Made by a program: the position numbers and the translations under genes
Notes under the pieces: generated by a model
Seen by the model: the letters and a program-made list of their open reading frames with translations, nothing else
The model's database searches: none
What the model was told of the DNA's origin: nothing
Shown here: positions 1-51,735 of the stretch, one piece after another
Layout of the letters: each line of letters opens with the position of its first letter
Numbering within the stretch: position 1 is the first letter of the stretch
Assembly: GCA_028288625.1 (NCBI GenBank)
Contig: JAQBNI010000161.1
Location: 1-51,735, forward strand
From: Bacteroidota bacterium
Lineage (GTDB): Bacteria > Bacteroidota > Bacteroidia > Chitinophagales > JADIYW01
Direction of reading: 5' to 3'
Length of the DNA stretch: 51,735 nt

Positions 1-3000
1 ATTCAGCAAGCACATATAACGTGACGGCATCCGGAACTTATTACATCGATGCACAATCTTCCGCAGGATGCTGGAGTTCGGCTTCAGGAAGTTTGGCTGT
101 AACAGTAGTTCCTGCTGTACCTACCATTACGTCTAACCCATCCAACGTCACAATAAATCAAGGTTCTAACACTTCCTTTACTGTCACTGCATCGAATATC
201 CCTACAAGTTATATATGGGAAGTAAGCACAAACGGAGGAAGCAACTGGAGTACAGTCTCTAACGGAGGTGTATATTCAACGGCTACAACTTCTATTTTAA
301 ATATTACAGCAGCTACATTTTCCATGAATGGCTACCAGTATCGCGCAACAGCAGTGAATGCTTGTGGAAATTCATTGCCTTCCACAGCAGCCATATTAAC
401 GGTTACATCTAACAAATTCTGGATAGGAATCGGAACCGTCGGAGGAACCGGAGGTACAGACTTTAATACATCAGCAAACTGGAGTCCATCCGGTGTGCCC
501 GGTGCAACTGATGATGCAATCATAAACTGGACCGTCTCTGCCGATTATACAGTAGCATTGTCGGGAAATGCGACTGTTGGTTCAGTTACTATAAACGATA
601 ACACATCATCAGGAATAACCAGGTCCCATGTATTATCAGTGGGAGCCAATACACTTATTTCAAATGGTAATTTTAATGTCACTAACAATGCATCCTCAGC
701 TGCAGCTACAAGTGCTGTTTCCGTTGCAACCGGTGGTACATTAAGTATAGGAGGAAATTTAAAACTTATTAATAGCAATACAAGTAATGGAAGTAATCTA
801 ACGATCATGACAAATTCCGGGACGATGACCATAACCGGTACTACACTTTGCTATTCCTTAAATACCGGAACAAGCAGCACCATTGAATTTTGGGTAGGTG
901 ATTCTCCTGCCGTTACCACTTTCACAGGCAATGTGAATCTCGATAATGGAACAACTGTTTCCGGCAATGCTGTTGGATTTGCTTCCACAACAACAGGAAT
1001 TACTACAGGTACATATAAATTTTCAGGCAATCTCACATTAGGGAACAGGGCATATGTGGATGCAGCATCGTACCCAACCACATTTCTTTTTGATGGAACA
1101 GGTACTCAAACTTATTTATCGGATAACCCTATATATTATTGCAATTTTTATAACCTGACAATTGGCAGTACCAATAACCCCACTGTAAATGTAGTAGCAG
1201 GGCTTGATATACCGGATAATATTTTAAATAATCTCACGGTAAATGGATCGTCCGTATTAAACTTGGGAACAACACAGATAAACAGGAAAACTAATGGCGG
1301 AACATTTGCATTGAATGGCACTGCTACCTTAAAATTAGCTGGCACAACAAGTGTTGCTGTTGGTGGAACTGCCACTTTAATTGCAGGCAGTGATTTTCCT
1401 TCAGGATTTACAACGAATTCATTAAATGCAACAAGTACTGTTGAATATAATTCTTTAAATGCAGTTGCTCAAACAATTTATAGCGGCACAACATATGGTA
1501 ACCTTACGGTTACGAATGGCACCGGTTCCGGAAGCACGGTAAAAACAGCGGGCGGTGCTTTAACTGTTGCGGGAAATTTACTGATCAATGCAAATGCCAC
1601 ATTTGCCTCCGGTACTTTTGCTCATACTGTAGCCGGAAACTGGACGAACAACGGAATTTTTACATTCAATAATGTCGGAACAACGGCAACAGTTACATTT
1701 AACGGTTCCTCCAATGCGGCTATCAGCGGAAGTTCGACGACTGACTTTTATAATTTCGGCATTAATAAAGGCTCAAATATCAACACCGTATTGAGTGTTA
1801 ATGGAGCCGGGACAGTTTCAGCATATAACAATTGTACTTTCACTTCAGGGTTATTGCAAATTAATACATCCGGCAGTTTTACTGCGTTGGGAAATGGCGG
1901 AGGATTAACAGTTTCAAATGCATCAGGTATTCATGTGAATGCAGGAAGCCTGGCAGTAAATCTTGTATCATTAACAGACAATGGTTTATTCAAAATCACA
2001 TCCGGTACTGCTAATATCGGCAGCGCCTCCGGCAATGAACTTAGAATTCAGAACCAGGGCGGTGCAAATCCGGGTGGCTTCTTCGATATGCAGGGCGGAA
2101 CATTGAATATTGCCGGAAGGTTAGTAAATGGCGCCTCAGGTACACCCGCTACCGGTTATCTCTTAACCGGCGCTTCTATTTCTGGCGGAACAATCACACT
2201 TTGTACTGTGGGTAATAATAATGCCACCACGGGATCGTTTGATATGCTCACTTCTTCCAATTTAAATATGTCCGGAGGAACAGTGATATTCCAGAATCAA
2301 AATACGAATGCTACTCCGTTTAATGATTTACAGATCATCAACAGTACAGGTACAAAATCAATAACAGGCGGAATATTTCAGGTAGGAAATGCATCTACAC
2401 CCGCAGGGAAGACATTCTTATTAAACAGCACTATACCGATTTATGATTTATATATAAATGATGTAAATGCACCTACTGCCCGATTAGTTTCAGATATTAC
2501 AACGAGGAACAATGTTTGGGTAAAGGCAGGCACACTGGATGCTGCAACGAATAATAAGAATATAATTGTAGGTGGCAGCTGGACTAACCAGGGTACATTT
2601 TCAGCAGGAACTGCAACGGTAACATTTAACTCTACGACTACCGGAAAAACGTTGACCGGAAATCTTTCGGGAAGTAGTAAATTTTATAACCTGACGTTTA
2701 ACGGAACCGGCGGTGCATGGGCATTTTTTAGTAGTCCTTGTGACGTGGGTAGTAATTTTACCATAACCAATGGTGCTGTTACAGCACCTTCCGGAAACTT
2801 AAACGTCGCGGGAACATGGAGCAACAGCGCAACTTTTACTCATAATTCCGGTACTGTGAATCTAAATGGTACTTCCAATCAATCGCTTACCGGCTCTGTA
2901 CTTACTGTTTTCAATAATTTAATTTTAAATAACAGCAATGGCGCTACACTCACGACGGATGAAAATATAGATAATGCGCTCACATTAACCTTAGGAAACC

Positions 3001-5753
3001 TTGATATAAGTAATAATACTCTGAACTTTAATGCTCCCGCGTCGGCAGTTGCAGGTGGACCGTTCTCTTCTTCTAAAATGATCATCGCCGATGGCAGTGG
3101 TGAAGTGAGAAAATATTCCGGCGGTTTCGCTTCTGGTTTATCTTATACATTTCCGATCGGAGATAAAACCGGTTCACTGGATTATTCACCCATAACTTTA
3201 AATTTCACTGCAGCTAACATTATTCCTTTCAGTTCTTATGTAGGCGTAAAGGTAGCTGATGCAAAACATCCCAATAATACGAATACCACAGAGTATACCA
3301 CCCGTTACTGGAATCTGAGTATGGGAAGTGTTAGCAGTCCGTTGTACGATGTGAATGCGACTTATGTGGACGCTGATGTAACGGGAACGGAAGCGAATAT
3401 TTCTTTCGGAAAATATACGGGTGCATTGCCATGGGTAAGATACAGTACTACTAATAGTGTAACAAATACTTTATCAGGTACCAATATCACAAATACTTCA
3501 GCTGCCTTCAGCGGTATCTCATTAACGCCTCCAACTGTAGTGATCAATCCCGGAACTTCAGTTTGTAACGGTACAATTCTTGCCACCACAGTAACACGAG
3601 ATCCCGTCATTACTTATTCATGGTCGCCTTCAACATCTTTGGATGATCCTACAATTGCTGCACCCACAGCAATGCCTTCAGCAAATACAGATTATACAGT
3701 AACAATAACCGATGGAAACGGATTTACCGCCACGAATACGGTGACCGTTTTACAGACATTAAACAAAGGGATAGTGAATAATACCGGACAAACTATTTGT
3801 GACGGAGGAGATCCTTCCTCATTCGGATTTTCAACGGGACCTGTAGGAGCAAAGGGAACTTATAATTATCAATGGTATTACCAGGATGGCGATGTTTCGC
3901 CAACAGCGGGTACATCTGCTATAGGAAGCTGGAATATTATTGCAGGTGCGACAGGTGCAACCTATGATCCACCTTCAGGACTTACTACTACACGTTCTTA
4001 TGTAGTGCAAGTTGACGCTACAGGATCTCCGGATTGTGATGCACCTACCAATTATCAATGGGCAACCGGAAGATGGCTGGTCACTGTCATTCCTGATCCT
4101 GTCTTGTCGGATATCGGAGATCAGACCATTTGTACGGGAGGAACTGCCACACTTACAACAACAGCAAGCGGGGGAATTTCTCCCTTTACCTATATATGGC
4201 AATATTCATCTGACGGCGGAACAATCTGGAATACTTTAACGGATAATGTTCCGACAGGATTACATTACAGTGGATCAGCAAATACTTTAATAATATCCGG
4301 GGATGGGACAGAAACTCCACAGGATAATTTATACAGATGTAACTTAGTGAGCACAAGTTCTTTCCTTGGATGTAACACGGTTACAACTGCCTCTATACTT
4401 TCCATTGTAGCCGGACCAACAGGAACTGCCGCTCTGGACAATTTATTTACCTGCGACGCGACAGCACAACTATCTGCATCGTCCCTATCTGCAGGTGCCA
4501 CCATTACATGGACTAAAGTATCAGGATCGGGTTCTCCATCTTCATCTTCATCAAACCCACTTACAGTAACAGGTCTAACTGCAGGCACAACGGTTTATAA
4601 CCTCATCGGAGCCAATGGCGTTTGTCCGAACTCTGTATTAGGTACGATAAATATCGATATGCCAACAACTTCTTCCACGGTTTTGGCATCCTCAGCTTCC
4701 TGTTCTTATTGTGTGATGAATGACGGAAACATAAGATCCTTTTACAACAACACAGGAAAATTAATTGCAAGAATTGAAGATGACGCAGTAGTGACCCCGG
4801 GTGCACTTAATGAAACGGAGATCTGCACACGTATGGATGCAACTGTTCAAACGGTAATGGATAACTTAGGGAATGTGCAGCCATATTTACAACGGCAATG
4901 GACCATCCATCCGGTAAACAATACAAGCGCAATTGTAACGCTTTACTTTACTGCTGCTGAACTTGCAGCCTTGCAATCAAGAGCGAATAATACGATATAT
5001 CAATTTTCAGGATTTGCCCTTGGTGTTACAAAATATCCGGGCGGAAGCAGCGGCACTTTCACAGGACCTGCAACTTCAAACGGTGAAGCGGTGACCGCAA
5101 TTTTTAGTCCATATGGAAGCGATTTCCAGGCACAGTTCAGGGTGAATACCTTCTCTACATTTTACATACATCCTGCCTTGTTTCCATTTAGTCCGCTCCC
5201 TGTCGAACTGACTTCCTTTACAGGATGGAATGAGGCTAACGAAAATAAATTACAATGGAAAACCGCTTCTGAAAATAACACAGTAAGGTTTGAGATAGAA
5301 AAAAGCTCAGCGGCTGCTGTATGGACAATGATAGGACAGGTGGCAGCTTCCGGAAACTCTAATCAATTAAGAACTTATGGTTTAAACGATAACGTACCAT
5401 TTGCAGGTAATAATTACTACCGGCTAAAAATAATTGATGCTGACGGTAAATTCACTTATAGTAATATCATAAACATTCCGCTGGGTAATGTAGTAGTCAA
5501 TAACATTCGAAATATTTATCCGAATCCGACGAGCGGACAATTAACTGTTGAAATACAATCTACTGCTTCATATGATTGCAAAGTGATGGTATATGATATT
5601 GTTGGCAAAAAGGTGTTTGAAAAAACATCTGCACTGGATAAAGGATTAAATACGATAGACCTGAATTTTAGTGCATTTGCAAAAGGAGCTTACATATTGC
5701 ACTTAATAGATCCGGATGGAAAAATTCATACAGCGAAATTTATAAAAGATTAA
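1..5753 (+). CDS. Giant T9SS-secreted adhesin-like protein (5' end outside window)
   Basis: The frame is open to the left edge (codons readable from base 3), so the signal peptide and start lie outside; about 1916 residues are visible. Counting from the GTG at 21, residues 1-130 look like an Ig/SprB-type unit. About 130-1150 are Thr/Ser/Asn/Gly-rich beta repeats in which short strands such as 'NLTFNG' and 'NLTVTNG' recur, as in solenoid adhesins. About 1250-1500 hold Ig-like units with 'YQWYYQ' cores. From about 1570 there is a Cys-containing module, then 'LPVELTSF' near 1725, and a type A T9SS sorting domain from about 1829 to the end ('YPNPTSG' start, 'KFIKD' end). Such cargo is exported by the Sec system, crosses the outer membrane by T9SS and is anchored or released at the cell surface. 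The last third is paralogous to the end of the 3288-residue protein at 35668. Binding target is unknown. Confidence 0.9.
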   Translation, partial: SASTYNVTASGTYYIDAQSSAGCWSSASGSLAVTVVPAVPTITSNPSNVTINQGSNTSFTVTASNIPTSYIWEVSTNGGSNWSTVSNGGVYSTATTSILNITAATFSMNGYQYRATAVNACGNSLPSTAAILTVTSNKFWIGIGTVGGTGGTDFNTSANWSPSGVPGATDDAIINWTVSADYTVALSGNATVGSVTINDNTSSGITRSHVLSVGANTLISNGNFNVTNNASSAAATSAVSVATGGTLSIGGNLKLINSNTSNGSNLTIMTNSGTMTITGTTLCYSLNTGTSSTIEFWVGDSPAVTTFTGNVNLDNGTTVSGNAVGFASTTTGITTGTYKFSGNLTLGNRAYVDAASYPTTFLFDGTGTQTYLSDNPIYYCNFYNLTIGSTNNPTVNVVAGLDIPDNILNNLTVNGSSVLNLGTTQINRKTNGGTFALNGTATLKLAGTTSVAVGGTATLIAGSDFPSGFTTNSLNATSTVEYNSLNAVAQTIYSGTTYGNLTVTNGTGSGSTVKTAGGALTVAGNLLINANATFASGTFAHTVAGNWTNNGIFTFNNVGTTATVTFNGSSNAAISGSSTTDFYNFGINKGSNINTVLSVNGAGTVSAYNNCTFTSGLLQINTSGSFTALGNGGGLTVSNASGIHVNAGSLAVNLVSLTDNGLFKITSGTANIGSASGNELRIQNQGGANPGGFFDMQGGTLNIAGRLVNGASGTPATGYLLTGASISGGTITLCTVGNNNATTGSFDMLTSSNLNMSGGTVIFQNQNTNATPFNDLQIINSTGTKSITGGIFQVGNASTPAGKTFLLNSTIPIYDLYINDVNAPTARLVSDITTRNNVWVKAGTLDAATNNKNIIVGGSWTNQGTFSAGTATVTFNSTTTGKTLTGNLSGSSKFYNLTFNGTGGAWAFFSSPCDVGSNFTITNGAVTAPSGNLNVAGTWSNSATFTHNSGTVNLNGTSNQSLTGSVLTVFNNLILNNSNGATLTTDENIDNALTLTLGNLDISNNTLNFNAPASAVAGGPFSSSKMIIADGSGEVRKYSGGFASGLSYTFPIGDKTGSLDYSPITLNFTAANIIPFSSYVGVKVADAKHPNNTNTTEYTTRYWNLSMGSVSSPLYDVNATYVDADVTGTEANISFGKYTGALPWVRYSTTNSVTNTLSGTNITNTSAAFSGISLTPPTVVINPGTSVCNGTILATTVTRDPVITYSWSPSTSLDDPTIAAPTAMPSANTDYTVTITDGNGFTATNTVTVLQTLNKGIVNNTGQTICDGGDPSSFGFSTGPVGAKGTYNYQWYYQDGDVSPTAGTSAIGSWNIIAGATGATYDPPSGLTTTRSYVVQVDATGSPDCDAPTNYQWATGRWLVTVIPDPVLSDIGDQTICTGGTATLTTTASGGISPFTYIWQYSSDGGTIWNTLTDNVPTGLHYSGSANTLIISGDGTETPQDNLYRCNLVSTSSFLGCNTVTTASILSIVAGPTGTAALDNLFTCDATAQLSASSLSAGATITWTKVSGSGSPSSSSSNPLTVTGLTAGTTVYNLIGANGVCPNSVLGTINIDMPTTSSTVLASSASCSYCVMNDGNIRSFYNNTGKLIARIEDDAVVTPGALNETEICTRMDATVQTVMDNLGNVQPYLQRQWTIHPVNNTSAIVTLYFTAAELAALQSRANNTIYQFSGFALGVTKYPGGSSGTFTGPATSNGEAVTAIFSPYGSDFQAQFRVNTFSTFYIHPALFPFSPLPVELTSFTGWNEANENKLQWKTASENNTVRFEIEKSSAAAVWTMIGQVAASGNSNQLRTYGLNDNVPFAGNNYYRLKIIDADGKFTYSNIINIPLGNVVVNNIRNIYPNPTSGQLTVEIQSTASYDCKVMVYDIVGKKVFEKTSALDKGLNTIDLNFSAFAKGAYILHLIDPDGKIHTAKFIKD

Positions 5754-5855
5754 TTCTTATTTGTTACATCAGTGACAATTCAACAATTTTAAATACGGTA
5801 TTCCTATCTAAAAAGAATTGTTTTATTCGGTAAAATCGTATAATTTTATATTTAT

Positions 5856-7610
5856 ATGAAGAGACTTTACACGAGCTTTTTTTTATTCATTGTTTTAAAT
5901 CTCTTTTCCCAGAACCAGCTTTACAACAATGGCTGCATAATTTCAGTGAATGGAAGGGTGAGCTCTCTGATTCCGACCTTAAGGGTCAATTTTTCTATAA
6001 CAAATAATGATGGTGATTTTTCCAATAATACGGGATTAATAGAACTCACGGGCGATTGGAACAATATTTCTTCTTCAAACTATTATACATCCACCGGCAT
6101 TGAAAGATTTACAGGAACAAATGCACAAACTGTTTCCGGTACATGGAATGGGAATTCTGCAAACCGCAACCAGTTTTATGATCTTAAAATAAATAAAAGC
6201 TCAACAACAGGTGAAATTGTTTCCTTAGCAACAAATGTGAATGTAAATGCTAGCGGCAGTGTGGATTTCGAAAGCAGCAACGGCATAATAAGAACAGATA
6301 TTGCATCTCACGGGAATAATGGCAGCTCTTATCCATACGTACTTACGTTGCTTAGTGTAGATGCATCAAAGTTTACCAATTACTCCACAGGTTACGGCGC
6401 CCTCACAAAATATATTGAAGGAAAATTAAAGCGATATGTAGATCAGACTTCGACTTATTATTACCCTATTGGTGTTGCATCTGCAAGCCTGGACGGAATG
6501 GAAGCTTTCCGTATTGTTTTCAATCCTCCTTCTGTACCTACTATTTTTCCTTCCACGGGACTTATAGGATATATTCAGCCGGCTGCAATACCTCTTCCCG
6601 TTTCAGACCTGATACCAAACGGTGACATATTATTTTATGATATCGGATCATTTCTTACGCCAAACAATAATTTTTCGCAATGTGTGGGTGGACCTGATGG
6701 AATTGATGATGAAGCGACCATAGATATTGCCATTACACATGAATGGATCGCAACACCCGACGCAGGATCTACTTTTGATTATAATATTGATGTTTACCCC
6801 GGCGTTGTGTTGGACAATATACCTTATTCCGTTATGGGAGCACCCTGCGACGCTATCTATCAAAAGGCAAAATACCTCGCACGAAACGGAAGGATAGGTG
6901 GAAATGGATCGGTTGGTCCAACTACTGATCCTGCATGGCCAGGCGTAACAGGTCTTTACCAGGCACCCACAGGAAATACGATCAGCAATCAAAACAGTTT
7001 TTCACGCTTCCGGCTTTTCGGCGCTACCGATAATAATACTGTGTTGCCTGTAGAACTTATTTACCTGCAGGCAAACCCGGTGAATAATGAATACATAAAA
7101 GTGAGCTGGACTACAGCATCGGAAAATAACAATAAAGGCTTTGTTTTATTACGAAGTACAGATGGTATCACTTTCGATTCTATTGCATGGATTCCGGGTA
7201 ATGGCACAACGGCATACCCACATAGCTATTATTACAATGATCTCAATGTAGAAAAAGGTGTAGTATACTATTACAGGTTAAAACAAACAGATTTTAACGG
7301 TCGTTATACTTTGAGCAGAATGGTTTATGCTCAACTGATACTTTCCAATGCAGAATCCATCCTTCTTTATCCAAATCCTTCCAATACGAATACGACCGTA
7401 CAGCTACTTTCTCCAATCGATAAAGAATACAAGATTGACACATACAATCCGCTCGGTCAGCTGATGTTTACAAGCAAGGTACTGACGAAACAAAATATAG
7501 CATCAAGGATAGAATTGCCATCAAACATTTGGGCAAGAGGTCTATATATTGTTAAAGTACAATCCGAAGACAGGAAGGATACAAAAGGAATAAGATTTAT
7601 AAAAGAATAA
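5856..7610 (+). CDS. T9SS type A sorting domain protein
   Basis: This 584-residue exported protein starts at an ATG followed by a clear signal peptide (Lys/Arg, a run of Phe/Leu/Ile, cleavage near 'LFSQ'). Residues 20-390 have no family I can name; they include a strand-rich part like the neighbouring adhesins ('RFTGTNAQTVSGTW'). The 'LPVELIYL' linker at about 397 precedes a beta domain of the 'WTTASENNNKGF' type. A type A T9SS sorting domain runs from about 499 ('LLYPNPSN') to the end ('RFIKE'). It lies 102 bp after the preceding adhesin gene and only 10 bp before the next gene, so the latter two are probably co-transcribed. Role inferred: secreted surface protein of unknown ligand. Confidence 0.88.
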   Translation: MKRLYTSFFLFIVLNLFSQNQLYNNGCIISVNGRVSSLIPTLRVNFSITNNDGDFSNNTGLIELTGDWNNISSSNYYTSTGIERFTGTNAQTVSGTWNGNSANRNQFYDLKINKSSTTGEIVSLATNVNVNASGSVDFESSNGIIRTDIASHGNNGSSYPYVLTLLSVDASKFTNYSTGYGALTKYIEGKLKRYVDQTSTYYYPIGVASASLDGMEAFRIVFNPPSVPTIFPSTGLIGYIQPAAIPLPVSDLIPNGDILFYDIGSFLTPNNNFSQCVGGPDGIDDEATIDIAITHEWIATPDAGSTFDYNIDVYPGVVLDNIPYSVMGAPCDAIYQKAKYLARNGRIGGNGSVGPTTDPAWPGVTGLYQAPTGNTISNQNSFSRFRLFGATDNNTVLPVELIYLQANPVNNEYIKVSWTTASENNNKGFVLLRSTDGITFDSIAWIPGNGTTAYPHSYYYNDLNVEKGVVYYYRLKQTDFNGRYTLSRMVYAQLILSNAESILLYPNPSNTNTTVQLLSPIDKEYKIDTYNPLGQLMFTSKVLTKQNIASRIELPSNIWARGLYIVKVQSEDRKDTKGIRFIKE

Positions 7611-7620
7611 ATATACAGTC

Positions 7621-10600
7621 ATGAATAAAATTTTTACGCTGACCGCAACATTACTGCTGTTAATTTCCGGTGCTTTCGCACAGGACAATGTCGGTATCGG
7701 TACATCCGCACCTGATGTAAGTGCCAAACTGGATATCAATACATCGCTGGATGCGGCAACACAGAAGAAAGGTTTATTGCCGCCGATGATCTCGCTGGCA
7801 AGCACAACAGATGGTGCACCTTTTGCGGGTTTGACAACACCCGGACCGGCTACCGGGTTGCTGGTGTATAATACAAATGCTGCAATGACAGGAGTCGGCG
7901 CTTCCGGTGTAGGATTTTATTATAACTCGGGAACCAAGGCATCGCCTGTATGGAAACGGTTTGCAAGTAATGCTGATGCATGGCTGTTATTAGGAAATAC
8001 AGGAACAGCAGTACCTGTTGTGCCTGCTACTTACGGAACTTCTCTCATCGGTGCATCAGAAAACTTTTTGGGAACATTGGATAATAAAGATTTTGTGATC
8101 GGCACAAGCGATATCGAACGGTTACGCGTTAAAAGCACGGGTAATGTTGGTATCGGAACAGCAAATCCTGTCAACACTTTACACGTGATCGGCAATTCGA
8201 GCATCGGCAGTACAACCAATAGCGTTACAGGAACAAATTCTGTAGGTATAGGAAATGGAAATACGGTTTCAGGAAATTATTCGGTGATCGCGGGCGGTCA
8301 GGGCAATACTATATCGGGACAAAATGACCTGGTTTCCGGGTTCAACTCAAGGGCTAACTTCGATCACTCTATAGCAGTTGGATTTACAGACACCGCGGAC
8401 GCAAGTGCAACCGGAGCATTCGGTTTTGGAACAAGGGTAACAGGATTTACAGGCTTCGCTACCGGAGACCGGAATAAAGTTTCCGGGCAAAACGGGTTTG
8501 CAAGTGGTTATAATAACAATGCAAAGGGGGATGGTTCATTTGTAACCGGTCAAAATAATACCGCAGCTTCATATACTGAAGCAGCTCTTGGCGTAAACGG
8601 AACAAATTATACACCGGCTGCAACTGCGTCTTTTGTTGCAACCGATCGGTTACTGAATGTCGGAAACGGAACCAGCACTGCAGCACGCGCAGATGCATTC
8701 ACCATTTTAAAGAACGGGAGAGTTGGTATCAACAACAGCTCTCCTGATGGAACAAGTAAGCTGGATATTACGGCAACAGATAAAGGAGTGCTTGCACCAA
8801 GGGTGGCGCTCACAGCAATCAATGCCGCAGCTCCAATTACAAAATCCGATGGGACAGTAGCAGCAACAACGGACCTTGCTACCAGTCTTCTTGTATACAA
8901 TACTGCCACTGCAGGAGTATCTCCAAACAATGTTATCCCGGGATATTATTACTGGAACGGATCCGCATGGGTAAGGATACAGGCAGGCAATAACAATTAC
9001 TGGACGCTTACGGGAAATCCTGATATCGACATCATTACACCGGCAGCACCTGCAACATATGGTACGTCAACCTTTAATGCAACAGATAACTGGATCGGAA
9101 CCATCGGCACAACAGATGATTTTACAATCGGTTCCGCCAACAAAGAAAGAATGCGTGTAACCAGCGCAGGAAATATCGGTATCGGAACTGCAACACCAAC
9201 CGCAACTGCGCTACTAACTATAAATCCAATTACGAATGCGATCAGGAACGGAATTGACATGACATTGACAAATGCTGCAGCCGCTGCCACAGGAATTAAT
9301 ATAACCACGGGAAACTCAAACGTAAATGGCATCACAGTAACTCACAGCGCCAGTGCGGCAACCACATATTATGGTGTAGGAGGAAAGCTAACGAGTGGAG
9401 TTGGATTGGCAAATGGCTACTTGGGTTATCATACGGGCACAGGAAACACAGCGGCAAATTATTTTGCGGGATATTTCCAGGGGAAAACAGCCATCACCAG
9501 TGATAACTCGCCAACTTCTATATCTGATCTTGAAATTCAGAATACTACAGCAGGTACTACACCTGTTACACTTTCTATGCGTCCTACGGTTGAACAAAAT
9601 ACATCCGGTACTAACCTGGCACAGTTAAATTTTGGCGACAGTAGAAGTACAAACCCTCAGGCGCAGATACAAGCAATACGTGATGCTACTGCGACAGCGG
9701 GCGCCGGCTCTACAGATCTGCCTACGGCACTCACGTTCTCTACAAATACAGACAATTCTGCTGCTTTAACAGAACGTGTCCGCATCGCTAATACAGGAAA
9801 TGTGGGTATTGCTACCAACGGACCTAATGTAAAACTGGATATCAACGGAAATTATGCGTACCGCGACGGAGGAACATTGACGCTTGCAAACGGAAACAAC
9901 AATGACGTAATAATTCCTGCTGCATTTTCTGCTTTCAGAATTGCTGGTCCCACGGCAGTATTTGCCATTACCGGAATTGCCGGAGGTGTGAATGGTCAGA
10001 TCCTGACCTTGGTTAACTCAACAGCAAATACGATGACCATTGCAACTTCCTCCGGATTATCCGCAGCGGCAAACCAAATCACTATTGGTTCAGGAAATAA
10101 TTATATTCTGACGGGACAATATTCAACGATCACACTGCAATACAATTCAGTATTAACAAAATGGATCGTTCTTGCCGCGAATAACGGCAATACGGAATTA
10201 TGGGTGAGACCAACAGGTGCAAGCTATATAAACGATTACTATACGACACAAGCGCGTGTTTATGATGCAGGTCAGCAATTTGCATATTATTATGAAGGCA
10301 CAAACTCAAACGGGTCTTTCTTTTCAGGACAAAATACCGGTGTTTGCGGAGCGAGAAACGGGCAGGCTTCAACGGATCTTCCTACCTTTACTTTTGACAC
10401 TTATCCATTCACTGATGCAGGTGGAAATAACGATATCACTGTTGCCGACCAAGTCACTTATTCAGGAATGTATTCTTATGGAGGCGTTTATAATGGGATC
10501 ACCGGGATCGGCGCTGCGGATGCGGGAGTGAGAGGAATTGCAATGCCATTACCCGGTGGATCCGACGGTACAAATGCCAGCTGGCCGGTCACAGGAGTTC

Positions 10601-11643
10601 TTGGTGAAAGCACTGGGAATTACAGCGGCGGAGGCAAATACGGCACCCAAGGAGTATATGGATGGAATACCGCTGCAAACGCAGGCGGACAATTCAGTGA
10701 CGGAGTTTATGGAAGAACGGCTCAAACCGGTTACGCTTCCGCAGGTGTGGTAGGTCAATATGAACCTTCCCAAGCTGGTCCGGGTATAGGTTTATTGAAT
10801 TCAGGTTTAGGTGCAGTAAGAATGTACGGAGCATTGGGATATAAGGGCAGGGAAGCCGCTGTTTATGGCGATAATGTTGCAGACAATGGTATTGCAATAG
10901 GCGTTCGCGGTTATGGATACTGCCTCACAGGAAATCCAAGTTATACTTATGGCGGTTATTTTGAGGCTTTCGGATCACAGGATTCGCGGGCAGTGTATGC
11001 AGAACAAGGCACGGGTCCCTTATCTAATTATGCATATTACGGCTTAGGTAACTTTTACGTTTCCGGTGCCAAATCCTCAGGATTTTTAAATAAGGATAAA
11101 AAGCCGGTATTAATGTATTGCACCGAAACACCTGAAGTATGGTTTGAGGATCTTGGTAGTGCGTCCATAAGTAATAGTAAGGAAACTTATGTAAAATTTC
11201 CTGAAGATATATTAGAGGGAATTATCGTTGATGAAAAACATCCTTTCAGGGTATCCATTACTCCGACGTCAGATCTTGGAAATTATTGGGTGGAAAAAAA
11301 GACTGATGGATTTATTTTACACACCACCAATTTAATTTCAGACGGCTCATTTGACTGGAGAATTTCTGCGAAACGAAAAGGTTACGAAGACAGGCGCCTG
11401 GATTACGCAGGAGCTGATGCTGCGTTTGATCCATATTTGATTGACCCTTATTCTAATCATGATAACAGCAAGGTAGATTGGAAGGCTGATATAGAAATGA
11501 AGAAGCCTGCAATTCTTAAACAGATGAGTGAACGCACATTGGTCCATGCAAATATAAACGCAGGTGAAAAAGCTCCTGTTTTTGATAAAATAAAATATGA
11601 AAAAGAGAAAGCTTTACAGAGAAGCAATAGTATCTCTAAATAA
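7621..11643 (+). CDS. Large exported fibre-like protein with YadA-head-like repeats
   Basis: This 1340-residue protein starts with ATG and a typical signal peptide ending near 'GAFAQ'. Segments of the form 'NVGIGTxxP..KLDI' recur near residues 20, 175, 375, 520 and 735; this motif is widespread in phage-tail-fibre-like bacterial surface proteins. Residues about 204-324 are repeats such as 'NSVGIGNGN', 'GFASGYNNNAKGDGSF' and 'VTGQNN', resembling the left-handed beta-roll head of trimeric autotransporter adhesins. Residues about 1166-1260 ('TPEVWFEDLGS' to 'RISAKRKGYED') resemble a C-terminal module I recall from tail-fibre-like proteins of several phyla. There is no T9SS tail and no YadA membrane anchor, so how it reaches or stays on the surface is unclear. 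A strong terminator follows immediately. Confidence 0.85.
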   Translation: MNKIFTLTATLLLLISGAFAQDNVGIGTSAPDVSAKLDINTSLDAATQKKGLLPPMISLASTTDGAPFAGLTTPGPATGLLVYNTNAAMTGVGASGVGFYYNSGTKASPVWKRFASNADAWLLLGNTGTAVPVVPATYGTSLIGASENFLGTLDNKDFVIGTSDIERLRVKSTGNVGIGTANPVNTLHVIGNSSIGSTTNSVTGTNSVGIGNGNTVSGNYSVIAGGQGNTISGQNDLVSGFNSRANFDHSIAVGFTDTADASATGAFGFGTRVTGFTGFATGDRNKVSGQNGFASGYNNNAKGDGSFVTGQNNTAASYTEAALGVNGTNYTPAATASFVATDRLLNVGNGTSTAARADAFTILKNGRVGINNSSPDGTSKLDITATDKGVLAPRVALTAINAAAPITKSDGTVAATTDLATSLLVYNTATAGVSPNNVIPGYYYWNGSAWVRIQAGNNNYWTLTGNPDIDIITPAAPATYGTSTFNATDNWIGTIGTTDDFTIGSANKERMRVTSAGNIGIGTATPTATALLTINPITNAIRNGIDMTLTNAAAAATGINITTGNSNVNGITVTHSASAATTYYGVGGKLTSGVGLANGYLGYHTGTGNTAANYFAGYFQGKTAITSDNSPTSISDLEIQNTTAGTTPVTLSMRPTVEQNTSGTNLAQLNFGDSRSTNPQAQIQAIRDATATAGAGSTDLPTALTFSTNTDNSAALTERVRIANTGNVGIATNGPNVKLDINGNYAYRDGGTLTLANGNNNDVIIPAAFSAFRIAGPTAVFAITGIAGGVNGQILTLVNSTANTMTIATSSGLSAAANQITIGSGNNYILTGQYSTITLQYNSVLTKWIVLAANNGNTELWVRPTGASYINDYYTTQARVYDAGQQFAYYYEGTNSNGSFFSGQNTGVCGARNGQASTDLPTFTFDTYPFTDAGGNNDITVADQVTYSGMYSYGGVYNGITGIGAADAGVRGIAMPLPGGSDGTNASWPVTGVLGESTGNYSGGGKYGTQGVYGWNTAANAGGQFSDGVYGRTAQTGYASAGVVGQYEPSQAGPGIGLLNSGLGAVRMYGALGYKGREAAVYGDNVADNGIAIGVRGYGYCLTGNPSYTYGGYFEAFGSQDSRAVYAEQGTGPLSNYAYYGLGNFYVSGAKSSGFLNKDKKPVLMYCTETPEVWFEDLGSASISNSKETYVKFPEDILEGIIVDEKHPFRVSITPTSDLGNYWVEKKTDGFILHTTNLISDGSFDWRISAKRKGYEDRRLDYAGADAAFDPYLIDPYSNHDNSKVDWKADIEMKKPAILKQMSERTLVHANINAGEKAPVFDKIKYEKEKALQRSNSISK

Positions 11644-11660
11644 AAACTATAAGAGAGATT

Positions 11661-11690
11661 AAGTCCATAAATTATTTATGGACTTTTTTT
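11661..11690. terminator. Rho-independent terminator between convergent genes
   Basis: A perfect stem (AGTCCATAAA / TTTATGGACT) with a 3-nt loop is followed by seven T on the + strand. It sits 18 bp after the fibre-like gene and abuts the stop codon of the convergent minus-strand gene, so it may serve both directions. The A-rich side is weaker for the minus strand. Confidence 0.85.
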
Positions 11691-12540
11691 ATGCGTAGGT
11701 TTTTCCTTTTAATAATTCTTCCGCTAAATGATAATTGTCGATTTGATCGGGATGAAAATCCCTGCGGAAATATTGCCAGTATTGTTCTGCCATGGTGCCT
11801 CCGAAACTTTTGGAGAAATTCCTGCCGAATAAAAGCAGGTATTTCGGGATCTCACTTCGCTTTATATCTTTATCATTAATCGTGAGCGAGATCATACCGC
11901 TTGTTAAGTAAAACCATAAGCCCCAGGTGGCAACAGCCATGCCGCTGATGCGAAGTGCGTAACTATCATCCACTTTTTTCAATACATCAAACGGGATAGA
12001 TTTGTGTTCGATTTCTTCAGCCGCATGCCACATAAAAAGATCGCGCATTTCTTCCGGCATATTTTTAGTGATTTCTTTGTTGATGATGCCGCTTTCTGCA
12101 AGCATCGCTGTGAAGTGTTCCAATCCAACCGTTACGCTCAGCGCCATTTTATCGCCTGAACCGTTCGGAAAATATTTTCGGATTGCTTTTTCTAAACCGT
12201 TCCAGGCTGTTGCTCTGAAGAATTTTAAAAATTTTTGCGGCTGCAGATCCTGCGATTCCATAATATCCCAGAACTTCTGGTGTTCCGCATAATGCGTTCC
12301 TTCCTGCCCGATAAAATTATTTACGCGTTTTTTTAATTCAGGATCATTCGCATAAACATCTGCAAAAGCTTTCACGCTACGGATAAAAAATTTCTCGCCA
12401 TCCGGAAACGCCAGATGCTGAGCGTTCATAAAATGTGTGGCAATAGGGTTGTCGTTATACCAATGTTTAGGAAATGGTTTTTCAAATATAAAATTGACCT
12501 TTCTTATTTTTGCTTCCGGTTTATTTGCTGCTACTGCCAT
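11689..12540 (-). CDS. Metal-dependent hydrolase, PF10118-like (ferritin-like fold)
   Basis: This 283-residue protein matches the predicted metal-dependent hydrolase family (COG3687/PF10118) by its motifs. The N-terminal block is typical ('KHWYNDNPIATHFMNA'). Carboxylate/His motifs that would bind a di-metal centre are spread over helices: 'QEGTHYAEH', 'LEHFTAML' and 'WHAAEEIEHKS'. A hydrophobic stretch around 'WGLWFYLTSGM' may be membrane-associated. There is no signal peptide, so it should be cytoplasmic or on the inner face of the membrane. Substrate is unknown for the family. It starts at ATG, ends against the bidirectional terminator, and is followed upstream on the same strand by fmt, 86 bp away. 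Confidence 0.82.
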   Translation of the reverse strand: MAVAANKPEAKIRKVNFIFEKPFPKHWYNDNPIATHFMNAQHLAFPDGEKFFIRSVKAFADVYANDPELKKRVNNFIGQEGTHYAEHQKFWDIMESQDLQPQKFLKFFRATAWNGLEKAIRKYFPNGSGDKMALSVTVGLEHFTAMLAESGIINKEITKNMPEEMRDLFMWHAAEEIEHKSIPFDVLKKVDDSYALRISGMAVATWGLWFYLTSGMISLTINDKDIKRSEIPKYLLLFGRNFSKSFGGTMAEQYWQYFRRDFHPDQIDNYHLAEELLKGKTYA

Positions 12541-12626
12541 AACGTGTTATTTTTCGAAAATTAGTCAACATCGCATCACCTTGCTATAAACATTAGATAA
12601 TTAACCGTAAAGGTTATATACACTTG

Positions 12627-13613
12627 TTAATGAAATTTATACCCGCGTAAAAATTCCGCGGTTGTCATTCGCTTTTTTCCTTCCATTTGTAATTCTAAAA
12701 TATCTAAAAAATTATCTGCACATTTTACTTTAAGATATGTTTTATTGTCAGTTGAAATGTTCACGGCTAACGGATCACTGTTCACCGTAATCGTATTCTG
12801 CTGTGAACCGTGATCTGTGATCTGTGAACAAACTTCAGCATCAAATATTTTCATCACCTTACCATCCACATAAGTAAAAGCAGCAGGCGCCGGGGATAAA
12901 CCGCGAATTAAATTGTGAATTTCTTCCGCAGATTTACTCCAGTCAATTTTACAATCTTCTTTAAATATTTTGGGAGCATGTTTTAAATGCTGGATGTTGA
13001 ATGTTGAATGTTGAATGATTTCTTCCTGCGATAATTCTTTTACCGAATCTTCTTCTATAGCTTTAACGGTTTTTAAAACCAGTTGTGCGCCAAGTTTACT
13101 CAGTTTATCATGCAGTGTTCCCGCATTATCTTTTTCATCAATTTTTATTTTTTCCTGGAAAAGAATATTTCCGGTATCTATTTCATGTTGGAGAAAAAAT
13201 GTGGTAGCACCTGTTTCTTTTTCCCCGTTGATCAAAGCGCAATTGATCGGAGCAGCGCCGCGATATTGCGGCAGGAGGGAAGCATGAAGATTAAATGTTC
13301 CAAATTCCGGCAACTGCCATACCACTTCAGGTAACATGCGGAAAGCCACAACAATGAACAAATTCGCTTTTAAGGATTTCAACTCCGCGATAAATTCTTC
13401 ATTCTTTAATTTCTCCGGCTGAAGTACTTTAATTCCTTTTTCCTGCGCGTAATTCTTTACAGCAGATTGATGAATTTGCTGTCCCCTGCCCGAAGCTTTA
13501 TCCGGCGCTGTCACCACAGCCGCAATATCATATTGATGCTGCACCAAAATATCCAGGGAAGGAACCGCAAAACCGGGCGTCCCCATGAAAACAATTCGTA
13601 GCGCTTTCTTCAT
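12627..13613 (-). CDS. fmt: Methionyl-tRNA formyltransferase
   Basis: This 328-residue enzyme transfers a formyl group from 10-formyl-tetrahydrofolate to initiator Met-tRNA before translation initiation. The N-terminal Rossmann-like domain starts with 'RIVFMGTPGFAVPSL'. The catalytic block 'NLHASLLPQYRGAAP' and the later 'HEIDTGNIL' supply the conserved Asn, His and Asp. The C-terminal half carries the tRNA-binding beta-barrel ('RGLSPAPAAFTYVDGK'). Length is normal for Fmt. It is divergent from the oxidoreductase operon with a 233-bp spacer. A low-complexity stretch in the middle (about 12990-13020, 'HSTFNIQHLKH') looks like a small lineage-specific insertion. Confidence 0.96.
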   Translation of the reverse strand: MKKALRIVFMGTPGFAVPSLDILVQHQYDIAAVVTAPDKASGRGQQIHQSAVKNYAQEKGIKVLQPEKLKNEEFIAELKSLKANLFIVVAFRMLPEVVWQLPEFGTFNLHASLLPQYRGAAPINCALINGEKETGATTFFLQHEIDTGNILFQEKIKIDEKDNAGTLHDKLSKLGAQLVLKTVKAIEEDSVKELSQEEIIQHSTFNIQHLKHAPKIFKEDCKIDWSKSAEEIHNLIRGLSPAPAAFTYVDGKVMKIFDAEVCSQITDHGSQQNTITVNSDPLAVNISTDNKTYLKVKCADNFLDILELQMEGKKRMTTAEFLRGYKFH

Positions 13614-13812
13614 GCTGCAAACCTACATAATTACAGGTAATAAAATATTTGTAATTCGTTTTTGGAAGCTTTCACCATCAACAATTTTAACCTTATTTAT
13701 CTCAATCTTATTGCAGTAGTATGCAACTTATCATAATTTTAAAGCTGTCTTTTATACAAGCTGAATTCACGATAGTTGATAACAATCATATTAGTTCTGC
13801 TTAAAGAAACTA

Positions 13813-13820
13813 TATATTTG
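13813..13820 (+). promoter_or_regulatory. Possible -7 box of the oxidoreductase operon
   Basis: TATATTTG fits the Bacteroidota -7 consensus TAnnTTTG and lies 27 bp upstream of the TTG start at 13847. No good -33 TTG is seen at the right distance (only TTAG near 13791), so this is tentative. Confidence 0.35.
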
Positions 13821-13846
13821 AATGTTTTTTATTAAACCCATATATT

Positions 13847-15631
13847 TTGAGTCCTACAGATATTAAAAATCCGGAATACTTTCATAAGGTCGTAGATTGT
13901 CAATATGCTTGCCCGGCACACACACCGGTTCCGGAATATATCCGATTAATTTCTGAAGAGAAGTATACCGAGGCGTATATGGTAAACTGGAAATCAAATG
14001 TTTTTCCGGGTGTTCTTGGTCGTACGTGCGACCGTCCATGTGAGCCTGCATGCAGGCGTGGCAGAATAGAAGAAGAACCCGTCGCTATCTGCAGGTTAAA
14101 GCGTGTTGCTGCAGATTTCAAAGGTGAAGTAAAACACCTGATGCCAAAAGCTCCAAAGGAAAAGAATGGTAAAAAAATTGCACTGATCGGCGCGGGACCG
14201 GCTTCACTTACTGTTGCGCGCGATCTTGCACCTTTTGGATATGAGATACACTTATACGATAACCAGGAAGTTGGCGGCGGTATGATGCGCAGCCAGATCC
14301 CGTCTTTTCGTTTACCGGGTTCTGTGTTGGATGAAGAAGTAAATTATATTCTCGACATGGATATTCATACTCACTTTAATACACATGTTACGAGTATGAA
14401 GGAGATGATCGCAAAAAATTACGACGCTATTTTTGTCGGGACCGGCGCGCCACGTGGAAAGGATCCTAAAGATCTGCCGGGACGCTGGGATGATCCGGAG
14501 CATGTCCACATTGGGATCGAATGGCTGGCGAGTGTTGCATTCGAACATATCAGTTCCATCGGAAAAAAAGTAATTGTTTTAGGAGGTGGAAATACAGCGA
14601 TGGATTGCTGCCGAACATCAAAACGCCTTGGCGGAGAAAGTGTAACTGTTGTTGTCAGAAGCCCGTTTAAAGAAATGAAAGCTTCACCATGGGAAATTGA
14701 AGATGCGATGCGCGAAGATATTCCTGTCCTGGATTGCATGGTGCCCAAGTCGTTCGTTTCTGAAAATGGCAAATTGAAAGGCATGATGTTTGAAAAAGTT
14801 CATGCTGTATATGATGATAAAGGTAAACGTTCACTTGTGCCAACAGGAGAGCCGGAAATATTTCTTGAAGCTGATGATGTTTTGGTTGCGATCGGTCAGG
14901 AAAATAGTTTTCCGTGGATAGAAAGAGATCTGGGAATTGAATTTGATCAATGGGAAATTCCAACAATTGATAAAGTGACGTTTGCATCAGGCGTACCAAA
15001 TATATTTTTCGGAGGAGATGCTGCACTGGGTCCTAAGAATGTAATTACAGCAGTTGCCCAGGGACATGAAGGAGCTGTTTCCATAGATCTTTTCTGCAAA
15101 GGGCTTGATCTTCACAACCGTCCTGACCCGATGGTAAATATGGTCAGCCAGAAAATGGGTGTGCATGAATGGATGTATGAAAACGCGGTTGTGGATGATG
15201 AACGATATATTGTTCCTCACGCAAATAAACAAAAAGTACTGAAGGACAGGAAAATGGAAGTCGAATTGGGTTTCGATTTGAATACTGCTTTCAAAGAAGC
15301 GCATCGATGCTTGAATTGTGATGTACAAACTGTATTCACGGAATCGCGGTGTATAGAGTGCGATGCCTGCATGGATATTTGTCCCACAAGTTGCATTACG
15401 TTTACTGCCGATGGCGATGAAGAAGATCTGCGCACTCGTTTAAGCGCTCCTGCAAATAACCTCACACAAGACCTCTATGTTTCTTCAAACCTTTCTACAG
15501 GAAGAGTAATGGTGAAAGATGAAGATGTTTGCCTGCATTGCGGCTTATGCGCAGAACGCTGTCCTACATCCGCATGGGACATGCAAAAATTTTTATATCA
15601 AACCACTAACGCCGGGCATTCATGCAAATAG
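13847..15631 (+). CDS. GltD-like FAD/NAD(P) oxidoreductase with C-terminal 2x[4Fe-4S]
   Basis: This 594-residue protein resembles the small subunit of glutamate synthase and the NfnB-type flavoprotein family. The N-terminal cysteine domain has Cys18, Cys22, Cys61, Cys65, Cys69 and Cys82. An FAD site lies at 115-120 ('GAGPAS') and an NAD(P) site at 'VLGGGNTAMDC'; the closing FAD motif is 'FFGGDAALGPKN'. Two ferredoxin clusters follow: 'CIECDACMDICP' from about 502 and 'CLHCGLCAERCP' from about 562. The start is a TTG; no ATG is available before the in-frame stop at 13802-13804, and the protein then begins like its family ('SPTDIKNPE'). Its stop overlaps the next gene by 10 nt. Inferred role: electron-transfer subunit passing electrons between the 2-oxoacid oxidoreductase encoded next and NAD(P)H. 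Confidence 0.88.
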   Translation: MSPTDIKNPEYFHKVVDCQYACPAHTPVPEYIRLISEEKYTEAYMVNWKSNVFPGVLGRTCDRPCEPACRRGRIEEEPVAICRLKRVAADFKGEVKHLMPKAPKEKNGKKIALIGAGPASLTVARDLAPFGYEIHLYDNQEVGGGMMRSQIPSFRLPGSVLDEEVNYILDMDIHTHFNTHVTSMKEMIAKNYDAIFVGTGAPRGKDPKDLPGRWDDPEHVHIGIEWLASVAFEHISSIGKKVIVLGGGNTAMDCCRTSKRLGGESVTVVVRSPFKEMKASPWEIEDAMREDIPVLDCMVPKSFVSENGKLKGMMFEKVHAVYDDKGKRSLVPTGEPEIFLEADDVLVAIGQENSFPWIERDLGIEFDQWEIPTIDKVTFASGVPNIFFGGDAALGPKNVITAVAQGHEGAVSIDLFCKGLDLHNRPDPMVNMVSQKMGVHEWMYENAVVDDERYIVPHANKQKVLKDRKMEVELGFDLNTAFKEAHRCLNCDVQTVFTESRCIECDACMDICPTSCITFTADGDEEDLRTRLSAPANNLTQDLYVSSNLSTGRVMVKDEDVCLHCGLCAERCPTSAWDMQKFLYQTTNAGHSCK

Positions 15632-17457
15632 ATACTTCTATAAATGATTTTGTGATCCGACTCGCAAATGTAAATGGTACCGGTTCTGCCAGTTCTAATA
15701 AGATGTTTGCAAATTCTATTTTTAAGATGGGGATTCCGATGACGGCAAAAAATATTTTTCCTTCAAATATTCAGGGACTTCCAACCTGGTATGAAATACG
15801 TGTAAGTGACAAAAATTATCTCGGAAGGAGAGATGGCATTGATATTATGGTTTGCCTGAATCCGCAAAGCATGGAACAGGATATTGCGAATGTTCGCCCC
15901 GGCGGATATTTTATGTACGACAGTACTAAATTCCTTCAAAAAGATTATATACGCGAAGACATTCATTATCTCGGTGTGCCGATGACAGATCTTTGTAACA
16001 AATCATTTGAAGATCCGCGTTACCGGCAGCTGCTGAAAAATATGGTATACGTTGGAGCTTTGACTGCTCTTTTAAATATCGACCAGGAAGTGGTAAAGGA
16101 AATCATTCACCAGGAGTTTAAGAAAAAAGAAAAACTGATTGCTCCCAATGAGCTTGCTGTAAAACTTGGTGTGGATTATGCGATGCAAAATTTTAAATGT
16201 CCATTACCCATAAGAGTTGAAAAACGTGATCTCATTGGAGATTCTATTGTAATGGATGGAAATACAGCCTGCGGTCTTGGCGCCATTTACGCAGGTGCAA
16301 CAGTCGCCGCATGGTACCCGATCACGCCGTCAACATCTGTTGTAAGCGCTTTTGAAAAATATGCGAATAAACTTCGTACAGACAAAGCAACAGGTGCAAA
16401 AAAGTTTGCCGTTGTCCAGGCTGAAGACGAACTCTCTGCAATTGGAATTGCAATAGGTGCAAACTGGAACGGAGCGCGCGCATTTACATCTACCAGCGGA
16501 CCCGGCTTATCGCTGATGAATGAATTCCTCGGTCTGGCATATTTTGCTGAAGTTCCGGTGGTGTTAATCGATGTGCAGCGCGGCGGACCTTCTACAGGAA
16601 TGCCAACACGAACACAGCAATCCGATATTATCATGGCTGCATATGCATCTCATGGCGATACACGACATGTGTTATTATTTCCATGTAATCCAAAAGAATG
16701 TTTTGAATATACTGCGTATGCTTTCGACCTCGCAGAAAGATTGCAAACGCCCATTATTGTAATGACAGATCTTGACCTCGGAATGAACGAACATCTTTCT
16801 CCTCCTTTAAAATGGGATGATAACAGAAAGTATGACCGTGGAAAAGTTTTAAATGCTGTTGAACTGGAAGCAATTTCAAAGTGGGGAAGATATCTGGACA
16901 TTGATGGAGATGGAATTCCATATCGTACAATACCTGGAACACATCCGACGAGAGGAGCATATTTTACAAGGGGTTCTTCGCATGATGAGTTTGCACGGTA
17001 TACTGAAGACAGCAATGAATATGTAAAAAGTATGGACCGCTTGTTGTTGAAATGGGAAACAGCTAAAGAGCTCGTTTATGCTCCTGAAATTTATAGAAAA
17101 AAAAGTGTAGAATCTGTCGGTCTTATTTTTTACGGGACCACTACTTATGCTGCATTGGAAGCCATGGATCTTTTGCGGGAAGAAGGAATAGAAACCGATG
17201 CGTTACGCATTACGGCATTTCCATTCCGGGATTCCATAAAACAATTTATTGATGAGCATGAAATTCTTTTTGTGATCGAACAAAACCGTGATGCACAAAT
17301 GAAGAAGATCATTACAACAGAACTGGAAATAGATCCGAAGAAACTGCTTTCAGTTTTAAATTACGACGGGTTGCCTGTCAGCGCTACCTTTATCCAGCAA
17401 AGTATTTCTAAAAAATTGAATGAAATTCACCATCCTTTAACTGCTATCAACTCATGA
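15622..17457 (+). CDS. korA: 2-oxoacid:acceptor oxidoreductase, fused gamma-alpha subunit
   Basis: This 611-residue protein has the gamma domain in residues about 1-195 and the alpha (pyrimidine-binding) domain after it, the usual fused arrangement of KorA-type subunits. The alpha domain begins with 'CGLGAIYAGATVAAWYPITPST' split across about residues 214-236 and continues with 'EDELSAIGIAIGANWNG', 'TSTSGPGLSLM' and 'RGGPSTGMPTRTQQSD', all hallmark blocks. With the beta subunit it oxidatively decarboxylates a 2-oxoacid (probably 2-oxoglutarate) with CoA, giving an acyl-CoA and low-potential electrons. It overlaps the upstream flavoprotein gene by 10 nt and the downstream beta gene by 4 nt (ATGA), so the three products are likely made in balance as one complex. 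Substrate identity cannot be fixed from the sequence. Confidence 0.9.
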   Translation: MQIDTSINDFVIRLANVNGTGSASSNKMFANSIFKMGIPMTAKNIFPSNIQGLPTWYEIRVSDKNYLGRRDGIDIMVCLNPQSMEQDIANVRPGGYFMYDSTKFLQKDYIREDIHYLGVPMTDLCNKSFEDPRYRQLLKNMVYVGALTALLNIDQEVVKEIIHQEFKKKEKLIAPNELAVKLGVDYAMQNFKCPLPIRVEKRDLIGDSIVMDGNTACGLGAIYAGATVAAWYPITPSTSVVSAFEKYANKLRTDKATGAKKFAVVQAEDELSAIGIAIGANWNGARAFTSTSGPGLSLMNEFLGLAYFAEVPVVLIDVQRGGPSTGMPTRTQQSDIIMAAYASHGDTRHVLLFPCNPKECFEYTAYAFDLAERLQTPIIVMTDLDLGMNEHLSPPLKWDDNRKYDRGKVLNAVELEAISKWGRYLDIDGDGIPYRTIPGTHPTRGAYFTRGSSHDEFARYTEDSNEYVKSMDRLLLKWETAKELVYAPEIYRKKSVESVGLIFYGTTTYAALEAMDLLREEGIETDALRITAFPFRDSIKQFIDEHEILFVIEQNRDAQMKKIITTELEIDPKKLLSVLNYDGLPVSATFIQQSISKKLNEIHHPLTAINS

Positions 17458-18506
17458 CTTATATAAAACCCAGGTTTCATCACCCGCAGCTTCCCGTTAA
17501 TAAATTAGGATATACCAAGAAAGAATATGAAGGCGTGGTCTCAACTTTATGCAGCGGCTGCGGACACGATTCCATCAGCGCAGCGATTGTACAGGCGTGT
17601 TTTGAAATGAATATACAGCCGCATAAGGTTGCAAAATTATCGGGAATAGGATGTTCTTCAAAAACACCGGCTTATTTTTTAAGCAATTCTCACGGCTTTA
17701 ATTCTGTGCACGGGCGGATGCCTTCCGTTGCGACGGGCGCCGTTCTTGCCAACCGCGATTTGATTTATCTCGGTGTTTCCGGAGACGGCGATAGTGCCTC
17801 AATTGGCATGGGACAATTTGTGCATGCCATAAGGAGAAACCTGAACATGACGTATATCGTAATGAACAACGGTTGTTACGGCTTAACAAAAGGTCAGGAT
17901 TCAGCGACAGCGGATACCGGCTCCATTAACAAATCCGGAATGGCTAACCCATACCAGAATATTGATCTTGCAGGATTGGCGCTTGAATTGGGTGCAAGCT
18001 TTGTTGCGCGCAGTTTTTCAGGAGATAAATCACAGCTCATTCCATTGATCAAAGCTGCAATGTCGCATCATGGGTTTGCATTGATCGACGTGGTTTCGCC
18101 TTGCGTTACTTTTAATAACAATACAGGTTCCACCAAATCCTATGATTATGTTCGCCATCACATGGAAGCCGTTGGCGAATTTGATTATGTTCCATACGAA
18201 AGCGAAATCAAAGTGGAATACAATGAAGGAGAGATGATCAAAGTAGACATGCATGATGGTTCAAAAATTTACCTCCAGAAACTTGGACAGGATTGGGATC
18301 CTTTCAACCGCTATTCCGCGCTCAATAAATTAAATGAATCACGTGTAACCGGAGAGTTACTTACAGGACTTATTTATCTCAACGAAAACAGCAGGGATCT
18401 GCACGACATGAACGGAACGGTGCCGCAGCCTTTAAACAGCCTTTCAGAAACTGATCTTTGCCCGGGCAGCGCTGTGCTGGAAATGATCAATGATGAACAT
18501 AGATAA
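17454..18506 (+). CDS. korB: 2-oxoacid:ferredoxin oxidoreductase beta subunit
   Basis: This 350-residue thiamine-diphosphate subunit has the four cluster cysteines of the family: Cys33 and Cys36 ('CSGCGH'), Cys67 ('GIGCSSK') and Cys217 ('SPCVTFNN'). The ThDP/Mg motif is 'GDGDSASIG' at 110-118 with 'NNGCYGLTKGQ' at 138-148. The C-terminal 100 residues are longer than in minimal KorB proteins. It would bind ThDP and one [4Fe-4S] cluster and accept the electron from the hydroxyalkyl-ThDP intermediate. Its ATG overlaps the alpha-subunit stop. A palindromic terminator follows its stop. Confidence 0.92.
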   Translation: MTYIKPRFHHPQLPVNKLGYTKKEYEGVVSTLCSGCGHDSISAAIVQACFEMNIQPHKVAKLSGIGCSSKTPAYFLSNSHGFNSVHGRMPSVATGAVLANRDLIYLGVSGDGDSASIGMGQFVHAIRRNLNMTYIVMNNGCYGLTKGQDSATADTGSINKSGMANPYQNIDLAGLALELGASFVARSFSGDKSQLIPLIKAAMSHHGFALIDVVSPCVTFNNNTGSTKSYDYVRHHMEAVGEFDYVPYESEIKVEYNEGEMIKVDMHDGSKIYLQKLGQDWDPFNRYSALNKLNESRVTGELLTGLIYLNENSRDLHDMNGTVPQPLNSLSETDLCPGSAVLEMINDEHR

Positions 18507-18512
18507 TGATAT

Positions 18513-18541
18513 TGATTCTATCGCTTTAAGCGATAGAATCA
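18513..18541. terminator. Palindromic bidirectional terminator
   Basis: TGATTCTATCGC - TTTAA - GCGATAGAATCA forms a perfect 12-bp stem (extendable to 14 bp) between the convergent korB and bacilliredoxin genes. Only short T/A runs flank it. Its core recurs at 33417, so it may also be a dispersed palindrome. Confidence 0.7.
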
Positions 18542-18550
18542 GTTTAAAAA

Positions 18551-18964
18551 TTAACAGTATTCTTCGTAAGCTGCCACCAGGTTATCCGCGATCATCTTTG
18601 CAGGTCTTCCTTCGATCATATGACGCTCAATAAAGTGGACCAATTTTCCATCTTTAAATAAACCTATACTTGGCGAGCTTGGAGGAAAAGGAAAAGTAAA
18701 CTCCCTTGCCTTCGCTACTGCTTCACTGTCTACACCTGCAAAAACAGTCACTAAATGTTCAGGATGTTTTTCATGTTGTATAGATGCAAGCACTGCGGGA
18801 CGTGCATTTGCTGCTGCACAGCCGCAAACAGAATTGAACACTAATAAAGTGGTTCCTTCTTTTTCTGACAATACAGAGGTTACTTCGTTCTCGTTTTTTA
18901 ATGCTTTAAAACCTGCAGATGTCAGTTGCTCTTCGCAGGGTTTTGTGATGTGTTCCGGATACAT
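18551..18964 (-). CDS. BrxA/BrxB-family bacilliredoxin
   Basis: This 137-residue protein belongs to the YphP/YqiW (bacilliredoxin) family: thioredoxin-like fold with the characteristic CGC active site at 47-49 ('NSVCGCAAANARPA'). The segments 'TVFAGVDSEAVAKAREF' and 'FPPSSPSIGLFKDG' are also family-typical. In Firmicutes these proteins remove bacillithiol from oxidised proteins; in this organism the low-molecular-weight thiol partner is not shown. It lies 123 bp downstream of the SUF operon on the same strand, a sensible location for a thiol redox protein, either as a read-through last gene or under its own promoter. Confidence 0.9.
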   Translation of the reverse strand: MYPEHITKPCEEQLTSAGFKALKNENEVTSVLSEKEGTTLLVFNSVCGCAAANARPAVLASIQHEKHPEHLVTVFAGVDSEAVAKAREFTFPFPPSSPSIGLFKDGKLVHFIERHMIEGRPAKMIADNLVAAYEEYC

Positions 18965-19087
18965 ATGATTAATTGTTGAATTGTTGAATAATGAATTATA
19001 GAATATTAGTTACAATTTTTATACCATGTTTATTAATAAGACAAAATGTCTTTTCGCAATACGCAATACTAATTACTACATACGTTT

Positions 19088-19420
19088 TCATAAAAAGCCA
19101 AGTTCAAGTTTTGCCGCTTCGCTCATCATTTCCTGATCCCACGGCGGTTCAAAAGTAATTTCAACACGGACATCTTTTACGCCTTCAATTTCTTTTGCTT
19201 TTTGTTCCACTTCTGCCGGTAAGCTTTCCGCTGCAGGACAATTCGGTGCCGTCAGCGTCATTAATACATGCACGTTATTGTCTACATCCACATTCACTTC
19301 GTAAATCAATCCGAGTTCAAAAATATTCACAGGAATTTCAGGATCATAGATCGTTTGAATCCGATTTAAAACTTCATCCTTGATTTCCATAAATGATCTT
19401 TGTCTTGTTTCTGTTTCCAT
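19088..19420 (-). CDS. sufT: SUF system Fe-S cluster assembly protein SufT (MIP18/DUF59 family)
   Basis: This 110-residue MIP18-family protein has the core 'IYDPEIPVNIFELGLIY' and the conserved cysteine (Cys61) in 'LTAPNCPAAESLP', ending in 'FEPPWDQEMMSEAAKLELG'. Such proteins help mature or deliver Fe-S clusters, and the stand-alone form is part of many SUF operons. It starts 2 bp after the sufE stop and is the last tightly linked gene of the operon. A short hairpin (AAGACA-AAA-TGTCTT at 19038-19052) lies downstream. Confidence 0.93.
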   Translation of the reverse strand: METETRQRSFMEIKDEVLNRIQTIYDPEIPVNIFELGLIYEVNVDVDNNVHVLMTLTAPNCPAAESLPAEVEQKAKEIEGVKDVRVEITFEPPWDQEMMSEAAKLELGFL

Positions 19421-19422
19421 TT

Positions 19423-19848
19423 TTATTTTGCCTGAAAGGCTATGCCGTATGTTTTCATTTTTTTTATCATACTCAATAATCCGTTGGCGCGGGTGGGAGA
19501 CAAGTGCTCTTGTAAACCGATCTTACCGATAAAATAAAGATCACTTTCCGCTATTTCCTTCGGTGTATGCCCACTTAATACGCTCACTAATAATCCTACA
19601 ATACCTTTTGTAATGATCGCGTCACTGTCTGCTTCAAAAATAACTTTACCATCTATCATCTGTGCGTTCAGCCAAACACGCGACTGGCAGCCGTGAATTC
19701 TATTTTCATCCGTTTTATATTCTTCATCCAGCTTTGGCAGCGTTTTTCCGAATTCAATTAAATATTCATATTTATCATTCCAATCGTCATACATCGAAAA
19801 GTCTTCAACAATTTCATCCTGCAATTCATTTATACTTTTCGTTTCCAC
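19423..19848 (-). CDS. sufE: Cysteine desulfuration protein SufE
   Basis: This 141-residue SufE accepts persulfide sulfur from SufS and passes it to the SufBCD scaffold. The active cysteine is Cys54 in 'RIHGCQSRVWL'. The following 'DSDAIITKGIVGLL' and 'GLLSMIKKMK' match the fold. The length is typical. Its ATG overlaps the sufS stop region by one base and its stop lies 2 bp from the sufT start, showing tight coupling in the operon. Confidence 0.95.
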   Translation of the reverse strand: METKSINELQDEIVEDFSMYDDWNDKYEYLIEFGKTLPKLDEEYKTDENRIHGCQSRVWLNAQMIDGKVIFEADSDAIITKGIVGLLVSVLSGHTPKEIAESDLYFIGKIGLQEHLSPTRANGLLSMIKKMKTYGIAFQAK

Positions 19849-21065
19849 TAACTCAACATTTTTTTTGCTTTCAAAATAGATGTTACCAACACATCCACTT
19901 CTTCCTTTGTATTATAGAATGCAAATGATGCCCTGCAAGTTCCCGGGATATGATAATGATCCATAACAGGCTGCGCACAATGGTGACCGGTGCGAATGGC
20001 GATGCCTGAATTATCCAGGATCACTCCCACATCATAAGGATGAATGCCCTCCAGCAAGAAAGAAATTACACAAGATTTATTTTTACTGGTTCCGTATATT
20101 TTTAATCCTTCAATGGCTTTTAATTTTTTCGTTGCATACTTAAATAGTTCTGCTTCGTACTTCATAATATTTTTAATACCAAGGTCCTGTACATATTTTA
20201 TTGCCGTTCCGAGCGCGATACAGCCTGCAATATTCGGCGTACCGGCTTCGAATTTAAACGGAAGATCATTGTACACCGTTTTTTCAAACGAGACTGTTTT
20301 GATCATGTCACCGCCGCCTTCATACGGAGGCATCTGGTTTAATAATTGCTCCTTGGCATACAATATTCCTGTGCCGGTTGGTCCGTAAATTTTATGTCCT
20401 GAAAAGACAAGAAAATCGACATCCAGCTCCTGTACATCGATAGGATAATGCTGAATTGCCTGCGCCGCGTCCAACAAGATCTTTGCATCATTTTCGTGCG
20501 CGATCCTGATCAGTTCTTTTACAGGATTGATCGTGCCAAGTGCATTGGAAACATAAAACGTGGATACCAGCTTTGTTTTGGGTGTGATAATTTTTCGTGC
20601 ATCTTCCAAAAGTATACTTCCATCTTCCTGCATAGGGATAACTTTAAGTATACATTTTTTTTCTTCGCACAATATCTGCCACGGAACAATGTTGGAATGA
20701 TGTTCCATTTCGGTGATCACGATCTCATCACCCTTATTAATAAACTTCCTTCCAAAAGTATATGCCACTAAATTGATGGCATTGGTTGTGCCCTTTGTGT
20801 AAATGATCTCGTATTCGTGCTTCGCATTAATGAACAGCTGTATTTGCTTGCGCACCCCTTCATAAAGATCAGTGCCGATCTGGCTTAAATAATGAACGCC
20901 ACGGTGGATATTTGCATACTGGTGCTCATAAAAATATTTTTCCGCATCAATAACTACTTGTGGTTTTTGGGTAGAGGCAGCATTGTCGAGATACACGAGT
21001 TTTTTACCACGAATCGGTTCGTTCAGTATCGGAAAATCCGCGCGTATCTTTTCTATGTCAAACAC
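19848..21065 (-). CDS. sufS: Cysteine desulfurase SufS
   Basis: This 405-residue PLP enzyme of the group II cysteine desulfurases removes sulfur from L-cysteine, leaving alanine and an enzyme persulfide. The PLP lysine is Lys225 in 'SGHKIYGPTG', and the catalytic cysteine is Cys363 in 'RTGHHCAQP'. 'DNAASTQKP' near the N-terminus and 'EMEHHSNIVPW' are also typical. It is located between sufD (1 bp spacer) and sufE (1 base overlap). Confidence 0.97.
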   Translation of the reverse strand: MFDIEKIRADFPILNEPIRGKKLVYLDNAASTQKPQVVIDAEKYFYEHQYANIHRGVHYLSQIGTDLYEGVRKQIQLFINAKHEYEIIYTKGTTNAINLVAYTFGRKFINKGDEIVITEMEHHSNIVPWQILCEEKKCILKVIPMQEDGSILLEDARKIITPKTKLVSTFYVSNALGTINPVKELIRIAHENDAKILLDAAQAIQHYPIDVQELDVDFLVFSGHKIYGPTGTGILYAKEQLLNQMPPYEGGGDMIKTVSFEKTVYNDLPFKFEAGTPNIAGCIALGTAIKYVQDLGIKNIMKYEAELFKYATKKLKAIEGLKIYGTSKNKSCVISFLLEGIHPYDVGVILDNSGIAIRTGHHCAQPVMDHYHIPGTCRASFAFYNTKEEVDVLVTSILKAKKMLS

Positions 21066-21066
21066 C

Positions 21067-22323
21067 TTATAATTCTATTTTTAATAACTCCGCAATTCTT
21101 TCCTGTAATTTATTGCGCAGCAATTCATTCTTTATATTTTCTACAACTTCTGCGGCAAATGCATACACAAGCAATCCGCGCGCAACTTCCTTACCGATTC
21201 CGCGCGCCTGCAAATAAAACAATTCACTGTCTTCTATTTGTGAAGAAGTTGCGCCGTGACTGCATTTTACATCATCCGCAAATATTTCCAATTGCGGCTT
21301 TGTATAAATATTTGCATCATTCGATAATAAAAGATTGCGGTTGCTTTGAAATGCATTTGTTTTTTGCGCAGCCTGTTTTACTACGATCTTGCCGTTAAAA
21401 ACCCCGGTTGATTTTCCCCCGAGAATTCCTTTATACAATTCGTTGCTTTCACAGTTTGCAACATTGTGATTAACCAGTGTACGGTTATCTACATGTTCTT
21501 CATTTTCGAGTAAGTACAATCCGTTCATATGTGTTTCAGCGCGTTCCCCGTTGACATCAAACTGCAAAATGTTTCTTGTGATACCCCCCGTCAGAGATAT
21601 AGTATTTACTGTACATACAGAGCTTTTGTCCTGTTTAACAAAAGTATTATCGGTGATATTAAATACTTTTCCGCCATCCTGTATTTTGTACAATTCAGTA
21701 TGTGCATTTTCTGCAACCTGCATTTCCGTAACGATATTCAAATACGCAGGAGCTTCATCATAATTGATGTAATATTCTGCAAGTTTTACCTGTGAATTTT
21801 TTCCAACGATAATTTTATTCTTCAACTGAATAATATCGCTTGACTTTGTATGGATATAAAAAATTTCAATAAGGTCATTCACTACAACATGATCGCCGAT
21901 CTCTAAAAAAATACCGTCAGATGCAAATGCATTATTCAATTCGAGTAAAAAATCAGATGTAATATTTTCTGAAACATTGTTTGTATTCCAGAGATTGATT
22001 TGCGGATGATTTATAAATGAAGATAATTCAGAATGAAAAACTCCGTTTACAAAAACAATGCGGTTTTCAGAAACTGAATATTCGTCGATGAATTCTTTTT
22101 CGACGGTTAAAGATCCCATCATTTTAAACATGTTTACGTGTTGGTCGGCGACCAACACAGGCTTAAATCCCTGCTGTAAAATTTTATTGTAGTACGTGTA
22201 TTTCCATTCTTCATTCTTCATAGAAGGCACGCCCAATTGAATAGCATTTTGCAATGAAGCTTTTTGATTTTCATCCTGTATCTTAGGAAGATTTTCCTGT
22301 AATATGCTGATCAGATCGCTCAT
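21067..22323 (-). CDS. sufD: Fe-S cluster assembly protein SufD
   Basis: This 418-residue SufBD-family protein forms the SufBC2D scaffold with SufB and the ATPase SufC. The beta-helix core is seen in 'HNVANCESNELYKGILGGKSTGVFNGKI' (about 280-310, quoted in part), followed by 'QKTNAFQSNRNLLLS', 'PQLEIFADDVKCSHGAT' and 'FYLQARGIG', the C-terminal hallmark shared with SufB. The N-terminal helical region ('GVPSMKNEEWKYT') is the usual SufD start. It lies 14 bp downstream of the unknown gene X and 1 bp upstream of sufS. Confidence 0.95.
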   Translation of the reverse strand: MSDLISILQENLPKIQDENQKASLQNAIQLGVPSMKNEEWKYTYYNKILQQGFKPVLVADQHVNMFKMMGSLTVEKEFIDEYSVSENRIVFVNGVFHSELSSFINHPQINLWNTNNVSENITSDFLLELNNAFASDGIFLEIGDHVVVNDLIEIFYIHTKSSDIIQLKNKIIVGKNSQVKLAEYYINYDEAPAYLNIVTEMQVAENAHTELYKIQDGGKVFNITDNTFVKQDKSSVCTVNTISLTGGITRNILQFDVNGERAETHMNGLYLLENEEHVDNRTLVNHNVANCESNELYKGILGGKSTGVFNGKIVVKQAAQKTNAFQSNRNLLLSNDANIYTKPQLEIFADDVKCSHGATSSQIEDSELFYLQARGIGKEVARGLLVYAFAAEVVENIKNELLRNKLQERIAELLKIEL

Positions 22324-22337
22324 TAAGTTTTATTGCT

Positions 22338-22829
22338 TTATTTTAACAGATCATTTAATTCACCATTATAATAACGAAAAGTATACCGTGCCGTATCTTG
22401 AGTAATATATACATCCGCAACTTTTATCAATTTATTTTCAATAGTATAATATTTTGATCCAGTCTCTTTAATTTTTTTCCAGCATGGATATTTACTCAAA
22501 AAGTCAAACGCAGAAGCATTCATTTTGTCTATCCATTCTATTAAATATTCCGTACACGTTCCATTTTGTATGATGGATGTATAAGACACTTTAAACTGAG
22601 GGTCTTTTATCTTATATCCAGACAACCTAACGGTGTCTATTTTATTGTTTCCCGCACCTTTAATATCCTTCATCTTAAATTTGAATGTTTTTCTAAACTC
22701 TTTTATCATTTGTTTATGAAATAAATTTACGATGCCTAGGTCATCATTTAAGAAATCAACATCATAACACTCGTCACTATAAATTGCGGTATAAGAAGAA
22801 AGTAAGGATATGAGAATTAAAAATTTCAT
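22338..22829 (-). CDS. Unknown exported protein embedded in the SUF operon
   Basis: This 163-residue protein is not one I recognise. It begins with a probable signal peptide (Lys, then a Leu/Ile/Ser-rich stretch, cleavage near 'AIYS-DE'), so it should be outside the cytoplasm, unlike every other product of this operon. No lipobox is visible. The mature part is Lys-rich with three Cys, and has beta-strand-like segments at the end ('DVYITQDTARYTFRYY'). It starts 1 bp after the sufC stop and ends 14 bp before sufD, so it must be transcribed with them. The DNA is visibly more A/T-rich than its neighbours. It could be a recent insertion that does not serve Fe-S assembly, or a lineage-specific accessory. 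Confidence 0.7.
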   Translation of the reverse strand: MKFLILISLLSSYTAIYSDECYDVDFLNDDLGIVNLFHKQMIKEFRKTFKFKMKDIKGAGNNKIDTVRLSGYKIKDPQFKVSYTSIIQNGTCTEYLIEWIDKMNASAFDFLSKYPCWKKIKETGSKYYTIENKLIKVADVYITQDTARYTFRYYNGELNDLLK

Positions 22830-22830
22830 T

Positions 22831-23601
22831 CTATATTTCTACATTACTTAATTCTTTTATCCAGTCGTATCCTTTTTCTTCGAGTTCCAGGGCAAGATCT
22901 TTGTCACCGCTTTTCACAATCTTACCATCATACATGACATGCACGAAATCCGGAATGATGTAATCCAGTAATCGCTGATAGTGGGTGATGACCACAAATG
23001 CATTTTCCTTCGTTCTTAATTTATTTACGCCGTTTGCTACAATTCTCAATGCATCGATATCGAGACCGGAATCAGTTTCATCCAGTATCGCTAATTTCGG
23101 ATCGAGCATTGCCATTTGAAAAATTTCATTTCTTTTTTTCTCGCCGCCTGAATAACCATGATTAACAAAACGCGAAATAAAATCCTTACTCATTTCAACG
23201 AGCTCCATTTTTTCGCGCATCAATTTTAAAAATTCATTGGGCGGAATATTATCCATCCCTTTCGATTTGCGGATCTCGTTTACTGCAGCTTTTAAAAAAT
23301 TCGCATTGCTGACACCCGGAATTTCTACAGGGTATTGAAAGGCTAAAAACAAGCCCTGCTGCGCACGTTCTTCAGGAGAAAGATCCATTAAATTCTTTCC
23401 TTCGAATTCTACCGTTCCTTCCGTAATGTCATAGCCTTCCTTACCTGTAAGTACTGCCGCTAACGTAGATTTTCCGGTTCCGTTCGGTCCCATGATCGCA
23501 TGTACTTCGCCTGCATTTACTTCAAGAGATAATCCTTTGAGTATTTCTTTTGCTCCCGAGTCGGAAGATATTGAAGCATGTAAATTTTTTATTTGTAACA
23601 T
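22831..23601 (-). CDS. sufC: Fe-S cluster assembly ATPase SufC
   Basis: This 256-residue ABC-type ATPase drives conformational change in the SufBC2D scaffold. Walker A is at 38-46 ('GPNGTGKST'), the signature is 'YSGGEKKRNEIFQ', Walker B is 'LAILDETDSGLD', and the switch histidine is in 'VITHYQRLLDYI'. All are intact and typical of SufC. It is soluble with no membrane segment. It lies 39 bp after sufB and 1 bp before the unknown gene. Confidence 0.98.
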   Translation of the reverse strand: MLQIKNLHASISSDSGAKEILKGLSLEVNAGEVHAIMGPNGTGKSTLAAVLTGKEGYDITEGTVEFEGKNLMDLSPEERAQQGLFLAFQYPVEIPGVSNANFLKAAVNEIRKSKGMDNIPPNEFLKLMREKMELVEMSKDFISRFVNHGYSGGEKKRNEIFQMAMLDPKLAILDETDSGLDIDALRIVANGVNKLRTKENAFVVITHYQRLLDYIIPDFVHVMYDGKIVKSGDKDLALELEEKGYDWIKELSNVEI

Positions 23602-23640
23602 ATTCTTCTCAATTCAACATTCAAAATTTATAATTCAACA

Positions 23641-25086
23641 TTATCCTACGCTTCCTTCCAAACTGATCGCCAATAATTTTCTTGCTTCTACAGCAAATTC
23701 CATCGGCAGATTATCCATCACTTCCTTACAAAAACCATTCACGATCATCGAAACCGCAGTTTCTTCATCGATACCTCTTTGCTGAAAATAGAACAGCAAA
23801 TCTTCGCCGATCTTTGAAGTGGTTGCTTCGTGTTCAACTTTAGAACTGTTGTTGCTGATCTCTAAATATGGAAAAGTATGCGCACCGCATTGATCGCCCA
23901 TCAGCAAGGAATCGCACTGAGAAAAATTACGCGCATTTTCAGCCTTACGATGCACTTTCACTAAACCGCGGTAACTGTTTTGACTTCTTCCTGCAGAAAT
24001 TCCTTTTGATACAATCCTGCTCTTGGTATTTTTTCCGATATGGATCATTTTCGTACCGGTGTCAGCTTGCTGCATATTGTTAGTGACAGCAACAGAATAA
24101 AATTCACCGATAGAATTATCACCGGCTAGAATACAGCTCGGATATTTCCAGGTGATCGCGGAACCGGTTTCCACCTGTGTCCAGCTTATTTTAGAATAAT
24201 TTCCTTTGCAAATTCCGCGCTTCGTTACGAAATTATAGATACCGCCTTTTCCTTCTTTATCGCCGGGATACCAGTTCTGCACGGTAGAATATTTGATCTC
24301 TGCATTGTCTAACGCGATCAATTCAACTACCGCTGCGTGTAATTGATTCTCGTCTCTTTGAGGGGCTGTACATCCTTCCAAGTAACTCACATAACTTCCT
24401 TCGTCTGCAATCAACAGTGTCCTTTCAAATTGACCGCTGCCTGCGCTGTTAATACGGAAATATGTAGACAACTCCATCGGGCAGCGTACGCCTTTTGGTA
24501 TATAACAAAAAGAGCCGTCGCTGAAAACAGCGCTGTTCAATCCTGCGTAAAAATTATCTTTTTGAGGAACTACCGATCCGATATATTTTTTCACCAATTC
24601 CCCATGCTCGCGTATCGCTTCGCTCATAGAGCAAAATATGATGCCTTTCTGTTTTAAAGTTTCCTGGAATGTGGTTTTTACAGACACACTGTCAAACACA
24701 ATATCAACTGCAACTCCGCTTAATCTTTTCTGCTCATCGAGTGAAATGCCTAGCTTTTCAAAGGTTTTCAGTAATTCGGGATCTACATCATCAAGGCTGT
24801 CTAAACTTATTTTTTGTTTGGGTGCAGAGTAATAAATGATATCCTGGAAATCTACTTTCGGGTAATGCACATTTGCCCACGTGGGCTCCGTCATTTTCTG
24901 CCAGTCGCGGAATGCCTTTAAGCGCCATTCCAGCATCCATTCAGGTTCTTCTTTTTTTGCGGAAATAAACCTGACTGTGTCTTCGGTTAATCCTTTTGGC
25001 GCATTATCTTGCTCAATATCAGTAACAAAGCCGTATTTATAATCGGTTGTAGTTAATTCTTCTAATATTTGCTCTTGGGTTGACAT
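23641..25086 (-). CDS. sufB: Fe-S cluster assembly protein SufB
   Basis: This 481-residue main scaffold subunit is the first gene of the SUF operon. Typical SufB blocks are '[16 protein letters not shown]', '[18 protein letters not shown]', '[21 protein letters not shown]', '[17 protein letters not shown]' and '[17 protein letters not shown]', the last with the conserved Cys and His proposed to take part in cluster assembly. The C-terminus '[13 protein letters not shown]' mirrors SufD. The start is an ATG 28 bp downstream of a good promoter -7 box (25115-25122). Confidence 0.98.
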
Positions 25087-25114
25087 GGTTATGCTCTTTA
25101 CCTAAAACTAAGTA

Positions 25115-25145
25115 CAAAGTTACTTTCAATTTTATAATAAAACAA
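25115..25145 (-). promoter_or_regulatory. SUF operon promoter (TTG-N20-TAACTTTG)
   Basis: Read on the minus strand, TTG (25145-25143) is followed after 20 bp by TAACTTTG (25122-25115), an exact match to the Bacteroidota -7 consensus TAnnTTTG. The sufB ATG follows after 28 bp, giving a short leader of about 20 nt. Confidence 0.75.
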
Positions 25146-25150
25146 TAGCT

Positions 25151-25169
25151 ATTTAGATTCGTTCTAAAT
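25151..25169. promoter_or_regulatory. 19-bp palindrome upstream of SUF promoter, candidate operator
   Basis: ATTTAGA-TTCGT-TCTAAAT is a perfect 7-bp inverted repeat with a 5-bp spacer. It begins 5 bp upstream of the -33 TTG of the sufB promoter. The spacing and symmetry suit a dimeric regulator such as a Fur/PerR-type or Rrf2-type protein; which one is inference. Confidence 0.5.
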
Positions 25170-25199
25170 AATGTGTTTTTTTTACGTTAAGAGTGAAGA

Positions 25200-25973
25200 C
25201 TATTTCATAATATTCGCAGCAGACCAGGTGGTCATCTTTCTTGGTGACATTTGGGCGAAGAATACGGACAGTTTATTGATGATACCGGGAACGATAGATC
25301 GCTTTCTTTTAAACATTGCATTTAATGCAATATCCGCCACTTCATCAGCCGTCATTAAAGTTCTTGCCACAAGTTTATTCACCTTGGTTTCAGACACTTC
25401 AAAGAATTCCGTTTTTGTTGCGCCGGGGTATAAAGTTGTAACCGAAACGTTACTTCCTTTTAATTCAAAATCAAGCGCTTCACTGAACAGCATCACATAA
25501 GCTTTAGTTGCGGAATAGGCAGCGAAATAAGGCGATGGCTGAAATGCACCGACAGATGAAACCTGTAAAATATATCCCAGCTTATTTTTTTTCATTTCAT
25601 TTCCGAAAAGATAAGTGAGCTTTGTAAGCGTTCCGATATTCAGCTGCAGCATTTCCATAGTTTTTTCAATCGGGAGGGATAAAAAATCACCGCTCGTGCC
25701 GAATCCTGCGTTGTTGATGAGGATCGTGACATTCAATTTATTTACCTGTACGAAGGCGAGTAGTTTATCCGTTGAGTCCATTTCCACAAGATCCAGCGAC
25801 AGCACATGAATATCGGTTTGATGCGATTCAAGAATTTCTTTTTTAAGCCTTTCAAGCCGGTCTGTTCTTCGTGCCACCAACACCAGGTTATAACCTCTTT
25901 TTGCAAGTAATTTTGCAAATTCCAAGCCCATGCCGCTGCTTGCGCCGGTAACGATCGCATATTCGTTGTTCAT
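25200..25973 (-). CDS. SDR-family oxidoreductase
   Basis: This 257-residue classical short-chain dehydrogenase has a nucleotide-binding loop 'TGASSGMG' (9-16) with 'VARRTDRL' after strand 2, suggesting NADP preference, 'NNAG' at 87-90, catalytic Ser139/140, Tyr153 and Lys157 ('YSATK'). The subgroup resembles the DltE/YqjQ-type SDRs ('SSVGAFQPSPYFAAY'). The C-terminal stretch 'KRSIVPGIINKLSVFFAQMSPRK' is hydrophobic and could touch the membrane. Substrate is unknown. It has its own transcription unit, divergent from the esterase gene and separated from the SUF promoter by about 30 bp. Confidence 0.9.
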   Translation of the reverse strand: MNNEYAIVTGASSGMGLEFAKLLAKRGYNLVLVARRTDRLERLKKEILESHQTDIHVLSLDLVEMDSTDKLLAFVQVNKLNVTILINNAGFGTSGDFLSLPIEKTMEMLQLNIGTLTKLTYLFGNEMKKNKLGYILQVSSVGAFQPSPYFAAYSATKAYVMLFSEALDFELKGSNVSVTTLYPGATKTEFFEVSETKVNKLVARTLMTADEVADIALNAMFKRKRSIVPGIINKLSVFFAQMSPRKMTTWSAANIMK

Positions 25974-26094
25974 AGTTGATTTTTAGGTGATGAAGGTAAT
26001 CATTTGCTGTTGGTGAAGGAAGAAAACTATTCTCTATGTTGTAAATTTTTCTTTTGTATTTTCGTACTTATCAAAACAACTTAAAAATATTTTC

Positions 26095-27060
26095 ATGAAA
26101 AAATTATTTCCCCTTCTTTTATTCGTGCTTTTATTTAGCATGATATCCTGTAAGAAACCAAGTACTACAACAAACAACAACAACATTCCTTCTGTCCCGG
26201 ACAGCGGCATGTATATCAGCAAGCAGTATAATGAATCGCAGCTCACTGTATTGAGGAATATTGCATTCTCCACCCGTCCGAACAGCGGCAGGCAATATAC
26301 ATCCGATAGCACAAAAGGCACAGATACATTATTGTCAACACTAACGCTTCGACTTGATATTGCATCGGCTCCAAATGCAACTGCATCCGGCAAGCAACCG
26401 CTGATCATTTTTATACATGGTGGAAATTTCCTTGCCGGTGATAAAGAAAATATGGAAGCTGAAGCCAGGACTTATGCCACTGCGGGATATGTAGTTGCAA
26501 CGGTTAATTACCGCTTAACACCGGACAATGAAACGAGCACTTCAACAAGAATCCAAGCTATTATAGATGCGACTGATGACGTGATGAATGCTATAAGGTT
26601 TTTAAAAAAGAATGCGAGTACTTATTATATCGATACGACGCGTATTGCGACGATCGGTTCTTCTGCGGGAGGCGGCTTATCTTTAATTAATGCAATACAG
26701 TATGATGATCTTTTGCTTACTGTATCAGACTATGCAGGATATTCTTCAAAGGTGCAAGGTGCAGTATCTACTGGGGCAACGCTGGTGGAGACTGGCATCA
26801 ACCCGACAGATTTTTTAAATTTTGATAGTTTTGATACGCCTGTGTTATTGTTTCATGCAAATCCGGAAGACGGCTATCGTCATACAACGTGGATAGACAA
26901 TGTAATTCCTACTCAAACGCTCATCAACAATTCAGGAAACGAGTGTATCATTTCACCTCAGCCGAATTTAACGCATACAGTAGATATGTCTGTTGGCGGA
27001 GACTATTGGAATGTTACAAAAGATTTCTTTTGGAAGAAATTGAAGTTGTACGGACTGTAA
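26095..27060 (+). CDS. Alpha/beta hydrolase (carboxylesterase-like) lipoprotein
   Basis: This 321-residue protein starts with a lipoprotein signal peptide; the lipobox Cys is Cys19 ('SMISC'). The esterase fold shows the oxyanion motif 'HGGN' at 108-111, and the nucleophile elbow 'GSSAG' at 188-192 with Ser190. The catalytic acid may lie in 'ANPEDGY' and the His in 'LTHTVDM' near the end. This fits the bacterial hormone-sensitive-lipase/carboxylesterase group, anchored to an envelope membrane. Substrate is unknown. It converges with the Fib_succ_major gene with only 16 bp between the stops. Confidence 0.87.
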   Translation: MKKLFPLLLFVLLFSMISCKKPSTTTNNNNIPSVPDSGMYISKQYNESQLTVLRNIAFSTRPNSGRQYTSDSTKGTDTLLSTLTLRLDIASAPNATASGKQPLIIFIHGGNFLAGDKENMEAEARTYATAGYVVATVNYRLTPDNETSTSTRIQAIIDATDDVMNAIRFLKKNASTYYIDTTRIATIGSSAGGGLSLINAIQYDDLLLTVSDYAGYSSKVQGAVSTGATLVETGINPTDFLNFDSFDTPVLLFHANPEDGYRHTTWIDNVIPTQTLINNSGNECIISPQPNLTHTVDMSVGGDYWNVTKDFFWKKLKLYGL

Positions 27061-27076
27061 ATATTAATGTTTATTT

Positions 27077-28132
27077 TCAATTCTTCATACACCGAACGGA
27101 ATATCCGTTCTGTTTTACAGCGTCATTGCTGACATTGATAATAATATTATTATTCACATAACAGTATGCAGCAAAATAAAAATAACCGTGATACGGATCT
27201 GTAGAAGACCAAAAATTTGCTTCAAATCCCAAATAAAGATCCTGGCTATCTAATTGCCTCATTCCACCAGGAAGAGCTGAAAAACCACTGGAATTGGTAT
27301 TGGTTACGTTTGGTGATGGATACCATAATGATGAAGTATCTTTTATTTTTTCACCTTGATAATCGCCTCCCAAATAATTAACCAGTGTTATCCATTCAGA
27401 ATCGGAAGGAACATGCCATCCATCCGGACACAATTTCCCTGTATTTACAGCAAACCAATTATACAATTTACCATAAATTGAATTGTTGGCTATATCATTA
27501 TTATAATATGCATAAGCACCGGCAGCTATGCTGTCTCTCCACTGTAAACTGTCCAAACCGGTTGTAATATTTGTACCATCATTGTAATGGGCTGTCTTCA
27601 AATTTTCTTTTGTCCAGCACTGTGTGCCGATGGTTACTACATTATATACATTTCCGTCTACATCTGAAACCGTTGGGTCACATGTTGCAATACTCACGGT
27701 TGTAAAACTGATTTGGTTTCCATAACTCACACCCATATCATTATATGCAAATGCCCGCGCATAATAAGTAGTCCCGCTAATTAAATCTGACAAAGTAACA
27801 GCAAATGTCCCTATACCTGTTCCCGTATTAATTGTAGTATGATCAATAATTGTAGGATTTGGATTTGTGCTGTAGCAAACTCCTTTTTGTATTATTGTTG
27901 ATCCACCATCATCCGTTATTTTACCACCTGTAGTACAACGGGTTAATGTAATATTACTGGCTGTCGTGGTAGTTAAAACAGGTGCATAAAGTAAAGAGGA
28001 GTAAGTTACACTATCTATATCTGTAAGAGGAATGTGTAATACATTTCCATCGTGTTTAAAAATATTCATATTAGACTGACTGAAACCCAATGTTACAATC
28101 ATCATTATTGCAAGTGTAATTATTTTATTCAT
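27077..28132 (-). CDS. Fibrobacter succinogenes major paralogous domain protein
   Basis: This 351-residue exported protein uses the ATG at 28132, because a signal peptide ('MNKIITLAIMMIVTLGFSQ') starts there; the longer reading frame to 28186 would overlap the upstream gene and bury the signal. Residues about 25-45 contain the 'HDGNVLHIPLTDIDSVTY' element. Residues 55-145 are a fibronectin-like domain of the 'GTTYYARAFAYNDMGVSYG' type. From about 150 to the end is a Fib_succ_major domain ('DVDGNVYNVVTIGTQCWTKENL', quoted in part; 'CPDGWHVPSDSEW', 'GYSVRCMKN' end). Such proteins are secreted or surface-exposed with unknown function. It lies 7 bp downstream of a T9SS-tail protein gene. Confidence 0.9.
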   Translation of the reverse strand: MNKIITLAIMMIVTLGFSQSNMNIFKHDGNVLHIPLTDIDSVTYSSLLYAPVLTTTTASNITLTRCTTGGKITDDGGSTIIQKGVCYSTNPNPTIIDHTTINTGTGIGTFAVTLSDLISGTTYYARAFAYNDMGVSYGNQISFTTVSIATCDPTVSDVDGNVYNVVTIGTQCWTKENLKTAHYNDGTNITTGLDSLQWRDSIAAGAYAYYNNDIANNSIYGKLYNWFAVNTGKLCPDGWHVPSDSEWITLVNYLGGDYQGEKIKDTSSLWYPSPNVTNTNSSGFSALPGGMRQLDSQDLYLGFEANFWSSTDPYHGYFYFAAYCYVNNNIIINVSNDAVKQNGYSVRCMKN

Positions 28133-28139
28133 GGGGATT

Positions 28140-28670
28140 TTATTTATTGATGATTGTAATTTTTCGGGAAATGGTTTCTTTACCAATAGTCATAGAACAG
28201 ATATAAGAACCTGCAGAAACTGCTGCGCCTGAATCATTATTTCCATCCCAATTCATCATATAGCTACCCGGCAAAGAATTATTTTGAATAAGTTGTTTTA
28301 CACGGTTACCGCTGATATCCCAAATTTCAAAAACCACTTTTACAGGATCTGTTAAAGTATAATTAATAGTAACTGAACGGTTACTTGGATTAGGATAGAT
28401 CTTAATCTCAGGATTCTTGCTAAGAACAGGTTGAAGTATTGTTGCCAGGTTATAATTATAATGCCCGATATCATTTACATCCCAGGATATTACTGAACCA
28501 TCGCGCTTATTCAAATGCATTGTACTGCCTGTGAAAGTGATAGATCGTACTTCCGAAACTGGATAAACTCCCTGGGTTCCGTCTTTAAAATTGAAATAGA
28601 TATTTTCCGCAGATGCATTTAATATTCCAAAGAATAAAATACTAAAAAAAAGACTCTTTATATTTTTCAT
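28140..28670 (-). CDS. Small exported protein with FlgD-like/T9SS sorting domain
   Basis: This 176-residue protein has a signal peptide ending near 'ASAEN'. Residues 20-75 carry the same 'FKDGTQGVYPVSEVRSITF' type of element seen in the downstream gene. Residues about 90-176 are a FlgD-Ig-like/T9SS type A tail ('KIYPNPSNRSVTINY', 'WDGNNDSGAAVSAGSYI'). It is probably co-transcribed with the Fib_succ_major gene 7 bp downstream. A near-consensus promoter (TTG-N20-TATATTTA on the minus strand) can be seen in the 158-bp upstream spacer. Confidence 0.82.
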   Translation of the reverse strand: MKNIKSLFFSILFFGILNASAENIYFNFKDGTQGVYPVSEVRSITFTGSTMHLNKRDGSVISWDVNDIGHYNYNLATILQPVLSKNPEIKIYPNPSNRSVTINYTLTDPVKVVFEIWDISGNRVKQLIQNNSLPGSYMMNWDGNNDSGAAVSAGSYICSMTIGKETISRKITIINK

Positions 28671-28828
28671 AACCGGCTTTTTATTGACTATAATAAAATA
28701 TATTTATAAATATATAGATTAAATTGTATTTCACCAAGCAAATTCTCATTTTGAGGCTGGGTGTTTATAACTACTGGTCACACAATATTCATCATTTATC
28801 ATTCAACATTATTTTCTATTTTTACCGC

Positions 28829-30379
28829 ATGACGCATCAACAAAAACTGGAACTGCTCGAGAAGAAAAAACAGGAAGCGCTGCTCGGCGGCGGACAAAAA
28901 CGCATCGATGAGCAACACAAAAAAGGAAAGCTCACCGCGCGCGAACGCCTTGATCTCTTACTTGATGCAGGCAGCTTTGAAGAAATGGGCATGCTCGTTA
29001 CACACCGCGCTACCGATTTCGGAATGGATAAAGAAAAATATTCAGGTGATGGCGTCGTCACCGGATTCGGCACTATTCATGGCAGACTGGTTTATGTTTT
29101 CTCACAGGATTTTACAGTATTCGGCGGTTCGCTTTCAGAAACACATGCGGAAAAGATCTGCAAGATCATGGATCTCGCTGCAAAGACAGGCGCACCCGTT
29201 ATAGGCTTGAACGATTCAGGCGGCGCGCGCATCCAGGAAGGTGTGGTTTCCCTCGGGGGCTACGCAGATATCTTTCACCGCAACGTGCAATTCTCCGGCG
29301 TGGTGCCGCAGATCTCTGCGGTAATGGGACCCTGTGCCGGCGGTGCAGTGTACTCACCGGCTATGACCGATTTTACACTCATGGTAGAACTTACTTCCTA
29401 TATGTTTGTCACCGGACCCAGCGTGGTAAAAACGGTTACGCATGAAGAAGTAACGTCTGAAGAATTAGGCGGCGCAATGACGCATGCTACAAAAAGCGGC
29501 GTCACACATTTTACCGCGAAGAATGAAGTGGAATGTATAGAGCAGATAAAAAAATTACTGAGCTATATGCCTCAGAATTGTGAAGAGAATGCTCCCAATT
29601 ATCCTTACGAAACAAACGGTTCGGAAATGCGGGAGGAGCTGAAAACATTGCTGCCCGTAAATCCCAACCAGCCTTACGATATGCGCGATGTGATTTCAAA
29701 AACAACGGATGAAAATTCTTTCTTTGAAGTGCATAAAAATTTTGCAGAAAATATTGTCGTCGGGTTTGCGAGGATAGCGGGAAGAAGCATCGGCATTGTT
29801 GCAAACCAGCCGGCTTATCTCGCAGGAGTGCTCGATATAAATTCGTCAAGGAAGGGGGCGAGGTTCACGCGTTTTTGCGATGCCTTTAATATTCCGTTAT
29901 TAGTACTGGTTGATGTTCCCGGTTTCTTGCCCGGCACCGATCAGGAATGGAACGGAATTATTGTAAATGGCGCCAAGCTTTTGTATGCGCTCAGTGAAGC
30001 GACGGTTCCCAAAGTGACTGTGATCACTCGTAAAGCCTATGGTGGAGCTTATGACGTGATGAATTCAAAACACATTGGAGCGGATATGAATTACGCATGG
30101 CCTACGGCAGAGATTGCAGTGATGGGTCCGAAAGGCGCTGCTGAAATTATATTTAAAAACGAAATAAAGAAAGCCGCTGATCACGCACAAAAATTAAAAG
30201 AAAAAAGTGATGAATACACGGACATGTTTGCAAATCCGTACCGTGCGGCTGACCGTGGTTTTATTGATGAAGTGATCAAGCCGGAAGAGACGCGGATCAA
30301 GCTGATCAAGGCTTTTCGCATGCTCGAAAATAAGGTCGTACAATCTCCGAAAAAGAAACACGGAAATATCCCGTTGTAA
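28829..30379 (+). CDS. pccB: Acyl-CoA carboxylase carboxyltransferase (beta) subunit, propionyl-CoA type
   Basis: This 516-residue biotin-dependent carboxyltransferase moves CO2 from carboxybiotin to an acyl-CoA, most likely propionyl-CoA. The start at 28829 ('[10 protein letters not shown]') is chosen because the 35 codons before it are A/T-rich and do not resemble the family. Typical blocks are '[13 protein letters not shown]', '[12 protein letters not shown]', '[17 protein letters not shown]', '[14 protein letters not shown]', '[17 protein letters not shown]' and '[14 protein letters not shown]'. The biotin carboxylase/biotin carrier subunit is not encoded nearby. It is cytoplasmic and forms a single-gene unit ending in a strong hairpin. 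Confidence 0.93.
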
Positions 30380-30384
30380 CAAAC

Positions 30385-30439
30385 AATTTAAACACATACC
30401 GGTTAAGATAACTATGTATTTATGTGTTTAAATTTTTCT
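30385..30439 (+). terminator. Terminator after the carboxylase gene
   Basis: AATTTAAACACATA (30385-30398) pairs perfectly with TATGTGTTTAAATT (30421-30434) across a 22-nt loop and runs into five T. The stem is A/T-rich but 14 bp long, and starts 5 bp after the pccB stop. Confidence 0.7.
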
Positions 30440-30489
30440 ATTCAATTTTAATCGTATTTCTACCAAATATTAGTGAATCTCTATAATTA

Positions 30490-30520
30490 TTTGTGGTTTC
30501 ATTTAAAACATTTAATTTTG
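30490..30520 (+). promoter_or_regulatory. Promoter of the PhoD-like gene (TTTG-N19-TAATTTTG)
   Basis: TTTG at 30490-30493 and TAATTTTG at 30513-30520 with 19 bp between match the Bacteroidota consensus exactly. The predicted transcription start falls just before the first ATG at 30536, which supports the downstream ATG at 30581 as the real start. Confidence 0.75.
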
Positions 30521-30580
30521 TCAAAATTTTAAAAAATGAAATCAAACATTTACGAACTCAAAATCTCAAAAATAAAGGTA

Positions 30581-31627
30581 ATGAAAAAGATATTTATTGT
30601 TCTTTTCATATCAGGAATTGTCAGTGCATGCATTCCTACGGGTGGTCCCGCACCAACGATAAAACCAAATGATACGAGTAAAAACTTAACGCATATCGCA
30701 ATCGGTTCGTGCTGCAATCAGTTGCTGAATATGTCGATCTTCAAAGCGATTAAAAATCGAAATCCGGATCTGTATATTGCTATGGGAGATAATATTTATT
30801 CCGACAATATTCTGAACGGAGATTTCGCAACCTTTCTGCAATCACAGTATGACCTGCTGAATGCCAACTACGATTTTAAAACTTTAAGAGCAAATATTCC
30901 GTGCATCGCAACCTGGGACGATCATGATTACGGACAAAATAATGCAGGCGCGGAATTTCCATACAAGCTGATCTCTAAAAATAAATTTCTTACTTTCTGG
31001 AATGATCCGTCAACAAGTGACAGAAGAACGCATGATGGTGTTTACACTTCCTATATTTACGGAGATGCTTCGCATAAGGTACAGATCATTATTCTGGATT
31101 GCAGGAATTTCCTCAACGTGATCAGCGGCGAACCGATCTCGGCTACTTCAGATACATCAAAAACAATTTTAGGCGCTACGCAATGGGCCTGGCTTCAGCA
31201 GGAGCTTCAAAAACCTGCGGCTGTCCGCATCGTGGTTTCCAGCACACAAATGTGCACAGAACACAATTTCTGGGAAGCCTGGGCAAATTATCCACATGAA
31301 ATTGAAAGATTCTTCAAGACGGTAAAAGACGCAAATGCAGAGCACCTTTTCGTGATCAGCGGAGATGTGCACTATGCTGAATTCAGCAAGAGAACTAAGG
31401 CTGGTCAGTATCCTATTTACGACTTTACTTCCAGCGGGTTAACACATACTGAAAATTCTCCGGCTGCAAATCAATACAGGCTGGGTACTGCTTATCCGGC
31501 ATTAAATTTTGGCATGATCAATATCGACTGGACAGCAAATCCGATCACTATTACCTGGGAAGCTTGCGGTACTGATGGTGCTGCTCACAGAACACAGGTG
31601 ATATCACTTGACGAATTAGAATTCTGA
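30581..31627 (+). CDS. PhoD-like alkaline phosphatase/phosphodiesterase lipoprotein
   Basis: This 348-residue protein is read from the ATG at 30581, where a lipoprotein signal peptide begins (lipobox 'VSAC', Cys17); the ATG at 30536 would add 15 charged residues ahead of it. Metal-site motifs of the PhoD metallophosphatase group are visible: 'IAIGSCCNQ', 'MGDNIYSD', 'TWDDHDYGQNNAG', 'LDCRNF' and 'ISGDVHYAEFS'. It would be anchored in an envelope membrane and cleave phosphate esters or diesters, probably with Ca/Fe. It is the only gene of its unit. Confidence 0.87.
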   Translation: MKKIFIVLFISGIVSACIPTGGPAPTIKPNDTSKNLTHIAIGSCCNQLLNMSIFKAIKNRNPDLYIAMGDNIYSDNILNGDFATFLQSQYDLLNANYDFKTLRANIPCIATWDDHDYGQNNAGAEFPYKLISKNKFLTFWNDPSTSDRRTHDGVYTSYIYGDASHKVQIIILDCRNFLNVISGEPISATSDTSKTILGATQWAWLQQELQKPAAVRIVVSSTQMCTEHNFWEAWANYPHEIERFFKTVKDANAEHLFVISGDVHYAEFSKRTKAGQYPIYDFTSSGLTHTENSPAANQYRLGTAYPALNFGMINIDWTANPITITWEACGTDGAAHRTQVISLDELEF

Positions 31628-31682
31628 TTTGATCATCCAGTCATACGAGTAATAAGCTGTTTATAAGAGCAGTTGCACTTTC

Positions 31683-31712
31683 TTTGATTTAATCAGATTA
31701 ATTGTACATTTG
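31683..31712 (+). promoter_or_regulatory. Promoter of the M42 peptidase gene (TTTG-N18-TACATTTG)
   Basis: TTTG at 31683-31686 and TACATTTG at 31705-31712, 18 bp apart, match the Bacteroidota consensus. The ATG lies 84 bp downstream of the -7 box. Confidence 0.7.
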
Positions 31713-31795
31713 AGAATATTATATTCTTATTCTACACGCTCTCATTCCTTTAAACAAAATCAGCTTATTTCCTTTTATATCAAATAACCTAAAAA

Positions 31796-32878
31796 ATGAA
31801 ATATTCAATTGACAAAAAAGCCGAAGAATTTCTCTTTCAATATCTGAACAATGCTTCGCCTACGGGTTTCGAAGCGGAAGGACAAAAACTCTGGCTGAAT
31901 TATATCAAACCCTATATCGATGAATATCATGTAGATCATTACGGAACTGTTTATGGGGTAATAAATCCCAAAGCAGAATTTAAAGTGGTGATCGAAGCGC
32001 ATGCCGATGAAATTTCATGGTTCGTTAGTTATATCAGCGATGACGGTATGATCAGTGTGATCCGCAACGGCGGAAGCGACCATATGATCGCACCTTCAAA
32101 GCGTGTAAATATTCATACGAAGAAAGGAATTGTAAAAGGAGTTTTCGGATGGCCTGCAATTCACCTGAGAGACCTCGGAAAAGACACGGCACCTTCTCTT
32201 AAAAATATTACGATCGATGTTGGCGCAGCGAACAAAAAAGAAGTGGAAGGAATGGGCGTTCATGTTGGAACGGTGATTACCTATGAAGATGAATTAATGG
32301 TGTTGAATAAAAAATATTACACCGGCAGGGCTTTGGATAACAGGGTAGGAGGTTTTATGATCGCGGAAATTGCACGCTTGTTAAAGGATACCAAAACAAT
32401 CCTTCCTTTTGGTTTATATATCTGTAATTCTGTTCAGGAAGAAGTTGGATTAAGAGGAGCGGAGATGATCGTAAGAAAAATAAATCCGAATATCGCAATC
32501 ATTACCGATGTATGTCACGACACGACAACACCGATGATTGACAAAAAAGAACACGGTGATTTTAAATGCGGGAAAGGACCTGTGGTTACTTACGCGCCCG
32601 CAGTGCACGGCATCATCAGGGAGCTGATCATTAGCACTGCGGAAAAAGAAAAAATAGCTATCCAGCGCGATGCAGCCAGCCGTGTTACCGGAACAGATAC
32701 GGATGCCTTCGCATATATTGGCGGCGGTGTGCCAAGCGCCCTGATTTCACTGCCGTTGAAGTACATGCACACTACAGTGGAAACTGTTGCAAAATCGGAT
32801 GTGGAGAATGTCATTAAGCTGATATTCGAAACACTGAAAAGGATCACGCCGAAGATAAAACTGAAGTATCTGAGTTGA
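31796..32878 (+). CDS. M42-family metallopeptidase (aminopeptidase)
   Basis: This 360-residue protein is a cytoplasmic, probably self-compartmentalising, di-metal aminopeptidase of family M42 (glutamyl aminopeptidase/'endoglucanase M' type). Metal ligands and catalytic residues are visible: His69 and Asp71 ('AHADEIS'), Asp181 ('ALDNRVGG'), Glu215/216 ('QEEVGLRG'), Asp238 ('ITDVCHDTTTP') and a late His in 'YMHTTVE'. No signal peptide is present. It probably trims peptides released by larger proteases. It stands alone with its own promoter. Confidence 0.93.
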   Translation: MKYSIDKKAEEFLFQYLNNASPTGFEAEGQKLWLNYIKPYIDEYHVDHYGTVYGVINPKAEFKVVIEAHADEISWFVSYISDDGMISVIRNGGSDHMIAPSKRVNIHTKKGIVKGVFGWPAIHLRDLGKDTAPSLKNITIDVGAANKKEVEGMGVHVGTVITYEDELMVLNKKYYTGRALDNRVGGFMIAEIARLLKDTKTILPFGLYICNSVQEEVGLRGAEMIVRKINPNIAIITDVCHDTTTPMIDKKEHGDFKCGKGPVVTYAPAVHGIIRELIISTAEKEKIAIQRDAASRVTGTDTDAFAYIGGGVPSALISLPLKYMHTTVETVAKSDVENVIKLIFETLKRITPKIKLKYLS

Positions 32879-32882
32879 TATA

Positions 32883-32959
32883 AAGTTATTTGTTATCGGA
32901 TAACATTATTAGGAATTGCGTTAGATTTATTTCTTTCGTATACTTATAACAAATAACTT
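32883..32959. repeat. Inverted repeat in the spacer after the M42 gene
   Basis: AAGTTATTTGTTAT (32883-32896) and ATAACAAATAACTT (32946-32959) are perfect inverted copies 49 bp apart, with a smaller palindrome GTTATC-G-GATAAC at 32892-32904 inside. No T run follows, so it may be a long A/T-rich terminator structure or just a repeat. Confidence 0.45.
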
Positions 32960-33051
32960 ATAACTACCTGTAACTTTTTCCCAAACATTTCGTCTATATA
33001 ATTGTCTTATAGATACATTTCAAAATTTATTTAATTTAAAAAATTCCATTT

Positions 33052-33390
33052 ATGAAAACGAATCATTTTTTAGTTGTGATTTTTTTAATGAGCATTTTAT
33101 GTGTTGCAAATATTTCATGCAAAAAAGACAGCTCTCCCGGATCAAACGAAGTTTTTATCCAGGATAATTCTTACAATCCTTCTTCAATAACTGTAAAGTC
33201 GGGAACAACTGTAACATGGACAAACAAAGGCAGCGGACAACACACCGTTAGCAGCGACGGCTCCGGACCGTTAAACAGCGGAACCTTAAACGCAAATCAA
33301 ACCTATTCGTTTACGACAGGAACTACAGGAACATATACATATCATTGCAATTTTCATAGTGAAATGCACGGCACGCTTGTTGTTAATTAG
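33052..33390 (+). CDS. Cupredoxin (plastocyanin/amicyanin-like) lipoprotein
   Basis: This 112-residue protein has a lipoprotein signal with Cys23 ('ANISC'). The rest is a single blue-copper domain: ligand His64 ('GQHTVSS'), then Cys99, His102 and Met105 in 'YHCNFHSEMHG', the short C-x2-H-x2-M loop of amicyanin-like proteins. It should bind one type 1 copper in the periplasm or on a membrane surface and transfer electrons. No partner oxidase or dehydrogenase is adjacent, so the redox partner is unknown. Confidence 0.93.
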   Translation: MKTNHFLVVIFLMSILCVANISCKKDSSPGSNEVFIQDNSYNPSSITVKSGTTVTWTNKGSGQHTVSSDGSGPLNSGTLNANQTYSFTTGTTGTYTYHCNFHSEMHGTLVVN

Positions 33391-33416
33391 TTAGTGAGAT
33401 GATAAATTTTAAATTA

Positions 33417-33441
33417 ATGCCTTCGCTTAAAGCGATGGCAT
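33417..33441. repeat. Palindrome sharing its core with the 18513 hairpin
   Basis: ATGCCTTCGCT-TAA-AGCGATGGCAT forms an 11-bp stem with one T-T mismatch. The inner CGCTT(T)AAGCG core equals that of the palindrome at 18513-18541. It lies 26 bp after the cupredoxin stop and can serve as its terminator hairpin, although no T run follows. Confidence 0.55.
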
Positions 33442-33472
33442 CAATGTTTCATTATTTCATTAAATTCGTATC

Positions 33473-34360
33473 GTGCGGATATTAAAAATACTCATCGAAA
33501 CGAATTTGTTTGTTTCCCTTGCAGCGGTTGCTTTTTTATGGGCAAATATTTTACTGCTTGGATTTCCGCATCAGCATTTATATTTTCTCACTTTGCAGGT
33601 ATTCTTTTCCACGTGGTTTATTTACCAGGTTAGCCGTTGGATCTATTTTAAAAAAGGAGCATACACCAACACGGAAGAACTCGTAGTAAAATGGTTTGAG
33701 AAATATCCTGTACTGACCCAGTCTACCATTTTTTTATCGGGAATTCTTACTATTGTTTTTACATTTTTATTAAAATGGGAAACTATTCGTCTTCTTATTT
33801 TTATTGGGGGAATTTCCGTATTGTATCCTATACCGTTTTTAAAGCCGTTCGGAATAAAAACACGGCTAAGGGATTTTCCGTTTTTGAAAATATTTCTCAT
33901 TGCCATCGTATGGAGTGTTACTTCCGTTTTGCTTCCTGCAACAGAAGCCGGCATTAGTTTATCGGAAAGAAAAGATGTATACTTAATGCTTGCCACTCAA
34001 TTTATTTTTATACTGTTTATCACGCTTCCATTTGATATCAACGACATGGAACTGGACAAAACCACCAGTATAAAAACTATTCCCGGAGTCTTTGGATTAA
34101 AAACTTCAAAGATCATTTGTATGTTGCTGGGTATTCTTTGCGGCGCTTTGACCTTGTTTGTTTACATGCTTGAAAACTGGCGTAGCGGAATGAATATTTA
34201 TATCATGGAACGAACAATTATTTTATTATGGTTATTACTCCTGCTGTTACAATTATTTACTTTTATCAGAGCGGATAAAGTAAATAAGTGGATCATAAAA
34301 GTGGTGTATGACGGAAGCATGATCGTTTATTTTTTAATTGTTTTTTTCACTATAAAATAA
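33473..34360 (+). CDS. UbiA-like membrane protein (prenyltransferase family)
   Basis: This 295-residue protein has about eight to nine hydrophobic segments. The second aspartate motif of UbiA prenyltransferases is present as Asp188/Asp191/Asp195 ('FDINDMELDKTTSIKTIP', quoted in part), followed by 'GVFGLKTSK'. The first aspartate motif is missing: the equivalent spot reads 'YQVSRW' (51-56). I recall Bacteroidota UbiA-like proteins with a similar Y-x-x-x-R there. Function is therefore uncertain; it may bind an isoprenoid without being a standard quinone prenyltransferase. The start is GTG at 33473, the only candidate that keeps the first membrane segment. No partner gene is evident. Confidence 0.72.
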   Translation: MRILKILIETNLFVSLAAVAFLWANILLLGFPHQHLYFLTLQVFFSTWFIYQVSRWIYFKKGAYTNTEELVVKWFEKYPVLTQSTIFLSGILTIVFTFLLKWETIRLLIFIGGISVLYPIPFLKPFGIKTRLRDFPFLKIFLIAIVWSVTSVLLPATEAGISLSERKDVYLMLATQFIFILFITLPFDINDMELDKTTSIKTIPGVFGLKTSKIICMLLGILCGALTLFVYMLENWRSGMNIYIMERTIILLWLLLLLLQLFTFIRADKVNKWIIKVVYDGSMIVYFLIVFFTIK

Positions 34361-34371
34361 TGACAATGCCT

Positions 34372-34400
34372 TCCTCCTTATCAAGTGGGATAAAGGAGGA
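34372..34400 (+). terminator. Hairpin after the UbiA-like gene
   Basis: TCCTCCTTATC and GGATAAAGGAGGA form a strong imperfect stem (one bulge) around a short AAGTG loop, 12 bp after the stop. No T run follows, so termination is only probable. Confidence 0.45.
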
Positions 34401-34535
34401 TGTGTTCATCACATTATTTTTTCAAAGAGAATACAAAAGAAGAATTTCATAATAAGCCTTTATTAATTTCAATGTTATTTGTATGGTTTAATCTTAATTG
34501 ATGTAATTTGCTTCATCATATTTAAAATAAAATAA

Positions 34536-35333
34536 TTGTCAGAGTTTGGATTAATAGAAACCATTAAAGTTGTAAACGGGAGACCCGTTTTTAAGAACCT
34601 GCACGTACAGCGTTTATGCAATAGTTTAAAAGTGATCCATATAAATGAAAGTGAATATAAAGTTGAAGACAGGATATTGCGTTTACTTAAATATGAATGT
34701 ATCGGAAAGGGATTGAAAAATGTGAGGCTCCGTATTGAAGTGCAGAAAAACAGGATGCATGATTACATGCCTGATGTGGATGAATTAAAATGGAATTGTT
34801 TATTAAAGCCTCTTGAAAATTCCAAATTTGAATTGAACGCGCGGGGACTGAAATTAACTGTTCTTCCAAAACATAAAAAACAGCTGGATGCATTTTCAAA
34901 TCTTAAGCATACTGATCGTGCGATCTATGACGCTGCAATTGAACATGCCATGACAACGCGTTTCGATGACGCCATTGTGCTGAATGAAAATAATAAAGTA
35001 ACGGACACATCGATCTATAATATTTTTATGGTGAAAGACGGATCGGTTTTTACACCTCCGCTGGAAGATGGTCCGGTTGATGGGGTTTTAAGAAAATTGT
35101 TGCTCACGTTACTGCCTCAAACAAAGATCACTGAACGTTCAATAACACAGGAAGACCTGTATACTGCTGATGAGATCTTTTTAACGAATGCTATAAGAGG
35201 TATCCGGTGGGTAAATACGATAGATGACAAGCATTATACAAACTCATTTACAACAAATTTATTTACGGAATTCAGTGGTGTGATTTCAGAGCATTTCGGC
35301 GAGCACCTGATCTCTGATGCAGTAATGAAATAG
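34536..35333 (+). CDS. Class IV aminotransferase (PabC/branched-chain aminotransferase-like)
   Basis: This 265-residue PLP enzyme of fold type IV has the PLP lysine Lys124 in 'NLKHTDR' and the downstream signature around 155-180 ('VTDTSIYNIFMVKDG', 'FTPPLEDGPVDGVLR'). Position 157 is Asp where most members have Glu. 'IFLTNAIRGIRWV' near the end is typical of aminodeoxychorismate lyase-like members ('TNSxxG' equivalent). The start is a TTG right after an in-frame stop at 34533; no ATG fits and the sequence begins like the family ('FGLIETIKV'). It may act in folate synthesis (4-amino-4-deoxychorismate lyase) or as an amino acid transaminase; no pabA/B gene is adjacent to decide. Confidence 0.78.
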   Translation: MSEFGLIETIKVVNGRPVFKNLHVQRLCNSLKVIHINESEYKVEDRILRLLKYECIGKGLKNVRLRIEVQKNRMHDYMPDVDELKWNCLLKPLENSKFELNARGLKLTVLPKHKKQLDAFSNLKHTDRAIYDAAIEHAMTTRFDDAIVLNENNKVTDTSIYNIFMVKDGSVFTPPLEDGPVDGVLRKLLLTLLPQTKITERSITQEDLYTADEIFLTNAIRGIRWVNTIDDKHYTNSFTTNLFTEFSGVISEHFGEHLISDAVMK

Positions 35334-35376
35334 TTGCGGTTTATTCCTTTTCATACTTTTGATTACTCACAATAAA

Positions 35377-35466
35377 CCATTAATTTATTATTGAATTATA
35401 TCATTATTTCATTCATTTAAACGCTTACTTCACAATACATTACCCATTGATTTATTATTAAATTAT
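35377..35466 (+). repeat. 23-bp imperfect direct repeat
   Basis: Copies at 35377-35399 and 35444-35466 share CCATT[A/G]ATTTATTATT[G/A]AATTAT with two mismatches, 67 bp apart start to start. This could be a chance A/T-rich similarity or a duplicated regulatory site. Confidence 0.5.
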
Positions 35467-35530
35467 TTAACTCTTTCCTTCCTCAACACGTGTGAATAAT
35501 ATAACAACTTCATCCTTGCGTGTAACAGAT

Positions 35531-35602
35531 AATTTTGGACAGAATTATATATTGCAGTTGATTTGAATCAAAAAATGTTTTTTTCATCAAAATATTGGAC
35601 AG
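35531..35602 (+). promoter_or_regulatory. Pair of AATWTTGGACAG direct repeats
   Basis: AATTTTGGACAG at 35531-35542 and AATATTGGACAG at 35591-35602 differ at one base and are exactly 60 bp apart, 126 and 66 bp before the start codon of the giant gene. The first overlaps the TAATTTTG box. They look like paired sites for a regulator or duplicated promoter elements. Confidence 0.45.
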
Positions 35603-35667
35603 TCTGCTAAAAAAAGCCTATTTTTAATGGGATTATTATTTAGCAAGAGTCCATACAAAATCCTGGT

Positions 35668-38600
35668 ATGAGTAAACGTTTACTTCTTCTATTATTAATA
35701 TTTAGCTCTGTTTTCTCTCTCAAGGGGCAGATAAAGGTCAATATTTCCTCTCAGATTCACGGATTTCGACATGGTTGGGATTGTGGCAGTGATGATGGAA
35801 CAGGTGGACAGCCCGATCCTCGTTTTCAGGTATGGATAGGCTATAATGCGAATTGGTCTCAGTCTACAAATCCTCCGGGACTTTTTTCGTCCTGCGGAAT
35901 TACCTATGGTGCCGATAACGTTAATTGTTCAACTTGGTTCCCTACTTCAGTTGCAACAGGACCTTATATTACGCTTCCATCTTTTTCAACTATTATCACT
36001 AATACTTTAGATGTAAAGATGAGATCGTGGGAGGAAGACAGAAATATTACCTGCTGCAGCCCTAATCATTGCGATCCGTATCCGTCTTCGAGTTTTACAG
36101 GAACAGGCTTATGCCATGATCCGATTTTTAATTTTGCTTTACCATGTCTCAATCCTGATGATAAATATTGCGGGGAAACAGTAATCGCTAACCTGGAGTA
36201 TTGGCAAAAGCCACCCTGTGCGAGTACCGATGCAGATAAAACATGGACTGGAGATTATGACCATGGTACCCAGCTAAGTATGCATGGAAGATGTGATGCC
36301 GGTGATTATGGCATTAATGAATTGCTTGTAGTCTGGAGTTTTGCAGAAAAACCTCTGATTACAATTGAACCTAAAACTGCTTTAGGTGGAGCAACTTCGA
36401 CTACGATTTGTGCAGGTGTTCCTGTTACATTACCGGTTTCGGTAAATAATTTTCATGGATGGACATTAGGAAGATGGGTAAAATGGCAAATTGCCGATGA
36501 TGTATCTGGTAGCCCCAGCAGCACATGGACCGATATAGTAGGTACTTTGAATGGTGTTGCTTATACAACAACAACAGATTATACTTATCGTTTTACACCG
36601 GTAACAGGTACAAAATGGTACAGGGCTATTATCAGTTCGGATTGCAGCCCGGTTTTTGATCTTTCCCCTCCCAGCGGACCTGTGCTTACTGTTGCTTCTA
36701 TTCCTATAAAAATTATCGTCAAGGCAGCTAATGATCCCTCTTGTTCAAACAATTCATGTGCTATAACATACGTTGATCCTGTAAATGGTAGTGACGGCAT
36801 AGGGACCGGAACCGGCTCTCCAACTGCACCATTCAAAACTATTTCAAGAGCTCTTCTTGTACCTGGCGTTTCTTATATACGTGTAGCTTCCGGTGTGGGG
36901 ACTGATCCTAATATTTGCAACCTTGTCAATAATGTGATTATTGAAGGCGGATATTCCCGCTCAGGTGATAAATGGGATAAATCAAGTGTAAATACAACTA
37001 CAATTACATTTTCGGGTAATGAAACTAACCCCGATAATGACAATACCAGGATAGCACATATTGCTGCTTTTAAATCAGATGGAAAAACCGGTTGGACGGT
37101 GAAAGATCTGAATATTGTAACCGCAAATGTTTCCTCTGTTCCTGCAATTTCATATGCTCCTGATGGGGGAAGCGGATATTCGAATTATGGTTTTCTTTTG
37201 ATTAGAAGCACTGCGAATTATCTCATTTCCCGTTGCAATATTACCGTGGGAAAAGCAGGAGATGGAAAAGCTGGAACCGCCGGAACTGCCGGCACCGGAC
37301 TAGCAGGTGGAGATGGCGGTGGAGGAAGTGCCGGTGCACCTGATGATAGAGATGTAACTGTGCAAGCTGGTGGTACCGGCTTAACCGGTGGTTATAATAA
37401 CACGAGTGGGGGAGGCGCAGGCGGAGCCGGGAGGCATGAAAGGACAGGCAACCCTGGTTTGAGAGGTGTTGATGACGGTAGAGACGGTGCGACAGGAAAC
37501 CCTGGTATAACACCCGCACAGGCAGGTGTAGGAACTAATAATTATGATTTAAGTGGAGTATATTTTATCCCGGGTGATAAAGGTCAAGCAGGTTCACCCG
37601 GAGGGGGCGGGCAAGGCGGCGGAGGCGGCAGCGGAGGTATTGGAGCCGGAGGTTGTATTATATCATGTTTGTTTTGTGATGGAGGAGCAGGTGTTGCCGG
37701 TGGTAAAGGTGGTACCGGTGGGGGCGGAGGCAGCGGCGGTTATAGCGGAGGAGGCGCATTTGGCATATGGAAATATAATTCGGCTTCAGGTCCTGTCTTA
37801 ACAGAGACGAATGTCCTTGCAGTTGGCGCAGGCGGAAATGGCGGCGCAGGAGGAAGCGGGGGAAGCGGAACAGGTGGTTCTGATGGACTAAAGCGAAATT
37901 GTGCTACCGGTGTTGTTTGCGGAAATGATTATGTAAAAGCTTGCGGCGGGAACGGGGGAGACGGTGGTGCCGGGGCAACAGGTGGAACAGGTGGACCGGG
38001 CAGAGCCGGAACTTCTGCAACCGTTATTTCAACCGGATCTCCACCTACATTAGTGGCTCCTGTTTATCCGGATAACATAAAAATAGACTATTCTTCCGCC
38101 ATAAATCGTGGGAGTTTAACGGGGAAGGCTTGTCCTAATTCGGAAATTGATCTTATAAAAACACTTGCAGGGAATTGGACCTTACCGCCTGGTTTGTCCA
38201 TGGGTATGGACCCTTCAACGCAAAATATTTATTCCAATACTGCAAACTCCATAAAAGTAACTACTACAGGCTCGGGGTTTTTTGACCTTCAAGCAGGAAG
38301 TATATTTAAAAACGGATTATATGTATTCCCTACAGGCAGGACGTTACCTAATATTGACTATCCACTTTCTGAAGTTTGCCAGGGAGGTGAAGTGACTTTG
38401 TCTATACAGAATTCCTGGGATGCGGGAAATATCCTCGAACGCAAATGGGAAGTTTACGATAACATATCCCATACTGCGCTTAGCGGTTCTCCATATTCAG
38501 GAACCAGTATTGTGGTATCCGGATTCCCTACGGTTACCGGTGTTACATATGATTCTTACACGGTAAAATACAGGGAGCGTCATAATTGCTGTGGTTGGTC

Positions 38601-41600
38601 GGCGCCGGTATTCGCAACTATCCGCGTTTACCGCACACCAACTGCTCCTGTAGTTACGCCATCGGCACCGCAAACCATTTGCCCTTCAACCGGTACAATA
38701 AGCGCAACCATTAACCCGGGCAATGTCAGCTTAAACTGCAATCAAAGCGCCTTCTTTTTTTATAACGGGGATCTGACTTTTCAGTACATATATACTTCAG
38801 GAAACACGATTCCTTTAACCAGCGTTCCGGGAGTAACGGTTCCGAGTCCGCTGTTTTCCGTAAGTTTAACAGTTACCAAATCCTGCGGCGGAAGCCCTCC
38901 GCCACCGGCACCTAACGTGATCACTAAATGTGACCTGGATGTTTCTTCCACTTACACGTGGACGGTGATGCCGCCATTTTCTTTAGGCACCCTCGTTTCA
39001 GCTGATCAAACAGGACAGCTTTCCTTGTGCGGTTCACCAACACCGACACCAGGTTCAATAGGGTTTTCACCGGGACCTACAGGTTCGGGATCTTTTACTT
39101 ATTTATGGTCGTATGTAGATGTAATAGGAACTACACCTCCATCTTGTCCTACTGTGGGACAGACAGCTGCCCAATGGCTGGCTGCCAATGCGGGCGCAAC
39201 CGGGGGCACTGCGCCGGCTGCATCTAACAATTTACAAACTTATATTCCGGGAGCAGAAGTCTCCCCGGGACACTCCAGGACATATGCTTGCCTTGTAACA
39301 CCTACTGCAGGCGCAAGTGTGGCATGCGGATCTGCAGGATGGGCATCAGGCTGCAGAAAAATAACGGTATTGCCGGCAGTAACCTACGGAACCGTAAACA
39401 CCACCAACAATCAGACAGGTTCTACAGCCCTATGTGCTGCAAGTACACCTTTTAATACGATCACCTTTGATGTACAGCCTACGGGTTCGGGTAGTTATAC
39501 TTATCAATGGTATTACCTCGATAATACGACCACCACACCGCCTTTATGTCCTACTGCAGGACAAACTTATGCTCAATGGCTGGCTGCCAATCCGGGAGCA
39601 ACAGGAGGTACCGCACCTGCAGCCTCTAACAATCAACAAACATATACCCTTGGCGCAAGTGAAATTTCCGCCGGGCATTCCCGTGCTTATGCTTGCTGGG
39701 TAACACCTATTGCCAGTGCCAGTATACCAAACTGCGGATCTGCAGGATTTGCCACAAATTGCAGACAAATAACAGTACTGCCAACATATACTAATGGTGT
39801 AATACCAACAGGTGATGAAAATTTATGTAATAATACACCTCAGCCGAGCCAAATACCGTTAAGTACGCCTACGGGTTCAACTTCTTATGGTTACACATGG
39901 TCGTATGTTGACATACCAGGAACTACTTCTCCTGCGTGTCCTGCTTCGGGACAAACTGCAGCACAATGGCTGACTGCCATTTTGGGAACAAATGGAAGTG
40001 CTGTGGGCGGAACTGCCCCGGCAGCATCCAATAGCTCACAAACGTATATACCGGGGTCAGGTGAAATTACAGCAGGACACTCGCGAAGTTATGCTGTATG
40101 GGTAACCCCAGGCGGGACACCAACTTGTGGGGGAACAGGAAACTGGGGAGGAACTGTACCGGGAGGCGCAACCGTACTCTGCAGGAAAATAACAATGAAT
40201 ACGGCTATAACCTTTGGTACTTTAGCTACTGCACCTGCGAATGAACAAACGGCACAGTGTTATACTGCCGCAGGGTATGATCCAACTGTTATTGGATTTT
40301 CTGTTGCACCCACTCCGATTGGGACAAGTAACTTTACTTATCAATGGTATATTGCAAATAGCGCTATGGCAGTACCTACTGCCGGTACCTCAGCTATTCC
40401 TGTAGGATGGACTGCTATAGGCAGTGCGACTGCCAGTACATATAACCCTCCGTGTTGTATAACAGGTCCTACGACTTATGCCGTGCAAATAGCTCCAATA
40501 GCACCTCCTTGCGGCGGAATGGTATGGGCAGGCGGTACCAGGTTTATCAATTTCTTACCCCAATATGACAGAGGAACAATTGGTGGCGGAGAGACAATAT
40601 GTGCACATGGTACACCATCTACTACAATTGCATTCTCAACTGCACCGGCGGGTTCTACTACTTATGCGTATCAATGGTATTCAAACGCAACCGGAACCGG
40701 GGATAATACACCAACATATGGTGGTACTGACGTAACCGGGTGGACAATAATTGGTACTGGAATCGGAACAACTTATAAGCCTACAGGTCCGGTTAATTCT
40801 ACTACATCATATGCCGTAATGGTAAAGGATAACCGTAATCCACCTTGTGAAGGAACTAATACGCTTAAATGGGCACATGGCAGGTTCTTAGTAACTACAA
40901 CTACGCCAACGAAACCAACAGGTATACCATCGCCTCCTGAAGGAACTTATTGTCAGGGACAAATCGTTACTTTAGCCGGAACGACAGCAGGTTCGGGAGG
41001 AATCGGAAGCAGTTGTATCACTCAATATAAATATAAACTTGTTTCAGGCGCCCTCACCGGTACTATTGTTGGAACAACATCTGCTTCACAAGGTCTCGGT
41101 TGGAGTACTACAGTACCGATACTTAGAATAACTACAGCTAATACACCTACCGTAGTTCAGATATGGGTGAGGATGAATTGTGATCCAACAGGAGGATTGG
41201 GGACTGCATCGACGGGGGGGTGTATTTCTGATAGTACTGTATACCAATGGAGCTCATCCGGAACAGCGGCAACTACTTGGGCAACCAATACATTTAACGG
41301 GATAAATATGCTGGTGTCACCGGCTGCATCGACCATCTGTAATGGTAATTCAGTTGCTTATTCTGCGACTACAAATGTGGGTGCAGGAAACATCAGCTGG
41401 CAGCGCTCCACAGGTCCTGCGGGTACAGGAACTTCTATAACAGCAACAAATGCAAATTCAGGATCTAATACCCCTCTATCCTCAATAACTTATTACTACA
41501 GGCCTATATATACCGGTACTTGTAACTTGCAAGGTACAGAGGCTACACTAAATGTTGTGGATGCACCGGCAAGTGGCACTTTAACCAAGAGCCCGGACGT

Positions 41601-44600
41601 ACCGGAGGTATGTACAGGGAATACGTTAAGTGCCTCACTTGCTACACCGGGCAGCGGAGGTACGGGTGGTTCCTGTGCAGATGTGTTACAATACAGAACA
41701 AGTACTGATAATGGTGCAAGCTGGGGTGCCGGCTGGCAAACTGGCGCATTCGTAACAACTACTTTTGGGATGACCAATGTGGAAATGCAAACTTTGCGCA
41801 ATGGCTGCGCGGCGGGATGTAATCCTTCAACACCAAATACTGTTTCATGGTTGATAAAGACCGATCCTTCATATTCTGCCACCAAGTCGCCTAATTTAAC
41901 TTCCGTGTGTCCCGGACAAAGCCTTACCTTATCAAGTCCGGTGCTAAGCGGTGGTGCAGGAACCTGTACGATCAGCTATACCTTTAACGGGGGTACGCCT
42001 TCTTCTACCCTTGGCTCTTATACTGCAATAGAAGGTACCAATACACTTGCCGTTACAAGAACCTGTGATGCAAGTTTATCCTGCAGCCCTACAACGACCA
42101 ATTTTACATGGACGGGTGTGGCATTACCCGAGGCACCAACTGCAACAAAGTCTCCTGATCTTTCCACTGTCTGTACCGGAGAAACACTTAATTTAATTAA
42201 TGTAACGGATAACGGAGGTGGTTTGCCGGGATGTGGAATTGAATATTCTGTTGATGGAGGAACTTATTCATCATCCTTAAATCCTATTACAAACGCCACT
42301 GTAGGGACACACACGATTGCTATCAGAAAAAACTGCACAAGCCAGGCTAATACAAACTGCGGTATATCATCTGTTACTACCTATACCTGGACTGTTGTAG
42401 CTGATCCTTCATTGTCAGCTACAAGAGTACCTACAGATAATACTGTTTGTTCAGGCGAAGTACTAGCGGTGACAGATATTGTCAATTCAGGCAGCAGTGC
42501 AGGAAATTGCAATATAGAATATAAAACTATTGGACCTGGCGGTACAATAGATGATTGGAGCACTACGTTTACTCCGATTACTACAGATGTAGCCGGTACT
42601 TACAAGATACAGATAAGACTAAATTGCAGTGTTACCTCCTGCGCCCAAACATTAACTGAATATAGCTGGACAGTTATGCCCGATCCTCCTACTCCAACAG
42701 CTACGAGGGTACCACCGATTGATACGGTTTGTATAGATCAGGTACTTGGATTGAGTAATATATCTACTCCTGCTACCGGGGCTGGAACATGTACTATTGA
42801 ATACTCGTGGGATAACGGTGTAACCTGGGGACCATACACTACACACCCTGCTGATTTGGGTGCAAACACTGTGTCCATGAGGCAGAATTGTACAGGATCA
42901 AGCTGTGATATTTCCGGGGCAAGCGTATATACATGGATAGGGGTGAATCCTCCTACAGCGCCGACAGCAACGAAAACTCCGAATTTTACAAATGTATGCG
43001 CAGGCGCTACACTGTCATTAACCGGTGTTACAGATAACGGCGGTGGTCTAAACGGTTGCGTCATCGAATATTCTGCAGATGGCGGCGCTTATTCATCCAC
43101 TTTAACACCTATTACCGGTGCTACAGTAGGTACACATACAATTGCCATCAGGAAGAATTGTTCCGGCGTAACAAATACAAACTGTTTGATCTCACCGGTA
43201 ACTACTTATAGCTGGACAGTTGTAGCTGACCCCGTTCTAAGTGCGCCTGCTAATGATACAATATGTATAGGAGGCAGAAGTACTTTACGAACCAACATTT
43301 TAAGCGGCGGTACAGGTTCTTATAACTTTATATGGCAGTATTCAAATGATCAAATAGTCTGGACAACAGTAGTTGATTCGTTGGGATTGACTTATGGTGC
43401 ATTAAGCGGCTCTTCCTCTTCAGTCCTTATCATTAACGGAACAGGAACTGAAACAGCAAAAAATTATTATTACAGATGCTTCCTGGTCAGCACGGATAAT
43501 ACTCTTGGTTGTGATGCTTTCTCAAGCAATGTCAGGTTAACTATAGTTAATAAGCCATCTATTTCAAATCCAATACCTGTTTCACAAACTATTTGCCGGG
43601 GAAATGCGGCGGATAGTTTAACTGTTATTGCCAATTTGGGTTCTACACGTCCTTATAGCTTTGCGTGGTATGTTCGGTCATCTGATTCTGTAGTTAACGG
43701 AACTCCTGTTTTAGGAACTACCATTCCTAGTTATAATCCACCAACAACTGATACCGGTACATTCTATTATTATACAACAATCAGTCAAACTACCTCCGGC
43801 TGTTTAAATACAACTACAGCAACTGCACAGGTGATCGTTTCAGATGGCGCCCAGGTTAAAACAGGTAAAAATCCTAAAACAGGAGGCGTTTGTGAAGGTG
43901 CTTCAGTTTCTGATACGATAACATTCATTGGTGGTTCAGGCTGCACGGATACAATCCAATATCAATTTGATACGACTGGTCCATGGATCAACTATACCTC
44001 AGCTTCCCTGATCACTACGACGAACCACTTCCTGGTTAGGGTACGCGCAAAACGCGATTGCCCGGGTTGTCCTGCAGGAGGGTTTAAAATCGATACCTTC
44101 TCCGTAAATAATAAGCCGGATCCTACGTCAGCACAAGCTAAAATAGATCCTCTGTGCGGAAATGTCGTGGTGCCTTATGCAACCTTAACTGCCGCAGATC
44201 CTACCCCGTACCCGGGAACATGGACTATTCTGGGCGGAGCTCCGGGAACAATAGCGAATCCAAACAGCGATTCGACGACCATTACAGGATTACAGCCTGG
44301 TCTGGCAACGACTATCCGCTGGACAGTAGATAATAATGGCTGTAAGGATTGGAAGGATACCATAATTTCGGCATCATCGACCACAATGGATACAACTATT
44401 GTTGCCCTGGTAAACAATTGCCGAAATTGTATGATCAAGAATGGAAATACCTATAGCTTCTTTAATAATGCCGGACATATTGTGGCAAAAATACTGGATT
44501 ATTCTACGCCAACAATAGAGCTCGCGCAAACGGAAGTTTGTCTCGATATTATGCCGTACAATAATGCGGTACCATACTCCGTACCGACAACTTATACTTC

Positions 44601-45534
44601 CTACGGCGATAATCAGCCTTATTTACCAAGAAGATGGTCGATATCACCGGCAACGATGAATTCAACATCGCATGTTACTTTATATTTCACACAAGCAGAG
44701 TTCCATGCATTGCAAATGGCTGCTGTCGGCACACACTATCAATTCAGTACTTTATCAGAGTTGCGTGTTACAAAATTCAGCGGAGGCTCTAATGGTGCAT
44801 ATACACCACCACCTGTATTCCCGGCTACAAACGGATCAGCAGTATTAATAACACCAACACCGGTATTCCAGAAATATCCAAGCAAGATAAATGGTCCGGA
44901 TTATTCTGTGGAATTTGATATCAGCAATTATTCTACTTTCTATGTACACCCGCAATTGTTCCCGTTTGCTCCGCTTCCTGTGGAATTGATATCCTTTACC
45001 GGATGGAACGAGGGAGACGTAAACAGATTACAGTGGGTAACTGCATCTGAAAAGAATACGGTGAAATTTGAAGTACAAAAAAGTTTAGCTGCAGCTACAT
45101 GGACTACGATCGGTGAAAAATCTGCATCCGGTAACTCGGTGCAGCAGCGCACTTACGGACTCGATGACAATAACCCTGTGGTTGGCAACAATTATTACAG
45201 GCTGAAGATCATTGATGCTGATGGCAAGTTTACATACAGCAATGTGATCAACCTGCCACTTGAACAAGCGGTAACGAATAACTTTGTACGCGTATTCCCG
45301 AATCCTACCGGAGGCTTGCTGAATGTAGAAATCCAGGCTACAGGCGTTTATGATACAAAAATTTACGTTTATGATGTAGTAGGCAAGAAGGTTTATGATA
45401 AGGCATCGAGCCTGACAAAGGGAATGAACTTATTGCAGTTCGACTTCTCCATGTTATCGAAGGGTCCTTACATACTGCAGTTCCAGGATAATGATGGCAA
45501 GTTGCATACAACGAAGTTTGTTAAGGATGAATAA
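35668..45534 (+). CDS. Giant (3288-residue) T9SS-secreted repeat protein
   Basis: The ATG start is followed by a clean signal peptide (poly-Leu, cleavage near 'SLKGQ'). Domain order: about 25-240 a Cys-rich unit; about 366-400 the start of a parallel beta-helix-like region ('YVDPVNGSDG', 'PTAPFKTISRAL'); about 529-788 a glycine-rich block of GGxGGxG and GTAG runs; about 1100-1511 three repeats of about 130 residues; 1530-1760 related Ig-like units; 1880-2530 Cys-containing repeats of about 90-130 residues ('TKSPxxxxVCxGxxLxL'); 2917-3120 a module shared with the protein at position 1; 'LPVELISF' linker; T9SS type A sorting domain from about 3206 ('VFPNPTGG' to 'KFVKDE'). It should be exported through T9SS as a large surface or matrix protein. 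Many paired Cys suggest disulfides. Ligand is unknown. Confidence 0.93.
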   Translation: MSKRLLLLLLIFSSVFSLKGQIKVNISSQIHGFRHGWDCGSDDGTGGQPDPRFQVWIGYNANWSQSTNPPGLFSSCGITYGADNVNCSTWFPTSVATGPYITLPSFSTIITNTLDVKMRSWEEDRNITCCSPNHCDPYPSSSFTGTGLCHDPIFNFALPCLNPDDKYCGETVIANLEYWQKPPCASTDADKTWTGDYDHGTQLSMHGRCDAGDYGINELLVVWSFAEKPLITIEPKTALGGATSTTICAGVPVTLPVSVNNFHGWTLGRWVKWQIADDVSGSPSSTWTDIVGTLNGVAYTTTTDYTYRFTPVTGTKWYRAIISSDCSPVFDLSPPSGPVLTVASIPIKIIVKAANDPSCSNNSCAITYVDPVNGSDGIGTGTGSPTAPFKTISRALLVPGVSYIRVASGVGTDPNICNLVNNVIIEGGYSRSGDKWDKSSVNTTTITFSGNETNPDNDNTRIAHIAAFKSDGKTGWTVKDLNIVTANVSSVPAISYAPDGGSGYSNYGFLLIRSTANYLISRCNITVGKAGDGKAGTAGTAGTGLAGGDGGGGSAGAPDDRDVTVQAGGTGLTGGYNNTSGGGAGGAGRHERTGNPGLRGVDDGRDGATGNPGITPAQAGVGTNNYDLSGVYFIPGDKGQAGSPGGGGQGGGGGSGGIGAGGCIISCLFCDGGAGVAGGKGGTGGGGGSGGYSGGGAFGIWKYNSASGPVLTETNVLAVGAGGNGGAGGSGGSGTGGSDGLKRNCATGVVCGNDYVKACGGNGGDGGAGATGGTGGPGRAGTSATVISTGSPPTLVAPVYPDNIKIDYSSAINRGSLTGKACPNSEIDLIKTLAGNWTLPPGLSMGMDPSTQNIYSNTANSIKVTTTGSGFFDLQAGSIFKNGLYVFPTGRTLPNIDYPLSEVCQGGEVTLSIQNSWDAGNILERKWEVYDNISHTALSGSPYSGTSIVVSGFPTVTGVTYDSYTVKYRERHNCCGWSAPVFATIRVYRTPTAPVVTPSAPQTICPSTGTISATINPGNVSLNCNQSAFFFYNGDLTFQYIYTSGNTIPLTSVPGVTVPSPLFSVSLTVTKSCGGSPPPPAPNVITKCDLDVSSTYTWTVMPPFSLGTLVSADQTGQLSLCGSPTPTPGSIGFSPGPTGSGSFTYLWSYVDVIGTTPPSCPTVGQTAAQWLAANAGATGGTAPAASNNLQTYIPGAEVSPGHSRTYACLVTPTAGASVACGSAGWASGCRKITVLPAVTYGTVNTTNNQTGSTALCAASTPFNTITFDVQPTGSGSYTYQWYYLDNTTTTPPLCPTAGQTYAQWLAANPGATGGTAPAASNNQQTYTLGASEISAGHSRAYACWVTPIASASIPNCGSAGFATNCRQITVLPTYTNGVIPTGDENLCNNTPQPSQIPLSTPTGSTSYGYTWSYVDIPGTTSPACPASGQTAAQWLTAILGTNGSAVGGTAPAASNSSQTYIPGSGEITAGHSRSYAVWVTPGGTPTCGGTGNWGGTVPGGATVLCRKITMNTAITFGTLATAPANEQTAQCYTAAGYDPTVIGFSVAPTPIGTSNFTYQWYIANSAMAVPTAGTSAIPVGWTAIGSATASTYNPPCCITGPTTYAVQIAPIAPPCGGMVWAGGTRFINFLPQYDRGTIGGGETICAHGTPSTTIAFSTAPAGSTTYAYQWYSNATGTGDNTPTYGGTDVTGWTIIGTGIGTTYKPTGPVNSTTSYAVMVKDNRNPPCEGTNTLKWAHGRFLVTTTTPTKPTGIPSPPEGTYCQGQIVTLAGTTAGSGGIGSSCITQYKYKLVSGALTGTIVGTTSASQGLGWSTTVPILRITTANTPTVVQIWVRMNCDPTGGLGTASTGGCISDSTVYQWSSSGTAATTWATNTFNGINMLVSPAASTICNGNSVAYSATTNVGAGNISWQRSTGPAGTGTSITATNANSGSNTPLSSITYYYRPIYTGTCNLQGTEATLNVVDAPASGTLTKSPDVPEVCTGNTLSASLATPGSGGTGGSCADVLQYRTSTDNGASWGAGWQTGAFVTTTFGMTNVEMQTLRNGCAAGCNPSTPNTVSWLIKTDPSYSATKSPNLTSVCPGQSLTLSSPVLSGGAGTCTISYTFNGGTPSSTLGSYTAIEGTNTLAVTRTCDASLSCSPTTTNFTWTGVALPEAPTATKSPDLSTVCTGETLNLINVTDNGGGLPGCGIEYSVDGGTYSSSLNPITNATVGTHTIAIRKNCTSQANTNCGISSVTTYTWTVVADPSLSATRVPTDNTVCSGEVLAVTDIVNSGSSAGNCNIEYKTIGPGGTIDDWSTTFTPITTDVAGTYKIQIRLNCSVTSCAQTLTEYSWTVMPDPPTPTATRVPPIDTVCIDQVLGLSNISTPATGAGTCTIEYSWDNGVTWGPYTTHPADLGANTVSMRQNCTGSSCDISGASVYTWIGVNPPTAPTATKTPNFTNVCAGATLSLTGVTDNGGGLNGCVIEYSADGGAYSSTLTPITGATVGTHTIAIRKNCSGVTNTNCLISPVTTYSWTVVADPVLSAPANDTICIGGRSTLRTNILSGGTGSYNFIWQYSNDQIVWTTVVDSLGLTYGALSGSSSSVLIINGTGTETAKNYYYRCFLVSTDNTLGCDAFSSNVRLTIVNKPSISNPIPVSQTICRGNAADSLTVIANLGSTRPYSFAWYVRSSDSVVNGTPVLGTTIPSYNPPTTDTGTFYYYTTISQTTSGCLNTTTATAQVIVSDGAQVKTGKNPKTGGVCEGASVSDTITFIGGSGCTDTIQYQFDTTGPWINYTSASLITTTNHFLVRVRAKRDCPGCPAGGFKIDTFSVNNKPDPTSAQAKIDPLCGNVVVPYATLTAADPTPYPGTWTILGGAPGTIANPNSDSTTITGLQPGLATTIRWTVDNNGCKDWKDTIISASSTTMDTTIVALVNNCRNCMIKNGNTYSFFNNAGHIVAKILDYSTPTIELAQTEVCLDIMPYNNAVPYSVPTTYTSYGDNQPYLPRRWSISPATMNSTSHVTLYFTQAEFHALQMAAVGTHYQFSTLSELRVTKFSGGSNGAYTPPPVFPATNGSAVLITPTPVFQKYPSKINGPDYSVEFDISNYSTFYVHPQLFPFAPLPVELISFTGWNEGDVNRLQWVTASEKNTVKFEVQKSLAAATWTTIGEKSASGNSVQQRTYGLDDNNPVVGNNYYRLKIIDADGKFTYSNVINLPLEQAVTNNFVRVFPNPTGGLLNVEIQATGVYDTKIYVYDVVGKKVYDKASSLTKGMNLLQFDFSMLSKGPYILQFQDNDGKLHTTKFVKDE
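37252..38031 (+). repeat. Glycine-rich low-complexity block inside the giant T9SS gene
   Basis: About 260 residues are dominated by Gly with Ala, Ser, Thr and Asp (GGGG, GGAGG and GTAGTAG patterns), encoded by GGN-rich DNA that stands out in G content from the surrounding gene. It is interrupted by a few Cys ('CIISCLFC') and by 'YFIPGDKGQAGSPG'. It resembles PE-PGRS-type or collagen-like segments but lacks a strict Gly-x-y period. Confidence 0.85.
38968..40200 (+). repeat. Three tandem ~130-residue repeats in the giant T9SS gene
   Basis: Units starting near 38968, 39376 and 39781 share 'CPTxGQTxAQWLAAN', 'GATGGTAPAASNNxQTY' and 'GHSRxYACWVTP' and are spaced by about 400 nt (402 and 390 nt between the CPT motifs). 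The DNA has diverged less than in the other repeat classes, suggesting recent duplication or exchange between units. Confidence 0.85.
42139..43230 (+). repeat. Near-identical protein repeat pair in the giant T9SS gene
   Basis: Two 90-residue units, starting near 42139 and 42961 (about 825 nt apart), share 'VTDNGGGLxGC', 'GGxYSSxLxPIT', 'ATVGTHTIAIRKNC' and 'VVADP'. The proteins are almost the same while many third codon positions differ, so the protein sequence is kept while the DNA drifts. Confidence 0.85.
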
Positions 45535-45552
45535 TTTCTTATCCTGAATAAT

Positions 45553-45587
45553 AAAAAAACCTTGCAATTTTCTGTGAGGTTTTTTTT
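45553..45587 (+). terminator. Rho-independent terminator after the giant T9SS gene
   Basis: A7CCT (45553-45562) pairs with AGGT7 (45577-45586) across a 14-nt loop, ending in an eight-T run. It lies 18 bp after the stop codon. Confidence 0.85.
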
Positions 45588-45602
45588 ATACCCAAACACA
45601 AC

Positions 45603-45809
45603 ATCCTCGCGACAAGCTATACACCGTCATCCTCGCGAAAGCGGGGATCTCAGAGTTAAAGCACATCTCCTAAGAAAACATCTAACTGTATTCGTGAGAT
45701 CCCCGATCAGGTCGGGGATGACGGCAGACTGTGCTGGATTGTTAGATTTTCAATATCATCCTCGCAAAAAACTATGCATACGGTCATCCACCCTGATGGG
45801 GAATGACCG
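45603..45809. repeat. REP-like cluster of nested palindromes
   Basis: Arms 45624-45651 (CCGTCATCCTCGCG...) and 45696-45724 (...GGTCGGGGATGACGG) form a long inverted repeat. Each arm is itself a hairpin: CCTCGC-GAAA-GCGGGG, and CCCCGA-TCAGG-TCGGGG. Partial copies of CATCCTCGC start at 45603 and 45757, and a further hairpin CGGTCATCC...GGAATGACCG spans 45781-45809. The 'GTCATCC-hairpin-GGGGATCTC' pattern matches a type of dispersed intergenic palindrome seen in many bacterial genomes. The cluster sits between convergent genes. Confidence 0.8.
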
Positions 45810-45817
45810 TAGTGTAA

Positions 45818-46570
45818 TTACATTTCTATGATCCGTTTCTTTTTGGGAAATAGCAGGAATACAAATTCAGTGTCGTAATGCTGAAAGTTCAATTTATCAT
45901 ATACCTTCCTTGCGGGATAATTATCCGCCCTAACACCGATCAGCATTGTTCTTACTTTTTTTAAATTGTTTTCGTGAATGTATTTCTTCAAACATTCAAT
46001 ATATAAACCCTTCGCCTGGTATTCCCGATACATGCCGAAGATGGAATTGATCACAGTATCGTCATTTATTTTTTCCTCAGAAAAGCATCCGAAAGGACGA
46101 TCTTCTTCACAGCATAAATAAATATTCTTATTTTCAGATTGCATGTAGTTTTCATAGTATTCTAAAAGCGCATTCATTTCCATTTCATGTGTGATACGGC
46201 GATTGATAAATGAACTATGCATATACACCTGAGTCTGATCAATAAATGCATCATAGAGTATTTTCTTTACATCAGTGAAATCCATAGCTCTCCTGAAAGT
46301 AACGGCACCCATATAGGGCTGAACGATATCGCAATTATATTTATACCGTAGAATACAATATAAGAATTGGGAAGGAAAGGAAAGATGTTGAATTTCGTCG
46401 ATAATTTGTCGCTGGGTAGCGGGAATATTCAAACGAAGAATATCCGGTTCATGTTCACTGATATAATTCAGAATATCACGAAGAGAAGTAGTATCGTCAA
46501 CGGATGCCCTGTGAATAACGGCACCCAGGTGTTTGCTTTCAATGGATGAATAAGACTTTTCTTTTAACAT
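45818..46570 (-). CDS. GNAT-family acetyltransferase
   Basis: This 250-residue protein has its GNAT signature in the C-terminal half: an acetyl-CoA loop-like 'GMYREYQAKGL' (about 179-189) and the 'GVRADNYPARKVYDKLNF' block (212-229). The N-terminal 90 residues ('IRDILNYISEHEPDIL'-like helices) are less conserved and may bind the acceptor. The layout recalls sugar-nucleotide N-acetyltransferases such as RffC/WecD, but this is only a resemblance. It is the last gene of a minus-strand set after the PhyH-like gene (28 bp spacer) and ends next to the REP-like cluster. Confidence 0.75.
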   Translation of the reverse strand: MLKEKSYSSIESKHLGAVIHRASVDDTTSLRDILNYISEHEPDILRLNIPATQRQIIDEIQHLSFPSQFLYCILRYKYNCDIVQPYMGAVTFRRAMDFTDVKKILYDAFIDQTQVYMHSSFINRRITHEMEMNALLEYYENYMQSENKNIYLCCEEDRPFGCFSEEKINDDTVINSIFGMYREYQAKGLYIECLKKYIHENNLKKVRTMLIGVRADNYPARKVYDKLNFQHYDTEFVFLLFPKKKRIIEM

Positions 46571-46598
46571 GAACGATGTGTGCTTGGCTTCTTAAAAA

Positions 46599-47477
46599 CT
46601 ATACTACCTTTTGGCGGAACATTCTTTTTTCTAAAGGAACAGAAAAATCTTCCATGTTATCCGGTGGCTGTGAATAATAGCCTAACAATTGGAATACATC
46701 TTGAGAGTAAGAGCTGATATCAACATTATATTTTTTAAGCAATCGCGGAATATCTGCGTATTGTTTCATCCATGGTCTTGTGAAACCCAATACCGCAGCT
46801 GTTCTCCAATTGCGTGTAGAGTTGTAACCTGTCGCGTGCCACAGATTAGGATTAAAATATAAAATACTTCCGGCTTTACAGATAAACTGTTCAGAATTAT
46901 TTGTAAAATATTCTTCTTCCGGTTTTATAAGAGTAAGATGAGAACCTTTCAGCATTTTGGTAGCGCCATTTTCTTTTGTAAAATCATCCGTTGCAATTAA
47001 TACTCCCATACCGAAATGATATCCCGGAATATATCTCGGCAGATCTACATGGATGTACTGCGACGCTTTATCGTTATCCGGTGGAATACAGGAAGAGGCA
47101 TACAGGTTGATAATAAATAATTCGTCGAGCAGCCATTGTACCGGCTGCAGCCATTCTTTCTCTTTCAACAATTCAAAAAAAACAGGGAATGTATTTCCAA
47201 ATACAGGGGCACAAAGCAATTTTCCAAAATACCTGTTTGAACTTTTGCCGATGATCGCAGCCTGTAGCTCAAGGGATCCTAAAATTGCTTCTTTTAATTT
47301 TATAATAAGATCTATGCTCAAAACATCCGGCAAAATCACATAACCATCTTTATTAAAACGTTCGAGAAATTCTTCCTTCGTCATACCGTATTTTCCATAC
47401 AAGTTACTAAATTTTTTGATTCCCGTTTTATCTTCGCTGCTGAAGATCTTCGTAATATTTTTCTTTTGCCGGATCAT
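46599..47477 (-). CDS. Phytanoyl-CoA dioxygenase (PhyH)-family Fe(II)/2-oxoglutarate oxygenase
   Basis: This 292-residue protein has the family double-stranded beta-helix iron site: His143 and Asp145 ('YIHVDLPRY'), the distal His214 ('LWHATGYN') and an Arg at 222/225 for 2-oxoglutarate. The first core block is 'FNKDGYVILPDVLS' near 42-54. The ATG at 47477 overlaps the end of the upstream glycosyltransferase gene by 50 nt and has an A-rich leader. An alternative ATG at 47384 ('MTKEEFLERF') would remove both the overlap and a poorly typical N-terminal 31 residues, so the start is uncertain. It probably hydroxylates a small molecule or glycan-linked substrate; the substrate is unknown. Confidence 0.85.
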   Translation of the reverse strand: MIRQKKNITKIFSSEDKTGIKKFSNLYGKYGMTKEEFLERFNKDGYVILPDVLSIDLIIKLKEAILGSLELQAAIIGKSSNRYFGKLLCAPVFGNTFPVFFELLKEKEWLQPVQWLLDELFIINLYASSCIPPDNDKASQYIHVDLPRYIPGYHFGMGVLIATDDFTKENGATKMLKGSHLTLIKPEEEYFTNNSEQFICKAGSILYFNPNLWHATGYNSTRNWRTAAVLGFTRPWMKQYADIPRLLKKYNVDISSYSQDVFQLLGYYSQPPDNMEDFSVPLEKRMFRQKVV

Positions 47478-49401
47478 TGTTTTTCAAATAATATTTTGCG
47501 AGGTAATCAAGTACCTGTCGACTGCTGCATCCATATTTTACTGCGGTTGCAAAGTTTTCGACCACTTTAGCTTCATTATTCTGATTAAAATAATAGGTGC
47601 CATAATTCAGATATGGATATTGGGTTTCAGGAAAATTTTGTAAAAGCACCTTATTCAATTCCAGAAATCCGGGTATGTCCTTAGCATTAAATCTATTAAG
47701 TGCACGGTAAAATAACAATTCACTATTTCCAGGTTCTTCCTTCACTGCCTTTTCATAATATGGTATGGCTTCCTGAAATTTTTTTTGTAAAAAAAACAAG
47801 CTGGCTATTTCTTTAGCTAATCCTTCAATCATAGGCGATTGTTCTTTTGCTATCATGTAGTTTATTGCAGCATTATTAAAATCAAGCTTGCCATACCTGT
47901 ACGCCATTCCCAGTCTGTAATTTGTAATTACATATTCAGGTGACAATTGTAAAGCCCTGTTATAATAGTGAATTGCAAGATCAATCCACTGCCTGCTTTT
48001 TTCAGTATCGCTTGTTTGTAATTTGATTGCATTAAAATAAAAAAAATTAGCAGCCAGCAAAACTCCTCCTGTAGAATTATCCAGGGATTTAATGTCGTGT
48101 AATATCAGCGTTTCCGTATTCTTCCAATTGCGATTCCGGTTTATTGTTAACAGCGTAAATGCACAAATAAAAAGCACATATACAGACAAAGATATTTTCT
48201 GGAAAAAATTATTACCGGGTGCTCTCTGTATAACATTGCGGATAGCCAGTATAATAAATGCAATAAAAAAAAAGCTAAACTGAAACATAGCTCTCTCCGA
48301 AACTATTCCTGTGTACAGCTTAAAAAGATTACAATAAAACAGTAAGAAAAATAAAAATGAAAAAAGAAAATAAGAATAACTTGCCCTTTTTATAATGGAA
48401 TAAATAAGAAGTGCAACAAGTGCTAAACTGATCATCATCGAGAGTAGGGGAAGGGGATTGCTTATTGATTCAAGAGCAATGGTATTATAGCCATAATAAA
48501 ACCTAAAGGGGTATGGAACAATCATGAATCTTAAATAAAACAAAATCGTATTAAACACCACACCAAGCTTCATTGCAATGTCTTTAAGTCCGACAATAGG
48601 ATTTTCATAAAAATAGGTTGCTCGCTGTAACAGAAAAGTCTTGAAAACATATAAGTGAAGACAAATAACTGCAATAACCGTAACCAATAAAACAATAAAC
48701 CTGATTTTTTTTAGATAATACTTTTTATAAAGGAGCCACAGGAAGATACACGCCATAAATGGTACAGAAACCAGTTTCGTCAGCATTGAAAAATAAAACA
48801 GCAACACCGTCATAATAATAAATATTCCTGTACGTATTTTATCCCGGGATTTAAAACTTTTATCCAGGCACAAGACAGCCAGTAACACCCATATAAAGCT
48901 TAGTATTTCATCTATATTTTTAAAAGAAGCAACCACTTCCGTGTGCGACGGATGCACAGCATACAGCAAAACAATAAAAAATGCTGACAGAGGATGTCCC
49001 TTATTAATTTCAAAAACATAAATGCAAACTAAGTACAACAACCATACACACAACAAGTAAGATATTAAACTCATTAAATGATCAACAAAAGCATTATGTC
49101 CGAAAAATGAATACTCTATCGCTAATAAGGAGAGCGTTAAAGGGCGATAATCTATATTATCATTTTTTATTTGCCAATAAGGATGTGTCCAAATGTCTTT
49201 TATTCCGCTGAATCCTTTTTGTACAAATACATTTTCCGTGATGAACTCATCGTCCAGAGAAAATTCGTTAAATAAAATATTAAAATAACAGATGCCTGTA
49301 AATGCAAGTAACAGTGCTACCTGTACTTTTCTTTTATACAGGAAAGAAATGATTGATGATGATCCCTTTCTTTTATTTGATATTGCAGTTTGTTTTGCCA
49401 T
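47428..49401 (-). CDS. TMTC-like GT-C membrane glycosyltransferase with TPR tail (copy 2)
   Basis: This 657-residue protein has about ten membrane segments in residues 25-430 and tetratricopeptide repeats in about 440-657 ('YYNRALQLSPEYVITNYRLG', quoted in part; 'IPYYEKAVKEEPGNSELLFYRAL'). The catalytic-type motif of GT-C enzymes is Asp50-Asp51 ('FSLDDEF') in the first outer loop. 'YRPLTLSLLAIEY' and 'HPSHTEVVASFKNIDEI' match the TMTC/DUF1736 group of protein O-mannosyltransferase-like proteins. It would use a lipid-linked sugar on the outer face of the inner membrane. It is clearly paralogous to the next gene upstream (56 bp away). Confidence 0.85.
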   Translation of the reverse strand: MAKQTAISNKRKGSSSIISFLYKRKVQVALLLAFTGICYFNILFNEFSLDDEFITENVFVQKGFSGIKDIWTHPYWQIKNDNIDYRPLTLSLLAIEYSFFGHNAFVDHLMSLISYLLCVWLLYLVCIYVFEINKGHPLSAFFIVLLYAVHPSHTEVVASFKNIDEILSFIWVLLAVLCLDKSFKSRDKIRTGIFIIMTVLLFYFSMLTKLVSVPFMACIFLWLLYKKYYLKKIRFIVLLVTVIAVICLHLYVFKTFLLQRATYFYENPIVGLKDIAMKLGVVFNTILFYLRFMIVPYPFRFYYGYNTIALESISNPLPLLSMMISLALVALLIYSIIKRASYSYFLFSFLFFLLFYCNLFKLYTGIVSERAMFQFSFFFIAFIILAIRNVIQRAPGNNFFQKISLSVYVLFICAFTLLTINRNRNWKNTETLILHDIKSLDNSTGGVLLAANFFYFNAIKLQTSDTEKSRQWIDLAIHYYNRALQLSPEYVITNYRLGMAYRYGKLDFNNAAINYMIAKEQSPMIEGLAKEIASLFFLQKKFQEAIPYYEKAVKEEPGNSELLFYRALNRFNAKDIPGFLELNKVLLQNFPETQYPYLNYGTYYFNQNNEAKVVENFATAVKYGCSSRQVLDYLAKYYLKNNDPAKEKYYEDLQQRR

Positions 49402-49457
49402 GTATATCCGGAATAATTATTGCTGAGATGAAGATCATTGTACTTTTAACTACGTAA

Positions 49458-51509
49458 TTACAATCGATCATTACCTTTGATTTTTAATAGTGGAATACTT
49501 GCCTTTACCTTTTCGTAGTAAGCAGCTTTTTCAGGTTGATGCTTATCAATGTAGTATCTGGCAAGGTAATCAAGCACCTGTGGATTCGCGCTTCCATATT
49601 TTACAGCAAGTTCAAGGTTTTTAACCGCATTGGGCTCATCATTTATATATAAATAATAAGAGCCATAATTCAGGTATGCATAATAGTTGTTCGGAAACCT
49701 CTTTTGTAACTGTTCGTTTGCAGGTAGAAAGTGTCCGATATCTTTAACATTAAAAAAATTAAGTGATCTGTAAAAGAGTAACTCTGAATCATCAGGCTCC
49801 TCCTTTATCGCTTTTTCGTAATAAGGTGAAGCCAGCTGAAATTTGTTTTGTAGAAAATAAACACTCGCGATCTCCCGTGCTAAACCCTTGTAATCAGGTT
49901 GGAGTTTTTCAAAAATCAGAAAGTTTTTTTCCGAGTTTGCAAGGTCTCCGAAACCATAGCGGTATACATTACCCAGGTTGTAATAGGTGAGCGTACGTGG
50001 TTCGTTTATAGAAAGCTCAATAGATTTATTAAGATAATACAACGACAACTGCATCCATGCTCTTTTATTTAAGGTATCAGATTCTTCGAGATTCATGCCC
50101 TTATGGTAAAAATTTGTACCGGCTAAGTAATTACCGAATGCGGAAGTTTCCATGTATTTAATATCATGTGAGATCAGGCTTTCCGAAGTTTTCCATTGTG
50201 TGTTTCGCATAATTGTCATAGAACTATAAACTACCGTAACAATACAAAATAAAACGGCGAAAATGTTTTCGTACGTTTTGTTTTGATTGCCTTTTTTATT
50301 CCCCGTAAAAAATTGGTTATAAATTAACAGGATCACAAATACAATAAAGAAAAAGCTAAAATGCAACATCGCTCTTTCTGAAACGATACCTGTATAGGGA
50401 AAAATAATATTACTGTAAAAGAATGCAAACATTAAAAATGCACCAAGGAAGTAAGCATAATTTTTTTTATGTTTCACTGAATACAAAAACAAGCCTGCTA
50501 ATAAAATATAAATCAGTAACGACAGCAGGGGTAAGGGGTTAGCAATAGATTCAAACGGAATTGTGTTAAACCCATAATAATACCTTGAGGGAAATGGAAT
50601 AAAAAGGAATTTAAAATAAAATAGCAATGCATTAAATGCAACCCCAAACCGAATCGCTATATCTGTTCCGGACTCCACCGGATTTTCAGTAAACGCAATA
50701 TTGCGATGAATTAAAAATTTTTCAAATATTCCAATGTGCAACAGGAATAGAAAAATAAAACAGAATACTAAACCGAAGAAAAATTTCGGTTTTTTATATT
50801 CCCCTTTTAGAAATGCCCATAAAAACATACTGCCGACAAACGGGGGAGATGTAAATTTTGTTAGCATTGACAGATATAAAAAGGATAAAGTGTAAACTAT
50901 ATATAGACTTTTTCTGCCGGTTGATAATCCTTTCTCAAAAATCTTATTAAAAAATAAAGCGAAGCAGATAATAAAAATAAAACTGATGATCTCATCCCTG
51001 TTTTTAAAAGAGCTGACCACTTCCGTATGAGATGGATGTATACTATATAATAATAATGCAAGCAATGGAATTATGGGATGTATCTTATCCAGTTTAAAAA
51101 CACGGATAGACAAAAAGTATAGTAAAAGTAAGCATATGATATAGAGAAAGACGTTAATCATATGGCTCACCCCGGGATGTCTTCCGAAAATCATAAATTC
51201 CAAACTAAAAACGGAGAGAGAAATGGGGCGATAATCTACCTGGAAACCTCCGGTCTCCGCATAGGCATGCGTCCAGATGTATTTGAATTCGCTAAACCCT
51301 TTTGTCAAATGTACATTATCGGTGATCAGGTCGTCATCCAAAGAATACTCATTAAAAACCGTATTGAAGTAACACGCAAATGTTATAACAGTAATAATCG
51401 CAACCTGTATAGATTTTTTATAAAGAAAAGAAAATCGGGAAGTAGTCTTAGTTACCTGCGGTTCTGCATGGGTAATTTTAGTTTTAACTGGTTGCTTTTT
51501 TTTCTGCAT
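49458..51509 (-). CDS. TMTC-like GT-C membrane glycosyltransferase with TPR tail (copy 1)
   Basis: This 683-residue protein is the first gene of the minus-strand set. It has the same architecture as its neighbour: cytoplasmic N-terminus of about 30 charged residues, Asp58-Asp60 ('YSLDDDLITDN'), 'YRPISLSVFSLEF', 'HPSHTEVVSSFKNRDEII', many membrane helices, then TPRs from about 460 ('YYLNKSIELSINEPRTLTYYNLG', quoted in part; 'PYYEKAIKEEPDDSELLFYRSL'). The two copies are strongly similar along their whole length but have different tails, so the duplication is not recent. Acceptor and sugar are unknown; a secreted or surface protein is likely. Confidence 0.85.
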   Translation of the reverse strand: MQKKKQPVKTKITHAEPQVTKTTSRFSFLYKKSIQVAIITVITFACYFNTVFNEYSLDDDLITDNVHLTKGFSEFKYIWTHAYAETGGFQVDYRPISLSVFSLEFMIFGRHPGVSHMINVFLYIICLLLLYFLSIRVFKLDKIHPIIPLLALLLYSIHPSHTEVVSSFKNRDEIISFIFIICFALFFNKIFEKGLSTGRKSLYIVYTLSFLYLSMLTKFTSPPFVGSMFLWAFLKGEYKKPKFFFGLVFCFIFLFLLHIGIFEKFLIHRNIAFTENPVESGTDIAIRFGVAFNALLFYFKFLFIPFPSRYYYGFNTIPFESIANPLPLLSLLIYILLAGLFLYSVKHKKNYAYFLGAFLMFAFFYSNIIFPYTGIVSERAMLHFSFFFIVFVILLIYNQFFTGNKKGNQNKTYENIFAVLFCIVTVVYSSMTIMRNTQWKTSESLISHDIKYMETSAFGNYLAGTNFYHKGMNLEESDTLNKRAWMQLSLYYLNKSIELSINEPRTLTYYNLGNVYRYGFGDLANSEKNFLIFEKLQPDYKGLAREIASVYFLQNKFQLASPYYEKAIKEEPDDSELLFYRSLNFFNVKDIGHFLPANEQLQKRFPNNYYAYLNYGSYYLYINDEPNAVKNLELAVKYGSANPQVLDYLARYYIDKHQPEKAAYYEKVKASIPLLKIKGNDRL

Positions 51510-51517
51510 TGGATTTC

Positions 51518-51541
51518 AAATCATTGCTAAAATAATGATTT
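51518..51541. promoter_or_regulatory. 8-bp inverted repeat upstream of the glycosyltransferase set
   Basis: AAATCATT-GCTAAAAT-AATGATTT is a perfect 8-bp inverted repeat starting 9 bp upstream of the ATG at 51509. It could be an operator over the start region, or a hairpin ending the upstream T9SS gene on the same strand. No good TAnnTTTG box is seen in the 70-bp spacer. Confidence 0.4.
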
Positions 51542-51579
51542 TAGTTTGTAGAAATACAGTCATTTTAATTGTGCAGGCT

Positions 51580-51735
51580 TTATTCTTTCAAGAATTTACC
51601 TGTAGTAGAAAAATCATCGTTATAGAATTTCACCATGTAAATTCCATTTGCGAGTGATTGTACATTTATAGCATGATCCGCTTCATTCTTTTTTATAATT
51701 TGCGAAGAAACTATCTTTCCGGTAAGATCTACTAT
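51580..51735 (-). CDS. C-terminal end of a T9SS type A sorting domain protein (5' end outside window)
   Basis: Too short for routine gene finding but clear: the last 51 codons read 'IVDLTGKIV' at the window edge, then 'NGIYMVKFYNDD' and end 'GKFLKE' before TAA. This is the typical second half of a T9SS type A sorting domain. The gene runs off the right edge on the minus strand; nothing can be said about the rest of the protein. It precedes the glycosyltransferase set on the same strand by 70 bp, so it could be co-transcribed with it. Confidence 0.85.
   Translation of the reverse strand: MVDLTGKIVSSQIIKKNEADHAINVQSLANGIYMVKFYNDDFSTTGKFLKE

Follow-up and report, generated by a model that had tools for sequence, protein, structure and literature searches.

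The three adjacent genes described here, which code for a flavoprotein (FP), KorA and KorB, very likely specify a single complex that would pass electrons from a 2-oxoacid directly to NAD(P), whichever coenzyme and substrate of that kind it employs; assigned by homology, these would probably be NADP+ and 2-oxoglutarate. This reading draws on how the three genes are ordered and co-occur, on the families to which their products belong and on the residues for clusters and cofactors. The present case is very probably a further example, in Bacteroidota, of an enzyme type already known since 2003, when Ebenau-Jehle, Boll and Fuchs reportedly described a 2-oxoglutarate:NADP+ oxidoreductase (KGOR) from the denitrifying Azoarcus evansii. 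The original prediction had suggested that 2-oxoacid oxidation is coupled to NAD(P) without free ferredoxin. It is probably right, as the genes behave as one unit, no ferredoxin gene was seen to adjoin them and the same operon exists in Aromatoleum aromaticum EbN1, but such coupling is not new and the suggested bifurcation is unsupported.

The features lie in a window of 51,735 nt, the whole stretch of DNA that was analysed:

13847..15631, + strand: flavoprotein subunit gene (FP), TTG start, 594 aa, GltD/NfnL superfamily
15248..15628, + strand: C-terminal part of FP, residues 468–594, with EAxRCLxC arm and two 4Fe-4S motifs
15622..17457, + strand: korA, 611 aa, alpha subunit of a 2-oxoacid:acceptor oxidoreductase, with a gamma domain fused at its N-terminus
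17454..18506, + strand: korB, 350 aa, beta subunit, TPP- and 4Fe-4S-binding

The ORF coordinates confirm overlaps of 10 nt between FP and korA and of 4 nt between korA and korB, and the adjoining genes for a GltD-superfamily flavoprotein and for 2-oxoacid oxidoreductase alpha and beta subunits have the A. evansii-type layout (order as in EbN1). FP starts with TTG or GTG in 63 of 80 orthologs, 45 of the 80 having TTG at the start position of the present gene, and korB starts with ATG in 66/66.

Conservation and surroundings of the three genes

Orthologs of FP (73–100%) are present in 11 of 60 related genomes, that of the present organism included, and FP was found in 10 of 395 genomes of a phylum sample, a patchy occurrence in Bacteroidota. 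The conserved order flavoprotein-korA-korB that had been anticipated was found: a korA match lies within about 0.5 kb of FP in all 11 FP-bearing relatives, korA adjoins FP in 9 of the 10 phylum-sample genomes, and among the best 80 named loci elsewhere korA is present in 74 and korB in 66. This order recurs in Bacteroidota and Pseudomonadota, including some Gammaproteobacteria, and named strains with the module belong to Runella, Emticicia and Parahaliea. In four loci (L072, L084, L123 and L132) korA is missing although no contig end is near, and three of these four genomes carry a module-type korA elsewhere (65–66%); in G062, FP, korA and korB lie on three separate contigs. In these genomes the FP-korA linkage is thus lost, yet most of them retain the genes. 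Against the idea of a unit, FP is present in G060 (a MAG in some 760 contigs) without any korA match and with a korB match of only 35%.

Across all homologs, korA does mostly occur without the flavoprotein, a pattern that the original prediction had held to tell against a complex: some korA match exists in 40 of the 60 related genomes and an FP ortholog in only 11. However, korA matches outside the module type share 27–35% identity and thus represent a different subfamily, and within the module type (at least 55% identity) FP accompanies korA in 11 of 12 genomes; the korA match of the twelfth (G003) is a fragment of 133 residues where a contig ends. A stop codon first tabulated for korA of G063 is probably the gene's own end, the reread stretch containing 600 codons without a stop. 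Distances of FP, KorA and KorB correlate over 41 loci (r = 0.74, 0.80 and 0.87, with 0 of 2000 permutations as high), which may come from shared ancestry alone. The recurring order and the invariant cysteines are more than chance, and the view that FP, korA and korB form one evolutionary unit is supported.

In a count of neighbour families over the 80 best named loci, no gene family beyond FP, korA and korB occurred in more than 17. Three neighbour families were identified (a response regulator, an SDR and PntA), and the remainder came mostly from Halieaceae loci; a larger conserved operon was not found across the 80 loci, which have lineage-specific neighbours only. The lack of a recurring partner gene in these loci, with three of the neighbour families identified, speaks against flavin-based bifurcation, in which the NfnL-like FAD would split electrons between high- and low-potential acceptors. 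FP is indeed homologous to the bifurcating NfnL subunit (E 6.4e-85), but the donor couple, at about -0.5 V, already lies far below NADP+ at -0.32 V, so that nothing needs bifurcation, and a bifurcating enzyme appears highly improbable.

The absence of a gene for a small ferredoxin-like delta subunit beside korAB, noted at the outset, was borne out. By motif pattern, which irregular motifs would escape, no ferredoxin gene lies beside the module in the 80 loci, the CxxCxxCxxxC pattern being limited to FP and a single protein of 433 aa, and on the module's contig Fer4_7 has no match besides FP. KorAB could still use free ferredoxin, with FP acting as a separate co-transcribed ferredoxin:NADP+ oxidoreductase, since the organism's own genome encodes at least one protein of 115 aa that by appearance is a free dicluster ferredoxin, and FP resembles NfnL; but FP has a dicluster domain of its own, whose motif cysteines are kept in 46/46 sequences, and the flavoprotein of A. 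evansii KGOR reportedly co-purifies as a stoichiometric subunit. In favour of free ferredoxin, M. tuberculosis KorAB works without an FP-like subunit, and its KOR extracts showed neither NAD+ nor NADP+ reduction (PMC2773412). On balance we consider the use of free ferredoxin unlikely, and keep to direct transfer within one complex.

Transhydrogenase genes lie within 6 kb of the module in 5 of 80 loci, and pntB is present in 11/11 FP carriers versus 34 of 49 other relatives; this proximity and co-occurrence are a weak hint pointing to NADP(H). The window itself contains no transhydrogenase gene.

Domains and cofactor residues of the subunits

FP comprises an N-terminal Fe-S domain (Pfam Fer4_20, residues 17–93), FAD and NAD(P) domains (Pyr_redox_2, 110–406) and a C-terminal dicluster ferredoxin domain (Fer4_7, 501–576). 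Among the three proteins, a curated NCBIfam cut-off names KorA only (TIGR03710, 573.8 bits, cut-off 482.75), the best models for FP (NF009410 'NAD(P)-binding protein', 392.9 bits) and KorB (TIGR02177, 212.6 bits) remaining under their cut-offs of 516 and 261.9. That FP is GltD itself was ruled out: its scores are far under the cut-offs of GltD-type models (TIGR01316, 256.6 against 471.75; TIGR01318, 206 against 482.95; TIGR01317, 166.3 against 447.7) and its gene sits with korA. A separate GltD-like frame of 463 aa, 31% to FP, is found elsewhere in the same genome (G000:C109).

The two C-terminal 4Fe-4S motifs initially recognized in this GltD-like protein are present (C502/505/508/512 and C562/565/568/572), but FP probably binds more clusters than these two, with four predicted: 19 cysteines are invariant in 46/46 aligned sequences, all those of the dicluster motifs among them, and a permuted NfnL-type arm, EAxRCLxC (C488, C491), precedes the C-terminal ferredoxin domain. 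From Pfam domains and invariant cysteines, FAD, TPP and several 4Fe-4S sites are predicted in the module. AlphaFold models, built for FP from an alignment of 43 rows and for its C-terminal part from one of 19 rows, reached mean pLDDT values of 70 and 49, their Fe-S regions being too poor for cluster distances.

KorA contains a POR gamma domain (19–184) and POR_N (220–385), and its closest solved structure is 6n2n, which we take to be the KorAB OGOR of Magnetococcus marinus. KorB contains TPP_enzyme_C (65–213); its cysteines 33, 36, 67 and 217 are invariant in 42/42 sequences, and its closest solved structures are 5b48 and 6n2n.

In FP, NADP-type contacts appear only partly recognizable: R271 and K278 are invariant in the 46 aligned sequences, and 45 of them have Ser where NfnL has the second Arg of its 'YRR'. 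The same complex might instead take NAD+, as does phenylglyoxylate:NAD+ oxidoreductase, an example of a 2-oxoacid:NAD oxidoreductase, or a different 2-oxoacid such as pyruvate or a branched-chain one. Contacts of NADP type are evident at R271 and K278 only, so that the coenzyme is not readable with certainty. Furthermore, K70 and L144 of KorB, invariant in 42/42, align with K49 and L123 of the S. tokodaii enzymes, which accept both pyruvate and 2-oxoglutarate (PMC5020499). In KorA, reading the substrate from the residue aligned with S. tokodaii D468 gave no discrimination (S452 here, Leu in 6n2n). Nevertheless, the closest characterized relative by gene order and genus bears 2-oxoglutarate:NADP+ oxidoreductase in the title of its report, and the best solved relative of KorA is presumably the Magnetococcus OGOR, which makes NAD+ or another substrate a rather doubtful alternative to NADP+ and 2-oxoglutarate.

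Proposed electron path and metabolic role

Taking these observations together, we infer complex formation, a docking site, an electron path and a direction of reaction. KorA and KorB would carry out the oxidative decarboxylation of 2-oxoglutarate with CoA and TPP, and single electrons would pass to the 4Fe-4S cluster of KorB. The dicluster domain of FP would dock in the place taken elsewhere by PFOR domain V, a delta subunit or free ferredoxin, and would relay electrons through further FP clusters to FAD and NADP+, giving 2-oxoglutarate + CoA + NADP+ -> succinyl-CoA + CO2 + NADPH.

The comparison with the presence of sucAB proposed earlier, made here for sucA, shows module and sucA mostly in the same genomes. 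A sucA match exists in 10 of 11 carriers, nine above the cut-off and one (G008) a fragment below it, G043 being the only carrier without a match; the module as a replacement of sucAB is thus rejected as a rule. In the present organism the complex would run alongside an ordinary SucA-type 2-oxoglutarate dehydrogenase, as an NADPH-yielding variant of this TCA step. The Bacteroidota and Halieaceae concerned live aerobically. We suggest, tentatively and at rather long odds, that a second, NADPH-making 2-oxoglutarate step beside the NADH-making dehydrogenase renders their TCA cycle switchable between NADH and NADPH, and that it may even reverse for NADPH-driven CO2 fixation in an aerobe, given the adjoining proton-translocating transhydrogenase in some lineages.

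An NADP-linked three-subunit 2-oxoglutarate oxidoreductase would then be patchily distributed in Bacteroidota and present in some Gammaproteobacteria, mostly with sucA among the relatives, and a redundant NADPH-yielding TCA step thereby becomes testable in the named Runella, Emticicia and Parahaliea strains. Genes annotated as 2-oxoacid oxidoreductase plus 'FAD-dependent oxidoreductase', as in EbN1, probably form one enzyme. No description of the FP-korA-korB module in Bacteroidota was found in the literature searched, whose coverage excludes most subscription journals; the new details are the permuted NfnL-type arm before the C-terminal ferredoxin domain, the sucA match in most carriers and the prevailing TTG/GTG starts of FP against ATG in korB.

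Comparison with known systems

NfnL of the NADH-dependent ferredoxin:NADP oxidoreductase (5jca, 5vj7) shares with FP the FAD/NAD(P) core and the N-terminal Fe-S domain (E about 1e-85). Its cluster arm is N-terminal, whereas that of FP is at residues 469–493, and FP has an extra C-terminal dicluster domain; unlike in Nfn, no NfnS-like partner was seen to recur beside FP in the 80 loci, with three of the neighbour families identified. Formate-dehydrogenase-type chains and NfnA (9bov, 8oh5, 9n5u) likewise have an arm resembling EAxRCLxC after the GltD core, but these chains are 963–1178 residues long, have other partners, and carry Ala (9bov, 8oh5) or Arg (9n5u) at the position of FP C82.

Domain V of PFOR (1b0p/1kek) matches the C-terminal domain of FP weakly across both cluster motifs (E 0.0048), as does TIGR02176 at FP residues 469–581 (E 2.9e-7; 28.7 bits, cut-off 911). 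Both matches speak weakly for the proposed complex; many single ferredoxin motifs outscore domain V, and so weak a match was not accepted as homology. Domain V belongs to the catalytic chain, whereas its FP counterpart sits on the flavoprotein.

The Magnetococcus marinus OGOR (6n2n/6n2o) and M. tuberculosis KorAB resemble the module in having KorA with a fused gamma domain and KorB with one 4Fe-4S cluster, but are described as two-subunit enzymes, and the module has FP besides. The Magnetococcus enzyme is named KorAB OGOR in PMC11304471, and a tree in PMC10134865 groups homologs of GltD and NfnB together with KGOR-alpha from A. evansii. FP is the probable counterpart of the flavoprotein subunit in A. 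evansii KGOR.

An NADP-linked three-subunit 2-oxoglutarate oxidoreductase is reportedly known from anaerobic aromatic degradation, and A. evansii KGOR is said to have subunits of 63, 62 and 37 kDa encoded by adjacent genes and to be specific for both NADP+ and 2-oxoglutarate. A. evansii is now Aromatoleum evansii, of the same genus as A. aromaticum EbN1, whose plasmid 2 carries the same three-gene operon (60.8/58.4/61.1% identity, nearly full length); the comparison with the A. evansii enzyme is made via this congener (58–61%). Both systems combine a GltD-superfamily flavoprotein with KorA and KorB. In contrast to A. evansii KGOR, the present module has no visible link to aromatic-ring reduction and occurs in Bacteroidota, most of which have sucA as well.

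Gene order and joint retention of the three genes

As originally predicted, the module consists of three overlapping reading frames, with overlaps of 10 nt (flavoprotein/korA) and 4 nt (korA/korB).

13847-15631, + strand: reading frame of the GltD-like flavoprotein (FP, 594 aa); Pfam Fer4_20, Pyr_redox_2 and Fer4_7
15622-17457, + strand: reading frame of korA (2-oxoacid oxidoreductase alpha, 611 aa); Pfam gamma domain fused ahead of the alpha domain
17454-18506, + strand: reading frame of korB (beta, 350 aa); Pfam TPP and cluster subunit

KorA is the only module protein above a curated NCBIfam cut-off (TIGR03710); KorB and FP both fall under those of their best models. A BrxA/BrxB family bacilliredoxin gene (18551-18964, - strand; TIGR04191) is convergent with korB.

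Among 60 related genomes, the window's own included, 43 had some FP match, with a bimodal identity distribution. Eleven, the carriers, hold a full-length ortholog (73-100% identity), while the remaining matches longer than 300 residues (27-34%) are presumably GltD-type proteins; short fragments reached up to 47% over ~55 residues. In each of the 11 carriers, korA (62-100%) shares contig and strand with FP and lies no more than ~0.5 kb from it, although in G008 korA is cut by the contig end. Any korA match was found in 40 of the 60 genomes, including 29 non-carriers at 27-35%, except for G003, which has a 133-residue fragment (55%) at a contig end and in which no FP ortholog was found. The original prediction held that korAB occurring mostly without the flavoprotein would argue against a complex; this is indeed the case for korA homologs at large, but not within the module-type subfamily of these genomes, where korA adjoins FP in every carrier.

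A scan of genome contigs with FP confirmed 273 relatives, of which the best 80, all at 71-77%, were used. By record title most of them belong to Bacteroidota; the rest comprise an Ignavibacteria MAG, an 'uncultured bacterium' and members of Gammaproteobacteria, among them Halieaceae and Pleionea. The order flavoprotein-korA-korB, whose conservation had been proposed as a check, recurs in this set, korA accompanying FP in 74 of the 80 loci and korB in 66. In all eight loci with korA and without korB, the korA match is at most 510 nt from a contig end. Six loci have no korA: L093 and L113, where the contig ends within 90 nt of FP, and L072, L084, L123 and L132; in L069, korA is 3.7 kb away from FP. 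When the genomes of these seven loci were searched, module-type korA (65-66%) was found in six, but not in G060 (L072; a MAG of ~760 contigs). Searches of five genomes for korB gave module-type copies in G062 (68%), G063 (70%), G272 (72%) and G224 (52%), and only a 35% match in G060. Of 395 genomes sampled from the phylum, FP at ≥56% identity is present in 10, the window's own among them; in G272 it is split across two contigs, and in nine of the 10 korA adjoins FP or its C-terminal piece. Three genomes keep the full set of module genes despite their dispersal: G062 (locus L123; three different contigs), G063 (L132; at least two contigs) and G224, where on C16 korAB (51-52%) lie ~12 kb from FP on the same strand. 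Gene retention after linkage loss is the strongest evidence in this analysis that the three products would share a function.

For 41 shared loci, trees whose root was chosen at the beta-proteobacterial rows required two changes of the labels beta, gamma and Bacteroidota-or-other for FP and KorA, the minimum possible, and three for KorB. Distance-matrix correlations were 0.74 (FP-KorA), 0.80 (FP-KorB) and 0.87 (KorA-KorB), each reached by 0 of 2000 permutations. Trees and correlations fit joint inheritance, and shared species history may also have caused the correlations.

The claimed absence of a separate delta subunit gene (small, ferredoxin-like) fits the outcome of a regular-motif scan. Among 685 frames of at least 90 aa in the 80 loci, many of them cut by contig ends, CxxCxxCxxxC, a pattern that irregular motifs escape, occurred in 78 FP copies and one 433-aa protein (L074); in a six-frame scan the latter was the only frame other than FP with two such motifs. 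No neighbour family besides FP, korA and korB occurs in more than 17 of the 80 loci; three recurring families were identified. SDR-family genes form one loose similarity cluster in 11 loci, at varying positions and strands, as in these examples:

L097 4136-4909: SDR-family gene; best model 2,4-dienoyl-CoA reductase, score under that model's cut-off
L115 5046-5807: SDR-family gene
L065 12762-13529: SDR-family gene

In Aromatoleum, acyl-CoA dehydrogenase genes lie upstream of the module, which may be linked to fatty-acid oxidation.

A TTG start codon for FP at 13847 is plausible, since TTG stands at the same alignment position in 45 of the best 80 of 273 relatives (GTG 18, ATG 16, CTC 1, the last with an ATG one codon upstream). 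Only 2 of the 63 TTG/GTG orthologs have an in-frame upstream ATG; korB, in contrast, starts with ATG in 66/66 loci. Weak FP initiation has perhaps been selected for subunit stoichiometry.

Flavoprotein anatomy and coenzyme

In a profile of 46 aligned sequences, FP residues 18-419 align with NfnL, the FAD/NAD(P) subunit of NADH-dependent ferredoxin:NADP oxidoreductase (5jca, 5vj7). A second, weak match pairs NfnL residues 24-48, an N-terminal segment ending in RCLxC, with FP 469-493; in FP this arm follows the core, directly ahead of the ferredoxin domain. With 9bov, 9n5u and 8oh5 the alignment runs unbroken through to the arm. Cysteines invariant in 46/46 suggest four 4Fe-4S sites, with putative ligands C22/61/65/69; a split site of C18, C488, C491 and possibly C82, a position without Cys in NfnL, 9bov, 8oh5 and 9n5u; and two ferredoxin-like sites, C502-512 and C562-572. 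The C-terminal domain weakly matches domain V of pyruvate:ferredoxin oxidoreductase (PFOR) across both motifs (E 0.0048), which would fit docking in the manner of domain V; many other ferredoxins score better on single motifs. Structure models gave a mean pLDDT of 70 for FP and 49 for its C-terminal part, with the minimum in the Fe-S segments.

FP R271 and K278 are invariant (46 sequences), and where NfnL has the second Arg of its 'YRR', Ser stands in 45/46, a pattern that may be read as compatible with, and not proof of, NADP(H) use. KorB K70 and L144, invariant in 42/42, correspond in the alignment to K49 and L123 of S. tokodaii, residues that shape substrate choice there (PMC5020499). In 5 of the best 80 of 273 loci, from perhaps three lineages, a proton-translocating NAD(P) transhydrogenase is encoded no more than 6 kb from the module, with PntA named by NCBIfam in one; no such genes were found in eight further stretches scanned, window included.

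L068 2893-5870: transhydrogenase genes
L087 10842-13778: transhydrogenase genes
L105 10882-13785: transhydrogenase genes
L127 12575-13696: transhydrogenase genes
L128 8907-10028: transhydrogenase genes

They are either upstream or downstream and of two sequence forms. pntB is present in 11/11 carriers (a fragment in G008) versus 34/49 other relatives (one-sided Fisher p 0.03, uncorrected for kinship). Proximity and co-occurrence are only hints of NADP(H).

Metabolic setting

sucA is present in the window's genome, in which the module KorA is the sole protein to exceed the POR_N family cut-off. Among the 60 relatives, 58 have some sucA match, 49 over cut-off; the latter holds for 9 of the 11 carriers, and the module would thus usually be an addition to 2-oxoglutarate dehydrogenase. 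sucA is partial in G008, and no match was found in G043 (93% complete), where the module may carry the TCA step alone; G043 also has a second korA (32%). The genome of the window yields ten matches to Fer4_7, among them a 115-aa frame resembling a free dicluster ferredoxin, so that a ferredoxin route is conceivable, though less likely.

Relation to a known enzyme type

Direct transfer from 2-oxoacid to NAD(P) finds a precedent. With an E limit of 1e-60, a tblastn search of 72,556 plasmid records with FP matched four, three from Variovorax and one from Aromatoleum; three were examined. Plasmid 2 of Aromatoleum aromaticum EbN1 carries FP-korA-korB in this order with 4-nt overlaps, annotated as FAD-dependent oxidoreductase, 2-oxoacid:acceptor oxidoreductase alpha and 2-oxoacid:ferredoxin oxidoreductase beta (60.8, 58.4 and 61.1% identity to the window's proteins), and two Variovorax records carry all three genes at 56-66%. 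Azoarcus evansii, now Aromatoleum evansii, reportedly has a 2-oxoglutarate:NADP+ oxidoreductase (KGOR) with subunits of 63, 62 and 37 kDa, containing FAD, TPP and about 24 Fe per enzyme and specific for 2-oxoglutarate and NADP+; similar adjacent genes are said to occur in Bradyrhizobium japonicum. Given this enzyme and the same operon in a congener, the central inference of the original prediction fits a known enzyme type, and what falls away is its novelty.

In PMC10134865, A. evansii KGOR-alpha and NsoC share a tree with GltD, NfnB and DsrL homologs. M. tuberculosis KOR extracts, unlike the A. evansii enzyme, reduced neither NAD+ nor NADP+ (PMC2773412). As judged from sequence, it is well supported that the window module would be a Bacteroidota member of the known three-subunit 2-oxoglutarate:NADP+ oxidoreductase type.
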